NCBI GenBank assembly: GCA_900318395.1
Contig: ONKL01000020.1
Location: 1 to 45,377 of the forward strand
DNA from: an uncultured Prevotella sp.
Lineage (GTDB): Bacteria; Bacteroidota; Bacteroidia; Bacteroidales; Bacteroidaceae
Reading direction: 5' to 3'
DNA length: 45,377 bases
This document shows positions 1 to 45,377 of this stretch, one piece after another (position 1 is the first letter of the stretch; each line of letters starts with the position of its first letter). The notes beneath the pieces were generated by a model. That model was given only the letters and a program-made list of their open reading frames with translations. It did not search any database and had not been told where the DNA came from. The position numbers and the translations under genes were made by a program.

Positions 1-1
1 T

Positions 2-88
2 ATGTTCAACAGAGCCAAGCCAGAGGTGCTAAGAGCCAAGATGCTGTACAGCGGGGTGAAATGGGGATGGAATTACCACCCAAATTGA
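2..88 (+). CDS. C-terminal fragment of an unidentified protein (window edge)
   Basis: An open frame enters from the left edge and stops at TGA 86-88, giving 28 residues that end in GWNYHPN. The mix of aromatic and basic residues looks protein-like, but frame 1 is also open to a stop at 105, so the choice of frame is a judgement. A hairpin at 130-169 follows, which fits the 3' end of a plus-strand gene facing the fructokinase. The family is not recognised. Confidence 0.35.
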   Translation: MFNRAKPEVLRAKMLYSGVKWGWNYHPN

Positions 89-129
89 TGCAGAACCAAA
101 AATAATTTAAAAACTAACGAAAACATAAA

Positions 130-169
130 AGCACCCCTCCTACATGATGGTCATGCATGGAGGGATGCT
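130..169 (-). terminator. Terminator between convergent genes
   Basis: AGCACCCCTCC (130-140) pairs with GGAGGGATGCT (159-169). Read on the minus strand the 11-bp stem is complete with G-U pairs and is followed by a T-rich run, TTTTATGTTTT. It lies just past the fructokinase stop and can end the GH32-MFS-fructokinase transcript; it may also serve the plus-strand fragment. Confidence 0.65.
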
Positions 170-191
170 AACAATTCTAATTTTTATGCTC

Positions 192-1067
192 TTACTTCTT
201 CAGCTCTGCGGGGATCACAGGCATGGCGCCATTCTGGGTGCATACGTATGCACTGACCTGGACAGCCGTCTTGTGAGCCTCCTGCACGGGCTTGCCGTTG
301 ATGATCGATGCGCAGAACGAACCAGTGAAAGAGTCGCCTGCTCCTACGGTATCGGCTACCTCTACCTTCGGTGTGTCCTGGAATGAGGTCAGCCCGTCGT
401 CGGTAAACACATACGATCCGTTGGTACCGCATGTCAGCACGAGCATCTTCAGGTGATAGTCCTGAACAATCTTCTCGCAGGTCTGACGCATATCGAGACC
501 ATCGTAACCGAACATGCGGTTAACGACTACCAGCTCCTCGTCGTTGATCTTCAGGATGTTGCAGATGCAGAACGAATCCTCGAGGATCTCCTTCGAGTAG
601 AACTGCTGACGCAGGTTGATGTCACAGATCTTCAGACAGTCATCGGGAGTGGCATCGAGGAACTTGCGGATGTTCTCGCGGCTCACCACGTTGCGCTGTG
701 CCAGCGATCCGAAGCAAACGGCACGTGCATTCTTGGCAATCTCCTCCATCTCACTGTTAAATGGGATATTGTCCCATGCAACGTTCTCCTTGATGTCGTA
801 AGTGGGTATGCCTTCACCTGACAGTGTCACCTGAACTGTTCCAGTGGGATAAGGCACACGTGGCATCAGGTAGTTCAGATTGTGCTCTTTCAGGGCTTCA
901 ATGGTCTCCTCTGCCAGAGAATCTTCGCCAAGTGCGCTGATAGCAATTGTCTGCAAACCGAACTGCGCTGCATGATAAGCGAAGTTAGCTGGTGCTCCAC
1001 CAAGTTTCTTTCCTTCGGGAAGTACATCCCACAATGCCTCTCCGAGGCCTACGATATATCTTTTCAT
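192..1067 (-). CDS. Fructokinase, PfkB/ribokinase family
   Basis: This predicted cytoplasmic kinase phosphorylates fructose with ATP, the last step of the fructan pathway in this locus. The 291-residue protein has both PfkB signatures: GGAPANF near the N-terminus (about residues 23-29) for sugar binding, and DTVGAGDSF near the C-terminus, whose Asp is the catalytic base. Length fits bacterial fructokinases. It is the last gene of GH32-MFS-fructokinase, 33 bp after the transporter, with an AT-rich gap and no promoter motif of its own, so co-transcription is likely. The Bacteroides thetaiotaomicron levan locus has the same pair (fructokinase beside a sugar transporter). Another hexose as substrate cannot be excluded from sequence, but the GH32 context makes fructose by far the best choice. 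Confidence 0.92.
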   Translation of the reverse strand: MKRYIVGLGEALWDVLPEGKKLGGAPANFAYHAAQFGLQTIAISALGEDSLAEETIEALKEHNLNYLMPRVPYPTGTVQVTLSGEGIPTYDIKENVAWDNIPFNSEMEEIAKNARAVCFGSLAQRNVVSRENIRKFLDATPDDCLKICDINLRQQFYSKEILEDSFCICNILKINDEELVVVNRMFGYDGLDMRQTCEKIVQDYHLKMLVLTCGTNGSYVFTDDGLTSFQDTPKVEVADTVGAGDSFTGSFCASIINGKPVQEAHKTAVQVSAYVCTQNGAMPVIPAELKK

Positions 1068-1100
1068 TAGATTAAACTTTAAAAATTTAACATTAATATA

Positions 1101-2255
1101 TTATTTCACGCGATTGATATAAGTAAAGAGATAGATAACTCCAACGGCCATGACGATGACGGCTCCAGCCTGTCCCATCGCGTCGCTGGCAAAACCCATC
1201 AGAAGCGGGAAGATGGTACCGCCGAACAATCCCATGATCATCAGGCCGGAAACCTCGTTCTGCTTCTGTGGCATAGCCGTCAGTGCCTGAGCGAAACAGA
1301 TGGAGAAGATATTCGAGTTGCCGTAGCCCACCAGAGCAATAGCGGTGTAGAGCATCCACTTCTCGGTGCCGATAAACAGGCCGCACATCGAAAGTGCCAT
1401 CATGATAACACTGATGATGAAGAACGTACGATTAGGCAGTACGCGCAGGAAGAACGATCCCGTGAGGCAGCCGATGGTACGGAAGATGAAATACAGACTA
1501 GTTGCGAATGCGGCATCGTTGAGGGTCAGCCCCAGTCGCTCCATCAGGATCTTCGGTGCGGTCGTGTTAGTACCCACGTCGATGCCCACATGGCACATGA
1601 TGCCAAAGAAAGAGAGCAGCACAATGGGTGTACCCAACAGCTTGATGCACTCTGCAAAGGTAGAAGGCTTGCCACTGATCATCTCTTCCTCGATGGGGGT
1701 GATGGCCAGCAAGGCGGTTGCCAGGACACCTACGACGAAGTAAATCATAAACAGCACGCGCCAGTCGTAGCCAAACGATGGCAGCACCTGAGTAGCACCC
1801 CACATGGCCAGATAAGGAGCCAGGAACGATGCGATGGCCTTGATAAACTGTCCGAAGGTCAGTGTCGAAGCCAGATTGCCGCCACCCATCACTGTAGAAA
1901 CCAGCGGGTTGAGTGATGTCTGCATCAGCGCATTACCTATACCCAGAAGTGAGAAGGCGCAGAGCATAATGGGGAATGTCTCGCCAAACAAGGGCATCAA
2001 CAGCGACACGACAGTCACTACGAGCGACAGCAGTACGGTGTTCTTACGACCAATCTTGTTCATCAGCATACCTGTAGGCACACTGAAGATCAGGAACCAG
2101 AAGAACACCAGTGAGGGGAAGATGTTGGCCACACTATCAGTCAACTGAAGGTCTTCCTTCACATAGTTGGATGCAATGCCCACCAGGTCAACAAAGCCCA
2201 TGGCGAAGAAGCAGAACATCACAGGAATGAGGGCTAGTTTGTTTGTCTTGCTCAT
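1101..2255 (-). CDS. MFS sugar transporter (FucP-like), probably fructose importer
   Basis: A 384-residue inner-membrane protein of the major facilitator superfamily with about 12 hydrophobic segments. It resembles the sugar MFS group (FucP/glucose-galactose transporter type) of Bacteroidetes, with an early AMGFVDLVG segment in helix 1 and charged loops such as NKIGRKN after helix 2. It should carry fructose released by the periplasmic GH32 into the cytoplasm, where the next gene phosphorylates it. The ATG at 2253-2255 is preceded by an A/T-rich leader containing 8-bp tandem repeats that run back into the GH32 stop. The gap to GH32 is 32 bp, so one mRNA is expected. Substrate is inferred from neighbours, not from residues. 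Confidence 0.85.
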   Translation of the reverse strand: MSKTNKLALIPVMFCFFAMGFVDLVGIASNYVKEDLQLTDSVANIFPSLVFFWFLIFSVPTGMLMNKIGRKNTVLLSLVVTVVSLLMPLFGETFPIMLCAFSLLGIGNALMQTSLNPLVSTVMGGGNLASTLTFGQFIKAIASFLAPYLAMWGATQVLPSFGYDWRVLFMIYFVVGVLATALLAITPIEEEMISGKPSTFAECIKLLGTPIVLLSFFGIMCHVGIDVGTNTTAPKILMERLGLTLNDAAFATSLYFIFRTIGCLTGSFFLRVLPNRTFFIISVIMMALSMCGLFIGTEKWMLYTAIALVGYGNSNIFSICFAQALTAMPQKQNEVSGLMIMGLFGGTIFPLLMGFASDAMGQAGAVIVMAVGVIYLFTYINRVK

Positions 2256-2266
2256 GATTGTATATT

Positions 2267-2298
2267 CTTAACTACTTAACTTCTTAACTACTTAATCT
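2267..2298. repeat. 8-bp tandem repeat in the GH32-MFS gap
   Basis: Four consecutive octamers on the plus strand, CTTAACTA, CTTAACTT, CTTAACTA, CTTAATCT. They overlap the GH32 stop codon and fill most of the short gap before the transporter start, on the leader side of that gene. Similar 7-8 bp repeats occur in other gene leaders in this window. Confidence 0.8.
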
Positions 2299-3994
2299 CA
2301 TAGATTGTTGCCTTGCCGCCTTTCACTTTCAGCATGTTGTAAGGCTCGTTGGGGAACACGAGATTAGTCATAGCCATCTTGCCTTCGGCATCGAAGACCT
2401 CCATGCTGCAGTTGTCGATAAAGATGCGGAGCTGCTTGATCTCACCATAGGTCGGAGCAGTGGTAACGGCGGGGAACGCCTCGCTGAAGCTGGCATAACT
2501 TCTCGTGCGGTCCATGGTGAATGTGCTCTTTGCAGCATCATATACCATCACGATCTGCTCGCCCTGGTTGTTGGAGAACACGAGTTCTGAAGAACCTTTC
2601 AGATCGACAACTACTTCGCATGTAGACGACAGTTTGCTGACAGCCTTGCCACGGATGGCATTCAGCTCACGGGAAGGAGTGACGCCGCAATAAATCTCAC
2701 CTTTATACTCAAAGAGGTCGAGATCGCGAGGTACGCTATTGGCAGAACGGAACTGCTTGGTGGGAACCTGATTGGCATACTGCCAGTTGCTCATCCATGC
2801 CAGGGCGATTCTGCGGCCGTCGGGGGCGTTGTCGAAAGTAACGGTAGCATAATGATCCTTTCCATAGTCCATCCAACGGGTATCCTGATGATCGCAAGTG
2901 AACTTATGACCATCGAACTCGCCGATAAAGTACTGGGTAGCACTACCGCCGAAGGGACCGCCAGGGTTAATATTGCAGATGAGCATCCACTTCTGCTTAT
3001 CGGTACCGCGTACCTGAAGCTTCACCAAGTCAGGACATTCCCATACACCGTCGTGGCATCCCAGTTCTGTCACCTCGTCTGTAGCCTTGTCTACAGAGAG
3101 GCCGAATGAGCTCTCGTAGGTCCAATCAGTCAGGTTGCTGCTGGTATAGATACGCATCTCCTGCCCTACTGCCAGAATCAGGTTCCACTTCTGGATCTCT
3201 GGGTTCCAGAAACATTTGGGATCGCGGAAGTCGGGCTCCTTGCTGACCAGCACGGGGTTGCCCTTATACTTCTGGAAGGTCTGACCGTTGTCAGTAGAGA
3301 TGGCCATCGACTGGATCTGGCTTCTCTCACCTGCTGAGGTGTAGAAAGCCACAACGCGATTGTTCTTCTTATCGACTACGCAAGAGCCGCTGAAGATATC
3401 ACCAAGCGCATCGGGCTCGATAGCGATGGGCTGAGCCTCCCAGTGGATGAGATCCTTAGAGGTGGAGTGTCCCCACGTCATGTTCTCCCACATAGAGCCA
3501 TAAGGGTTATATTGATAATATAGGTGGTAAACGCCATCCTTATAGAACATACCGTTGGGGTCGTTCATCCAGCCGTAGACAGGTGTATGATGGTAGGCAG
3601 GACGGAATTTCTCACGGTTGGAGGTGTCAAACACATCGCTCTGCTTCATTTCACGCCAGCAGAGGAAATCCTTCATCGCGCCAGTAAAGCGACGGTCACC
3701 ATGGAAGAAGATATCGAGCAGCACCTCGTCGGAACCGAATCGGCTGATGTCGAGGGGTACATAGTAGTCAACCTTGTCGACAGCCAGTCGCACATTGAAT
3801 TTCTGTACCTGCTGGTTGTTGGCCAGCACCTTGATCGTCGCATTGTCTTCACGCTCTTGTACCGGCAGTAGCAGATAATGATTCTTTACTTCTACTCGCT
3901 GCATGGCGTGGCTCTTGCCTAACACCTGAGGCTGTGCCTGTGCTGTCATTGTCATCAGCAGGCCTGCCACGATTGAAATCACTGTTCTTTTCAT
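2288..3994 (-). CDS. Glycoside hydrolase family 32 fructanase, periplasmic
   Basis: A 568-residue enzyme with an N-terminal signal peptide (about residues 1-20, ending AQA) and no lipobox, so it is probably periplasmic. It hydrolyses beta-fructosidic bonds in fructan oligosaccharides. The three GH32 catalytic motifs are present: MNDPNG with nucleophile Asp145, FRDPK with stabiliser Asp258, and WECPD with acid/base Glu319. About 110 residues precede the five-blade propeller, and a beta-sandwich domain follows (about 430-568). Its own promoter (TAACTTTG at 4029-4036) and an operator-like palindrome (4087-4123) lie upstream. It heads the GH32-MFS-fructokinase operon. This is the only GH32 in the window; exo-action on levan or inulin is likely, but linkage preference cannot be read from the sequence. 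Confidence 0.95.
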   Translation of the reverse strand: MKRTVISIVAGLLMTMTAQAQPQVLGKSHAMQRVEVKNHYLLLPVQEREDNATIKVLANNQQVQKFNVRLAVDKVDYYVPLDISRFGSDEVLLDIFFHGDRRFTGAMKDFLCWREMKQSDVFDTSNREKFRPAYHHTPVYGWMNDPNGMFYKDGVYHLYYQYNPYGSMWENMTWGHSTSKDLIHWEAQPIAIEPDALGDIFSGSCVVDKKNNRVVAFYTSAGERSQIQSMAISTDNGQTFQKYKGNPVLVSKEPDFRDPKCFWNPEIQKWNLILAVGQEMRIYTSSNLTDWTYESSFGLSVDKATDEVTELGCHDGVWECPDLVKLQVRGTDKQKWMLICNINPGGPFGGSATQYFIGEFDGHKFTCDHQDTRWMDYGKDHYATVTFDNAPDGRRIALAWMSNWQYANQVPTKQFRSANSVPRDLDLFEYKGEIYCGVTPSRELNAIRGKAVSKLSSTCEVVVDLKGSSELVFSNNQGEQIVMVYDAAKSTFTMDRTRSYASFSEAFPAVTTAPTYGEIKQLRIFIDNCSMEVFDAEGKMAMTNLVFPNEPYNMLKVKGGKATIYEIK

Positions 3995-4028
3995 TTGCTA
4001 TTCATTATTTGATTGTAAAACTTTGCTG

Positions 4029-4036
4029 CAAAGTTA
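4029..4036 (-). promoter_or_regulatory. Promoter -7 element for GH32 operon
   Basis: CAAAGTTA on the plus strand is TAACTTTG on the minus strand, matching the Bacteroidetes TAnnTTTG -7 element. Transcription would begin near 4025, giving a leader of about 30 nt before the GH32 ATG. No good TTTG -33 element is seen, which fits activator-dependent expression from the palindrome lying 51 bp upstream. Confidence 0.6.
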
Positions 4037-4086
4037 CACTTTATAGTCACATTTTGCTATAAAGAATGTTTCAATTAATAACAAAA

Positions 4087-4123
4087 ATCGTTCATCGCAA
4101 CAAAAATATATACAATGAACGAT
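4087..4123. promoter_or_regulatory. Operator-like palindrome A (fructan regulon)
   Basis: ATCGTTCAT (4087-4095) and ATGAACGAT (4115-4123) are perfect inverted halves separated by 19 bp. The proximal half lies 51 bp upstream of the GH32 -7 box. The same halves occur at 4356-4392 and 11055-11113, so it is probably the binding site of the PUL regulator, which is not encoded in this window. Confidence 0.7.
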
Positions 4124-4149
4124 AATTAATAGGAATAGCAGACAACATC

Positions 4150-4183
4150 AAAAACAAAAAGCGCGACCCTCACGGGCCACGCT
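4150..4183 (-). terminator. Terminator A, duplicated copy
   Basis: AGCGCGACCC and GGGCCACGCT (4160-4183) form a 10-bp stem on the minus strand with two G-U pairs, followed by TTTTTGTTTTT. It sits between promoter B and operator A, with no recognisable gene before it, and would end a short RNA made from promoter B. Confidence 0.7.
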
Positions 4184-4294
4184 ATTTCCAAAAAACTTAA
4201 ATCTAAAAACCTAACTATAACTACTAACTTATAACTAAAAACCAATAACCAACAAAAACCTATAAATTCTCAAAGTATGAATTTTAAATCTCTG
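4150..4294 (-). ncRNA. Putative orphan transcript of about 145 nt
   Basis: Promoter B (TACCTTTG at 4298-4305) and terminator A bracket a minus-strand stretch with no ATG-started reading frame. It is A/T-rich, contains heptad-like repeats (AGTTATA, AGTTAGT, AGTTATA) like those in real gene leaders here, and ends in the terminator hairpin. It is either a small RNA under the fructan regulon operator or the leader and tail left after a gene was lost between two similar units. Expression is inferred only. Confidence 0.35.
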
Positions 4295-4297
4295 GTG

Positions 4298-4305
4298 CAA
4301 AGGTA
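4298..4305 (-). promoter_or_regulatory. Promoter B -7 element, no gene downstream
   Basis: CAAAGGTA on the plus strand reads TACCTTTG on the minus strand, a full match to TAnnTTTG. It lies exactly 51 bp from operator B, the same spacing as in the GH32 promoter, so it should respond to the same regulator. Confidence 0.55.
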
Positions 4306-4355
4306 CGACAAAGATGCTTTGAAGGCGATAAATATTGTTTCAAATAATAACAAAA

Positions 4356-4392
4356 ATCGTTCACTGCAACAAAAATGTACGTAATGAACGAT
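4356..4392. promoter_or_regulatory. Operator-like palindrome B (fructan regulon)
   Basis: ATCGTTCAC (4356-4364) and ATGAACGAT (4384-4392) are separated by 19 bp, with flanking sequence closely similar to palindrome A (AATAACAAAA before it and GCAACAAAAAT inside). One base of the proximal half differs from A. Together with terminators A and B this shows a roughly 270-bp imperfect repeat of the whole intergenic unit. Confidence 0.7.
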
Positions 4393-4430
4393 TTTTGCCA
4401 CTCTTTTATAGATGTTCCTAAAACAAGGAA

Positions 4431-4455
4431 AGCGCGACTCTTCACAAGCCGCGCT
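4431..4455 (-). terminator. Terminator B after DUF4960
   Basis: AGCGCGACT... pairs with ...GCCGCGCT to give a G/C-rich stem read on the minus strand, about 48 bp past the DUF4960 stop. Only a weak T-run follows (TTCCTTGTTTT). It can end the susC-susD-DUF4960 transcript. It is 271 bp from, and closely similar to, terminator A. Confidence 0.6.
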
Positions 4456-4502
4456 CTCCCCAAAATACTACTAACTATAATTACTATTATACTAACTTCT
4501 TG

Positions 4503-6047
4503 TTAGATCGACATCAAATACTCAACACTGTTCTTGGCGAGCTTCAGGATATTACCCTGGCAAGAGTTGTTCTTGGGGTTGGCACTCTTATCAGGTGTGC
4601 CGTCGTCGTTCTTCATTGAGAACTCGCAACCACCATTACCGATGCAGAGCACGGTGCCGGCACCTTTCTGGAATCCATCAGGAGCCTTTGGAGCACCCTT
4701 GGCCTCCCATACGTTCAACTGAGAAACCCAATTAACTTGTGAATCCCAAGTGCCGAGAGGATAGATACCATATTCTTCGGTCAGAACGGTATAGCATTCC
4801 TCAGAGGTATTGTCGAGACCTGTGAGCTTTGTCGGGATATCGAAGAACAGGCAGTTGTGGTCTTCCGTCCATCCGGCACCCTTCATGGCAATGGCCTTGA
4901 AGCAGTTGTCGTTCAGTTTCTCTGTCTCGATGCCAGCATAGATAGCATGTGTGCTGAGATCCTTGGAGAACGAGCCTGTGTTCAGACATACACCCATCTT
5001 CCATACGTCGCCGTTAGGACCGCCGACACCGCAGCCGAAGGCATTGCTGACACCACGAAGGATTGATGTTGACAGACGATTGATGGTTCCGATATAAGGT
5101 ACGGCGTGCTGCCAGAGCAGCAGGTTGCCACCATTCTTTACATACTGCTCGATGCAGGGGGCTGCATTACGGGCTACATCGGAGAAGTTCCAGATGTCGT
5201 CGGCATTACCAGTCTCGATGTCGCGCATCCAGAAGAGCATGCGATAGTCCTCGATATCCTCAACGGTGTTGATATTGCCGAAGTAAACGTATTCGCCCTT
5301 TGGATAGTTCTCTTGGAACCACAGCCATGCGCTGGCCTCGTCGTCATCGCCATTGGCAATGAGCTCCTCAGGTGTAGGATATTCTGACAGGAATGCAGGA
5401 ATCTTGCCACCAACCTTACCAGAGCCAAAGATAGGCAGGGCCTTGCCCTCAGCGTTCTGTGCAATCAGGGTTGCCTCCCAGCGCTCCTTCATGGCCACAT
5501 CCTTCAACAGATAAGAAGTGCCGTTGACTGTTTCCTCAATCACTCTGCTACCATCACCATTCACCAGTTTCAAGATGTAAGATGTGGCATCGCTGCTGGC
5601 TGTCCATGTCACCTGCATGTCGCGCTGATCATCGCTGATGTCGATCTGCTCAAACTTCAGGTCACTGGGTGCAGAGGCACCTGGACGAGTATAGCTGGTC
5701 ATCACGCCATTAGAGAGAGCATCGTCGTTCGTATACTTAAAGAGGAACTCGTAGAGCTGGTTGGTCTCCAGATTCTTCAGTGTGTAGGAACCTGATGGGC
5801 AGGGGGTGAGACTCTGCATCTGAGTGCCGTTCTTATAGACAGCCACACTCATCACTGCTCCCTGAGCGCTCTGAGGCCACGTGAGGGTATAGTCGTAATT
5901 GTTGTCGCCACTTGGTGCACCTGTTATCTGTGATGCATCAGGACTGCTCAGTATCATGTTTCCGGATCCTGGGAGATCTCTATCCTGACAAGCCGTAAAA
6001 CCGCAAATGACGCAGATTGCGCAGATAAGTTTATATATCTTTTTCAT
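4503..6047 (-). CDS. DUF4960 surface lipoprotein, fructan-binding (BT1761-like)
   Basis: A 514-residue lipoprotein: signal peptide with lipobox ending FTAC (Cys20), followed by acidic and Gly residues as in surface-exported Bacteroidetes lipoproteins. Residues of about 40-125 and 130-215 look like two fibronectin-III-like beta domains. The C-terminal part (about 225-514) resembles DUF4960, with an NLLLWQHAVPY stretch and a glycine-rich segment near the end (CIGNGGCEF). In the B. thetaiotaomicron levan PUL the gene at this position encodes a surface glycan-binding protein (BT1761), so binding of levan-type fructan is the likely role. It follows susD by 34 bp in the same operon and ends at terminator B. 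The fold assignments are recalled and not computed. Confidence 0.8.
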   Translation of the reverse strand: MKKIYKLICAICVICGFTACQDRDLPGSGNMILSSPDASQITGAPSGDNNYDYTLTWPQSAQGAVMSVAVYKNGTQMQSLTPCPSGSYTLKNLETNQLYEFLFKYTNDDALSNGVMTSYTRPGASAPSDLKFEQIDISDDQRDMQVTWTASSDATSYILKLVNGDGSRVIEETVNGTSYLLKDVAMKERWEATLIAQNAEGKALPIFGSGKVGGKIPAFLSEYPTPEELIANGDDDEASAWLWFQENYPKGEYVYFGNINTVEDIEDYRMLFWMRDIETGNADDIWNFSDVARNAAPCIEQYVKNGGNLLLWQHAVPYIGTINRLSTSILRGVSNAFGCGVGGPNGDVWKMGVCLNTGSFSKDLSTHAIYAGIETEKLNDNCFKAIAMKGAGWTEDHNCLFFDIPTKLTGLDNTSEECYTVLTEEYGIYPLGTWDSQVNWVSQLNVWEAKGAPKAPDGFQKGAGTVLCIGNGGCEFSMKNDDGTPDKSANPKNNSCQGNILKLAKNSVEYLMSI

Positions 6048-6075
6048 AATCTTTAATCCTTAATCTTTAATGTTT
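6048..6075. repeat. Heptad tandem repeat abutting the DUF4960 start
   Basis: Four 7-bp units, AATCTTT, AATCCTT, AATCTTT, AATGTTT, begin at the base next to the DUF4960 ATG and fill the gap to the susD stop. On the mRNA this is an A/U-rich leader of AAAGATT units directly before the start codon. Confidence 0.8.
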
Positions 6076-6081
6076 AAACCA

Positions 6082-7791
6082 TTAGTATCCTCTGTTCTGA
6101 TGATAGAGTCCCTGTACATAGTTCATCTGGTTGGATGCTATAGGGAAGTACTCGTTCTTGCCTGCAGTGAAGAAGGCGTCCTTGTAATACAGAGCGTAAG
6201 TCTGAGAGTCGTACTCGTCGGTCTTCTCGGTCTCGAAATACTTATTGAGTGTAGAAGAGAGCATACCCCAACGACGAAGGTCGAAGAAGCGATGACCTTC
6301 CATAGCCAACTCTACGCGGCGCTCCCAGCGCAGTGCCTTACGGGCATCGTCCTGACTTGCGAAGTTACCGTATAGCGCGATGTCGCACTGATCCTTTGCA
6401 TAGCCAATCAGCGATGAGCCGCTGATATCTCGCTTAGCACGCTCGCGGATTTCGTTGATGATCTGGAGAGCCTCACCGTTGAAGTCGCCCTTCTCAATCA
6501 GAGCCTCAGCGCGCATCAGCATCACGTCGGTATAGCGAAGCACGTAGTCGTTCACACCGAATGCCTGCCAGGGCATGTCGTAGTCCTCACCTTTTGAGCG
6601 CTGCGGTACTTCCTTCATTGAGCAGTAGTAACCGTAAGTATTAGGTGTACGGCTGTTTGCCTTTGTCAGTGTGTACTGTGCCTCATACTTATAAGGATAG
6701 GTAGGCATACCTACAGTGTGGAACAGACGAGGATCGTACTTGTACTTTGAGTCGGCACCGTTGACAACGATCGCGTTGTGGTCGGCATCGAAATCGTCCA
6801 TCGGCAGACCGTTACGGGTCTTGAAGGCATTAACCAGATTCTGTGACGGCTTGTGGAAATCCCAGCCGCACGACCAGATGCCCCATACGCCATTCAGCAT
6901 GTTCGACCAGTTAGCGCGACCAAATTTCGTTCCGTCGTCAGCCCTGTTGGAGTGCTGCACAGCAAAGATGCTCTCTACAGAGTTAGCATAGTCCTGCAGG
7001 AAAATATGTCCGTAAGTATCGAGATAGTTGTAAGGTGAGTTCTTCACAACCTCAGTGTACTCGATGACCTTCTGAATCTTCGTCTGATCAACGTGGCTGT
7101 ATCCTGTTGTGGCCTCATAGCCGTCACCATAAGCCCAGTTCAGATAGCACTTGGCGAGATAGGCAGCGGCTGCTACCTTGTGAGCGCGTCCCGTGGTGCC
7201 TGGAGCTGCCTCTGGCAGGTTCTCATAAGCATACTGGAAATCATCGATAATCTGCTGCATGATCTGATCATGGCTGCTCTGTGGGCATGCCTCAATATCG
7301 GCATTGCTCATACCTTCGGTAATGAAAGGCACCTCATACCACATCTGCTGCAGCTTGTAATAGAAGTGTGCACGAAGGAACTTCACTTCTGCCAACAGCT
7401 GAGCATTGGGTGTTTCCATCTTGTTAATGGCCTCAATAGCACGGTTGCAGCGGGAGATGGCACTGTAGAGCTGATACCACAGCTCATCGAACTCACCGCG
7501 GTCAGGCTGCAGCGTCGTGAAGATCTCCATGGGATGATAACCCGTGTCGTTCTCACCGGAGCCACCTTTCAGGCAGTCATCGGCGCTCATATCACCGTAT
7601 GGCCAGAGGTTAAACGGATATGAATACCAGTCATCACCCAGTTTCGCATAGGCTGCGGTAACCAGTTTGTCGGGGCTTGAAAATGCTGTCTCTTCGTCCA
7701 GCGTGCCTTGTGGCTTCACATCATCAACGGTGCAAGATACTGCAAATACCGAAAGCAGCAAAGCCGAGATATATAATTGAATCTTTTTCAT
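6082..7791 (-). CDS. SusD/RagB-family starch-binding-type outer membrane lipoprotein
   Basis: A 569-residue outer-membrane lipoprotein that caps the SusC channel and helps capture fructan oligosaccharides. The signal peptide ends in a lipobox with Cys20 (VSC). SusD hallmarks are visible: a helical TPR-like core with ISRCNRAIEAIN near residues 112-123, LRAHFYYKLQ at about 140, and a C-terminal RWERRVELAMEGHRFFDLRRWG stretch, here given only in part. Length is normal for the family. It lies 66 bp downstream of susC, with a 14-bp palindrome and a heptad leader repeat in the gap, and 34 bp upstream of the DUF4960 gene. Fructan as ligand is inferred from the neighbouring GH32 and fructokinase. Confidence 0.93.
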   Translation of the reverse strand: MKKIQLYISALLLSVFAVSCTVDDVKPQGTLDEETAFSSPDKLVTAAYAKLGDDWYSYPFNLWPYGDMSADDCLKGGSGENDTGYHPMEIFTTLQPDRGEFDELWYQLYSAISRCNRAIEAINKMETPNAQLLAEVKFLRAHFYYKLQQMWYEVPFITEGMSNADIEACPQSSHDQIMQQIIDDFQYAYENLPEAAPGTTGRAHKVAAAAYLAKCYLNWAYGDGYEATTGYSHVDQTKIQKVIEYTEVVKNSPYNYLDTYGHIFLQDYANSVESIFAVQHSNRADDGTKFGRANWSNMLNGVWGIWSCGWDFHKPSQNLVNAFKTRNGLPMDDFDADHNAIVVNGADSKYKYDPRLFHTVGMPTYPYKYEAQYTLTKANSRTPNTYGYYCSMKEVPQRSKGEDYDMPWQAFGVNDYVLRYTDVMLMRAEALIEKGDFNGEALQIINEIRERAKRDISGSSLIGYAKDQCDIALYGNFASQDDARKALRWERRVELAMEGHRFFDLRRWGMLSSTLNKYFETEKTDEYDSQTYALYYKDAFFTAGKNEYFPIASNQMNYVQGLYHQNRGY

Positions 7792-7819
7792 AACTCTTAA
7801 TTCTTAACTCTTAATTATT
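7792..7819. repeat. Heptad tandem repeat abutting the susD start
   Basis: Four 7-bp units, AACTCTT, AATTCTT, AACTCTT, AATTATT, start at the base next to the susD ATG. The register relative to the start codon is the same as in the DUF4960 leader. A 14-bp palindrome, AAGCATTAATGCTT (7830-7843), lies between it and the susC stop. Confidence 0.8.
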
Positions 7820-7857
7820 CGTTTCACTCAAGCATTAATGCTTAACTCTTCACTAAA

Positions 7858-10800
7858 TTAGAATCCCACTTGAACACCAAATGTGACAGAAGCTGTGTGA
7901 GGATAGTCCCATGCTGTGTTCTCAGGATCTGAACAGGTCAGAGAACTTGACTTGATGAGCAGGAGATTATCACCAGAGAGATATAAACGGGCACTTGAGA
8001 GCAACAGTTTATTAGCCAGTTGAGTAGGGAACTTATAGCCTAACTGCAGGGTACGCATCTTAGCGTAAGAACCGTTCTCAATGAAGTATGATGACATACG
8101 GCCCTCGTCGGCACCATTCGATGTGGTCAGAGCAGGAATCGTTGAACCGCTGTTGGCAGGTGTCCAAGCATCAATCAGGCGCTCACCCTTGTTAGAACCA
8201 GCATCGGTGATGCTCCAGAAGTCGGTTTGATATTTCTGATTATTAATCACGTCAACACCAGCTACACCCTGCCAGAACATGGTGAAATCAAAATTCTTAT
8301 AGGCCAGGTTGATATTGATACCGTATGAGAAGTTGGGAACTGGATTGTAAACCCATGTACGGTCAGCCTCGTTGATCTTACCATCGCCATTGAGGTCGGC
8401 ATACTTCAGACCACCTACACGAGCACCTGCCTGTCCGTGTGCAAATACATCCTCACGACTCTGATACAATCCCTCAACCACATAACCGATGAGTGAACCG
8501 TATGGTTTCTCGTCCTGAGCCAGGTTGTGATAGTCGTTGTGCTCGTAAGAGTTCTTTGAATTCTCAGGGAGATATGTTACCTTTGAGCGGTAGAAGTCGA
8601 TGTTACCTGTAATGTCATACGAGAAACCGTATTCCGTTGTGTGGCGATAGCCCAGATTCAGCTCCATACCCCAGTTCTTCAGAGTAGGACCGTTGATCCA
8701 AGTCTGACCACCAAAACCGATAGCACCGAGGAAGGCGGGCTGTACAAGCATATCCTTGGTCTCCTTGAAGAATACATCGTAAGAACCGTAGAGTGCGCCA
8801 CCGAAGAGTGCGAAGTCAGTACCGAAGTTCCACTGTGATGACTGCTCCCATTTCAGGTCTTCGTTAGCAGACTGATGCTTGTAGTAACCAGAAGGTAATG
8901 TGCCTGAACCTTGCAGATTGACATCGTAAGCAGTAGAATTCTCACGGCTTGAACCGTAGTCGGCCATATAGAGTCCGTAGTGGGCATTGTTCGAGTTCAT
9001 ACCCTGATTACCAGTCACACCATAGCTGACACGGAGTTTCCAGTCACGGAGCCAATCAGCATTGATATGCTTTGAGATTCGATAACCGAGAGATGCTGAG
9101 GGGAAGAAACCATACTGGTTGTTCTTACCAAAGCGGCTTGAACCGTCGTAACGCATGGTGACTGATGCAAGCAGCTGATCGTTCCAGTTGTAGTCAATCT
9201 TGCCGAAGTATGACATCAGCTTGTAGGAATCGCCACCGCCGGTGATTGTCTGGATACCAGTACCAGCACCGGGCCACATATAATCTAAGGTCTCGAGAGG
9301 ATAATCTTCACGGCGTGCAGAGAAGTCGATGCCGTTGTCACGATGGTGCTCAATACCAGCCAGTATATTCAGGTTATGGCTCTCTGCGATGTCAAAGTTA
9401 TACTGCAAGGTGTTAGACCATGTCCACTTGGTGCTGTGGTTCTGTGACATTGTACTAGCACTGACATTGTTCTTCACAACGTCTGAATCAAAAGTATGCT
9501 GCAGGCCGCGGATATAGCCGTTCGTGTAGTCGATACCGAAGTTTGAGCGGAAGAGCATACCTTTGATCGGGGTGATGTCAACGTATGCATTGGCAAAGAT
9601 GCGCCATTTCTTCAGACGGTTGTCCTTGTTATGGTAAAGTTCACGCATCGGATTCTGACGGTCGCTCATACCACCGACAGGACCAGAGAAAGTGACACCG
9701 TCGACTTCGTATACGGGCAGTGTAGAAGCCATTTTCAGGGCGTTCTCCAGTGGAGCACAATCCACATTGCTTGAATAAGAGAACTGAGCGTTCTCACCAA
9801 CAGTAATGATCTTGTTAAGCTTGTAACTGCTGTTGAAGCGTGCCGAGAAGTTCTCGAAGTCAGTATGCTTCAGTACACCAACTGCCTTCTTGTAGCCGAA
9901 AGAGAAGAGCTGTGTGGTCTTCTCACTAGCCTTTGAGAATGCGATGTCGTAGTTCTGAGTGATACCTGTGCGTCCGATCTCGTTCACCCAATCGGTATCG
10001 CTGTATTGCATGGTCTGCTTGGCATTCATAAATCCGTCGTAGAATCCACCAACGGTGTAATTCTCCGTACTTCCAGTTGCAGGATTGTATACCGAAATTG
10101 GAGTGCCTCCGGCAGCTTCAAGCGTCAGACCGTAGTTCTGGGCATAGTCATAAGGGTTCTTACCATCATTGAGCGCAGCCTGAACCAGGGCAGTAGCATA
10201 CTGCTGGCTGTTCAGCAGCTTCATCTTCTGGGTCATCCAAGAGGCTGATACCGAAGCATTGAAGTCGATGTTGATCTTGTCACCCTTCTTACCTTTCTTC
10301 GTAGTGATGACAATCACACCATTGGCAGCACGTGATCCGTAAATAGAGGCAGAGGCAGCATCCTTCAATACCTGCATGGTCTCAATATCGTTTGCATTCA
10401 GGCTATTGAGCGAACCGCTATAAGGCATACCATCCACAATATAAAGAGGTGTAGTGCTTGAACCGCCCATACTGCCGATACCACGGATATGAACATCGGC
10501 CTCTCCGGAAGGAGAACCATTAGTCCTGATGGTCATGCCAGGCACCTTACCCTGCAGTGATGCCATCGGGTCGGTGTTGCTGCTCTTGAAGTCCTTGGTC
10601 TCTACAACGCCTACAGAACCCGTCAAGTCGGCCTTACGCTGAACCTGATAACCAGTTACCACGACCTCACTGAGCACTTGGGCATCATCTTTCATGGTCA
10701 CCTTCATACCATCCTGAGCGGGCAGCTCTTGGGTTTGATAACCAATGTAGGTGAAAACCAGCGTAGTGCCGGGATTAACCTTAATCTTAAAGTTACCATC

Positions 10801-10968
10801 GAAATCGGTTACTGTGCCGTTCGAGGTACCTTTTTCCGTAACTGTGGCACCGATGACGGTTTCGCCTGTAGCATCAATCACCGTTCCACTGATCTCCTGT
10901 TGCGCGTACATTATAGTACTCGTAAGCAGGAGTGCAAAACTCAGAAAAAATTTCTTTAGTTGCTCCAT
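7858..10968 (-). CDS. SusC/RagA-family TonB-dependent outer membrane transporter
   Basis: An outer-membrane TonB-dependent channel that imports fructan oligosaccharides with SusD. I chose the ATG at 10966-10968 (1,036 residues), because it begins directly with a signal peptide (MEQLKKFF ... MYAQ). An ATG at 10998 would add 10 residues and also lies after the predicted transcription start. The mature protein has the carboxypeptidase-D-like beta-sandwich of SusC proteins (ISGTVIDATGE ... VFTYIGYQTQE), the TonB-linked plug region with the family signature GSRAANGVIVITTKKGKKG at about residue 215, and a long beta-barrel ending in a terminal Phe. It is the first gene of the susC-susD-DUF4960 operon, with promoter at 11018-11025 and an operator-like pair at 11055-11113. 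Confidence 0.95.
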   Translation of the reverse strand: MEQLKKFFLSFALLLTSTIMYAQQEISGTVIDATGETVIGATVTEKGTSNGTVTDFDGNFKIKVNPGTTLVFTYIGYQTQELPAQDGMKVTMKDDAQVLSEVVVTGYQVQRKADLTGSVGVVETKDFKSSNTDPMASLQGKVPGMTIRTNGSPSGEADVHIRGIGSMGGSSTTPLYIVDGMPYSGSLNSLNANDIETMQVLKDAASASIYGSRAANGVIVITTKKGKKGDKINIDFNASVSASWMTQKMKLLNSQQYATALVQAALNDGKNPYDYAQNYGLTLEAAGGTPISVYNPATGSTENYTVGGFYDGFMNAKQTMQYSDTDWVNEIGRTGITQNYDIAFSKASEKTTQLFSFGYKKAVGVLKHTDFENFSARFNSSYKLNKIITVGENAQFSYSSNVDCAPLENALKMASTLPVYEVDGVTFSGPVGGMSDRQNPMRELYHNKDNRLKKWRIFANAYVDITPIKGMLFRSNFGIDYTNGYIRGLQHTFDSDVVKNNVSASTMSQNHSTKWTWSNTLQYNFDIAESHNLNILAGIEHHRDNGIDFSARREDYPLETLDYMWPGAGTGIQTITGGGDSYKLMSYFGKIDYNWNDQLLASVTMRYDGSSRFGKNNQYGFFPSASLGYRISKHINADWLRDWKLRVSYGVTGNQGMNSNNAHYGLYMADYGSSRENSTAYDVNLQGSGTLPSGYYKHQSANEDLKWEQSSQWNFGTDFALFGGALYGSYDVFFKETKDMLVQPAFLGAIGFGGQTWINGPTLKNWGMELNLGYRHTTEYGFSYDITGNIDFYRSKVTYLPENSKNSYEHNDYHNLAQDEKPYGSLIGYVVEGLYQSREDVFAHGQAGARVGGLKYADLNGDGKINEADRTWVYNPVPNFSYGININLAYKNFDFTMFWQGVAGVDVINNQKYQTDFWSITDAGSNKGERLIDAWTPANSGSTIPALTTSNGADEGRMSSYFIENGSYAKMRTLQLGYKFPTQLANKLLLSSARLYLSGDNLLLIKSSSLTCSDPENTAWDYPHTASVTFGVQVGF

Positions 10969-11017
10969 TGTTGACTTGTTTAAATTGTTAGTACTCATTT
11001 TGATTAGAAATTTTTCG

Positions 11018-11025
11018 CAAAAGTA
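11018..11025 (-). promoter_or_regulatory. Promoter -7 element for susC operon
   Basis: CAAAAGTA on the plus strand is TACTTTTG on the minus strand and matches TAnnTTTG. A start near 11014 would exclude the longest possible susC reading frame (from 11043) and leaves a leader of about 45 nt before the chosen ATG. Confidence 0.6.
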
Positions 11026-11054
11026 ATAACAATAGCAAGGCAAGGCGTTAAAAT

Positions 11055-11113
11055 ATCGTTCATCACGTGCAAAATTTGTTTCGATGAAACATTTTTGCTA
11101 TATAATGAACGAT
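11055..11113. promoter_or_regulatory. Operator-like inverted halves C upstream of susC
   Basis: ATCGTTCAT (11055-11063) and ATGAACGAT (11105-11113) are perfect matches to the GH32 operator halves, but 41 bp apart instead of 19. The distal half keeps its distance to the -7 box (about 80 bp, against 79 at the other two sites); the proximal half is closer by about two helical turns. A small palindrome, GTTTCGATGAAAC (11078-11090), lies between them. Confidence 0.65.
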
Positions 11114-11142
11114 TATTTTTAGTAATTTTTGCAAAGGAAAAA

Positions 11143-11186
11143 CGATAAAACCGTCTCCGAAGGCCACCTCGAAGACGGTTTTATCG
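11143..11186 (-). terminator. Strong terminator after the zinc metallopeptidase
   Basis: CGATAAAACCGTCT (11143-11156) pairs perfectly with AGACGGTTTTATCG (11173-11186), a 14-bp stem. On the minus strand it is followed by TTTTTCC. It ends the DUF5715-peptidase transcript and insulates the PUL. Confidence 0.9.
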
Positions 11187-11200
11187 CTGTTTGTCAATAC

Positions 11201-12070
11201 TTAAAGATCGTTGTAATTCTGTACGCTAAAGGTCGATGTACGCATGTCACCTGTCTCAAAGCCTCGCTTCAGCCAACGCTTACGCTGGTCGCTGGTACCA
11301 TGAGTGAACGACTCGGGGGTTGCACGTCCCTGTGCCTTCTTCTGCAGCCAGTCGTCACCGATAGCCTTTGCCAGTTCCAGACCCTTCTCAAGGTCGCCGT
11401 ACTCCATCGAATGATTAATGGCATCCTCGTAATGTGCCCATACACCTGCATAGTAATCAGCGAGCAACTCAAGACGGACACTGATCTGATTGGCCTGAAC
11501 CTTATCTGTCTGGCTCATTGCCTGATGGGCTTTGCCGAGTGTACCCGTCAGATTTTCCACATGATGGCCTATTTCATGAGCAATCACGTAAGCATAGGCA
11601 AAGGTATTACCCTCGACACCCAACTGGCGCTTCATCTGAGTGAAGAACGACAGGTCGATATATAACTTCTGGTCGCCAGAACAGTAGAACGGACCTACGG
11701 CTGCTGTAGCTGCGCCACAAGCAGAGTTCACCTGATTCGAGAACAACACAAGCGTCGGCGGTGTATAGGTTCCTCCCATCTCCTGGAAAACCTTTCCCCA
11801 GACATCTTCTGTCGAAGCAAGAATCTTCTTACAGTCGGAGGCCAGTTCCTGCTCCTCCTCAGTAAAGCTTGCCTCGTCAACAGTCTCCGTACGTGCAGCC
11901 ATCTGTTCCTGAGCAGCTTGCAGACCAGCAGAAAGAGGGTCGCCTCCACTCATCCATGCAAATAATGCTGCAATGATCACTGCACCGATACCACCACCGG
12001 CTACTGCTTTTCCACTCAATCCGCGGCGATCTTCCACGTTAGAGCTTTCTCTTCTTCCATCTAATCTCAT
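11201..12070 (-). CDS. Neutral zinc metallopeptidase (YpfJ-type, PF04228)
   Basis: A 289-residue protein of the putative neutral zinc metallopeptidase family. One hydrophobic segment (about residues 22-40, VAGGGIGAVIIAALFAW) follows a short charged cytoplasmic stretch, so it is a membrane-anchored protein with the catalytic part outside the cytoplasm. The zinc motif HEIGHH is at 165-170, with Glu166 as the predicted catalytic residue, and a downstream ELLADYYAG region may supply the third ligand. The N-terminal MRLDGRRESSNVEDRRG is typical of the family. Substrate is unknown. It is followed by a strong terminator and preceded, after a 58-bp repeat-containing gap, by the DUF5715 gene on the same strand. 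Confidence 0.88.
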   Translation of the reverse strand: MRLDGRRESSNVEDRRGLSGKAVAGGGIGAVIIAALFAWMSGGDPLSAGLQAAQEQMAARTETVDEASFTEEEQELASDCKKILASTEDVWGKVFQEMGGTYTPPTLVLFSNQVNSACGAATAAVGPFYCSGDQKLYIDLSFFTQMKRQLGVEGNTFAYAYVIAHEIGHHVENLTGTLGKAHQAMSQTDKVQANQISVRLELLADYYAGVWAHYEDAINHSMEYGDLEKGLELAKAIGDDWLQKKAQGRATPESFTHGTSDQRKRWLKRGFETGDMRTSTFSVQNYNDL

Positions 12071-12102
12071 AATGCTTAAGTTTTAAGTTAATATACTTAT
12101 TT

Positions 12103-12126
12103 CATTTTTACATTTTTACATTCTTA
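12103..12126. repeat. 8-bp tandem repeat before the zinc peptidase
   Basis: Three octamers, CATTTTTA, CATTTTTA, CATTCTTA, run up to the DUF5715 stop. On the mRNA they are TAAAAATG units upstream of the zinc peptidase start. Confidence 0.7.
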
Positions 12127-12128
12127 CA

Positions 12129-12869
12129 TCACCTTACTGTCATGTGAAAGCATCCCTGTTTCACCTCATACTTTATGTAACAGCGATTCTGCTCACGCAT
12201 ATCGCGAAGAACCTCGCTGAGCACCCATTTCAGTGTGTCGTTACGGACTTGGCGGCGCGCTGGGCCTTCAGGAGCCTCTACCGTCTTGTAACGATTATAG
12301 CAGATATCAAACGTCGTGCCATAAAGATGGCAGGACTTCTCTGTAGCATTGCCATTACGACGACGCAGCTTGACCACATCTTCCTCAGAGCGAAGTACGC
12401 TGGTAACAATCAGTTTATGCATGGGGACACCCTTAACGTAAAGGCTGTCGAAGAAAGCCTGACCAATATCCTGCAGGAGAACAGCAGCACGAGGCACGAG
12501 ATACGGAATGCTGGAATAGAGCGGATCGACATGGAAATAGGGGTTAGAGCCGATATAAACCAATTCACGCTTACGGGATTCGGCATCCTCACGATTCTTG
12601 ACAGGCGATACGCCCCACTTCTGGGCAGCAACCAATTGAACGGCATTGGTATCAGGGAATGCATCAGCATAGCTGGGAACGGATCTTATTTTATGTAAGG
12701 TGGAGCGAGTAAGGTGGAAGGTGGAATCTGCCATTGAACGATTCTCATTCCACACGGTCCTTTCCACATTACTCGATTGAGCCACCTGAGGGAAGAACCA
12801 ACGTACTGCAGCCAGTAGTAATACTACGACTGTAAAACCTTGCAGATATGTTTTTTTTGTTAATCTCAT
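12129..12869 (-). CDS. DUF5715-type protein with M15-peptidase-like motif
   Basis: A 246-residue protein with an N-terminal membrane anchor or uncleaved signal (about 10-27). The central part contains TSVLRSEEDV and then S179-C-H181-L-Y-G184-T-T-F-D188, which fits the SxHxxGxxxD metal-binding motif of the M15/VanY and MepA-like D-Ala-D-Ala peptidases. A further His242 close to the C-terminus (CFHMTVR) could be the third zinc ligand. A role in cell-wall peptide trimming is therefore plausible, but it is inference; family recall suggests DUF5715. It has its own -7 element at 12892-12899, back-to-back with the phoH promoter, and is probably co-transcribed with the zinc metallopeptidase. Confidence 0.7.
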   Translation of the reverse strand: MRLTKKTYLQGFTVVVLLLAAVRWFFPQVAQSSNVERTVWNENRSMADSTFHLTRSTLHKIRSVPSYADAFPDTNAVQLVAAQKWGVSPVKNREDAESRKRELVYIGSNPYFHVDPLYSSIPYLVPRAAVLLQDIGQAFFDSLYVKGVPMHKLIVTSVLRSEEDVVKLRRRNGNATEKSCHLYGTTFDICYNRYKTVEAPEGPARRQVRNDTLKWVLSEVLRDMREQNRCYIKYEVKQGCFHMTVR

Positions 12870-12890
12870 AAAGAAAAATCTATTTCGGGG

Positions 12891-12921
12891 GCAAAGTTAC
12901 AAAAAAAAAATGTAACTTTGC
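12891..12921. promoter_or_regulatory. Divergent mirror-image promoters (DUF5715 and phoH)
   Basis: GCAAAGTTAC (12891-12900) and GTAACTTTGC (12912-12921) are a perfect inverted repeat around a run of ten A and one T. Each arm contains a full -7 element, TAACTTTG: minus strand at 12892-12899 for DUF5715 and plus strand at 12913-12920 for phoH. The two start regions are therefore only about 30 bp apart. Confidence 0.7.
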
Positions 12922-12948
12922 ACGCAAAAATAATAATTTGTATACAGA

Positions 12949-13917
12949 TTGATAGAGAAACATCTTGTATTGGAGGACATTGACCCCGTCGTTTTCTATG
13001 GGGTTGGTAACGGGCATTTGCAGATGATACGCTCGCTTTATCCGAAGTTGCGCATCGTTGCCCGCGATAATGTCATCCGTGTCCTTGGCGATGAAGAGCA
13101 GATGGCGGCCTTTGAAGAAAATGTGGAGAAAATGCGCCAACATGTACTCAGATTCAATTCATTAAAAGAAGAAGACATCCTTGACATCATCAAGGGTAAG
13201 CGTACGAAAGATGACATTCCTGAAGGTGTCGTCGTTTATTCGATGTCGGGGCGTCCTATCAAGCCACGTACTGCAAATCAGCAAAAACTGATTGAGGCAT
13301 ACGAGGCTAATGACATGATATTCGCCGTGGGACCTGCTGGTACAGGAAAGACCTACCTGTCGATAGCCTTAGCCGTGAAAGCACTGAAAGAGAAGACTGC
13401 CAAGAAGATTATCTTGAGCCGACCTGCCGTAGAAGCCGGAGAGAAACTGGGATTTCTGCCTGGCGACATGAAAGAAAAGATCGACCCATATCTTCAGCCG
13501 CTCTACGATGCACTGGAGGACATGTTGCCACAGGTAAAGCTGCAGGACATGATGGAGAAGCACATCATCCAGATTGCGCCCTTGGCTTTCATGCGAGGTA
13601 GAACTTTGAGTGACGCAGTGGTCATACTCGACGAAGCGCAGAATACCACTCCTGCCCAGATACGAATGTTCCTGACCCGTATGGGATGGAATACAAAGAT
13701 GATCATTACGGGCGACATGACACAGATCGACCTACCCCACTCGCAGAAGAGCGGACTGATTGAAGCTCTACATATATTAAATAATGTGGAAGGAATCGGC
13801 GTTGTGAATCTCGACCGCTCCGACATCGTGCGCCATAAGCTGGTGACAAGAATTGTCAATGCTTACGAGGAGTATGATAAAGAGGTAAAAAGTGAAATAA
13901 CAAATAGTCAAATATAA
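12949..13917 (+). CDS. phoH: PhoH-family ATPase
   Basis: A 322-residue cytoplasmic P-loop ATPase of the PhoH/YbeZ family, thought to act in RNA metabolism with YbeY-type nucleases; the exact role is uncertain. Walker A GPAGTGKT is at 128-135 and Walker [10 protein letters not shown] at about 224-232, with conserved [17 protein letters not shown] between. The start is TTG at 12949-12951: two in-frame stops lie shortly upstream, no ATG is available, and the N-terminus [14 protein letters not shown] is typical of Bacteroidetes PhoH. Promoter TAACTTTG is at 12913-12920. It heads a long plus-strand gene run, with purC starting 3 bp after its stop. Confidence 0.92.
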
Positions 13918-13919
13918 AA

Positions 13920-14876
13920 ATGAAGGCATTAACAAGAACAGACTTCAAGTTTGAAGGACAGAAGAGTGTATATCACGGGAAAGTCCGTGATGTGTATAAC
14001 ATCAACGATGACCTGATGGTCATGGTAGCAACAGACCGCATATCGGCTTTCGATGTGGTATTACCTAAAGGTATTCCCTTCAAGGGACAAGTGCTCAACC
14101 AGATTGCAGCAAAATTCCTGGATGCCACAACTGACATCTGCCCTAACTGGAAACTGGCAACACCAGACCCCATGGTGACTGTCGGCCTGAAGTGTGAGGG
14201 ATTCCGTGTGGAGATGATCATCCGCAGCATTCTCACAGGCAGTGCCTGGAGAGAATATAAGAATGGTTGTCGCGAACTCTGCGGTGTCAAGTTGCCTGAG
14301 GGCATGAAGGAGAACGAGCGTTTTCCTGAGCCCATCATCACCCCTACGACCAAAGCTGATGAAGGTCACGATATGAACATCTCGAAGGAAGAGATCATCG
14401 CTCAGGGCATCGTATCGGCAGAGGATTATGCCGTGATGGAGGACTACACACGCAAGATCTTCGCTCGTGGACAGGAGATTGCCGCAAAGCGTGGGCTGAT
14501 TCTCGTAGATACCAAGTACGAGTTTGGCAAGCGTGACGGGAAGGTATATCTCATCGATGAGATCCACACACCCGACTCCAGCCGCTATTTCTACGCAGAT
14601 GGCTATGAAGAGAAACTGGCAAAAGGCGAGCCTCAGAAGCAGTTATCGAAGGAGTTCGTACGTCAGTGGCTGATAGAGCACAACTTCATGAATGAGCCTG
14701 GACAGGTGATGCCTGAGATTACCGACGAATATGCAGAAAGTGTTTCTGACCGCTATATCGAACTCTATGAGAATATCGTAGGAGAGAAGTTCGTGCGCGA
14801 GAGCGGCGACGAGGATATCGCAAACCGCATCGAGAAGAACGTCAGCAACTGGCTCAAGACTTTTAAGAGTCGCTAA
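13920..14876 (+). CDS. purC: SAICAR synthase (purine biosynthesis)
   Basis: Phosphoribosylaminoimidazole-succinocarboxamide synthase joins aspartate to CAIR with ATP in purine synthesis. The 318-residue length matches the longer form of the family found in Bacteroidetes. Visible family motifs are the N-terminal [20 protein letters not shown] and ISAFDVVLP, then [17 protein letters not shown], and LVDTKYEFG / [11 protein letters not shown] in the C-terminal half (all at expected order). It begins 3 bp after phoH and is followed after 13 bp by menG. Confidence 0.95.
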
Positions 14877-14889
14877 ACTGTAAAAAACA

Positions 14890-15621
14890 ATGTACGAGCA
14901 GGAAGAAATAAAGCCCTATCACGATGGCGGGAAGGCGCAGCAGGTGGAACAGATGTTCGACCACATTGCCCCCACCTATGACAAGCTGAACCACAGGTTG
15001 TCGTGGGACATCGATAAGGGTTGGCGGCGAAAGGCTATCAAACAGCTTGAGCCATTCCACCCTCAGACTCTGCTCGACATTGCTACTGGTACAGGGGATT
15101 TTGCCATCCTCTCTGCCCAAATCCTGAAGCCCACCAGGCTCATTGGAGCTGACATCAGTGAGGGGATGATGGACATCGGAAGACAAAAGGTCAAGAAAGA
15201 GGGACTGGATCAGATTATCAGTTTCGCCAAGGAAGATTGTTTGAATCTCAGTTATGCCGATGGCACTTTCGATGCTGTGACAGCAGCCTTCGGCATCCGT
15301 AACTTCGCCGATCTGGACAAGGGATTGCAAGAGATGTGCAGAGTGATGAAATCAGGTGGGCACTTGAGCATCGTGGAACTGACTTCACCCGTCAGTTTTC
15401 CCATGAAACAGCTGTTCCACATCTATGCACACACCGTGCTCCCTGTCTACGGACGGCTCATCAGCAAGGACACCAGCGCCTATAGTTACCTGACAAAGAC
15501 CATCGAAGCCTTCCCACAGGGAGAGCAGATGGTGGGGATTCTCAAGAAGGCCGGATTCAGAGAGGCATCCTTCAAGCGCCTCACTTTCGGTATCTGTACG
15601 ATGTATTTCGCAACTAAATAA
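14890..15621 (+). CDS. menG: Demethylmenaquinone methyltransferase (UbiE/MenG)
   Basis: A 243-residue SAM-dependent methyltransferase that makes the last step of menaquinone synthesis. Motifs: [18 protein letters not shown] near the N-terminus, SAM-binding [11 protein letters not shown] at 61-71, [12 protein letters not shown] and [14 protein letters not shown] further on, as in the UbiE/COQ5 family. Because Bacteroidales use menaquinone, menG is preferred to ubiE. It lies 13 bp after purC and 9 bp before aroE. Confidence 0.95.
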
Positions 15622-15630
15622 ACAAGGATA

Positions 15631-16383
15631 ATGGACAAGTATGGTTTAATTGGCTACCCTTTAGGTCATTCGTTTTCCATCAGCTACTTCAACCAGAAGT
15701 TTGCTGATGAAGGAATCAATGCGAGGTATGAGAATTTTGAAATTGCAAGTATCGATATCCTCACAGAAGTGTTGGATAAGAACCCTGATCTGAGAGGGTT
15801 GAATGTGACCATTCCCTATAAGGAGAAAGTGATTCCGTTCCTGGATTCACTATCCCCTGAAGCAAGGGCTATCGGAGCTGTAAATGTCATCCGAGTCACT
15901 CACGAGAAGAACAAGACCATACTCAAAGGCTTCAACAGTGACGTCATCGGATTCACACAAAGCATCGAACCCATGCTCGATAAGAAATGGCACAAGAAAG
16001 CCTTGATACTGGGAACTGGCGGAGCATCGAAAGCCATCAACTATGGCCTGAAATCCCTGGGGCTGGAAACAGTCTTCGTCAGCCGATATGAACGTAATGA
16101 CACTATACAATACCAACAGATCACACCAGAGGTCATCAAGGAGTACAATGTCATCGTAAACTGTACACCCGTTGGTATGTATCCCCATAGTGACGAATGT
16201 CCCGACCTTCCTTATGAAGCAATGGACTCACACACCATTCTCTATGATCTGATATATAATCCGGATCAGACACTGTTCATGCGAAAAGGAGCAGAAAAGG
16301 GTGCCGATGTGAAGAACGGACTGGAAATGTTGCTGCTACAGGCATTTGCTTCATGGGAATTCTGGCATGGGAAGGAGAAATAG
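15631..16383 (+). CDS. aroE: Shikimate dehydrogenase
   Basis: Reduces 3-dehydroshikimate to shikimate with NADPH in aromatic amino acid synthesis. The 250-residue protein shows GYPLGHSFS at the shikimate-binding N-terminus, NVTIPYKE with the catalytic Lys, and the nucleotide-binding LGTGGASKA at about 129-137. NCTPVGMYP and NGLEMLLLQA follow in the C-terminal part. It is slightly shorter than the E. coli enzyme, as usual for Bacteroidetes. The last base of its TAG stop is the first base of the 7-bp repeat array before purM. Confidence 0.95.
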   Translation: MDKYGLIGYPLGHSFSISYFNQKFADEGINARYENFEIASIDILTEVLDKNPDLRGLNVTIPYKEKVIPFLDSLSPEARAIGAVNVIRVTHEKNKTILKGFNSDVIGFTQSIEPMLDKKWHKKALILGTGGASKAINYGLKSLGLETVFVSRYERNDTIQYQQITPEVIKEYNVIVNCTPVGMYPHSDECPDLPYEAMDSHTILYDLIYNPDQTLFMRKGAEKGADVKNGLEMLLLQAFASWEFWHGKEK

Positions 16384-16494
16384 TTTACGGTTTACAGTTT
16401 ACGGTTTACAGTTTACGGTTTACAGTTTACGGTTTACAGTTTACAGTTTACGGTTTACGGTTTACAGATTATAATTTAGAGTTTATAGTTTAGA
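16383..16494. repeat. (GTTTACR)n heptanucleotide tandem repeat
   Basis: Twelve perfect 7-bp units of GTTTACA or GTTTACG run from 16383 to 16466. Four degenerate units follow in the same register (GATTATA, ATTTAGA, GTTTATA, GTTTAGA), ending 6 bp before the purM ATG. The array fills the whole aroE-purM gap, and the first eight units strictly alternate between final G and final A. Confidence 0.97.
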
Positions 16495-16500
16495 GATAAA

Positions 16501-17673
16501 ATGACTGATAATAGGTACATGATGAGGGGCGTGAGTGCTGCCAAGGAGGACGTACACGCCGCAATTAAAAACATCGACAAGGGCATTTTCCCACAGGCTT
16601 TCTGCAAGATCATCCCTGATATCCTGGGTGGTGACCCTGAGTATTGTAACATCATGCATGCCGATGGAGCTGGCACGAAGTCAAGTCTGGCCTACATGTA
16701 CTGGAAGGAGACTGGCGACCTCTCTGTCTGGAAAGGTATCGCCCAGGATGCTATCGTGATGAACACCGACGATCTGCTTTGCGTGGGTGCCGTTGACAAC
16801 ATCCTTGTGTCATCAACGATCGGACGCAACAAGATGTTAGTGCCTGGTGAAGTCATCTCTGCCATCATCAATGGTACCGACGAACTGCTGGCTGAACTCC
16901 GTGAGATGGGCATAGGCATATATCCTACAGGTGGTGAGACTGCCGACGTTGGCGACCTCGTAAGAACCATCATTGTGGATTCGACAGTGACATGCCGCAT
17001 GAAGCGCAGTGATGTGATCGATAATGCCAACATTCGTCCAGGCGACGTGATTGTTGGTTTGTCATCGACAGGACAGGCAACCTATGAGAAGCGCTACAAC
17101 GGCGGTATGGGTTCCAATGGCCTCACTTCAGCCCGTCACGATGTGTTTGCCAAGTATCTGGCAGAGAATTATCCTGAGAGCTACGATCACGCTGTACCCG
17201 ATGAGTTGGTCTACAGCGGAAAGTATAAGCTGACAGACAGTGTTGAGGGCTCACCTGTAGATGCTGGTCAGCTGGTTCTCTCTCCTACCCGCACCTATGC
17301 TCCTGTGATCAAGAAACTACTCGACGAGCTACGTCCGGAGATTCACGGAATGGTACACTGCACAGGTGGTGCCCAGACGAAAGTGCTCCACTTCGTCAGC
17401 GACAATTGCAAGGTAGTGAAAGATAACATGTTCCCCGTTCCCCCACTCTTCCGTGCTATCCATGAGTGCTCTGGTACTGACTGGAAAGAGATGTATCAGG
17501 TGTTCAACATGGGTCATCGTATGGAGATCTACGTACGTCCTGAAGTAGCAGAAAAGGTTATGGCAATCTCGAAGAGCTTCAATATCGACGCTCAGATTGT
17601 AGGCCATATCGAGGAAGGCAAGAAGAGCCTTACCATCAAATCAGAATTTGGAGAATTCAATTATGGAGAATAA
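16501..17673 (+). CDS. purM: AIR synthase (phosphoribosylformylglycinamidine cyclo-ligase), long form
   Basis: Converts FGAM to AIR with ATP in purine synthesis. The 390-residue protein is longer than the about 345-residue E. coli PurM and fits the Bacteroidetes type. Motifs: MHADGAGTKSSLAY near residue 55, MNTDDLLCVGA at about 89, TGGETADVGDLV at about 141, and ARHDVFAKYLAENY. The start is ATG 16501, directly after the repeat array; no conventional ribosome-binding site is present. Its last 11 bp overlap prfA, so the two are probably translationally coupled. Confidence 0.9.
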   Translation: MTDNRYMMRGVSAAKEDVHAAIKNIDKGIFPQAFCKIIPDILGGDPEYCNIMHADGAGTKSSLAYMYWKETGDLSVWKGIAQDAIVMNTDDLLCVGAVDNILVSSTIGRNKMLVPGEVISAIINGTDELLAELREMGIGIYPTGGETADVGDLVRTIIVDSTVTCRMKRSDVIDNANIRPGDVIVGLSSTGQATYEKRYNGGMGSNGLTSARHDVFAKYLAENYPESYDHAVPDELVYSGKYKLTDSVEGSPVDAGQLVLSPTRTYAPVIKKLLDELRPEIHGMVHCTGGAQTKVLHFVSDNCKVVKDNMFPVPPLFRAIHECSGTDWKEMYQVFNMGHRMEIYVRPEVAEKVMAISKSFNIDAQIVGHIEEGKKSLTIKSEFGEFNYGE

Positions 17674-18772
17674 CAGCATATTACAGAAACTCGACGGACT
17701 GGAGGCTCGCTTTGAGGAGGTATCAACCCTGATTACCGACCCCGATGTGATTGCCGATCAGAACCGCTTTGTGAAACTCACCAAGGAATACAAGGACCTG
17801 GGTGACATTATGGATGCCCGCAAGCGTTACATCGCCTGTCTGAACAGTATCAAAGAGGCTAAGGATATCCTGGCCAATGAGGATGATCCCGAGATGAAGG
17901 AGATGGCACGCGAGGAACTGGCTGCCAACGAGGAACTACAGCCAAAACTTGAAGAGGAAATCAAGATTGCCCTTATTCCCAAAGACCCCGAAGACGCTAA
18001 GAACGTGCAGATGGAGATCCGTGCAGGAACAGGTGGCGACGAGGCATGCCTCTTTGCCGGTGACCTCTTTAAGATGTATAAGAGTTATTGCGATTCCAAA
18101 GGTTGGCAACTCTCGATTACCAGTGTCTCGGAAGGAGCCGTGGGCGGTTATAAGGAGATTGACTTCGCCGTATCAGGTGCTGACGTCTATGGCACCTTGA
18201 AATACGAATCGGGTGTGCATCGTGTACAACGAGTGCCTGCCACTGAGACCCAAGGCCGCATGCATACCTCTGCAGCAACGGTTGCCGTACTGCCTGAGGC
18301 TGATAAGTTCGAAGTGCATGTCAACGAAGGCGAAATCAAGTGGGATACTTTCCGAAGTTCAGGTGCTGGAGGTCAGAATGTGAACAAGGTGGAATCGGGT
18401 GTGCGCCTGCGCTATATGTGGAAGAACCCCAATACGGGTGAGACTGAGGAAATCCTCATCGAGTGTACGGAAACCCGTGACCAGCCCAAGAACAAGGAGC
18501 GCGCCCTCTCGCGCCTCTATACCTTTATATATGATAAGGAACACCAGAAGTATATGGACGATATTGCCAGCCGCCGTAAAAGTCTCGTATCTACAGGCGA
18601 CCGCTCGGCAAAAATACGCACCTACAACTTCCCTCAAGGCCGTGTAACTGACCACCGCATCGGCTATACCACGCACGATCTGCAAGGATTCCTAGGAGGC
18701 GACATTCAGGCGATGATCGATGCACTCACCGTAGCCGAGAATGCTGAGCGCATGAAAGAAACGGAACTATGA
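17663..18772 (+). CDS. prfA: Peptide chain release factor 1
   Basis: Recognises UAA and UAG stop codons and triggers peptide release. With the start at ATG 17663 (MENNSILQKL) the protein has 370 residues; an upstream in-frame ATG at 17648 lies deeper inside purM and is less likely. The stop-recognition motif PAT at 192-194 is RF1-type (PxT), which separates it from RF2. The catalytic GGQ is at 236-238 in SSGAGGQNVNK. It overlaps the end of purM by 11 bp. Confidence 0.95.
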   Translation: MENNSILQKLDGLEARFEEVSTLITDPDVIADQNRFVKLTKEYKDLGDIMDARKRYIACLNSIKEAKDILANEDDPEMKEMAREELAANEELQPKLEEEIKIALIPKDPEDAKNVQMEIRAGTGGDEACLFAGDLFKMYKSYCDSKGWQLSITSVSEGAVGGYKEIDFAVSGADVYGTLKYESGVHRVQRVPATETQGRMHTSAATVAVLPEADKFEVHVNEGEIKWDTFRSSGAGGQNVNKVESGVRLRYMWKNPNTGETEEILIECTETRDQPKNKERALSRLYTFIYDKEHQKYMDDIASRRKSLVSTGDRSAKIRTYNFPQGRVTDHRIGYTTHDLQGFLGGDIQAMIDALTVAENAERMKETEL

Positions 18773-18804
18773 AGAACCTACTTAATAATTAATCAGATAT
18801 TGAA

Positions 18805-19665
18805 ATGGACAGGAAAGAATTAATACAGCAGATTAAGGAGAAGCAGAGTTTCCTCTGCGTGGGACTCGATACGGATATCAACAAGATACCCCAGTGTATC
18901 ATCGACGAGGCAAAGAGTCACGACGGCGAAGACTATATCTTTAGAGCCCTCTGCGAATTCAATGCACTCATCATCGACGCCACAGCCCCCTATTGTGTGG
19001 CCTACAAACCTAATCTGGCCTTCTATGAGGCATACGGAGTGGACGGTCTGATGGCTTTCGAAGCCACTATCGACTACCTGAAGGAGGAGTATCCTGATCA
19101 CTTCATCATCGCTGATGCCAAGCGTGGTGATATCGGCAACACTTCAAAGATGTACGCCAAGACCTTCTTTGAGACCTATGACGTCGATGCTCTGACTGTC
19201 GCCCCTTATATGGGCGAAGACTCGGTAACACCTTTCCTCGGGTATGATGGAAAATGGGTGATACTGCTGGCACTTACCAGCAACAAAGGCTCACACGATT
19301 TCCAACTGACAGAAGATGCTCAAGGAGAGCGCCTCTTTGAAAAAGTCCTGAAGACCAGCCAGCAATGGGGGAACGAAGAGAATATGATGTACGTTGTTGG
19401 TGCGACACAAGGTCAGATGTTCGAGGACATCCGCAAGATAGTTCCCAATCATTTCCTCCTGGTTCCTGGTGTCGGCGCTCAAGGTGGCAGTCTGCAGGAG
19501 GTCTGCAAATACGGCATCACCAAAGACTGCGGCCTGCTGGTTAACTCCTCACGCGGCATCATCTATGCATCGAACGGAGAGGACTTCGCAGAAGTAGCAG
19601 CCCAAAAAGCCAAAGACCTGCAAATAGAAATGGCAACAGAATTAGCTAAAATAGGTTTTATTTAA
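18805..19665 (+). CDS. pyrF: Orotidine 5'-phosphate decarboxylase
   Basis: Decarboxylates OMP to UMP, the last step of de novo pyrimidine synthesis. The 286-residue length matches the larger (type 2) bacterial family. The catalytic [10 protein letters not shown] motif is at 104-113 (Asp104, Lys106, Asp109), and [10 protein letters not shown] is the phosphate-binding segment near residue 220. It starts 32 bp after prfA and is followed after 5 bp by the Crp-like gene. Confidence 0.95.
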
Positions 19666-19670
19666 TAACC

Positions 19671-20354
19671 ATGGATAAGAATATCATAAAAGCCCTCAAG
19701 GCATGTTCACTTTTCGATGATCTATCAGAAACAGAGATCGAACAAGTGATGTCTGAGGTAAATTACAGCCTTTTGAAATACAACAAGAAAGACATTTATG
19801 TCTCTACTGGTGAGCACAACTCTTTTGCTGATATCGTTATCAGCGGAGAATTATCTGTTAAGATGGATAGAGGATCAGGACGATGTGTGAAAATCGGCTC
19901 TTATATGGTGGGCAGACTATCCACTCCAGCCCAGATCTTCTACGACAAGATGCCTTTACAAGTCACCATTGAAGCTGTCAGACCAACTACCTTGCTTCGC
20001 ATAACCCCCAACTCACTGCTGAAGCTGTTCAACTTGGACCATAGAATCCAGATGAACTTCATCAAGCTCTTATCTTCAGTGGCTATTACGCTGGCTAAGA
20101 TGGTCAAACAGCTGACACTCTTTACCGTCAGGGAGAAGGTGGCAAACTATCTCGAAGAAGTCACAAAACGACGTAATTCTGATACCATCACGTTCGAAGT
20201 GTCACGTCAGGAGATAGCCAACATGTTTGCAATCCAGAAGTACTCACTTCAGCGCGTACTGGGCGAATTTGCCAGGGGCGGAGCAATCAAGATGCGCGGA
20301 AAAACCATTACCATTCTTGATAGGGAGAAACTCCGTTTACTGGCTAATCCCTGA
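19671..20354 (+). CDS. Crp/Fnr-family transcriptional regulator
   Basis: A 227-residue regulator with an N-terminal cyclic-nucleotide-binding-like beta-barrel (about 10-125), a dimerisation helix (about 120-150, NFIKLLSSVAITLAKMVKQL) and a C-terminal winged helix. The recognition part is SRQEIANMFAIQKYSLQRVLGEF (about 183-205, quoted in pieces here: SRQEIANMF and SLQRVLGEF). No Cys cluster for an FNR-type iron-sulfur site is visible. The effector is unknown. It ends the plus-strand run, and its last 18 bp overlap the end of the convergent GH43-like gene. Confidence 0.85.
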   Translation: MDKNIIKALKACSLFDDLSETEIEQVMSEVNYSLLKYNKKDIYVSTGEHNSFADIVISGELSVKMDRGSGRCVKIGSYMVGRLSTPAQIFYDKMPLQVTIEAVRPTTLLRITPNSLLKLFNLDHRIQMNFIKLLSSVAITLAKMVKQLTLFTVREKVANYLEEVTKRRNSDTITFEVSRQEIANMFAIQKYSLQRVLGEFARGGAIKMRGKTITILDREKLRLLANP

Positions 20355-21422
20355 TTGCTCATCACTCCACTTCTGAAGGCGGTCATATTCCTCTTTCGTC
20401 AATCGGAGGAAAGAGCCATGCTGTGGACGGTCTACGCCCTCTATATTTCTGGGAGAATGGAAGTTGCGCATGTTCTGGTCAGCCAGACAGAGACGATAGT
20501 TCTTGGGCTTTGACGAATATTCGATATAGCCGATAACCCAAGTCGAATCTCCTGCCAACTGGAAAGCACTCACACCTTCACATTTCTTATTACCCTCAAA
20601 GTCTACATAGTCGTCCTCCACGGGTTCGCTCCAAGGACCTGTCAGTGTGGGTGCTGTGGCAGTAAAGAGCCCGGGCTTTCCCCCTTCTTTCTTAATCATC
20701 ATGTGCCACATGTGATCAGCAGGTACCCAGTTGATATCTGCGTCGATAGTGGCATAGCCCCAGTCGAAAAGCAGTCGAGGCTGCGTCAATGTGGTAAAAT
20801 GCTCGTCGGCATACGAATAGTACATACGATCATAGGCCTCCTCACCGCGATTCCACATAGAGTAATAGACCATATAGCCCCCCTTCTTCCCATCAGGCCA
20901 TACGAAATCGGCATCCCATACGATCTGTGGAGCCCACACGCGGTTGATGGTAGCCCAGTTCTGATAGACACTCTCCGACTGAGGATCAGAGAAGATTTCC
21001 TTTCCCTTACGATAATCGAAGGTCACTGATTGCCAATTGATCAAGTCATCACTCGTCAGTAGATCTATACCGTAGTTATCCCAAGTCTCCACCTTCCCCA
21101 GACGTTCTTTGGCACCGACATTCATATCCGTGCAGACCATCAGATACCCTGAGCCGTCATGTTTACGACAGATATAGGCATCGCGGGTAGCACCCTCTAT
21201 GCGAGCCACTTCTGCATCGCTGAACACTGAATCGCCTTGGAGCAGGTCATGATAATGAAAACCATCACGACTCAGCGCATAAGCCGTCCATGCACGTCCA
21301 CGATCATTCATGTGACAATACAGATAGCCATAATCACCTTTCTGTAAGTTCCCTTTCTGCGATTGTGCGAATACTGACGAGCATAGCAGCAACAAGGGGA
21401 CAATCAGCAACATTTTCTTCAT
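20337..21422 (-). CDS. Secreted GH43-like glycosidase
   Basis: A 361-residue protein with a signal peptide (about 1-19, ending VFA) and no lipobox, so periplasmic or secreted. The propeller-type repeats resemble family 43 glycosidases (arabinosidase/xylosidase type): RVWAPQIVWD at 161-170, DADINWV at 227-233 as candidate pKa-modulating Asp region, and CEGVSAF with Glu282 as candidate general acid. The N-terminal candidate nucleophile is less certain. Promoter TATCTTTG (minus strand) is at 21455-21462. It is not next to other saccharidases, so the substrate is unknown; it might be a non-catalytic relative. Confidence 0.7.
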   Translation of the reverse strand: MKKMLLIVPLLLLCSSVFAQSQKGNLQKGDYGYLYCHMNDRGRAWTAYALSRDGFHYHDLLQGDSVFSDAEVARIEGATRDAYICRKHDGSGYLMVCTDMNVGAKERLGKVETWDNYGIDLLTSDDLINWQSVTFDYRKGKEIFSDPQSESVYQNWATINRVWAPQIVWDADFVWPDGKKGGYMVYYSMWNRGEEAYDRMYYSYADEHFTTLTQPRLLFDWGYATIDADINWVPADHMWHMMIKKEGGKPGLFTATAPTLTGPWSEPVEDDYVDFEGNKKCEGVSAFQLAGDSTWVIGYIEYSSKPKNYRLCLADQNMRNFHSPRNIEGVDRPQHGSFLRLTKEEYDRLQKWSDEQSGISQ

Positions 21423-21454
21423 CTTCGTTTCTTTCTCTTTTTGATTTGTGCATG

Positions 21455-21462
21455 CAAAGATA
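21455..21462 (-). promoter_or_regulatory. Promoter -7 element for GH43-like gene
   Basis: CAAAGATA on the plus strand reads TATCTTTG on the minus strand, matching TAnnTTTG. A start near 21451 would give a leader of about 28 nt. Confidence 0.5.
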
Positions 21463-21470
21463 GGTATTTT

Positions 21471-21502
21471 TTTGGAAAAACAGGAATTTTGTAGTAACTT
21501 TG
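21471..21502 (+). promoter_or_regulatory. Promoter for HD hydrolase gene
   Basis: TTTG at 21471-21474 and TAACTTTG at 21495-21502 are spaced by 20 bp, the expected arrangement for a Bacteroidetes promoter. Transcription should start near 21506, leaving a leader of about 47 nt that contains a short upstream reading frame. Confidence 0.7.
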
Positions 21503-21520
21503 CACCCTAAATAACAAAAT

Positions 21521-21556
21521 ATGATTGTCAAACTGTCAAAAACTGTCCATTCATGA
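21521..21556 (+). CDS. Possible upstream ORF (11 codons) coupled to HD gene
   Basis: ATG at 21521 opens a frame [11 protein letters not shown] that stops at TGA 21554-21556, overlapping the HD gene start as ATGA. It lies inside the predicted leader. It may allow translational coupling, or be chance in a TGTCAAA-repeat-rich leader. Confidence 0.25.
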   Translation: MIVKLSKTVHS

Positions 21557-22776
21557 ACGACGCCAAGATTATCAACGACCCGGTATTCGGGTTCATCAAG
21601 ATACCCAAAGGACTGCTCTATAACGTCGTTGAGCATCCCCTTTTCCAACGACTGAACCGCATCAACCAGTTGGGACTCGCCTCAGTCGTTTATCCTGGTG
21701 CACGACACACGAGGTTTCAGCATTCACTGGGAGCCTTCCATCTGATGAGTGAGGCCATTCTGAACCTTCAGCAGAAAGGCATCTTCATCTTCGAATCCGA
21801 AGCTGAAGCCGTGCAGGCTGCCATTCTGATGCACGACATCGGGCACGGACCGTTCTCCCATGTACTCGAGAACACACTCATCCACGGCATCTCCCACGAA
21901 GAGATTTCACTGATGATGATGGAGGAGATCAACAAGAGCCTGAACGGACAACTGAATCTGGCCATCTCTATCTTCAAGGGCGACTATCCGAAGAACTTCC
22001 TCCATCAGTTGATTTCCAGTCAGCTCGATATGGACCGACTTGATTATCTGCGACGCGACTCCTTCTATACAGGCGTTACCGAAGGAAATATTGGAAGTGC
22101 ACGTATCATCAAGATGCTCAATGTGATAGACGATTCTCTTGTAGTAGAGCAGAAAGGCATCTATTCGCTTGAGAACTACCTAACCACGCGCCGTCTGATG
22201 TACTGGCAGGTATATTTGCATCGCACGTGTGTGGCCTACGAGAAGGTATTGGTCAATCTGCTTAACAGAGCCAAGGAACTTGTGCGTAAAGGGCACGATG
22301 TATTCGCCTCTCCCGCCCTCCATTATTTCCTCTCCAACGATGTCGATGCCGAATGGTTCAACACCCACCCGGAAGCGCTTTCCTACTATGAGGAACTCGA
22401 CGATTCCGACATCTGGAGTGCCATGAAAGCCTGGAAGCACGACGATGACAAGATCCTGTCGATTCTGGCCACCGATATGCTCGATCGCAAGATATTCAAG
22501 GTGGAAGTTCACGAGGAGCCTATCCCACAGGAACGTATCGACGGACTGCAGCAGGAAATCGCTCAGAAGTTGGATATTCCCATCGAAGAAGCCCACTATC
22601 TGATGAGCCTGAACACCATTCAGAAAGACATGTACAATGTGGATGACGATAGTATCGCAATACTTTACAAAAACGGAGAAATCAAGGATATTTCAGAAGC
22701 TTCCGAATTGCTAAATGTTCAATTACTTTCTAAAAAAATAAGAAAATATTATCTTTGTTATCAAAGATTAGAATAA
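21553..22776 (+). CDS. HD-domain phosphohydrolase (dNTPase-like)
   Basis: A 407-residue cytoplasmic protein of the HD superfamily. Metal-ligand motifs are present: RFQHSLG (His of the H...HD...D set), then [13 protein letters not shown] with the HD doublet at about residues 94-95, and further [12 protein letters not shown] with the later Asp. The family includes dNTP triphosphohydrolases and SAMHD1-like proteins, but the true substrate here is unknown. Position directly before lpxD-lpxC-lpxA is common in Bacteroidales. It has its own promoter, and an ATCTTTG/CAAAGAT inverted repeat lies at its 3' end (22750-22767). Confidence 0.85.
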
Positions 22777-22783
22777 TTTTTGC

Positions 22784-22791
22784 TACCTTTG
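22784..22791 (+). promoter_or_regulatory. Promoter -7 element for lpxD operon
   Basis: TACCTTTG matches TAnnTTTG and lies 8 bp past the HD gene stop. Transcription would begin near 22795, about 28 nt before the lpxD ATG. Confidence 0.55.
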
Positions 22792-22822
22792 CAGCATTAT
22801 TGTAAAAATAGAGCCCCAAGAT

Positions 22823-23872
22823 ATGGAATTTACAGCAAAACAGATTGCAGAATTGATTCAGGGAAGAGTGGAAGGCGATGAAAATACAGTCGTTAGCACC
22901 TTCGCCAAAATCGAAGAAGGAGTGCCTGGCGCATTATCCTTCCTGTCGAATCCCAAATACACCCATTACATTTATGACACCAAGTCGAGCGTCGTCCTCA
23001 TCAACGAGGATGTCGAGCTGGAAAAGCCCGTCAGCACGACACTTATCCGCGTGGAGAACGCCTATGAGTGCGTTGCCAAGCTCCTCCAGTTCTACGATTC
23101 GATGAAACCTGCAAAGAAAGGTATCGACACGCTGGCTTTCATTTCCCCGAAGGCGCAGATCGGCGAAGATGTCTATGTAGGTGCCTTCGCCTATATCGGC
23201 GACGGAGCTGTCATTGGAAAGGGAGCCCAGATATATCCCCATACCGTCATCGGCGACGGCGTCACCATAGGTGAAAGATGTACGCTCTATCCCAACGTGA
23301 CCGTCTACCAAGGATGCCAATTAGGAAATAATGTGACAATCCATGCTGGTAGCGTCATTGGTGCCGATGGCTTTGGCTTTGCACCGAATACAGGCGGATA
23401 CGACAAGATCCCACAGATTGGCATCGTGGTGATTGAAGACGACGTAGAGATAGGTGCCAACACCTGTATCGACCGTTCTACGATGGGTCAGACCGTCATT
23501 CACAAAGGTGTGAAACTCGACAATCTGATCCAGGTAGCCCACAACTGCGAAATCGGCGAGAACACCGTGATGTCAGCACAGGCTGGTATGGCAGGGTCTA
23601 CGAAGATCGGCGCATGGTGTATGGTGGGTGGTCAGGCAGGCTTTGCTGGTCACATTCATGTGAAGGACAAGACGTTCGTTGGTGCCCAGTGCGGTGTCAT
23701 CGGCGATACCAAGGGCGACGGTGAGCAGCTCATAGGTTCTCCTGCCACTAACCCGAAGATGTTCTTCAAGGCAAGGGCCATCGATGCCAAACTGCCTGAT
23801 ATGTATCGCCAGATAGCCCAGCTGCAGCGTGAAATCGACAAGCTGAAGGAGATGGTTGAGCCCAAGAACTAA
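22823..23872 (+). CDS. lpxD: UDP-3-O-(3-hydroxyacyl)glucosamine N-acyltransferase
   Basis: Adds the N-linked hydroxyacyl chain in the third step of lipid A synthesis. The 349-residue protein has a uridine-binding N-terminal domain (about 1-100), then a left-handed beta-helix made of hexapeptide repeats (about 105-310) and a C-terminal helix ([16 protein letters not shown]). The catalytic His region is [11 protein letters not shown] near residue 240. Gene order lpxD-lpxC/fabZ-lpxA is the Bacteroidales lipid A cluster. Confidence 0.95.
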
Positions 23873-23912
23873 ATGATCAAATCGTAAAATAGTCAAATTG
23901 TCAAATATCAAG

Positions 23913-25295
23913 ATGAAACAGAAGACATTAAAAGGCAGCTTTTCACTTTTCGGAAAAGGACTGCATACAGGTTTGAACCTGACTGTAACATTTAATCCTG
24001 CCCCAGAGAATACGGGTTATAAGATTCAGCGTATCGACCTCGACGGACAGCCCGTCATCGATGCGATTGCTGAGAACGTCGTCGACACACAGCGTGGTAC
24101 CGTGCTTGGCAAGGGCGATGCACGTATCTCTACCGTTGAGCACGGACTCTCAGCCCTCTATGCACTGGGCATCGACAACTGTATGATTCAGGTCAATGGT
24201 CCTGAGTTCCCCATCCTCGACGGCTCTGCCATCAAGTATGTTGAGAAGATCAAGGAGGTGGGCATCGAAGAGCAGAACGCTCCGAAGGACTACTACATCA
24301 TCCGCAAGAAGATTGAGGTGAAGGATGAGAAGACAGGCTCATGCATCACGATCCTCCCCGACGAGGCTTTCTCGCTGACGGCGATGTGCTCCTTTGAGTC
24401 GAAGTTCATCAACAGCCAGTTTGCCACACTCGACAAGCCTGAGGATTACACCTCCGAGATTGCCAGCGCACGTACGTTTGTCTTCGTTCGCGACATCGAG
24501 CCGCTGCTGCAGGCAGACCTCATCAAGGGCGGCGACCTCGACAATGCCATCGTGATCTACGAGCGCCAGACCACTCAGGAGCGCCTCGACATGCTGGCTG
24601 ATATGCTCCATGTGGAGCATCGCGATGCCACCGACCTCGGCTATATCCAGCACAAGCCCTTGCAGTGGGAGAACGAGTGTACCCGCCACAAGCTGCTCGA
24701 TGTGATCGGCGATATGGCACTCATCGGTAAGCCCATCAAGGGTCGTATCATCGCCACTCGCCCAGGCCACACCATCAATAACAAGTTTGCCCGCCAGATG
24801 CGTAAGGAGATCCGCCAGCACGAGGTGCAGGCACCTATCTACGATCCCAATGAGGAGCCAATCATGGATGTGAACCGCATCCGCGAACTCCTGCCCCACC
24901 GCTATCCTATGCAGCTGGTCGACAAGGTGATCGAACTGGGAGCCACAACTATCGTGGGTGTGAAGAACATCACGTCGAACGAGCCTTTCTTCCAGGGACA
25001 CTTCCCACAGGAGCCTGTGATGCCTGGCGTTCTGCAGATCGAGGCAATGGCCCAGTGCGGTGGTCTCTTGGTTCTCAACACCCTCGAGGAGCCCGAGCGC
25101 TGGTCTACCTATTTCATGAAGATCGACGCCGTGAAGTTCCGTCAGAAGGTTGTACCTGGCGATACGCTGATTTTCAAGGTTGAGCTGCTGGCACCCGTTC
25201 GTCACGGTATCTCTTCGATGAAAGGCTATATCTTCGTGGGCGATCGCATCGTAGCCGAGGCCTCATTCACAGCGCAAATCGTAAAGAATAAATAG
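23913..25295 (+). CDS. lpxC-fabZ: Bifunctional LpxC deacetylase / FabZ dehydratase fusion
   Basis: The N-terminal part deacetylates UDP-3-O-acyl-GlcNAc, the committed step of lipid A synthesis. The C-terminal part dehydrates 3-hydroxyacyl-ACP in fatty acid synthesis. I chose ATG 23913 (460 residues) instead of an in-frame TTG at 23898. LpxC zinc ligands are visible in STVEHGLSAL (His77) and RHKLLDVIGD (His and Asp near 255-260), with GHTINN further on. The FabZ half (about 315-460) carries LLPHRYPMQLVDKV, GHFPQEPVMPG with the catalytic His, and QIEAMAQ with the catalytic Glu. This fusion is characteristic of Bacteroidetes. Both activities use or shape 3-hydroxyacyl-ACP, which explains the pairing. 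Confidence 0.96.
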   Translation: MKQKTLKGSFSLFGKGLHTGLNLTVTFNPAPENTGYKIQRIDLDGQPVIDAIAENVVDTQRGTVLGKGDARISTVEHGLSALYALGIDNCMIQVNGPEFPILDGSAIKYVEKIKEVGIEEQNAPKDYYIIRKKIEVKDEKTGSCITILPDEAFSLTAMCSFESKFINSQFATLDKPEDYTSEIASARTFVFVRDIEPLLQADLIKGGDLDNAIVIYERQTTQERLDMLADMLHVEHRDATDLGYIQHKPLQWENECTRHKLLDVIGDMALIGKPIKGRIIATRPGHTINNKFARQMRKEIRQHEVQAPIYDPNEEPIMDVNRIRELLPHRYPMQLVDKVIELGATTIVGVKNITSNEPFFQGHFPQEPVMPGVLQIEAMAQCGGLLVLNTLEEPERWSTYFMKIDAVKFRQKVVPGDTLIFKVELLAPVRHGISSMKGYIFVGDRIVAEASFTAQIVKNK

Positions 25296-25299
25296 GAAC

Positions 25300-26073
25300 A
25301 TGGCAAATCAGATACACCCCTTAGCAGTTGTAGACCCTGAGGCAAAACTGGGCGACGGCAATATCATCGGCCCATTCTGCGTCATCGACAAGAATGTGGA
25401 GATTGGCAACAACAACAAGTTTCTCAACAATGTCACCATCCATTACGGCGCACGTATTGGCAGCGGCAACGAGATCTTCCCTGGCGCCAGCATCTCCACC
25501 AAGCCTCAGGATCTGAAGTTCAAGGGCGAGGATACCATCTGCGTCATTGGCGACAACAACTCCATCCGCGAGAATGTGACCATCAGCCGTGGAACCGCCT
25601 CGAAAGGTAAGACGGTAGTGGGTAACGGCAATCTGCTGATGGAGAACATGCACGTGGCTCACGACTGCGTGATAGGCAACGGCTGCATCATCGGCAACTC
25701 CACGAAGTTTGCCGGCGAAGTCGAGGTCGACGACTACGCCATCATCTCCGCCACCTGCCTCTTCCACCAGTTCTGCAAGGTGGGCAGCTATATCATGTTC
25801 CAGGGTGGCTCGCGCACCAGCCAGGATATCCCGCCCTATGTCATCGCTGGCAAGGAGCCGGTGCGCTATGCTGGTGTGAATCTCGTAGGCCTCCGCCGTC
25901 GCGGCTTCCCACGCGAGACCATCGAGGCCATCCACGAGGCTTACCGCATCATCTATTCACAAGGTGTATTGAAAGACGGTGTCGCTATGGCTCGCGAACA
26001 GTTCCCCGACAGCAAGGAGGTGGAGTACATCTGTTCGTTCATCGAGAATTCCAAGCGCGGCGTCATCCGATAA
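25300..26073 (+). CDS. lpxA: UDP-N-acetylglucosamine acyltransferase
   Basis: Transfers 3-hydroxyacyl from ACP to UDP-GlcNAc, the first step of lipid A synthesis. The 257-residue protein is mostly hexapeptide repeats forming a left-handed beta-helix, then a helical C-terminal region (RRRGFPRETIEAIHEAYR and beyond). The catalytic His lies in NMHVAHDCVIGN (about residue 122). It starts 4 bp after the lpxC-fabZ stop. Confidence 0.96.
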   Translation: MANQIHPLAVVDPEAKLGDGNIIGPFCVIDKNVEIGNNNKFLNNVTIHYGARIGSGNEIFPGASISTKPQDLKFKGEDTICVIGDNNSIRENVTISRGTASKGKTVVGNGNLLMENMHVAHDCVIGNGCIIGNSTKFAGEVEVDDYAIISATCLFHQFCKVGSYIMFQGGSRTSQDIPPYVIAGKEPVRYAGVNLVGLRRRGFPRETIEAIHEAYRIIYSQGVLKDGVAMAREQFPDSKEVEYICSFIENSKRGVIR

Positions 26074-26082
26074 TCGATTCAT

Positions 26083-26991
26083 TTGGAAAAGACACTGATA
26101 GTCATCACGGGGCCTACTGCAGTCGGAAAGACGGCATTGTGCATGGATATTGCCAAGCATTTCAATATACCCATCATCAACGCTGACTCCCGACAGATCT
26201 ACAGGGAACTGAAAATCGGCACGGCCCGCCCGTCCAACAAGCAGATGAGTGAAGTCAAGCACTACTTCGTCGGCACGTTGGGCATGGACGACTACTATAG
26301 CGCCTCACTATATGAGCAGCAGGTGCTCAAGCTGCTCGACGAGCTCTTCAAGACCAGCGACTATGCCCTGCTCTCAGGTGGCAGCATGATGTATATTGAC
26401 GCCGTCTGCAATGGCATCGACGACATTCCTACCGTCGACGACGAGACGCGCAACACGCTGAAGAAGCGCCTGCTGATGGAAGGACTCGGAAGCCTCTGCG
26501 AAGAGCTCCGCCAGCGCGACCCTGAATACTACGAGATTGTCGACAAGCAGAATCCCCGTCGCGTGGTGCATGCCCTCGAGATTTGTGTGATGACAGGCAA
26601 GCCCTACTCCTCCTTCCGCAAACAGGAGAAGAAAGCCCGCCCCTTCCGCATCATTAAGATAGGACTCACACGCCCCCGCGAAGAACTCTACAAGCGCATC
26701 AACCGCCGTGTGGACAAGATGATGAAGGAAGGACTGCTTGAAGAGGCGCAGCAGATGTATCCGAAGCGAGAGCTGAATGCCCTCAACACCGTGGGATACA
26801 AGGAGATGTTCGAATACATGAAAGGCAAGTGGACGCTCCACGAGGCTGTAGAGCGCATCAAGGGCAACACCCGCCGCTATGCCCGCAAACAGCTGACGTG
26901 GTATAAGAAAGACGAGCAGATCCGCTGGTTCCATCCCGACGACAAAGAAGAAATAATCAGTTATATCGAGCAACAAACTAAAAATCAGTAA
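26083..26991 (+). CDS. miaA: tRNA dimethylallyltransferase
   Basis: Isopentenylates A37 of tRNAs that read UNN codons. The 302-residue protein starts at TTG 26083: the lpxA stop lies in frame only 9 bp upstream and there is no ATG before the P-loop. GPTAVGKT is at 10-17, followed by [18 protein letters not shown] and [11 protein letters not shown], typical of MiaA. The C-terminal [14 protein letters not shown] and [10 protein letters not shown] motifs are also present. It sits 9 bp after lpxA and 3 bp before the PBP gene. Confidence 0.95.
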
Positions 26992-26994
26992 ATC

Positions 26995-29442
26995 ATGAAA
27001 ATTCTCAAACGTATATGGACTTGGTATAAGAGCCTCTACAAGGGGCGCCCCTGGTATGTCAAGACGCTGGCGGCCATCGCCTCGCTGGTAGTGGCATTCT
27101 TCCTCTACCTCGGAGCCGTCGACATCAACTTCCTCTGGCTCTTCGGCAAGTCGCCTTCCATGTCGACCATCAAGAACAAGCGCCCTGCTGCTGCCTCGAT
27201 GATCTACAGCGCCGACGGCAAACTGATAGGCAAGTTCTTCAGCGAGAACCGCACACCCGTCACTTACGAAGAGGTGAACCCCGTGTTCTGGAAAGCCCTC
27301 ATCGACACCGAGGACGAACATTTCTACCATCATCACGGCATCGACTACAGCGCCTTTGCTGCTGTGGCCAAGGAGTACATCCTCCACCGCGATGCACGCG
27401 GCGCTTCGACCATCACCCAGCAGCTCGCCAAGAACCTCTTCCGCACACGTTCCGAATACTCCACTGGCCTATTGGGCAACATCCCGGGACTCAAGATGCT
27501 CATCATGAAGAGCAAGGAGTGGATCACCGCCTACAAGCTCGAGTTCTTCTTTACCAAGAACGAGATCCTCACGCAGTATGCCAACACCGTTGACTTCGGA
27601 TCGAATGCCTTCGGCATCAAGACTGCCTGCAAGACCTACTTCGGCTGTGCCCCCAAGGATCTGACACCTGAGAACGCTGCCATCCTCGTGGGTATGCTCA
27701 AGGCCACCACCTATTATAATCCCCTCATCAATCCCGACAACGCCCTCAGGCGCCGTAACATCGTGCTCGACCTCATGAAGCAGCACGGCGATCTCAGCGA
27801 GGCTGAGTGCGACTCGCTGAAACAGCGCGAAATCAAGCTCGACTACAGCGTGGAGTCAGCCTACGACGGCGATGCCAACTACTTCCGCGAGGCAGTGGCC
27901 GACTATCTGAAGGACTGGTGCAAGGACTACTTCGACAATCGTAACGCCCTCTATACCGAAGGACTGAAGATCTACACCACCATCGACTCTCGCATGCAGA
28001 AATATGCCGAAGAGGCTGCCTTCAAGCAGATGAAGCAGGTGCAGCAGACCTTCAACCAGCACTGGGGCAGCACGAACCCCTGGCAAGACGAGCGACACGT
28101 GGAGATCAAGAACTTCATCGAGGACATCGCCAAGCGACAGCCCGTCTACAAATACCTCTCCAAGAAATACAACGGCAACGAAGACTCCATCAACTACTAT
28201 CTGAACCTGCCCCACAAGGTAAAGGTGTTCGACTATGAGCAAGGCCGTGTGGAGAAAGAGCTCTCCACGATGGACTCCATCCGCTACATGGTGCACTTCA
28301 TGCACTGCGGCTTCGTGGCGATGGAGCCACAGACAGGCCATGTGAAGGCCTGGGTAGGCGACATCGATTTCCACTCGTGGAAGTACGACAAGGTGACCGC
28401 CATGCGCCAGCCTGGCTCCACCTTCAAGCTCTTCGTCTACACCGAAGCCATGAATCAGGGCATCACCCCTTGCGACTACCGCAAGGATGAATTCTTCTCG
28501 ATGAAGGTGCTAGATCACGGCAAGGAGGTCACCTGGGCACCCACCAATGCCGACGGCCACTTCTCTGGTGCGAACATCTCCCTGAAGCAGGCCTTCGCCA
28601 TGAGTATCAACTCCGTAGCCGTCCGTCTGGGACAGGAGTGCGGCATCGACAACATCGTGAATACTGCCCACAAGATGGGTATCAAGTCGAAGCTCGACCC
28701 CACCCCGTCGCTCACCCTCGGTGCCAGCGACGTCAACCTGCTCGAAATGGTCGATGCCTACTGTACACCAGTGAACGACGGCGGACAGATAGACCCAGTG
28801 CTCGTGGCTAAGATTGAAGACCGCGACGGCAACGTCATCTTCGAGGCACCGACAGAGGCCAAGCCAGCCATCCCCTATCGCTCTGCCTTCCTTGTACAGC
28901 AGCTGCTCAAGGGCGGCATGAGCGGCACCAGCTCCCGCCTGATGGGCTTCGTGGGCTACGACAAGGCTGCCGACACCGACTTCGGAGGCAAGACTGGCAC
29001 GTCGAACAATCACTCCGATGCCTGGTTCATCGGCGTCACACCACGTCTCGTAGTAGGCGCATGGGTAGGAGGCGAATACCGCTCCATCCACTTCCGCACA
29101 GGTATGCTCGGACAGGGTAACCGCACGGCACTCCCCATCTGTGGCTACTTCCTCGGATCAGTGCTCAACGACCCTGCCTTCAAGAAATACCGCACGAAGT
29201 TCGCACCGCCACGCCAGTCTGACCTCACCAGCGACATGTACGACTGCGGAGGCTACTTCAAGGCACCTGCTGACTCCGACTCCATCGGGGTCGACTCACT
29301 CGCTGTGGATGTCGACGACGAAGCCATCTTCTACGACGACTTCGGCAACCCGCTGCAGCGCCCCGCAAAGAATCCAGAGCCCGACAACGCCGACAACACA
29401 CAAACACCACAGCACAACGCCGACGCCACGAAGGAAGATTAA
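26995..29442 (+). CDS. Class A penicillin-binding protein (PBP1A type)
   Basis: An 815-residue bifunctional peptidoglycan synthase, anchored by one transmembrane helix (about 24-43) with the catalytic domains in the periplasm. The glycosyltransferase domain (about 70-250) contains EDEHFYHHHGID with the catalytic Glu106 and STITQQLAKNLF. The transpeptidase domain has the three expected motifs: STFK with Ser475 and Lys478, SIN at 537-539, and KTGTSN starting at 666. The C-terminal about 50 residues are acidic and Pro/Asn-rich, probably disordered. It shares one base with the next gene (TAATG). Confidence 0.95.
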   Translation: MKILKRIWTWYKSLYKGRPWYVKTLAAIASLVVAFFLYLGAVDINFLWLFGKSPSMSTIKNKRPAAASMIYSADGKLIGKFFSENRTPVTYEEVNPVFWKALIDTEDEHFYHHHGIDYSAFAAVAKEYILHRDARGASTITQQLAKNLFRTRSEYSTGLLGNIPGLKMLIMKSKEWITAYKLEFFFTKNEILTQYANTVDFGSNAFGIKTACKTYFGCAPKDLTPENAAILVGMLKATTYYNPLINPDNALRRRNIVLDLMKQHGDLSEAECDSLKQREIKLDYSVESAYDGDANYFREAVADYLKDWCKDYFDNRNALYTEGLKIYTTIDSRMQKYAEEAAFKQMKQVQQTFNQHWGSTNPWQDERHVEIKNFIEDIAKRQPVYKYLSKKYNGNEDSINYYLNLPHKVKVFDYEQGRVEKELSTMDSIRYMVHFMHCGFVAMEPQTGHVKAWVGDIDFHSWKYDKVTAMRQPGSTFKLFVYTEAMNQGITPCDYRKDEFFSMKVLDHGKEVTWAPTNADGHFSGANISLKQAFAMSINSVAVRLGQECGIDNIVNTAHKMGIKSKLDPTPSLTLGASDVNLLEMVDAYCTPVNDGGQIDPVLVAKIEDRDGNVIFEAPTEAKPAIPYRSAFLVQQLLKGGMSGTSSRLMGFVGYDKAADTDFGGKTGTSNNHSDAWFIGVTPRLVVGAWVGGEYRSIHFRTGMLGQGNRTALPICGYFLGSVLNDPAFKKYRTKFAPPRQSDLTSDMYDCGGYFKAPADSDSIGVDSLAVDVDDEAIFYDDFGNPLQRPAKNPEPDNADNTQTPQHNADATKED

Positions 29443-31235
29443 TGGAACTCGATCTCGATAACAAGGAGTGGCAAGATGCCCTCCAGATCATCAACTATAC
29501 CCGTCGCTCGCTCTTTCTTACGGGAAAGGCAGGGACGGGTAAGTCTACGTTCCTGCGCTACGTCGCCAGCCACACGAAGAAGAAACACGTGATCCTCGCG
29601 CCCACTGGCATCGCCGCCATCAACGCCGGAGGCTCCACCCTCCACAGCTTCTTCCGACTGCCCTTCCACCCCCTGCTCCCCAACGACTCGCGCTACAGCT
29701 ACCGACATATCAAGGAGACTCTCAAATACACGGGCGCTCAGCGCAAACTCATCCGAGAGGTCGAACTCATCATCATCGACGAGATCTCGATGGTACGCGC
29801 AGACATCATCGACTTCATCGACAAAGTGCTGCGCATCTACACCCGCAACCCCGAGCCCTTCGGCGGCAAGCAACTGCTACTCGTGGGCGACATCTACCAG
29901 CTCGAACCCGTGCTCAAGGACGAAGACCGCCAACTGCTGCAGCCCTTCTACCCCAGCTCCTATTTCTTCAACGCGAAGGTGTGGCAGCAGATGCCCATCG
30001 TATCCATCGAGCTCCGTAAAGTCTACCGTCAGACTGACGACAAGTTCATCTCCATCCTCGACCGCATCCGCAACAACACCGCCACCACCGCCGATCTCGC
30101 AGCCCTCAATTCAAGAGTCGTTTCGAGCTCTTCCCTCCAAGGTAATCTCATTCCACATTCCTCATTCCACATTCCACAAGAGCAACCGTTAACCATCACT
30201 CTCGCCACGCGCCGCGACATTGTCGACTACACCAACGAGCAGCAACTCGCAGCCCTCGACGGCAACCCTTCCGTCTTCATCGGCACCATCAAGGGCGACT
30301 TCCCCGAAACCTCGCTGCCCACGCCGATGGAACTACAGCTGAAGCCAGGCGCACAGGTTATCTTCATCAAGAACGACAAAGACAAGCGCTGGGTGAACGG
30401 CACACTGGGCGTCATCGACTACATCGACGAGGAAGAAGGCGTGATAGGCATCATCACCGAGGAAGGCGTCGAGCACGACGTAGAGCGCGAAGTGTGGGAG
30501 AACATGCGCTACACTTTCAACGAGAAGGAACAGAAGATCGAGGAAGAGCTGCTGGGCACCTACACACAGTTCCCCGTCAGACTGGCATGGGCCATCACCG
30601 TCCACAAGAGCCAGGGACTCACGTTCTCGCAAGTACAGATCGATTTCGGAGGCGGCGGAGCCTTCGCTGGCGGTCAGACCTACGTAGCCCTCTCGCGCTG
30701 CACCTCGCTGCAGGGCATCACCCTCAAGGCACCCCTCCGTCAGAGCGACATCTTCGTCCGTGCAGAGGTTGTGCAGTTTGCCAACCGCTACAACGACCAG
30801 CGCCTCATCAATCAGGCCCTCGAAGAAGGCAAGGCAGACCGCGAATACCGCGATGCCATCAGAGCTTTCGACAAGGGCGACTTCACCGAGTTCCTCAGCC
30901 ACTTCCTCACCGCCATCCATCTGCGCTACGACATCGAGAAGCCCCACATCCAGCGTTACATCCGCACGAAGCTGGGCATCATCAACCGCCAGCGTCATGA
31001 GATGGATCGCATGAAGGAAAAATACACCAAAGAAATTGACACTTTGAAATCAGAACTTGCTCAGAAGAACGAACTTCTCAAACGCCTTGCCGCCGAGTAC
31101 ACCATTCTGGGCCGTGAGTGCGAGCACGAGCACATGAACGATGCCGCCATCCGCAACTACGAGAAAGCCCTCGAACTCTATCCCGACGCCAACGACGCCC
31201 GCCGCCGCCTCGCCAAACTACAGAAAAAGAACTGA
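29442..31235 (+). CDS. Pif1/RecD-like superfamily 1 helicase with C-terminal coiled coil and TPR
   Basis: A 597-residue ATP-dependent DNA helicase. Walker A GKAGTGKST is at 28-36, Walker B IIIDEISM near 109-116, and the UvrD_C_2-like AWAITVHKSQGLTFSQV motif near 385, with TYVALSRCTSL following. The architecture fits the Pif1/RecD2-like helicases of Bacteroidetes. A C-terminal coiled coil (about 515-560) and one TPR-like repeat (AAIRNYEKALELYPDANDARRR) suggest a protein contact. Its ATG overlaps the PBP stop by one base. Function in replication or repair is likely, not shown. Confidence 0.85.
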   Translation: MELDLDNKEWQDALQIINYTRRSLFLTGKAGTGKSTFLRYVASHTKKKHVILAPTGIAAINAGGSTLHSFFRLPFHPLLPNDSRYSYRHIKETLKYTGAQRKLIREVELIIIDEISMVRADIIDFIDKVLRIYTRNPEPFGGKQLLLVGDIYQLEPVLKDEDRQLLQPFYPSSYFFNAKVWQQMPIVSIELRKVYRQTDDKFISILDRIRNNTATTADLAALNSRVVSSSSLQGNLIPHSSFHIPQEQPLTITLATRRDIVDYTNEQQLAALDGNPSVFIGTIKGDFPETSLPTPMELQLKPGAQVIFIKNDKDKRWVNGTLGVIDYIDEEEGVIGIITEEGVEHDVEREVWENMRYTFNEKEQKIEEELLGTYTQFPVRLAWAITVHKSQGLTFSQVQIDFGGGGAFAGGQTYVALSRCTSLQGITLKAPLRQSDIFVRAEVVQFANRYNDQRLINQALEEGKADREYRDAIRAFDKGDFTEFLSHFLTAIHLRYDIEKPHIQRYIRTKLGIINRQRHEMDRMKEKYTKEIDTLKSELAQKNELLKRLAAEYTILGRECEHEHMNDAAIRNYEKALELYPDANDARRRLAKLQKKN

Positions 31236-31249
31236 ATCCTCTTTCCCAG

Positions 31250-31431
31250 GCTCTACCCCCCAAGTGAACCCCGCAGGCCCCAGCACACACGCCGCCCCCA
31301 GCTCTGCCCCCGAAGTGGAACCCGCAGGCCTCGGGTCTGGCGCCAAAGTACAGTCGCTTGCGACTTTACTTTGGGGCCTGACCCCAGCAACCACCCCAGC
31401 AATCACTTTACTTCGGGGCCTGACCCCAGCA
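31250..31431. repeat. C-rich repeat cluster between convergent genes
   Basis: Two nested repeat families fill the 206-bp gap. A 30-bp unit (GCTCTRCCCCC, then AAGTG, then CCGCAGGCC) occurs at 31250-31279 and 31301-31330. A 27-bp unit (ACTTTACTTYGGGGCCTG, then ACCCCAGCA) occurs at 31363-31389 and 31405-31431, each with a GGGG/CCCC hairpin. The base composition is far more C-rich than the flanking genes. Confidence 0.85.
31343..31374. terminator. Long hairpin, likely bidirectional terminator
   Basis: CCAAAGTA and AGTCGC on the left arm pair with GCGACT and TACTTTGG on the right, a 14-bp stem with one C/T mismatch and a 2-nt centre. It sits between the helicase stop and the hsdR stop. No strong T-run follows, so the terminator call rests on stem and position. 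Confidence 0.55.
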
Positions 31432-31441
31432 CACAGGGGCA

Positions 31442-34400
31442 CTAAACCACCAGCCCGTGGAGTTCTTCCACATAGTTCTTGATACTCAACATGTTAGCCC
31501 CGAAAGCATCACCGATGCCATAGAAGCTGTCGTCTGTAATAATGGTCATAGGCGTAATATCACCATTCTCGCAGACGTAGCCAATAATCTGATTGATGAA
31601 TTCCTCCTGCAGTGAATTAAGCACGTTATCACTCAGGAACTTTGAGAATCTCTCCTTGGCGATCTTCCTGTCTACACCGATGATAGAGCGGATGAAGATA
31701 GCCACCTTGTCGCCACAGAGCAAGTCGCCCTTGTTCACATACTCCTCGTATTCCTCTTTCGAGCCCAGCTCTCTCCAGCAGATATCCTCCAGCTGTTTGA
31801 TATCGTCGACAGTCAGTTTTTCCAATCGGAAAATCTTCTGAAGCACGGCACTGTCGCGATGCTCGTTGAGATAGTCGATGATTCGCGTGCGATAGTCGGT
31901 GAGCATCTCTGGCTTCTCGCTCTCTTTCTCCTCCATCGTGTCAGATATGCTGATGAAGAATTTCTCATGTTTCGAGCCCAGTATGATGTATATAAGTTCC
32001 CTGAGAGCAGTGCGCACATACTCCAGGTTCTCTATCGTCGCCCCCTTCCAGAAATTTGGGTTCATGGCGAGTTCTATAGCGTCTATACGCTCTTTCACGG
32101 CGGGCATTCCCTCCTTGGCTTTCAGCAGCTGGGCTATCCTGATCACCTTGTTCTTGCTGCGCGTGCTCACCACGTCAGGTACCAGTTTCGACAGCTCTAT
32201 GTTCAGCATCAGCGCGTCGAGCATCTTCCCGCCGTTATCATCCTTCTCGCTGACGATGAGCGGTGCAATCTTCTTTTTCAGTTCCAGTGCGTCGATGGCC
32301 GAGATATAGCCCCACGTTTCAGGCCGCTTATATTTCCTCACCGTCTCCCACTCTCTTCTTACAGAGGCGTGCAGCTCATTCAGTTCGTTCAACTGTGCCG
32401 CCAGCTTATCCTTCAGCTGTTCACAGTATTCTCTGGTAAATCCGTGCTGATAGCGCTCATGCTGCAGCACGACGATGATGTCGGCCTCGAGTCCGAAGAT
32501 ACGCTCCGTCACCGACATCGACTCTACGGGCTTCCTTCCCTGCTTGTTGTCCTTGAAGAATTCGAAGTTCTCGCACCAGTCGAAGATGTAGAACTCCTGC
32601 TTGTCGCTGCCGTCGGCAAATATCTCCTTGCAGAGTCTGGTACCGCGTCCCACCATCTGTATATACTTGATGCTGCTGTATACAGGCTTGAAGAATACGA
32701 GGTTCAGGATGTCCGGCACGTCCACGCCAGTGTCGAGCATATCCACCGACACCGCTATCTGGGGCATGTTCTCACGCACCTTGAAGTTGTTGATGATATC
32801 CTGGGAATAGTTCACCGAATAGTCCACCAGCTGGCAGAACTTCGCGTCGAAGCTCGGATACAGCTCATAGAATCTGTCGACGATCATCTGTGCGTGGTCG
32901 TGATTATAGGCGAAGATGATGGTCTTGCCCAGCTTCTCACCGTTCTCCACCTTCAGACCACTTTTCATCAGGTCCTGTAGCACGATGTCTACCGTACCTT
33001 TATTATATATGTAGTCGAAGAGCTCCTTCTTTTCGATGTCTCTCGGTGTCAGCGGCTTCACTTCGCCTCTCTCCAGCGCCTTAGCCTGCTCGTAAGCCCA
33101 TGCAGCGTCGAGCTGAGCCTTTTCCTCTTCTGTCAGCGAGTCATACTCTATCCCGTTGCGCAGTCGCTTGGTAGTGCGCGAGATGGGGTTATAGTCCACC
33201 AGATAGCCGTCTTTGACGGCCTCAGCCATCGAGTACTCGAAGTTAGGCTCTCCGTCGAGGTGGAACAGTTCGAAGGTGCTTCGCTCCACTTCGTCGCGCG
33301 GCGTAGCCGTCAGTCCCACGAGGAAACTGTCAAAGTAGTCAAAGATAGCCGTATACTTCCCGAAGATGCTGCGATGCGCCTCGTCGAGGATGATGAGATC
33401 GAATCTGCCCACAGAGAACTCCTTGTCTTCGGCATCGATATAGTTGATCATCGTCTGATAGGTGCTGAACATCAGTCTGGCGCCCTTTTCTTCATTCTTT
33501 GCACCAGTCAGTATACAGGTGGTGTAGTCAGGCAGCAGTTCTGTGAAGTTCTCGCAAGCCTGGTGAACGAGTGCCGTTCTGTCTGCCAGGAAGAGAATAT
33601 TCTTCACCCATTTGTTACGCAACAGCACCTCGCAGAGCGAGATAGCCACGCGCGTCTTTCCCGTACCCGTCGCCATCACGATCAGTCCGTGGCGGTGCAT
33701 CAGGTTCAGATGGTCGCAGATGCTTCGTATGGCCATCTTCTGATAGTTACGGTTAGTGATTTCGTCGCGTATGGCCAGATCCGTCATCTTGCCCCTACCC
33801 CTTCTCGATATCATCAGTTCGAGGTCGTCGAGCGTATGGAATCCCATCACCTGTCGTGGCGGATATCCCAGACCGTCGATGATCATCGTGCGGAATCCGT
33901 TGGTATAATAGACGACAGGTCGCTGCCCGTATTTCTTTTCCAGACAGTCAGCATATAGCTCTGCCTGATGCTTGCCCTTCTCGGGCTCCACGCTTGCACG
34001 CTTGGCCTCTACCACAGCCAGCGGCTTGCAGTCCTTGCCGTAAAGCACGTAGTCGCAATAGCCCTCCTGCTTGTTGTTTGGCATACCTTCCACATAGATC
34101 TCGATGCCAGCCATGCAGGCCATGGGCGAATTCTCCACCTCCACCACTTTCCATCCAGCCTCTCTCAACATCAGATCGATAAACTCCTTACGCGTCTCTG
34201 CTTCAGAGATGTCCTCAGGCATCTCCGCTTTCACGGGCTTCTTCACGTTCTCTTCCGGCACAGCATCCACAAACGTCTTCGGAGCCTCGGGAACGGTGTC
34301 AGAGGTGGCCACGTGCGGCTGTGGCTTGGCAGGAATAAGATCCTTGCTAAAAGGTGCCAACGTTTCGAGCACACCTAAGCTCAAGAGCACACCACCCACC

Positions 34401-34750
34401 ACGTTGTATGTGTTCAGCAGACAGAAATAGGCTTCTCTCTGTGTGATACCGCCCTGATGCACCGCCACATTTCCCACCTTGCGGATATAGTGAACAGCCA
34501 TCATGAGCTTGTCGTCATCAGCGATAAGCTCCGTAAAGGGCTTTCCTGTAGAAAGCGTATAGAGATTGTCACGTTCGCCTACAGGCTGGTGTTTCAGCTT
34601 ATACACAGCCCTTACGGTCCACTCCAGCGCCTTGCGACAGTTCCAGCCGCAACTGTCATAATCCGATAGCTGCATCTCTTCTGCTGCATGGCAGAAGTTA
34701 TACAAATCACTCAGCGCAGGTATCTGCTTTAGGTAGTCGAAATTCCTCAT
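31442..34750 (-). CDS. hsdR: Type I restriction enzyme R subunit
   Basis: The 1,102-residue subunit provides DNA translocation and cleavage in a type I restriction-modification complex. Order of domains: an N-terminal DUF4145-like helical domain (about 1-130), a linker, the HsdR nuclease domain (about 185-310) with Asp233 and the E248-A-K250 of a PD-(D/E)xK site, two RecA-like helicase domains (about 340-780; Walker A ATGTGKT at 360-366, DEAH at 456-459, QMVGRGTR further on), and a C-terminal EcoEI-type domain. All catalytic motifs are intact. The -7 element TAAATTTG (minus strand, 34758-34765) implies a leader of only a few nucleotides. Unusually, hsdR is almost 8 kb from hsdM, and its first 38 bp plus promoter are repeated at 44359-44439. 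Confidence 0.95.
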   Translation of the reverse strand: MRNFDYLKQIPALSDLYNFCHAAEEMQLSDYDSCGWNCRKALEWTVRAVYKLKHQPVGERDNLYTLSTGKPFTELIADDDKLMMAVHYIRKVGNVAVHQGGITQREAYFCLLNTYNVVGGVLLSLGVLETLAPFSKDLIPAKPQPHVATSDTVPEAPKTFVDAVPEENVKKPVKAEMPEDISEAETRKEFIDLMLREAGWKVVEVENSPMACMAGIEIYVEGMPNNKQEGYCDYVLYGKDCKPLAVVEAKRASVEPEKGKHQAELYADCLEKKYGQRPVVYYTNGFRTMIIDGLGYPPRQVMGFHTLDDLELMISRRGRGKMTDLAIRDEITNRNYQKMAIRSICDHLNLMHRHGLIVMATGTGKTRVAISLCEVLLRNKWVKNILFLADRTALVHQACENFTELLPDYTTCILTGAKNEEKGARLMFSTYQTMINYIDAEDKEFSVGRFDLIILDEAHRSIFGKYTAIFDYFDSFLVGLTATPRDEVERSTFELFHLDGEPNFEYSMAEAVKDGYLVDYNPISRTTKRLRNGIEYDSLTEEEKAQLDAAWAYEQAKALERGEVKPLTPRDIEKKELFDYIYNKGTVDIVLQDLMKSGLKVENGEKLGKTIIFAYNHDHAQMIVDRFYELYPSFDAKFCQLVDYSVNYSQDIINNFKVRENMPQIAVSVDMLDTGVDVPDILNLVFFKPVYSSIKYIQMVGRGTRLCKEIFADGSDKQEFYIFDWCENFEFFKDNKQGRKPVESMSVTERIFGLEADIIVVLQHERYQHGFTREYCEQLKDKLAAQLNELNELHASVRREWETVRKYKRPETWGYISAIDALELKKKIAPLIVSEKDDNGGKMLDALMLNIELSKLVPDVVSTRSKNKVIRIAQLLKAKEGMPAVKERIDAIELAMNPNFWKGATIENLEYVRTALRELIYIILGSKHEKFFISISDTMEEKESEKPEMLTDYRTRIIDYLNEHRDSAVLQKIFRLEKLTVDDIKQLEDICWRELGSKEEYEEYVNKGDLLCGDKVAIFIRSIIGVDRKIAKERFSKFLSDNVLNSLQEEFINQIIGYVCENGDITPMTIITDDSFYGIGDAFGANMLSIKNYVEELHGLVV

Positions 34751-34793
34751 GACGTGGCAAATTTACGAAATAATCGTCCATTCCACGTAGACT
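34713..34793. repeat. Direct repeat DR1, left copy (hsdR start and promoter)
   Basis: These 81 bp match 44359-44439 with 2 mismatches, in the same orientation. The segment covers the first 38 bp of hsdR, its start codon and the TAAATTTG promoter. Confidence 0.95.
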
Positions 34794-34872
34794 TAACAAT
34801 ATTTAATATATTTCGCGTCCACTCTTTAGCATGAAGCATGATGGACTCACAGAGTGTAAGCCCCATGTGAGT

Positions 34873-34983
34873 TTATTTCAGATTTGCCTCTTTATTCTCA
34901 CGATGCATTGCAAACAAGTTGTAGACGATGGCGATTGCCACCACTATAAAAACTGCAAAATAAAAATAGCTCAGCGATGTCAT
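34873..34983 (-). CDS. Small single-pass membrane protein (36 aa)
   Basis: A 36-codon frame, start ATG at 34981-34983, stop TAA at 34873-34875. The product has one clear transmembrane helix (LSYFYFAVFIVVAIAIVYNLF is the core, shortened here to its ends: LSYFYF...VYNLF) and a charged tail (MHRENKEANLK). It begins 6 bp after the stop of the DUF6722-like gene on the same strand, so the two small membrane proteins are probably made together. Its first 12 codons are repeated at 44555-44591. Unknown function. Confidence 0.6.
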   Translation of the reverse strand: MTSLSYFYFAVFIVVAIAIVYNLFAMHRENKEANLK

Positions 34984-34985
34984 AT
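34949..34985. repeat. Direct repeat DR2, left copy (36-aa gene start)
   Basis: Identical over 37 bp to 44555-44591 and in the same orientation. It covers the start codon and first codons of the small membrane protein. Confidence 0.95.
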
Positions 34986-34989
34986 CCTT

Positions 34990-35268
34990 CTATTCTTTTT
35001 TTGTTCCTCGTTTAACTAATATCATTCCCAATATCAAGAGACTTATCATCACTATTGATCCTGATACAAGATCCAAAGTGTTCTCCATTGAGAGATGGAA
35101 GGCATCTACTAAAACCACTCCCGCAAATGTCAACTTCGACAAATCGTAACAATACTTGCCCAATTCGAAAAGGAAATCATTCTTTTCTTTAGAAATTTGG
35201 ACCGTTGTTGTCTTCGGCGTTAATTGCTGCCTGTTTTGGGCTTTGGCCCGTTCACGTCTCGAACTCAT
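34990..35268 (-). CDS. Small two-helix membrane protein, DUF6722-like
   Basis: A 92-residue protein when started at ATG 35266-35268 (MSSRRERAKAQ). A longer open frame to 35418 is rejected because a complete promoter lies at 35272-35303 inside it. After a basic N-terminus come FELGKYCYDLSKLTFAGVVL and a second hydrophobic stretch IVMISLLILGMILV. The GKY..DLSKL.F.GVV pattern resembles DUF6722 proteins of Bacteroidetes by recall, with moderate confidence. The predicted transcription start coincides with the ATG, implying a leaderless mRNA. It precedes the 36-aa gene and then hsdR. Confidence 0.65.
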   Translation of the reverse strand: MSSRRERAKAQNRQQLTPKTTTVQISKEKNDFLFELGKYCYDLSKLTFAGVVLVDAFHLSMENTLDLVSGSIVMISLLILGMILVKRGTKKE

Positions 35269-35271
35269 CGG

Positions 35272-35303
35272 CAAAAGTACATAAAAGATTCGACACTTGC
35301 AAA
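35272..35303 (-). promoter_or_regulatory. Promoter with -33 and -7 elements, leaderless start predicted
   Basis: On the minus strand, TTTG (plus 35300-35303) and TACTTTTG (plus 35272-35279) are spaced by exactly 20 bp. The start point, about 4 nt past the -7 box, falls at 35268, the A of the ATG. Confidence 0.7.
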
Positions 35304-35490
35304 CTTTTTGCACGATTTTACACGATTTCTTGCTTTTTGCTCTTTCATACGCATTACAATTTAAGTGAATTATTATTGTTAACGCTGCAAAATTAAGCAA
35401 TTTCCGTGAACCTACCAAATTATTTCAAAGAAAAGTTCAAAGTAAAGCAAGAACTTCATTCTTTACAATTCAATAATTTACCTCCAAATT

Positions 35491-36597
35491 TTAATCCCAC
35501 CCTTCATCATCATTCACTTCCATGTATCTTGTCATGCCGTTATCAGGCATATCGTCTTCTGATGCTGGATCAAAGCCTCGCATGTTATCTGGATGTCTGG
35601 AAGGTTCTGTATTGGGAGTAGATGATGGAGTATCTTTAAGATCATACTGATTATCAAAAACCTTCTCTGGCTCTGTGTATTCTATATGTGGCGAATCTGC
35701 TACAGAAAACTTATACCTATTATTATAAAAGTAAATACCCAACGCTATTAACAAAGCCGCTGCGAAAAGTATGCCTCCTATCTTTAACTGCATCCTGGCT
35801 TTTTCTATCGCCTTTCTGTACGATGTTAGCTCATCGTTATTATCGGCAAGTTTGAAAGCTTTGTGTTGAGTAAATAGCTTAAATTCAAATGTGCGGACCT
35901 CTCCTTCTCCATCTTTTATATCGAACCTAACTCTATATAATACATCATTAAGTACCATCTCCTTGGGATTGAACAGATTAGTTAATTTCCTATCCAAACG
36001 AGGATTATAGGGTTGCAACAATCGTGTTGCCGTCTCATGAGATGCTAAAGGTTTGTTATGAGGATAATTTTCACACTCGTTGCCATCAATAAGAACTCTA
36101 CTGAAATTGATAAGGAAAGACTGCCAGTCCACAAACATGTCTTTATCGCTATTATTCGTAATTGAGACTACAAGCCCACTATAATCCTTTGCTATGCCAA
36201 ATTTGATTATGAAATGCTTATTCTCAAAAACATCTTTCCCTTTTTCGCCCTTTCCTATATTCAGCCAATAGAGATTATATCTCTTTTTAGAATCACTAAA
36301 TACCACATCACCAACTGCCTGAGGGAAATCCTTCTTTAGCTGATGATAAGTCTCTATTTTCTTTTGATTTTGCTGGATAATCTGATTTTGCTTCTTCTCT
36401 GCACTCTTTAGAAGCGGCTTGTTAATTCTTATTCTGTCGTAACTTTCAGCGAAAACTATTGCAGCAATGAGGGCAAGGATAGCGGGAATAACCCACCACC
36501 CCAAGATAGTAATTATCATGAGAATAATCAATACACCAAGAATAAACCTACCAATCTCAGTATAAAACAAAAACCACAAATAAGGAAATCCGCTCAT
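35491..36597 (-). CDS. Membrane-anchored protein of unknown function (368 aa)
   Basis: The family is not recognised. Two or three hydrophobic helices occupy about residues 12-50 (ILGVLIILMIITILGWW and AILALIAAIVFA). A basic, Gln-rich coiled stretch (about 60-85) and a beta-rich soluble region (about 90-255) follow. A further helix (IGGILFAAALLIALGIYFY) lies at about 270-290, and the C-terminal tail is acidic and Pro/Ser-rich. Base composition is much more AT-rich than hsdR. It lies between the DUF6722-like gene and the SSL2-type helicase in the accessory part of the R-M locus. It may be an envelope or sensor component, but this is a guess from topology alone. Confidence 0.7.
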   Translation of the reverse strand: MSGFPYLWFLFYTEIGRFILGVLIILMIITILGWWVIPAILALIAAIVFAESYDRIRINKPLLKSAEKKQNQIIQQNQKKIETYHQLKKDFPQAVGDVVFSDSKKRYNLYWLNIGKGEKGKDVFENKHFIIKFGIAKDYSGLVVSITNNSDKDMFVDWQSFLINFSRVLIDGNECENYPHNKPLASHETATRLLQPYNPRLDRKLTNLFNPKEMVLNDVLYRVRFDIKDGEGEVRTFEFKLFTQHKAFKLADNNDELTSYRKAIEKARMQLKIGGILFAAALLIALGIYFYNNRYKFSVADSPHIEYTEPEKVFDNQYDLKDTPSSTPNTEPSRHPDNMRGFDPASEDDMPDNGMTRYMEVNDDEGWD

Positions 36598-36671
36598 ATT
36601 TAATATTACAAATATTTTAACGAATTAAATAATAAATAAATGGGCTATTTTTGATCAAATGCGTAATTAAT

Positions 36672-36770
36672 TTAGGACGATGAGGTTTCTGGCACCATAG
36701 CACCCTGGCATTGTACACCGGTTATGATCTTTTCATCTCGCAGTTTGTACGCCAATCTTGAGATGCCCAT
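36672..36770 (-). pseudogene. Possible remnant of a small helix-turn-helix gene
   Basis: A 32-codon frame that begins MGISRLAYKLRDEK and stops at 36672-36674. The ISRLAYKLR pattern resembles the start of short HTH domains seen in mobile elements, but the rest does not continue as such and a stop codon precedes the ATG. It fills the 190-bp gap upstream of the 368-aa gene. Low confidence. Confidence 0.25.
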
Positions 36771-36787
36771 TTACCGCGAATAACATA

Positions 36788-38689
36788 TCAATCTTTTCTT
36801 TCTGTTCTTTCATATTCATATCCATACGAATCCCTTTCCTTTATTATAATATCATATTTATATAATTCCCTAACACCTTTAAAAGACTCCCACGTAGGAT
36901 CATATTTCAAATAATTAAATCTATTTAATTTGATGGTCATATTATGATTTGAGCCATAATATGTATCAAAGAATATGCGGAGCTGACTAATCGTAAATGG
37001 ATTCAACTCCTGGATATTTTGTTTATTAGCGTTTGAAATTTTTTTCATAAAACGACAATAAATCATTTGAAGTTTTGTCTCACAATAATCGTCCCATCCC
37101 TTATAATCTTCATATTCTATTTCGAAAGCTTTAACAACAGGTTTGAATTCTTTTCCTATTTTCTCCATCATATAATTCATATCATCAGTTTCTGCACTTA
37201 ACAAAAACCGAGGACAAGGATTTAGTAGGTCTTCCTTGTACTCATATTTAAGAAAGAAATGAGGTTCAGTATATGTATCCAAATATTCTTTACAGACACG
37301 TTGGTTTGTTTCAAAAATGCGATTTACAATTTCTTTCAGTCTATTGGAATATTCTTCTACATATTCTCTTTTTGTTTCTTCGACAATATCATTAACACCA
37401 GTTGTTGCTATAAGTTTGACTTCCTCACTTCCTTCAGATAAATCAGGATTCCGATGATTAAACTCAAATGGTTGTGCGTTATCTATCTCATTAGCATAAT
37501 CAATTCCGTATTCCGTAGCTCCCTTGCCGACGAAATGCATACCCCATTTACGTTTTGTTGACGGAAATCCGAAACGATTATAAAGCCCAACGTTATCTAA
37601 AAAAATCACCTTTTCTTTCCCTGGTGCAATACGAAGTCCTCGTCCCACTTGTTGTAAATATAGTCCCAGTGATTTGGTTGGACGAGCAAGTTGGATAAAT
37701 TCCACATCAGGGCAGTCGAATCCTTCTGTGAAAATATTCACATTGCATATAATATCAATCTCTCCTGCCCTAAATCTTTTAACAATGTTTGCACGCACAT
37801 AAGGATCTGTATGGTGGTCAATGCCATATGCTCTGATTCCACACTTCTGGAATTCATAACATAACTGATTATTGTGTGCATTATTAATGGTATATACTAT
37901 GCCCTTTTTCCCCTTAGCGTACTTTAAATATGAGCCAACGATATTAGCGCGAATCTTATCTTTTCCTATGATTTTCCAAAGCCCGCTTTCTTCGTAGTCT
38001 CCATAACTATTAATAGGTATATTGTCCAAGCCTTCGTATAATTCATTATTGGCGGATATGGAATAATAAACATAATTACTGAGCCAGCCTGCTTCAATAA
38101 AGTTTTTTACAGGTGGTGAAACTATCAACTCGTCAAATTCATGTGCTAAGCCATACTCATTCAACCTATAGGGGGTCGCAGTGACACCTAACAACTTACT
38201 TTCAGATAACATTTTCATTACCCTGTGATAGGTGGTACCCCTAACATGATGAGCCTCGTCTATTACAACAACATCAAAATGATAGTCCTTCCATTCGTAA
38301 AGTCTACGATTAAGCGTTTGGATGGAAGCCACGCATACAGGTTTTGCATGATAGCGAGAGTATCTGTCTGCAGGCGTTATAAGTGATGGTTTTATACCAT
38401 ATTCAGTATTACTAAGCTCGCACGTTATTTGATCAACGAGTTCCTTCCTATGAGTTATAATGAGTATATTGACTCTTTCATTATGAACCTTACCGTAGTT
38501 CTGAAAGTCATTGATAATAGAAACAAACAGACGAGTTTTACCAGTTCCTGTAGGCATCTGTAGGAGCACTGTATTGGTAAATTCCCACTTGTTATATATT
38601 TCTGTCTTATTGTGTTGCTGATAGTCTCGCAGACTCTCGTCTTTGTAACTTTTCAGTTCCTCAAGAACGTGGTTGGTTATTTTTTCCAT
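36788..38689 (-). CDS. SSL2-type DEAD/DEAH helicase (superfamily 2)
   Basis: With ATG 38687-38689 the protein has 633 residues; an in-frame TTG at 38713 would add 8. Helicase motifs are complete: LRDYQ at 20-24, Walker A PTGTGKT at 46-52, DEAH at 144-147, GVTATPYR near 165, and QQVGRGLRIA near 335. The type is COG1061 (SSL2/RAD25-like), often found in defence loci. The C-terminal about 250 residues are not recognised and have no evident nuclease motif, so a partner nuclease might be supplied by a neighbour. It is AT-rich and lies between hsdS and hsdR. The repeat element at 38758 marks its 5' side. Confidence 0.88.
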   Translation of the reverse strand: MEKITNHVLEELKSYKDESLRDYQQHNKTEIYNKWEFTNTVLLQMPTGTGKTRLFVSIINDFQNYGKVHNERVNILIITHRKELVDQITCELSNTEYGIKPSLITPADRYSRYHAKPVCVASIQTLNRRLYEWKDYHFDVVVIDEAHHVRGTTYHRVMKMLSESKLLGVTATPYRLNEYGLAHEFDELIVSPPVKNFIEAGWLSNYVYYSISANNELYEGLDNIPINSYGDYEESGLWKIIGKDKIRANIVGSYLKYAKGKKGIVYTINNAHNNQLCYEFQKCGIRAYGIDHHTDPYVRANIVKRFRAGEIDIICNVNIFTEGFDCPDVEFIQLARPTKSLGLYLQQVGRGLRIAPGKEKVIFLDNVGLYNRFGFPSTKRKWGMHFVGKGATEYGIDYANEIDNAQPFEFNHRNPDLSEGSEEVKLIATTGVNDIVEETKREYVEEYSNRLKEIVNRIFETNQRVCKEYLDTYTEPHFFLKYEYKEDLLNPCPRFLLSAETDDMNYMMEKIGKEFKPVVKAFEIEYEDYKGWDDYCETKLQMIYCRFMKKISNANKQNIQELNPFTISQLRIFFDTYYGSNHNMTIKLNRFNYLKYDPTWESFKGVRELYKYDIIIKERDSYGYEYERTERKD

Positions 38690-38757
38690 TTGATAACTTT
38701 TGTATGCATTCAAATTCGTCTTCTATATCTTTTATTTTTTCTGATGGTCTTTCTCGA

Positions 38758-38804
38758 GGGCGCAAAGGTGTCAGGAACCTTTGCGCCCACACCTTTGCGC
38801 CCAC
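38758..38804. repeat. Hairpin repeat element, copy 1
   Basis: GGGCGCAAAGG (38758-38768) pairs with CCTTTGCGCCC (38778-38788), an 11-bp perfect stem. The right arm ACCTTTGCGCCCAC is then repeated at 38791-38804. A related unit lies at 39151-39183. It separates the 61-aa gene from the helicase and could act as a terminator or mRNA end. Confidence 0.8.
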
Positions 38805-38814
38805 TACAAAGAAG

Positions 38815-39000
38815 CTAGTATTTCTCTGGTATATGTTCCTCAAGCCATTTCCGGCTTTCCTGAATACAACGCTTTTCCTCCTCTAGGATTTCTTCGTCAG
38901 TCATCCTATTCTTTTCTGATCCACCTATCCACTCGGCACCCTTAGCCATAGCAATTAATAGCCAAGTTCCTATTACTCCTATGATGAAAGAGAATTCCAT
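38815..39000 (-). CDS. Small membrane protein (61 aa)
   Basis: A 61-residue protein with one N-terminal transmembrane helix (FSFIIGVIGTWLLIAMAKG) and a highly charged soluble tail (MTDEEILEEEKRCIQESRKWLEEHIPEKY, quoted in short: TDEEILEEEKRC). A promoter -7 element TATATTTG (minus strand, 39018-39025) lies 17 bp before the ATG. Family not recognised. Its stop is 11 bp from the hairpin repeat. Confidence 0.6.
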   Translation of the reverse strand: MEFSFIIGVIGTWLLIAMAKGAEWIGGSEKNRMTDEEILEEEKRCIQESRKWLEEHIPEKY

Positions 39001-39017
39001 ATTATATTTCTTTTTTG

Positions 39018-39025
39018 CAAATATA
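39018..39025 (-). promoter_or_regulatory. Promoter -7 element for the 61-aa gene
   Basis: CAAATATA on the plus strand reads TATATTTG on the minus strand and matches TAnnTTTG. The leader would be about 14 nt. Confidence 0.45.
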
Positions 39026-39150
39026 CGAAATTATCGCGAATCTTGCATTTATAGAACCCTTTTTCGATTATAATAATGATTTTGTTACTGGATTTTTGTT
39101 TATTTCGTAAGTTATAGTAGAACAAATTGTCATCTGAAGTTAACAAAAAA

Positions 39151-39183
39151 GGCGCAGAGGTTGCTGACACCTTGGTGCCCACT
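39151..39183. repeat. Hairpin repeat element, copy 2 (diverged)
   Basis: GGCGCAGAGGTTGCTGACAC followed by CTTGGTGCCCACT is a diverged copy of the 38758 element. Its end overlaps the TAG stop (39182-39184) of the EEP-family gene. Confidence 0.65.
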
Positions 39184-39850
39184 ATATTTCTATCATCTGC
39201 ACTACATGATCGCTTAGCTCTCTATCCCACGGAAGTAAACAATATTCCATGATAGGGATATCGGTGAAAGCATAATCGATAAAGAAAGGAGCATTCTCCT
39301 TAAAATGATGATAATATGTTGGGACTGATTCTTGCCCCAATGCATCTCCAGTCTTCTGATGATAAGCACTCACATATCCCAAACCTTTCAGGTAATCGAA
39401 TATGCTTTGTATGGAGAACTTTTTCGTTTCGCCAGATTGTCCTTTGTAGCAATTCATATCTCCGATAATCAAGGAGGAATATGCTTTAAGATAAGTACTA
39501 TATTCCTCCAAAACCTCCATCATGATCTGAGGATATTTTTTAGGTTTGTTTTGCTCTGTTATCGTTGGCCATGAGGCAAGAATCAGAATTCCGTCAACAA
39601 CCAATGGTATGAAATAGTTGTGATTCGGATTGAACCACTTTGGCACATCTGCTTTCAAACCTGTTTTCCAAATGACTCCTAATCCCTTATAATCAATGTC
39701 ACCAGTCCATACCATCTCATATCCATCAGGCAGCTGCACCATAGATGGACAAGCCAGCTCAGGCAAGATAAACACATCCGCATCATATAGCAGAATTTTG
39801 TTAACCTTATCCTGTCTACTCAGATTAATATTATATGATAAAAGTTTCAT
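39182..39850 (-). CDS. Endonuclease/exonuclease/phosphatase (EEP) family protein
   Basis: A 222-residue cytoplasmic protein with the EEP metal-dependent fold. Visible catalytic elements are SYNI (Asn7), PELA (Glu31), GDMN (Asp131, Asn133), DYAFTD near 192-197 and SDH (Ser213-Asp214-His215) near the C-terminus. These agree with the DNase I/exonuclease III class of active site. Whether it cuts DNA, RNA or phospho-compounds is not clear. No signal peptide is present. In a locus with R-M genes and an SSL2 helicase, a nuclease role in defence is plausible but inferred. Confidence 0.82.
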   Translation of the reverse strand: MKLLSYNINLSRQDKVNKILLYDADVFILPELACPSMVQLPDGYEMVWTGDIDYKGLGVIWKTGLKADVPKWFNPNHNYFIPLVVDGILILASWPTITEQNKPKKYPQIMMEVLEEYSTYLKAYSSLIIGDMNCYKGQSGETKKFSIQSIFDYLKGLGYVSAYHQKTGDALGQESVPTYYHHFKENAPFFIDYAFTDIPIMEYCLLPWDRELSDHVVQMIEI

Positions 39851-39863
39851 CGATTATTAAAAA

Positions 39864-39900
39864 GCGATCGGAGAGCCATTGATTTTCCCCAAACGATCAA
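39864..39900. repeat. Repeat DR3, left copy
   Basis: GCGATCGGAGA, then a short variable part, then GATTTTCCCCAAACGATCAA. A closely related unit is at 44516-44557. On the minus strand both read as a short LIVWG peptide near their 5' end, so they may be remnants of the same coding sequence. Confidence 0.75.
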
Positions 39901-39925
39901 TCTGTCCCTGTGATTTTGGTCTATT

Positions 39926-40507
39926 TCACATTTTTCTTTTTCTAATGCCCAATTCCACTTTATACATGCCAACAACATCAGCGGTCTCAATGTTTGATGG
40001 GCTAACCTCCTTCACCTTGACAGGAGCCTCGACACTCACCCATTTGAAGATGGATGTAGGCTTTTTGCGGTTTGACATGCCACCGTAGATTTTGTCTTTG
40101 GTAAGCGGAATACCTGCACCTTGAACATCGTTGACAAGATTGTTATAGAACTCGTCGGCCTCTTTTTTCGTATTAAAGAAGAAGTCATACCATGTCCTGT
40201 TATCATACCAGTCATAGAAACAAATGCCTATAGTAATTCCACGATAAGTGAAATCAAAGGATTCGCCAGCATGTAGACCAGGATACCCATTGATGGTTTC
40301 GCATGTATTAAAAGTATCCATTACTTCCTGCCAGGCTATTTCTTTGGTAGGCATGTAGGCGTTGATGCACGTAAAGGGGAAATAGAGGAGGTCTTGGATG
40401 GTACGCTCCTTTACGTCGATGTGCGTAGGAATGGCTGGCGTTTTCTGGGCCATTGCCAACATGAGCGGCACAAGAAGGAACAATGAAATTAATTTAATTA
40501 TCTTCAT
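39926..40507 (-). CDS. Secreted protein of unknown function (193 aa)
   Basis: A 193-residue protein with a signal peptide (about 1-20, ending AMA) and no lipobox. The mature part is mixed alpha/beta, with a Trp/Tyr-rich segment FYDWYDNRTWYDFFF near residue 118 and a basic C-terminus. The family is not recognised. It begins 8 bp after hsdS and is probably in the same transcript, an odd companion for a cytoplasmic R-M system. Confidence 0.65.
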   Translation of the reverse strand: MKIIKLISLFLLVPLMLAMAQKTPAIPTHIDVKERTIQDLLYFPFTCINAYMPTKEIAWQEVMDTFNTCETINGYPGLHAGESFDFTYRGITIGICFYDWYDNRTWYDFFFNTKKEADEFYNNLVNDVQGAGIPLTKDKIYGGMSNRKKPTSIFKWVSVEAPVKVKEVSPSNIETADVVGMYKVELGIRKRKM

Positions 40508-40515
40508 ATCTGATG

Positions 40516-41697
40516 TCAGTTGAAATAGTAATCCATACGTGAGTTAAACAGCGTTTCCGCTTCTTTGAGAGACTGGCGAACTTTCGCCTTCATCGCTTCT
40601 ATCGCCTCCACCTTTGCTGCAAATTCTTGCTGGAGGGAGAGAGGGGGAAGAGGGATAGAAATTCCTTCAATAACACTACTATTGAGATTCAACATTGTAG
40701 CTCCGCGAGCATTTTCCAACAAATATTGTTTTACACTAGAAGAACTTAATATTTTTAGAGAATATAGGGGATTTATATTAATAGTAAAACGAACGAATAA
40801 GCTTCCAGTTCCACATAGGAATCCATTTTCTTTTTGAGTAACTAAAGCACAACGTCCAATATCACCTCTTCGTCCGAAAACTATATCATGAATTTTAAGC
40901 AGATATGATGACAACTCTTTCTTCTTTTCATCAGAAATCGTAAAATTAGAGTCGGCTTCTATCCTACCATCTTTCATATGAATAGGATTAACTAACGGAG
41001 TTCCACCAGATATGTAGTCATGCTGATGTAAAGCGCTTCCAAATGGACCTATTTTAACGATAGCAATATCCTTTATTTTTTTACAATCCCATTCTTTTTT
41101 ACTGAACATACCATAGAAAATGGATTGGGCGAGTTTATCGAGTTCCTCTAATTGAGCCTTTTGCTTCTCTATCACTCCGCTCAGCAAATCTAATTCTGAA
41201 ACTATTTGTTGCTGTTCTTCTATTGTTGGGATAGGTATTAACAATCTGAGATAAGCTTTGAAGTCAAGATTATGTATTCCTGTCGTCTTTGCTTGCATTT
41301 TGCTTGTTGAACCTCGAAAATACGCTCCTAATAAAGAATAATGTAAAAAATGAGGATCCAATTCACTTTTATTATTTATTCTTAGCGTAGATGTAAAATT
41401 ACTAAATGAGTAATTGCCTTCTTTGATATTAAATAGGACAGGCCTTCCAACTGGTTGTTTTTCACTGCCTCCAGACTTCTCTATAATAATATCTCCATAT
41501 TGCAATTTTCTTGTAGAAAACTGTTTTTCTTCAACATCCAAATATGCAACATTAGTCATATCAAGTTTGCAATCCTTTGTAAAATTAGTATTTCTTACAA
41601 CTGCAATATTGATAAACGGAGGTTTTTTCCCTGTCCATAACCCATTGATAGTGGACGTTACCTCTCCTAACTTCTTATAATCCCAGCCTTCTTTCAT
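40516..41697 (-). CDS. hsdS: Type I restriction-modification specificity subunit
   Basis: A 393-residue DNA-recognition subunit. Two target-recognition domains (about 1-150 and 200-345) are each followed by a conserved helical spacer: LDLLSGVIEKQKAQLEELDK at about 175-194 and FAAKVEAIEAMKAKVRQSL near 350-368. Typical TRD phrases include PIPTIEEQQQIVSEL and PLPPLSLQQEFAAKV. Both halves are intact. No recombinase or partial second hsdS is in the window, so no switching is evident. It sits between the alpha-CTD-like gene and the 193-aa secreted protein, and is AT-rich, as usual for hsdS. Confidence 0.93.
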   Translation of the reverse strand: MKEGWDYKKLGEVTSTINGLWTGKKPPFINIAVVRNTNFTKDCKLDMTNVAYLDVEEKQFSTRKLQYGDIIIEKSGGSEKQPVGRPVLFNIKEGNYSFSNFTSTLRINNKSELDPHFLHYSLLGAYFRGSTSKMQAKTTGIHNLDFKAYLRLLIPIPTIEEQQQIVSELDLLSGVIEKQKAQLEELDKLAQSIFYGMFSKKEWDCKKIKDIAIVKIGPFGSALHQHDYISGGTPLVNPIHMKDGRIEADSNFTISDEKKKELSSYLLKIHDIVFGRRGDIGRCALVTQKENGFLCGTGSLFVRFTININPLYSLKILSSSSVKQYLLENARGATMLNLNSSVIEGISIPLPPLSLQQEFAAKVEAIEAMKAKVRQSLKEAETLFNSRMDYYFN

Positions 41698-41766
41698 TTA
41701 TTTCAATTGTATAAATCTTCATAGTGATAGGCTATAGTTTTACTTTTTGCCTTGTTTATCAAATGA

Positions 41767-42153
41767 CTATTTACCTATAACTTCTTTCACGATGCTCTCG
41801 ACATCCATACCCATCGTTAGGTTATGTTCTTTGAGGATACTCTTTAATTCATATACGCTTTTCTTGCCGAAATTTGGAAAAACCAATATATCTAAGAGAT
41901 CATATTGTACAAGATCGCCAAGTGTATAGATTCTTGCCTTTAATAATACATTCTTAGTACGAGCACTAAATGGCAGATCTTTGATTTCCAACAGCAAAGT
42001 TCTTATTACCTCATTTTCTTCAGCATATCTTTCTAAATGGCAAAAAGAGCGATAATACTCAAAGTCCTGATAGCCTTTCCCTAATTTGCGACGGAGCAGA
42101 GAATTTTCTGCTTGCAATATGAGGATTTCATTCCAAAGATCTTTTTCATCCAT
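41767..42153 (-). CDS. Free-standing RNA polymerase alpha-CTD-like protein
   Basis: A 128-residue protein when started at ATG 42151-42153 (MDEKDLWNEI). The N-terminal half (about 1-55) is a charged helical or coiled-coil region. The C-terminal half (about 59-116) resembles the helix-hairpin-helix C-terminal domain of RNA polymerase alpha: LPFSARTKNVL, then YTLGDLVQY, then FPNFGKKSVYELKSIL. The expected order of HhH elements and the Leu/Gly/Lys pattern is present. There is no alpha N-terminal domain, and length is far below the alpha subunit. It could be a transcription factor for the R-M genes that imitates alpha-CTD, or a DNA-binding HhH protein. It lies between hsdS and the 120-aa gene. Confidence 0.75.
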   Translation of the reverse strand: MDEKDLWNEILILQAENSLLRRKLGKGYQDFEYYRSFCHLERYAEENEVIRTLLLEIKDLPFSARTKNVLLKARIYTLGDLVQYDLLDILVFPNFGKKSVYELKSILKEHNLTMGMDVESIVKEVIGK

Positions 42154-42214
42154 AGTGATTCTTTCATTTTTATACAATAGGTTTCCTACTGTGTTTGATT
42201 AATTATTCATGTAT

Positions 42215-42577
42215 TTACTTCATTATCGCAATCTCCGCATCGATGACATACATATCGCCATCTTTGTCCTTCATGTTGACCTTATAGATAATATCATTTG
42301 ATACATAGGTGTCATTCTCGTTGCCGCTGGGTCCTGGGATTCCCAAATCAAAGATATCGTCCATGGGAATCCAAATTCCAGCAGACTTGGCATATTGCTC
42401 TGCTGCACGTTGCTCTATTTCGAAGCGGCCTCCATCGCTTTTGCCGTCTCGAGGTTCCGCCTCATGTAATCGGCAAAGTCTTTGGAGTTCATCGGAGACT
42501 TCTTGGATTCTACGATTTTCTTCATCGTACGCTCCATCGCCTCTTTGTGAAACTGATTCAAGTATGTCATCTTTCAT
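42215..42577 (-). CDS. Small unidentified protein, possibly truncated
   Basis: A 120-residue protein. The N-terminal half is charged and helical (EENRRIQEVSDELQRLCRLHE), and the middle holds QRAAEQYAKSAGIWIPMDDIF, which I recall from large polyvalent proteins of Bacteroidetes mobile elements, where the sequence continues well beyond. Here it ends shortly after NDTYVSNDIIYKVNM. So it is either a stand-alone small gene or a truncated piece. It is located between hsdM and the alpha-CTD-like gene on the same strand. Both readings are uncertain. Confidence 0.5.
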   Translation of the reverse strand: MKDDILESVSQRGDGAYDEENRRIQEVSDELQRLCRLHEAEPRDGKSDGGRFEIEQRAAEQYAKSAGIWIPMDDIFDLGIPGPSGNENDTYVSNDIIYKVNMKDKDGDMYVIDAEIAIMK

Positions 42578-42636
42578 CCTGATTTGTCTGCAAAGTTAAA
42601 CTTTTATTTTCTATCATGCAAGGATTTGAGCCAAAA

Positions 42637-44148
42637 CTATTTCATGAATTTCGTCTTGAACTCATTCATGGCCTCGGTGATCTCATTCTGAAGCTGCTCG
42701 AAGCGGCCTAAGATGACCTCGGGGGCATCGTAGACCACCTTTTCACGCTCTACTTCCTTGTATTTATTGATGGCCAGCGAATAGTCGTTGTCACGAATCT
42801 CCTGGGCAGGCACGAAGAAGCTCTGATCCTTACGGCTGCGCTCTGCCTCGCCATCGAGGTTGTGGAATCGCTCAATGATGTCAGGGATATCATTGTCCTG
42901 TATCTCGTTGCGCTTGTCGTCGAGCGAGAATCCATCGGCCTTCATGTCGTAGAACCACACACGATCCGTGCTTTGGGCGTTAGTCTTGGTGAAGACGATG
43001 ATGGCGGTAGAGACGCCTGCATAGGGCTTGAACACGCCTGAGGGCATGCTGATGATGGCCTGCAGGTGCTGATGGTCGACGAGCTCCTTGCGCAGCGCAA
43101 GGTGGGCGGTAGAGGTGCCGAAGAGCACACCGTCAGGGACAATGCTGGCACAGCGACCTCCTAACTCCAGCATGCGGATAAAGAGGCTCATAAAGAGCAG
43201 CTCCGTCTTCTTAGTGCGCGTGAGCGTCAGCAGTGAGTCGTTCACCACCTCATAGTCGAGCGTGCCCGAGAAGGGCGGATTAGCCATGATCAGCGAGTAA
43301 TAGCCCTCGCAGGTGTTCTGATTCGAGAGACTGTCCTGCGCACGGACATCCGGATCGTCGACACCATTCAGCATGAGATTCATAGAGCCGATGCGCAGCA
43401 TCTTGGGGTCGGTATCGAAGCCGCTGAACATCTTCGTGCGGAAGTGCTGGGAGTTCTGCTTCTTCAGGAGTTCCTGCTGATAATGCTCCTTGATATACTG
43501 CGCACAGGTCACATCGAAGCCTGCCGTGCCCATGGCGGGGTCGCAGATGCGATCGTCGAGTCGCGGCTGCATCAGCTCTACCATCATGCGGATGATATGG
43601 CGGGGAGAGCGGAACTGGCCATTGGTGCCCGAGGCGGCCATCTTGCCCAGCACATACTCGTAGACGTCGCCCATCGTGTCGCGATCGTTCATATCCAGCT
43701 CGTTGATGCCCTCTACCACCTTCACTAGCGTGCGTGGCTGCTGGATGAGGAACACGGCATCGTTCATAAAGCGGCTATAGGCAGAGGTCTTGGCATCGTT
43801 GAGGTGCTTGATGAAGGTGAACACATCGAAGCGCACGGTGTTGAACATCTCTTCAGGGATGAAGTGACGGAACTCGCTCCAACGCAGGTTCTTATAGGGT
43901 ACATCTTTGTCAGTATCGGGGTTATGCCAGAGACCCTTCTTGAACACGGCATCGGGCAGCTCCACATCGCCCATGCCCATCTTCACGGCGATAGCTTCCT
44001 TATCCAACTGAGCATCGTCGAGCATCTTCATAAAAAAGAGGTAGGTCATCTGCTCCAGCACATCGATAGAGTTAGTGATACCGCCCGTCCAGAAACTCAT
44101 CCAGATAGCGTCTACCTGACTCTTGATCTTACCTGTTATTCCACTCAT
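42637..44148 (-). CDS. hsdM: Type I restriction-modification DNA methyltransferase subunit
   Basis: A 503-residue N6-adenine methyltransferase that modifies the HsdS target and forms the core of the restriction complex. Domains: N-terminal HsdM_N helical domain (about 10-150), then the catalytic domain with SAM-binding DPAMGTAGF at 203-211 and NPPF at 290-293, and a C-terminal helical region for HsdS contact. Length is normal. Composition is host-like, unlike the neighbouring AT-rich genes. A complete promoter (-33 TTTG and -7 TAATTTTG) lies just upstream. Confidence 0.95.
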   Translation of the reverse strand: MSGITGKIKSQVDAIWMSFWTGGITNSIDVLEQMTYLFFMKMLDDAQLDKEAIAVKMGMGDVELPDAVFKKGLWHNPDTDKDVPYKNLRWSEFRHFIPEEMFNTVRFDVFTFIKHLNDAKTSAYSRFMNDAVFLIQQPRTLVKVVEGINELDMNDRDTMGDVYEYVLGKMAASGTNGQFRSPRHIIRMMVELMQPRLDDRICDPAMGTAGFDVTCAQYIKEHYQQELLKKQNSQHFRTKMFSGFDTDPKMLRIGSMNLMLNGVDDPDVRAQDSLSNQNTCEGYYSLIMANPPFSGTLDYEVVNDSLLTLTRTKKTELLFMSLFIRMLELGGRCASIVPDGVLFGTSTAHLALRKELVDHQHLQAIISMPSGVFKPYAGVSTAIIVFTKTNAQSTDRVWFYDMKADGFSLDDKRNEIQDNDIPDIIERFHNLDGEAERSRKDQSFFVPAQEIRDNDYSLAINKYKEVEREKVVYDAPEVILGRFEQLQNEITEAMNEFKTKFMK

Positions 44149-44174
44149 ATCGTTGTTTTAAGTTAATTTGATTG

Positions 44175-44206
44175 CAAAATTAGCGAAAAAATAGCATATC
44201 ACCAAA
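44175..44206 (-). promoter_or_regulatory. Promoter for hsdM
   Basis: On the minus strand TTTG (plus 44203-44206) and TAATTTTG (plus 44175-44182) are spaced by exactly 20 bp. The start would be near 44171, about 22 nt before the hsdM ATG. Confidence 0.7.
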
Positions 44207-44336
44207 ATTAAAAACACGTTTTTTCAACATTTCAACAAAACAACATACCCATTAGTTACTTCTTGTCTACTGAAACGTAACGAAACGCAGGGCAGAAAGT
44301 GATGAATTGGCATGTGAAATGCTACTAATTACAGAA

Positions 44337-44396
44337 TTATTTGCGGAAAGTTTTAAATAGCGCAGTTATCTGCTTTAGGTAGTCGAAATTCCTCAT
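44337..44396 (-). pseudogene. Truncated hsdR 5' end
   Basis: ATG at 44394-44396 starts MRNFDYLKQI, identical to the hsdR N-terminus, then departs (TALFKTFRK) and stops at 44337-44339. Together with its promoter region it matches 34713-34793 at 79 of 81 positions. It is a relic of a second or earlier hsdR copy. Confidence 0.85.
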
Positions 44397-44439
44397 GACG
44401 TGGCAAATTTACGAAATAATCGTCCATTCCACGTAAACT
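44359..44439. repeat. Direct repeat DR1, right copy
   Basis: Matches 34713-34793 (hsdR start and promoter) at 79 of 81 positions, same orientation, 9,646 bp away. The two copies bound hsdM, hsdS and all accessory genes. Confidence 0.95.
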
Positions 44440-44463
44440 AAAAAAGCCCTGTAACTGGAGGGC
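44440..44463 (-). terminator. Minus-strand terminator upstream of the hsdR relic
   Basis: GCCCT (44446-44450) and AGGGC (44459-44463) form a short stem; on the minus strand it is followed by a run of six T. It would stop minus-strand transcripts entering from the right. Confidence 0.6.
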
Positions 44464-44471
44464 AACTTGTA

Positions 44472-44515
44472 GATCTGACATGTGGGAAAAATTTCCCAGA
44501 TGCTGTTGTCAGATC
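44472..44515. repeat. Nested inverted repeats
   Basis: GATCTGAC (44472-44479) and GTCAGATC (44508-44515) enclose TGGGAAAAATTTCCCA (44483-44498), itself an inverted repeat. A palindrome GATCGCGATC follows at 44512-44521. These may be a protein-binding site or an element end. Confidence 0.75.
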
Positions 44516-44591
44516 GCGATCGGAGACACAGGCCTTTGATTTCCCCAAACGATCAAAACTGCAAAATAAAAATAGCTCAGCGATGTCATAT
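44516..44591. repeat. Composite of copied island pieces (DR3 and DR2 right copies)
   Basis: 44516-44557 is related to 39864-39900, and 44555-44591 is identical to 34949-34985 (start of the 36-aa gene). The two pieces are joined directly here, so the minus-strand frame starting with the 36-aa gene runs into the LIVWG sequence. Confidence 0.85.
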
Positions 44592-44594
44592 TCA

Positions 44595-44636
44595 GGTTCA
44601 AAAGGTTCAAAGGTTCAAAGGTTCAAAGGTTCAAAA
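44595..44636. repeat. GGTTCAAA tandem array, left arm
   Basis: Five consecutive copies of GGTTCAAA or GGTTCAAAA. Inverted copies at 44746-44777 make the two arrays the arms of a large inverted repeat. Confidence 0.95.
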
Positions 44637-44672
44637 TGCTATATTTATCATTGATGGAATATTCAAAATAGT

Positions 44673-44712
44673 TTTATATTATATATATATTATAATATAT
44701 ATATAATATAAA
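44673..44712. repeat. 40-bp perfect AT palindrome
   Basis: A perfect inverted repeat of A and T only, centred between 44692 and 44693, beginning TTTATATT and ending AATATAAA. It lies between the two GGTTCAAA arrays and could extrude as a cruciform. Confidence 0.95.
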
Positions 44713-44745
44713 TATTATACTTTTTGTGAACCTTCTACAAACACG

Positions 44746-44777
44746 TTTTGAACCTTTGAACCTTGAACCTTTGAACC
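44746..44777. repeat. GGTTCAAA tandem array, right arm (inverted)
   Basis: TTTTGAACC, TTTGAACC, TTGAACC, TTTGAACC: four inverted copies of the left-arm unit. One copy has lost a T. Confidence 0.95.
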
Positions 44778-44795
44778 CCTTTCTGGGATAGTAAT

Positions 44796-44854
44796 AAGAG
44801 CCATTTATCTGTGTGACAAATGGCTCTTACTGAAAAATAAGATTTTCTTATTTT
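44796..44854. terminator. Two consecutive hairpins
   Basis: AAGAGCCATTT (44796-44806) pairs with AAATGGCTCTT (44818-44828), a perfect 11-bp stem. AAAATAAGA (44834-44842) pairs with TCTTATTTT (44846-44854). They lie past the stop of the DUF4248 relic on the minus strand and may have been its terminator; no classical T-run follows the first. Confidence 0.5.
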
Positions 44855-44870
44855 CTGAGAAGTGGGTTCG

Positions 44871-44963
44871 CTACGGCTCGCCCAATTGTGTGTAGATCAG
44901 CTGCACCTCTGCGGGCGTGAACGTGCGACGCGTGAGGTCATGTAGATGGCGTAGCTGGGGAAT
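44871..44963 (-). pseudogene. DUF4248 protein C-terminal remnant
   Basis: A minus-strand open stretch without start codon encodes about 30 residues ending FTPAEVQLIYTQLGEP and TAG (44871-44873). By recall DUF4248 proteins end in a similar F-T-P-x-Q/E-V-x-x-I-x-x-x-LGEP motif, and their genes are often near HU-like genes in Bacteroidetes. The rest of the gene is missing; the phased repeats and promoter of the HU-like gene take its place. Confidence 0.6.
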
Positions 44964-44974
44964 TACACTAAATA

Positions 44975-45010
44975 TTGCAACAATTTGCAATAACTTGCAA
45001 GAACTGGCAA
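44975..45010. promoter_or_regulatory. Helically phased TTGCAA boxes
   Basis: TTGCAA at 44975, 44985 and 44995, plus TGGCAA at 45005, all with a 10-bp period. TTGCAA is itself a palindrome. The array ends 18 bp before the -7-like element of the HU-like gene, so it is a good candidate for cooperative regulator binding. Confidence 0.7.
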
Positions 45011-45028
45011 AGCCGAAAATAAATTTCG

Positions 45029-45036
45029 TACCTTCG
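45029..45036 (+). promoter_or_regulatory. Promoter -7-like element for the HU-like gene
   Basis: TACCTTCG differs from TAnnTTTG in one base (C for T). If used, the leader is about 180 nt and contains several short G/C-rich inverted repeats, for example GTCTTTAAGAC near 45170. Confidence 0.45.
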
Positions 45037-45218
45037 CAGTGTCAAAAGGAATCAAAGGCAGTGCGCAGGCTGAAGAGGAATCGAGACAAGCGAACGTCTT
45101 TTTAGACAGAAGCGCTCGAGCTCTGCTCGCTTGCTACCGAAGGGACGCAAGAACAAAAGTACAGAAGTCTTTAAGACACGTTAAACATTAAATTTATAAC
45201 CATTAAAATTTTACAAAC

Positions 45219-45377
45219 ATGATTGAACTTTATCTTTCAAAAAACATGATTGAGGGATCAGCCGCTTACGGCAAGTACTACCCTCGCGTGAGCTACAAGC
45301 AGACGCTCAACATCCACGAGATGGCCAAGCACATGTCTGAGCACAACACCCCGTTCTCGGAAGGTACCATCGAGGGT
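45219..45377 (+). CDS. HU-like DNA-binding protein, 5' part (cut by window end)
   Basis: ATG 45219 starts a frame open to the window end, 53 residues. The sequence (KYYPRVSYKQTLNIHEMAKHM, quoted here as KYYPRV and HEMAKHM, then NTPFSEGTIEG) fits the start of the HU-HIG type of HU-like proteins of Bacteroidetes: beta strands, then a helix and the helix-capping S/T-x-G-x-I/V segment. These proteins bind DNA, often beside DUF4248 genes. The A/T-rich leader lacks a Shine-Dalgarno sequence. Confidence 0.8.
   Translation, partial: MIELYLSKNMIEGSAAYGKYYPRVSYKQTLNIHEMAKHMSEHNTPFSEGTIEG

Follow-up and report, generated by a model that had tools for sequence, protein, structure and literature searches.

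Accessory genes inside type I restriction-modification (RM) loci have been described previously. In Campylobacter jejuni M1, the type I RM region includes rloA and rloB, which the locus-tag order in the part of the paper that treats them places between hsdR and hsdS (PMC2928727), and prrC of EcoprrI sits inside hsdMSR, according to passages of PMC3506569 and PMC12707154. The E. coli type I RM hotspot #36 holds other defence systems, Druantia and type IV RM, as excerpts of PMC10121019 report. Conflict clusters centred on ADP-ribosylglycohydrolases contain Nudix or WYL regulators, vWA chaperones, and phosphatases, in portions of PMC9503650. Here, we investigated a type I RM locus in a 45,377-nt stretch of DNA from an uncultured Prevotella sp., the whole of which we call the window. 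Its cargo fits a pattern already known for hsd loci, that of prrC and rlo. We consider it likely that the apparently intact RM locus served as a landing site at which the genes between hsdM and hsdR arrived separately, and that they act independently and not as one machine.

All genes of the locus lie on the minus strand and follow one another as hsdM, sm120, alpha-CTD gene, hsdS, sec193 (193 aa), EEP-like gene (222 aa), 61-aa gene, helicase gene (641 aa), membrane protein gene (368 aa), DUF6722 gene, 36-aa peptide, and hsdR. See Table 1 for coordinates. The genes were called with our own longest-ORF script, which may miss small or overlapping genes; a 51-aa ORF overlaps sm120 in a different frame. 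That the cargo is all on one strand counts against a reading as separate genes. The RM genes contain the features of a type I system, namely SAM and NPPF motifs in hsdM, target-recognition domains in hsdS, and helicase and PD-(D/E)xK motifs in hsdR (GTGKT at 362, DEAH at 456, and an EAK motif near 245). The RM locus is apparently intact, and HsdM, HsdS, and HsdR would perform ordinary sequence-specific restriction. Two direct-repeat families, D1 of 87 nt and D2 of 43 nt (95%), were also found.

Table 1. Features of the RM locus and its cargo, in gene order
Feature	Position	Strand	Evidence
Direct repeat copy upstream of hsdM	44359..44591	-	relic of hsdR start
hsdM, type I methyltransferase	42637..44148	-	PADLOC MTase_I E 1.8e-169; DPAMGTAGF at 203, NPPF at 290
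sm120, truncated polyvalent-protein kinase	42215..42577	-	Kinase-PolyVal E 0.013
128-aa protein with RNA polymerase alpha-CTD domain	41767..42153	-	RNA_pol_A_CTD E 1e-14
hsdS, two specificity stretches	40516..41697	-	Methylase_S E 8.3e-21, 2 stretches
sec193, 193-aa protein	39926..40507	-	N-terminal hydrophobic segment 3-21
EEP-like enzyme (putative), 222 aa	39182..39850	-	invariant catalytic-type residues and annotated relatives
61-aa small membrane protein	38815..39000	-	own promoter-like site
RadD/ResIII-type SF2 helicase, 641 aa	36788..38713	-	ResIII E 9.4e-29; RadD model 1.5e-41
368-aa membrane protein	35491..36597	-	hydrophobic segments; conserved acidic tail at ~35491-35595
DUF6722 small membrane protein, 92 aa from ATG at 35268	34990..35268	-	DUF6722 E 2.6e-9
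36-aa single-helix peptide, upstream of hsdR	34873..34983	-	beginning repeated upstream of hsdM
Direct repeat copy at hsdR	34713..34985	-	36-aa peptide start, hsdR promoter-like site, and first hsdR codons
hsdR, type I restriction subunit	31442..34750	-	PADLOC REase_I E 2.1e-148; EcoEI_R_C 7.2e-12

The original prediction, made from the sequence of the window, had described 34873..42153 as an AT-rich accessory module between hsdS and hsdR, and our analysis confirmed it in part. The genes are present, they share one strand, and they are indeed AT-rich: the GC content of the block genes is 0.34-0.44 against 0.543 for hsdM and 0.519 for hsdR, and at the third codon position 0.28-0.50 (36-aa peptide left out) against 0.754 and 0.693. 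The limits of the block did not hold, as the span includes hsdS, and the alpha-CTD gene lies with the truncated kinase gene between hsdM and hsdS instead of between hsdS and hsdR. A simple insertion between hsdS and hsdR does not account for the block, because hsdS itself, with a GC content of 0.352, matches the AT-richness of the cargo. TAnnTTTG promoter-like sites are found at most 75 nt from 5 of the 11 gene starts, a number that none of 2000 shuffles reached.

Next, we compared the locus with its relatives, dropping hsdR matches below 35% and hsdM matches below 33% identity in the search for hsd, EEP, and helicase-core loci; a later search left out hsdR and helicase matches below 30%, all tail matches, and sec193 matches from L198 onward. 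The helicase, the EEP gene, and the acidic tail described below are absent from all ten hsd relatives (L056-L065), which are stretches of 4 to 20 kb from draft genomes, many of them incomplete. There, the helicase query picks up hsdR alone, through its general helicase core. In seven of the ten, the M-S or S-R gap is occupied by other genes, identified by Pfam as YhcG/DUF1016, Fic, and sub-threshold 23S-IVP matches. A further hsd relative of similar distance, L158, again has a Fic gene and carries a tail lipoprotein gene after hsdR, with no helicase or EEP match; this link between a tail lipoprotein and a related RM system leaves room for some functional coupling. These relatives show that the two gaps, M-S and S-R, serve as exchangeable cargo slots in this Prevotella RM family, a warning against taking such neighbourhoods for single systems.

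The same survey bears on a guardian role like that of PrrC, in which the EEP-like protein or the helicase would be held inactive by the Hsd complex and fire when a phage blocks restriction. The position of prrC inside hsdMSR, as given in passages of PMC3506569 and PMC12707154, is a precedent for such an arrangement. However, the helicase and EEP genes are missing from all ten relatives of this RM locus, and at the thresholds applied no match to hsd of the window was obtained in any of ten EEP loci. We find a guardian very unlikely. Searches of the cargo with Pfam and PADLOC (61-aa protein with Pfam only, 36-aa peptide unscanned) found no anticodon-nuclease or other known toxin domain.

Acquisition of the cargo, which had been thought probable, is supported by composition, by patchy distribution, and by locus L198. 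There, DNA of sm120, the hsdS end, and sec193 is present at 91-97% identity (matches starting inside hsdM were left out), and homology stops 12 nt after sec193. We also considered a phage origin of the cargo and rejected it, as scans of viral_contigs for close relatives confirmed none for the tail, the helicase, its C-terminal domain, or the EEP-like protein, the last of which had no match in phages.

Several of the smaller genes can be followed into other loci. The sm120 relative in L198 is 212 aa long and matches Kinase-PolyVal at E 9.9e-25 over profile positions 4-156 of 160. The N-terminal part of the alpha-CTD protein looks like a coiled coil. We rejected this protein as an RM-specific partner: relatives occur in L121 and L160, and they adjoin type I RM genes in L121, with no hsd match in eight further loci. 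The sec193 protein is probably exported, judging from its hydrophobic N-terminus; relatives are found in 18 of 199 other genomes of the genus at 45-96% identity, and in three of these a stop interrupts the match. A PDB search gave no match for sec193, and its best PADLOC match is a candidate family at E 0.023. The DUF6722 gene start is preceded by a promoter-like site. Hitchhiking and decay, with selection on the RM genes only, would make a gene graveyard of this recombination-prone locus, as the truncated kinase, the hsdR-start relic upstream of hsdM, and an hsdS remnant in L198 might suggest. The helicase and EEP genes are nevertheless full length with intact motifs, and the tail peptide is under strong selection in its family, which leaves such decay distinctly unlikely.

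The 222-aa protein had been labelled a member of the EEP family. We retain the label because of its invariant residues in 10 sequences (N7, E31, GDxN 130-133, D192, and SDH 213-215) and its 24.6-30.3% identity to seven plasmid genes annotated as endonuclease/exonuclease/phosphatase family protein, although Pfam gave no match at E<=1. We take the invariant N, E, GDxN, D, and SDH to be the catalytic residues of the EEP superfamily, and the protein is predicted to be a phosphodiesterase, phosphatase, or nuclease. Its match to xth reaches E 0.0049 only, the best PDB match of its profile is 4b8c_D (weak, E 0.57), and no PADLOC match was found at E<=0.1. EEP relatives adjoin McrB-like genes in three loci (L067, L070, and L071), GmrSD and Sir2 in L069, ADP-ribosylglycohydrolase in L068 and L163, and a WYL gene in L075; L163 also holds a tail gene and a Sir2 gene. 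The enzyme in the window may be a stray member of a family often found elsewhere beside modification-dependent restriction or ADP-ribose-processing genes, acting probably as a phosphodiesterase or phosphatase.

The helicase starts at a TTG, or at an ATG at 38689, and has intact motifs (GTGKT at 56, DEAH at 152, and QQVGRGL at 354). Its C-terminal domain, at residues ~400-641, is of unknown type, and residues from ~447 on gave no PDB match at E<=10. PADLOC helicase systems (mREase_IV, PbeA, and others) gave core-only matches among the best 25 of 29 families. The domain is very rare, found in one of 397 other genomes of the genus, and an order-wide search returned only a weak match in G708 (E 3.4e-7), with uninformative surroundings.

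The 368-aa protein was expected to be a multi-helix membrane protein; it is a membrane protein, with two strong hydrophobic segments (residues 19-37 and 273-291), the first of which is possibly a hairpin. No PADLOC match was found at E<=0.1. The protein ends in an acidic C-terminal peptide of about 32-34 residues, of the DNMRGFDPASEDDMDDNGMSRYMENNDEEGWD type, which is carried by 16 of 199 other genomes of the genus, mostly at the end of small lipoproteins. Strong selection keeps this tail almost unchanged on otherwise diverged lipoproteins; the conservation averages take in L090, where the frame is broken at the tail start, and are thus slightly low. Two of 71 tail loci (L170 and L181) yielded no tail ORF. 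No tail was found in an initial set of 9 EEP, 20 helicase-core, and 11 hsd loci, where the density of tails makes such a meeting hardly expected.

We asked which genes accompany the tail. In five tail loci we also found a member of the EEP, helicase, or alpha-CTD families or of this RM family, against 0.054 expected at random, a figure that uses our own estimate of mean genome size (2.9 Mb), four families chosen after the matches were seen, and a hand-picked alpha-CTD count of 8 non-rpoA frames that leaves out weaker or cut matches (G106, G125, G034, and G018). The parts are therefore not scattered at random, and their co-location reflects islands in common and no fixed system. We considered whether tail proteins are specific partners of restriction systems and rejected this, as restriction or defence matches occur both near to and far from tail genes. 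We compared the 120 nearest-neighbour proteins of tail genes with 92 proteins encoded on the same contigs at distances above 4.5 kb; five loci whose tails are broken or partial (L175 and L178-L181) were left out. In this coarse comparison, from which we claim no enrichment, the commonest PADLOC families are PDC-S05 and PDC-S23 near the tail genes, each in 4/120 (among the best 25 of 121 families), and PbeA far from them, in 3/92 (among the best 25 of 151 families). Pfam, with which the near set alone was scanned, identified ResIII in 6/120 and GmrSD_N in 3/120.

The helicase and the tail membrane protein meet again in L145, in another species. The helicase there is 50% identical over residues 9-629, shares the C-terminal domain, and has a gene for a tail-bearing membrane protein immediately downstream. 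Order and strand are as in the window, and the gap is 6 nt there versus 190 nt in the window; DUF2130 and Schlafen AlbA_2 genes flank the pair. The two genes could thus be an embedded defence unit, beside the RM enzyme and not with it, in which the helicase would sense phage DNA intermediates and the membrane partner would be an effector or anchor. The conserved layout and a domain this rare being common to both loci argue for such a unit, which is compatible with separately arrived cargo. There are only two instances, however, and outside the tail the two membrane proteins are not visibly alike. Elsewhere the two occur apart: G140 has a member of the helicase family without a tail gene or other window partners, and in L162 the tail sits on a membrane protein whose N-terminal helices are related, without the helicase. 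The pair is only a candidate because the third helicase relative, in G140, stands alone, and we rate it as possible, with the balance somewhat against it.

The original prediction had gone further and proposed one composite defence system. Our survey of neighbourhoods found no second locus with the full set, and we no longer take this as the leading reading. The genes for the helicase, the EEP-like enzyme, and the membrane protein occur apart, with EEP in other loci, the helicase alone in G140, and the tail membrane protein alone in L162; such independent occurrence is an outcome that the original prediction had itself named as refuting it. Joint action of the RM, helicase, EEP, and membrane proteins would fit their adjacency, shared strand, and AT-richness, as well as the co-location of families in tail loci above random expectation. 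Set against the several promoter-like sites, the separate occurrence of the parts, and the ten hsd relatives that hold none of them, it is very improbable.

Separate cargo thus remains our preferred reading. The accessory genes between hsdM and hsdR would have come in separately, several keeping their own promoters, and would act independently. Among them, the helicase and the membrane protein that follows it immediately form the functional sub-unit we find most credible. This helicase may act on foreign or abnormal DNA, with the membrane protein bearing an extracytoplasmic acidic tail. Two features look new, namely the acidic tail and a helicase with an unknown domain beside a tail membrane protein in a second species. 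A bolder proposal, which we hold unlikely, is that the tail is an extracytoplasmic address or docking tag on many Bacteroidales accessory lipoproteins and membrane proteins, coupling, in the window and L145, a RadD-like helicase and its new C-terminal domain to the envelope. This would be a new two-gene, membrane-linked helicase defence that travels in restriction loci and other islands. The tail and the rare helicase domain yield short gene lists that can be tested singly.

Compared with described systems, the helicase resembles the DNA repair helicase RadD/YejH (PDB 6jde) in its SF2 core (residues 28-377, phmmer E 4.8e-24). The match ends at residue 377 and takes in no RadD C-terminal region, and the score against the RadD model, 142 bits, is far under the equivalog cut-off of 720. 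The neighbours of the EEP relatives in L163, L068, and L075 recall the ADP-ribosylglycohydrolase clusters; the window has no ADP-ribose gene, however, L163 has a Sir2 gene whereas the clusters were defined without Sir2 in the portions cited, and EEP as a word is absent from the main text of that paper (PMC9503650). Like prrC, the cargo lies inside hsdMSR, although prrC encodes a tRNA anticodon nuclease with a conserved hsd association in the passages cited above, and the window's helicase and EEP genes are not conserved with hsd. As with rloA and rloB, a type I RM locus holds accessory genes whose function is unknown. Those are two genes, of unstated family in the part of PMC2928727 concerned, whereas the window has more genes, and other members of its RM family carry other cargo. 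Finally, as in hotspot #36, an RM locus is the landing site for further genes; the hotspot holds known systems in the excerpts of PMC10121019, whereas the window holds unclassified genes.

The RM locus lies in a window that is one entire contig of a draft genome with named relatives among Prevotella in the broad sense, and all of its genes are on the minus strand in the order listed in the table. Its RM genes match type I models in PADLOC, and motif inspection found their catalytic motifs intact. The original prediction described an AT-rich gene set on one strand between hsdS and hsdR, as a candidate composite defence system. The shared strand and the AT-richness were confirmed. However, composition by gene shows that the AT-rich block takes in hsdS, and the alpha-CTD protein sits between hsdM and hsdS.

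Genes of the RM locus in transcriptional direction, followed by repeats and related sites
Feature	Position	Strand	Remark
hsdM		-	
Truncated polyvalent-protein kinase gene	42215-42577	-	
Alpha-CTD protein	41767-42153	-	
hsdS		-	
193-aa protein	39926-40507	-	probably exported
EEP-like enzyme, 222 aa	39182-39850	-	
61-aa membrane peptide		-	
RadD/ResIII-type helicase, 641 aa	36788-38713	-	own C-terminal domain
368-aa membrane protein	35491-36597	-	acidic C-terminal tail
DUF6722 protein		-	
36-aa membrane peptide		-	
hsdR		-	
Direct repeat, hsdR copy	34713-34985		95% over 87 and 43 nt
Direct repeat, copy upstream of hsdM	44359-44591		
Common short stretch starting GATCGTTTGGGG	39860-39905; 44500-44551		upstream of EEP-like gene; upstream of hsdM
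REP-like palindrome (inverted repeat I3)	38748-38812		between 61-aa gene and helicase
27-nt repeat	31363-31431		downstream of hsdR

An hsdR of the window family (E 1e-60 or better) was found in 11 of 199 other genomes of the genus. Ten of these loci (L056-L065, of which L062 and L063 look alike) have all three hsd genes in view and were compared; the eleventh, L066, is truncated. Other genes occupy the hsdM-hsdS or hsdS-hsdR gap in seven of the ten, including a YhcG/DUF1016 nuclease (L058 and L062 by Pfam, and L063, where the same gene was judged by its start), Fic (L059, Pfam) and 23S-IVP (L057 and L058, matches under the Pfam cut-off). The gap genes of L061 and L065 had no Pfam match and look like REP-type transposases by reading only. 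Because seven relatives hold differing genes there, and none of the ten holds the window's helicase, EEP-like gene or tail, both gaps of this RM family are, judged by gene content, exchangeable slots. The claim of one composite system is thus mostly unsupported, as these parts are absent from those ten relatives and are met separately in other genomes.

Several features indicate how the locus was assembled. In L198, a locus of another genome (G088), the DNA of the truncated kinase gene, the last part of hsdS and the 193-aa gene recurs at 91-97% identity, and homology ends 12 nt past the 193-aa gene. This 7.7-kb stretch gave no match to hsdM, EEP or helicase (the last at a threshold of at least 30% identity), and its kinase gene is full length (Kinase-PolyVal, E 9.9e-25). 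The 193-aa gene was found in 18/199 other genus genomes, with L183 and L198 among its loci; the protein reaches 96% identity in a second species of the genus and 45-89% in further ones, a sign of recent exchange. The copies of the direct repeat bracket the hsdM-hsdS-cargo block and contain the promoter-like site of hsdR, its first codons and the opening part of the 36-aa peptide. The copy upstream of hsdM is a relic of the hsdR start; therefore, the locus has been reshaped by recombination. The stretch starting GATCGTTTGGGG is possibly a recombination site. TAnnTTTG, taken to be the -7 promoter element of Bacteroidetes, precedes 5 of 11 starts by no more than 75 nt, namely those of hsdM, the kinase gene, the 61-aa gene, DUF6722 and hsdR. 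Controls averaged 0.37 (2000 shuffles) and 0.56 (random positions), none attaining 5, and the opposite strand gave 1. This distribution fits several transcription units.

Of the 368-aa protein, the search of other genus genomes matched only the C-terminal tail, in 16/199. Its last ~34 residues correspond to a peptide recovered from 71 named Bacteroidales loci (alignment of relatives, A2); these were fetched using the tail, so prevalence is given by the 16/199. Source titles are mostly Prevotella or Prevotellaceae, with some Bacteroidaceae or Muribaculaceae, and many are from ruminants. A tail ORF was obtained in 69 of the 71 loci, and the tail is the protein end in 71/72 tail ORFs. By our own rule, 55 of the 60 ORFs of at least 85 residues have a lipobox-like start; the rule overlooked an apparent one in L113, and 12 shorter ORFs are outside this count. 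The tail of these lipoproteins should be located outside the cytoplasm, and a hydrophobic segment (residues 273-291) preceding it would allow the same in the window protein. Among 16 tails, mean identity is 89% for amino acids and 82% for nucleotides, with differing codons at 39% of shared residues, which points to purifying selection rather than recent copying. Three tail lipoproteins scanned with Pfam yielded nothing credible, full-text search with three tail strings found no paper, and viral contigs provided no confirmed relative of the tail.

The helicase core is common (at least 120 genomes), and among the matches listed, strong ones in other genomes stop by about residue 471. The C-terminal domain was found in 1/397 other genus genomes, in 0/250 other genomes of the family draw and, weakly (E 3.4e-7), in 1/148 of the order draw. 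A relative in L145 (50% over residues 9-629) shares this domain, and only 6 nt separate it from the gene of a tail-bearing membrane protein that comes next; DUF2130 precedes the two and a Schlafen AlbA_2 gene comes after them. The helicase and tail-bearing membrane protein are thus a candidate pair. Counting against pairing, a third helicase relative (G140) has no tail gene. L162 counts against it as well: its protein combines N-terminal helices related to those of the 368-aa protein (alignment score 85; the best of 500 shuffles scored 55) with a second helix and the tail, and lacks the middle domain; the surroundings of L162 are ordinary by reading, with no helicase. Separately, L094, L096, L097 and L098 share a recurring arrangement, named by reading: a Dam-like methyltransferase, proteins of 148 aa and ~765 aa, a RadD-like helicase (43-44% to the window's) and a second methyltransferase.

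The EEP-like gene was found in 10/199 other genus genomes, one a fragment. N7, E31, GDxN, D192 and SDH are conserved across ten sequences, and profile searches gave no firm placement. Seven plasmid genes (Cytobacillus, Klebsiella, Paenarthrobacter; 24.6-30.3% identity) carry the annotation endonuclease/exonuclease/phosphatase family protein; the surroundings of three revealed no common partner. We inspected nine of the ten genus matches outside the own genome (L067-L075) and L163 from the named set, and a conflict-type neighbour was present in seven of ten loci and absent from three. An McrB-like AAA_5 protein adjoins the gene in L067, L070 and L071; L067 has an McrBC-family gene (PF10117, E 3.2e-54), L070 a 434-aa gene resembling it by look, and our ORF script called none in L071. 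GmrSD and Sir2 are present in L069, an ADP-ribosylglycohydrolase and a vWA protein in L068, and a WYL regulator in L075, where a gene read as glycohydrolase-like had no Pfam match. By reading, L073 and L074 are ordinary and L072 ambiguous. A candidate Prevotella cluster for ADP-ribose conflict lies on one strand at L163:1010-5024, where EEP, ADP-ribosylglycohydrolase, Sir2, a 358-aa protein, Nudix and a tail lipoprotein are followed by a gene read as acetyltransferase-like. The part of PMC9503650 consulted predicts ADP-ribosylglycohydrolase-centred conflict clusters, delimited by lack of a coupled sirtuin, with a phosphatase as a usual member. The L163 and L068 sets are similar, although L163 differs in having Sir2; by analogy, EEP may take the phosphatase role there. 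The window's EEP is without such partners.

Module families also meet at tail loci. L158 has a relative of the window RM system (hsdM 59%, hsdR 45%) followed by a tail lipoprotein. In L121, one row combines a pair of alpha-CTD proteins, genes read as hsdS-like, a different type of hsdR (from Pfam on a same-length protein of L078) and a tail lipoprotein. An alpha-CTD protein, a 213-aa relative of the truncated kinase and the tail are together in L160, and EEP and tail in L163. Counting L145, five meetings were observed in 0.92 Mb of tail loci versus ~0.054 expected at random densities (P ~4e-9; 8e-7 with densities three times higher). Because the families were picked post hoc and the densities drawn from draft genomes, this excess shows, at the level of sequence, shared islands and not a system. 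The tail was found in 0/40 loci fetched by EEP, helicase core or hsdR, which says little at these densities, and neighbour pools near the tail versus further away showed no clear defence enrichment. Alpha-CTD proteins that are not RpoA turn up in several settings, among them L121, L160, L224 and L229; they adjoin a ~257-aa gene of similar look in L160 and L224, and in L229 the domain lies within a 1196-aa protein.

Among open papers, searched by title and abstract start, we found no description of the window's gene set or of Bacteroidales hsd cargo. Genes within hsd loci are a long-known phenomenon. In the parts of the sources consulted, the C. jejuni M1 RM region contains rloA/rloB (PMC2928727), hsd loci harbour toxin genes such as prrC (PMC3506569, PMC12707154), and an E. 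coli type I RM hotspot receives other defence systems (PMC10121019). The window locus is of the same kind as these, but its cargo set differs and is new.
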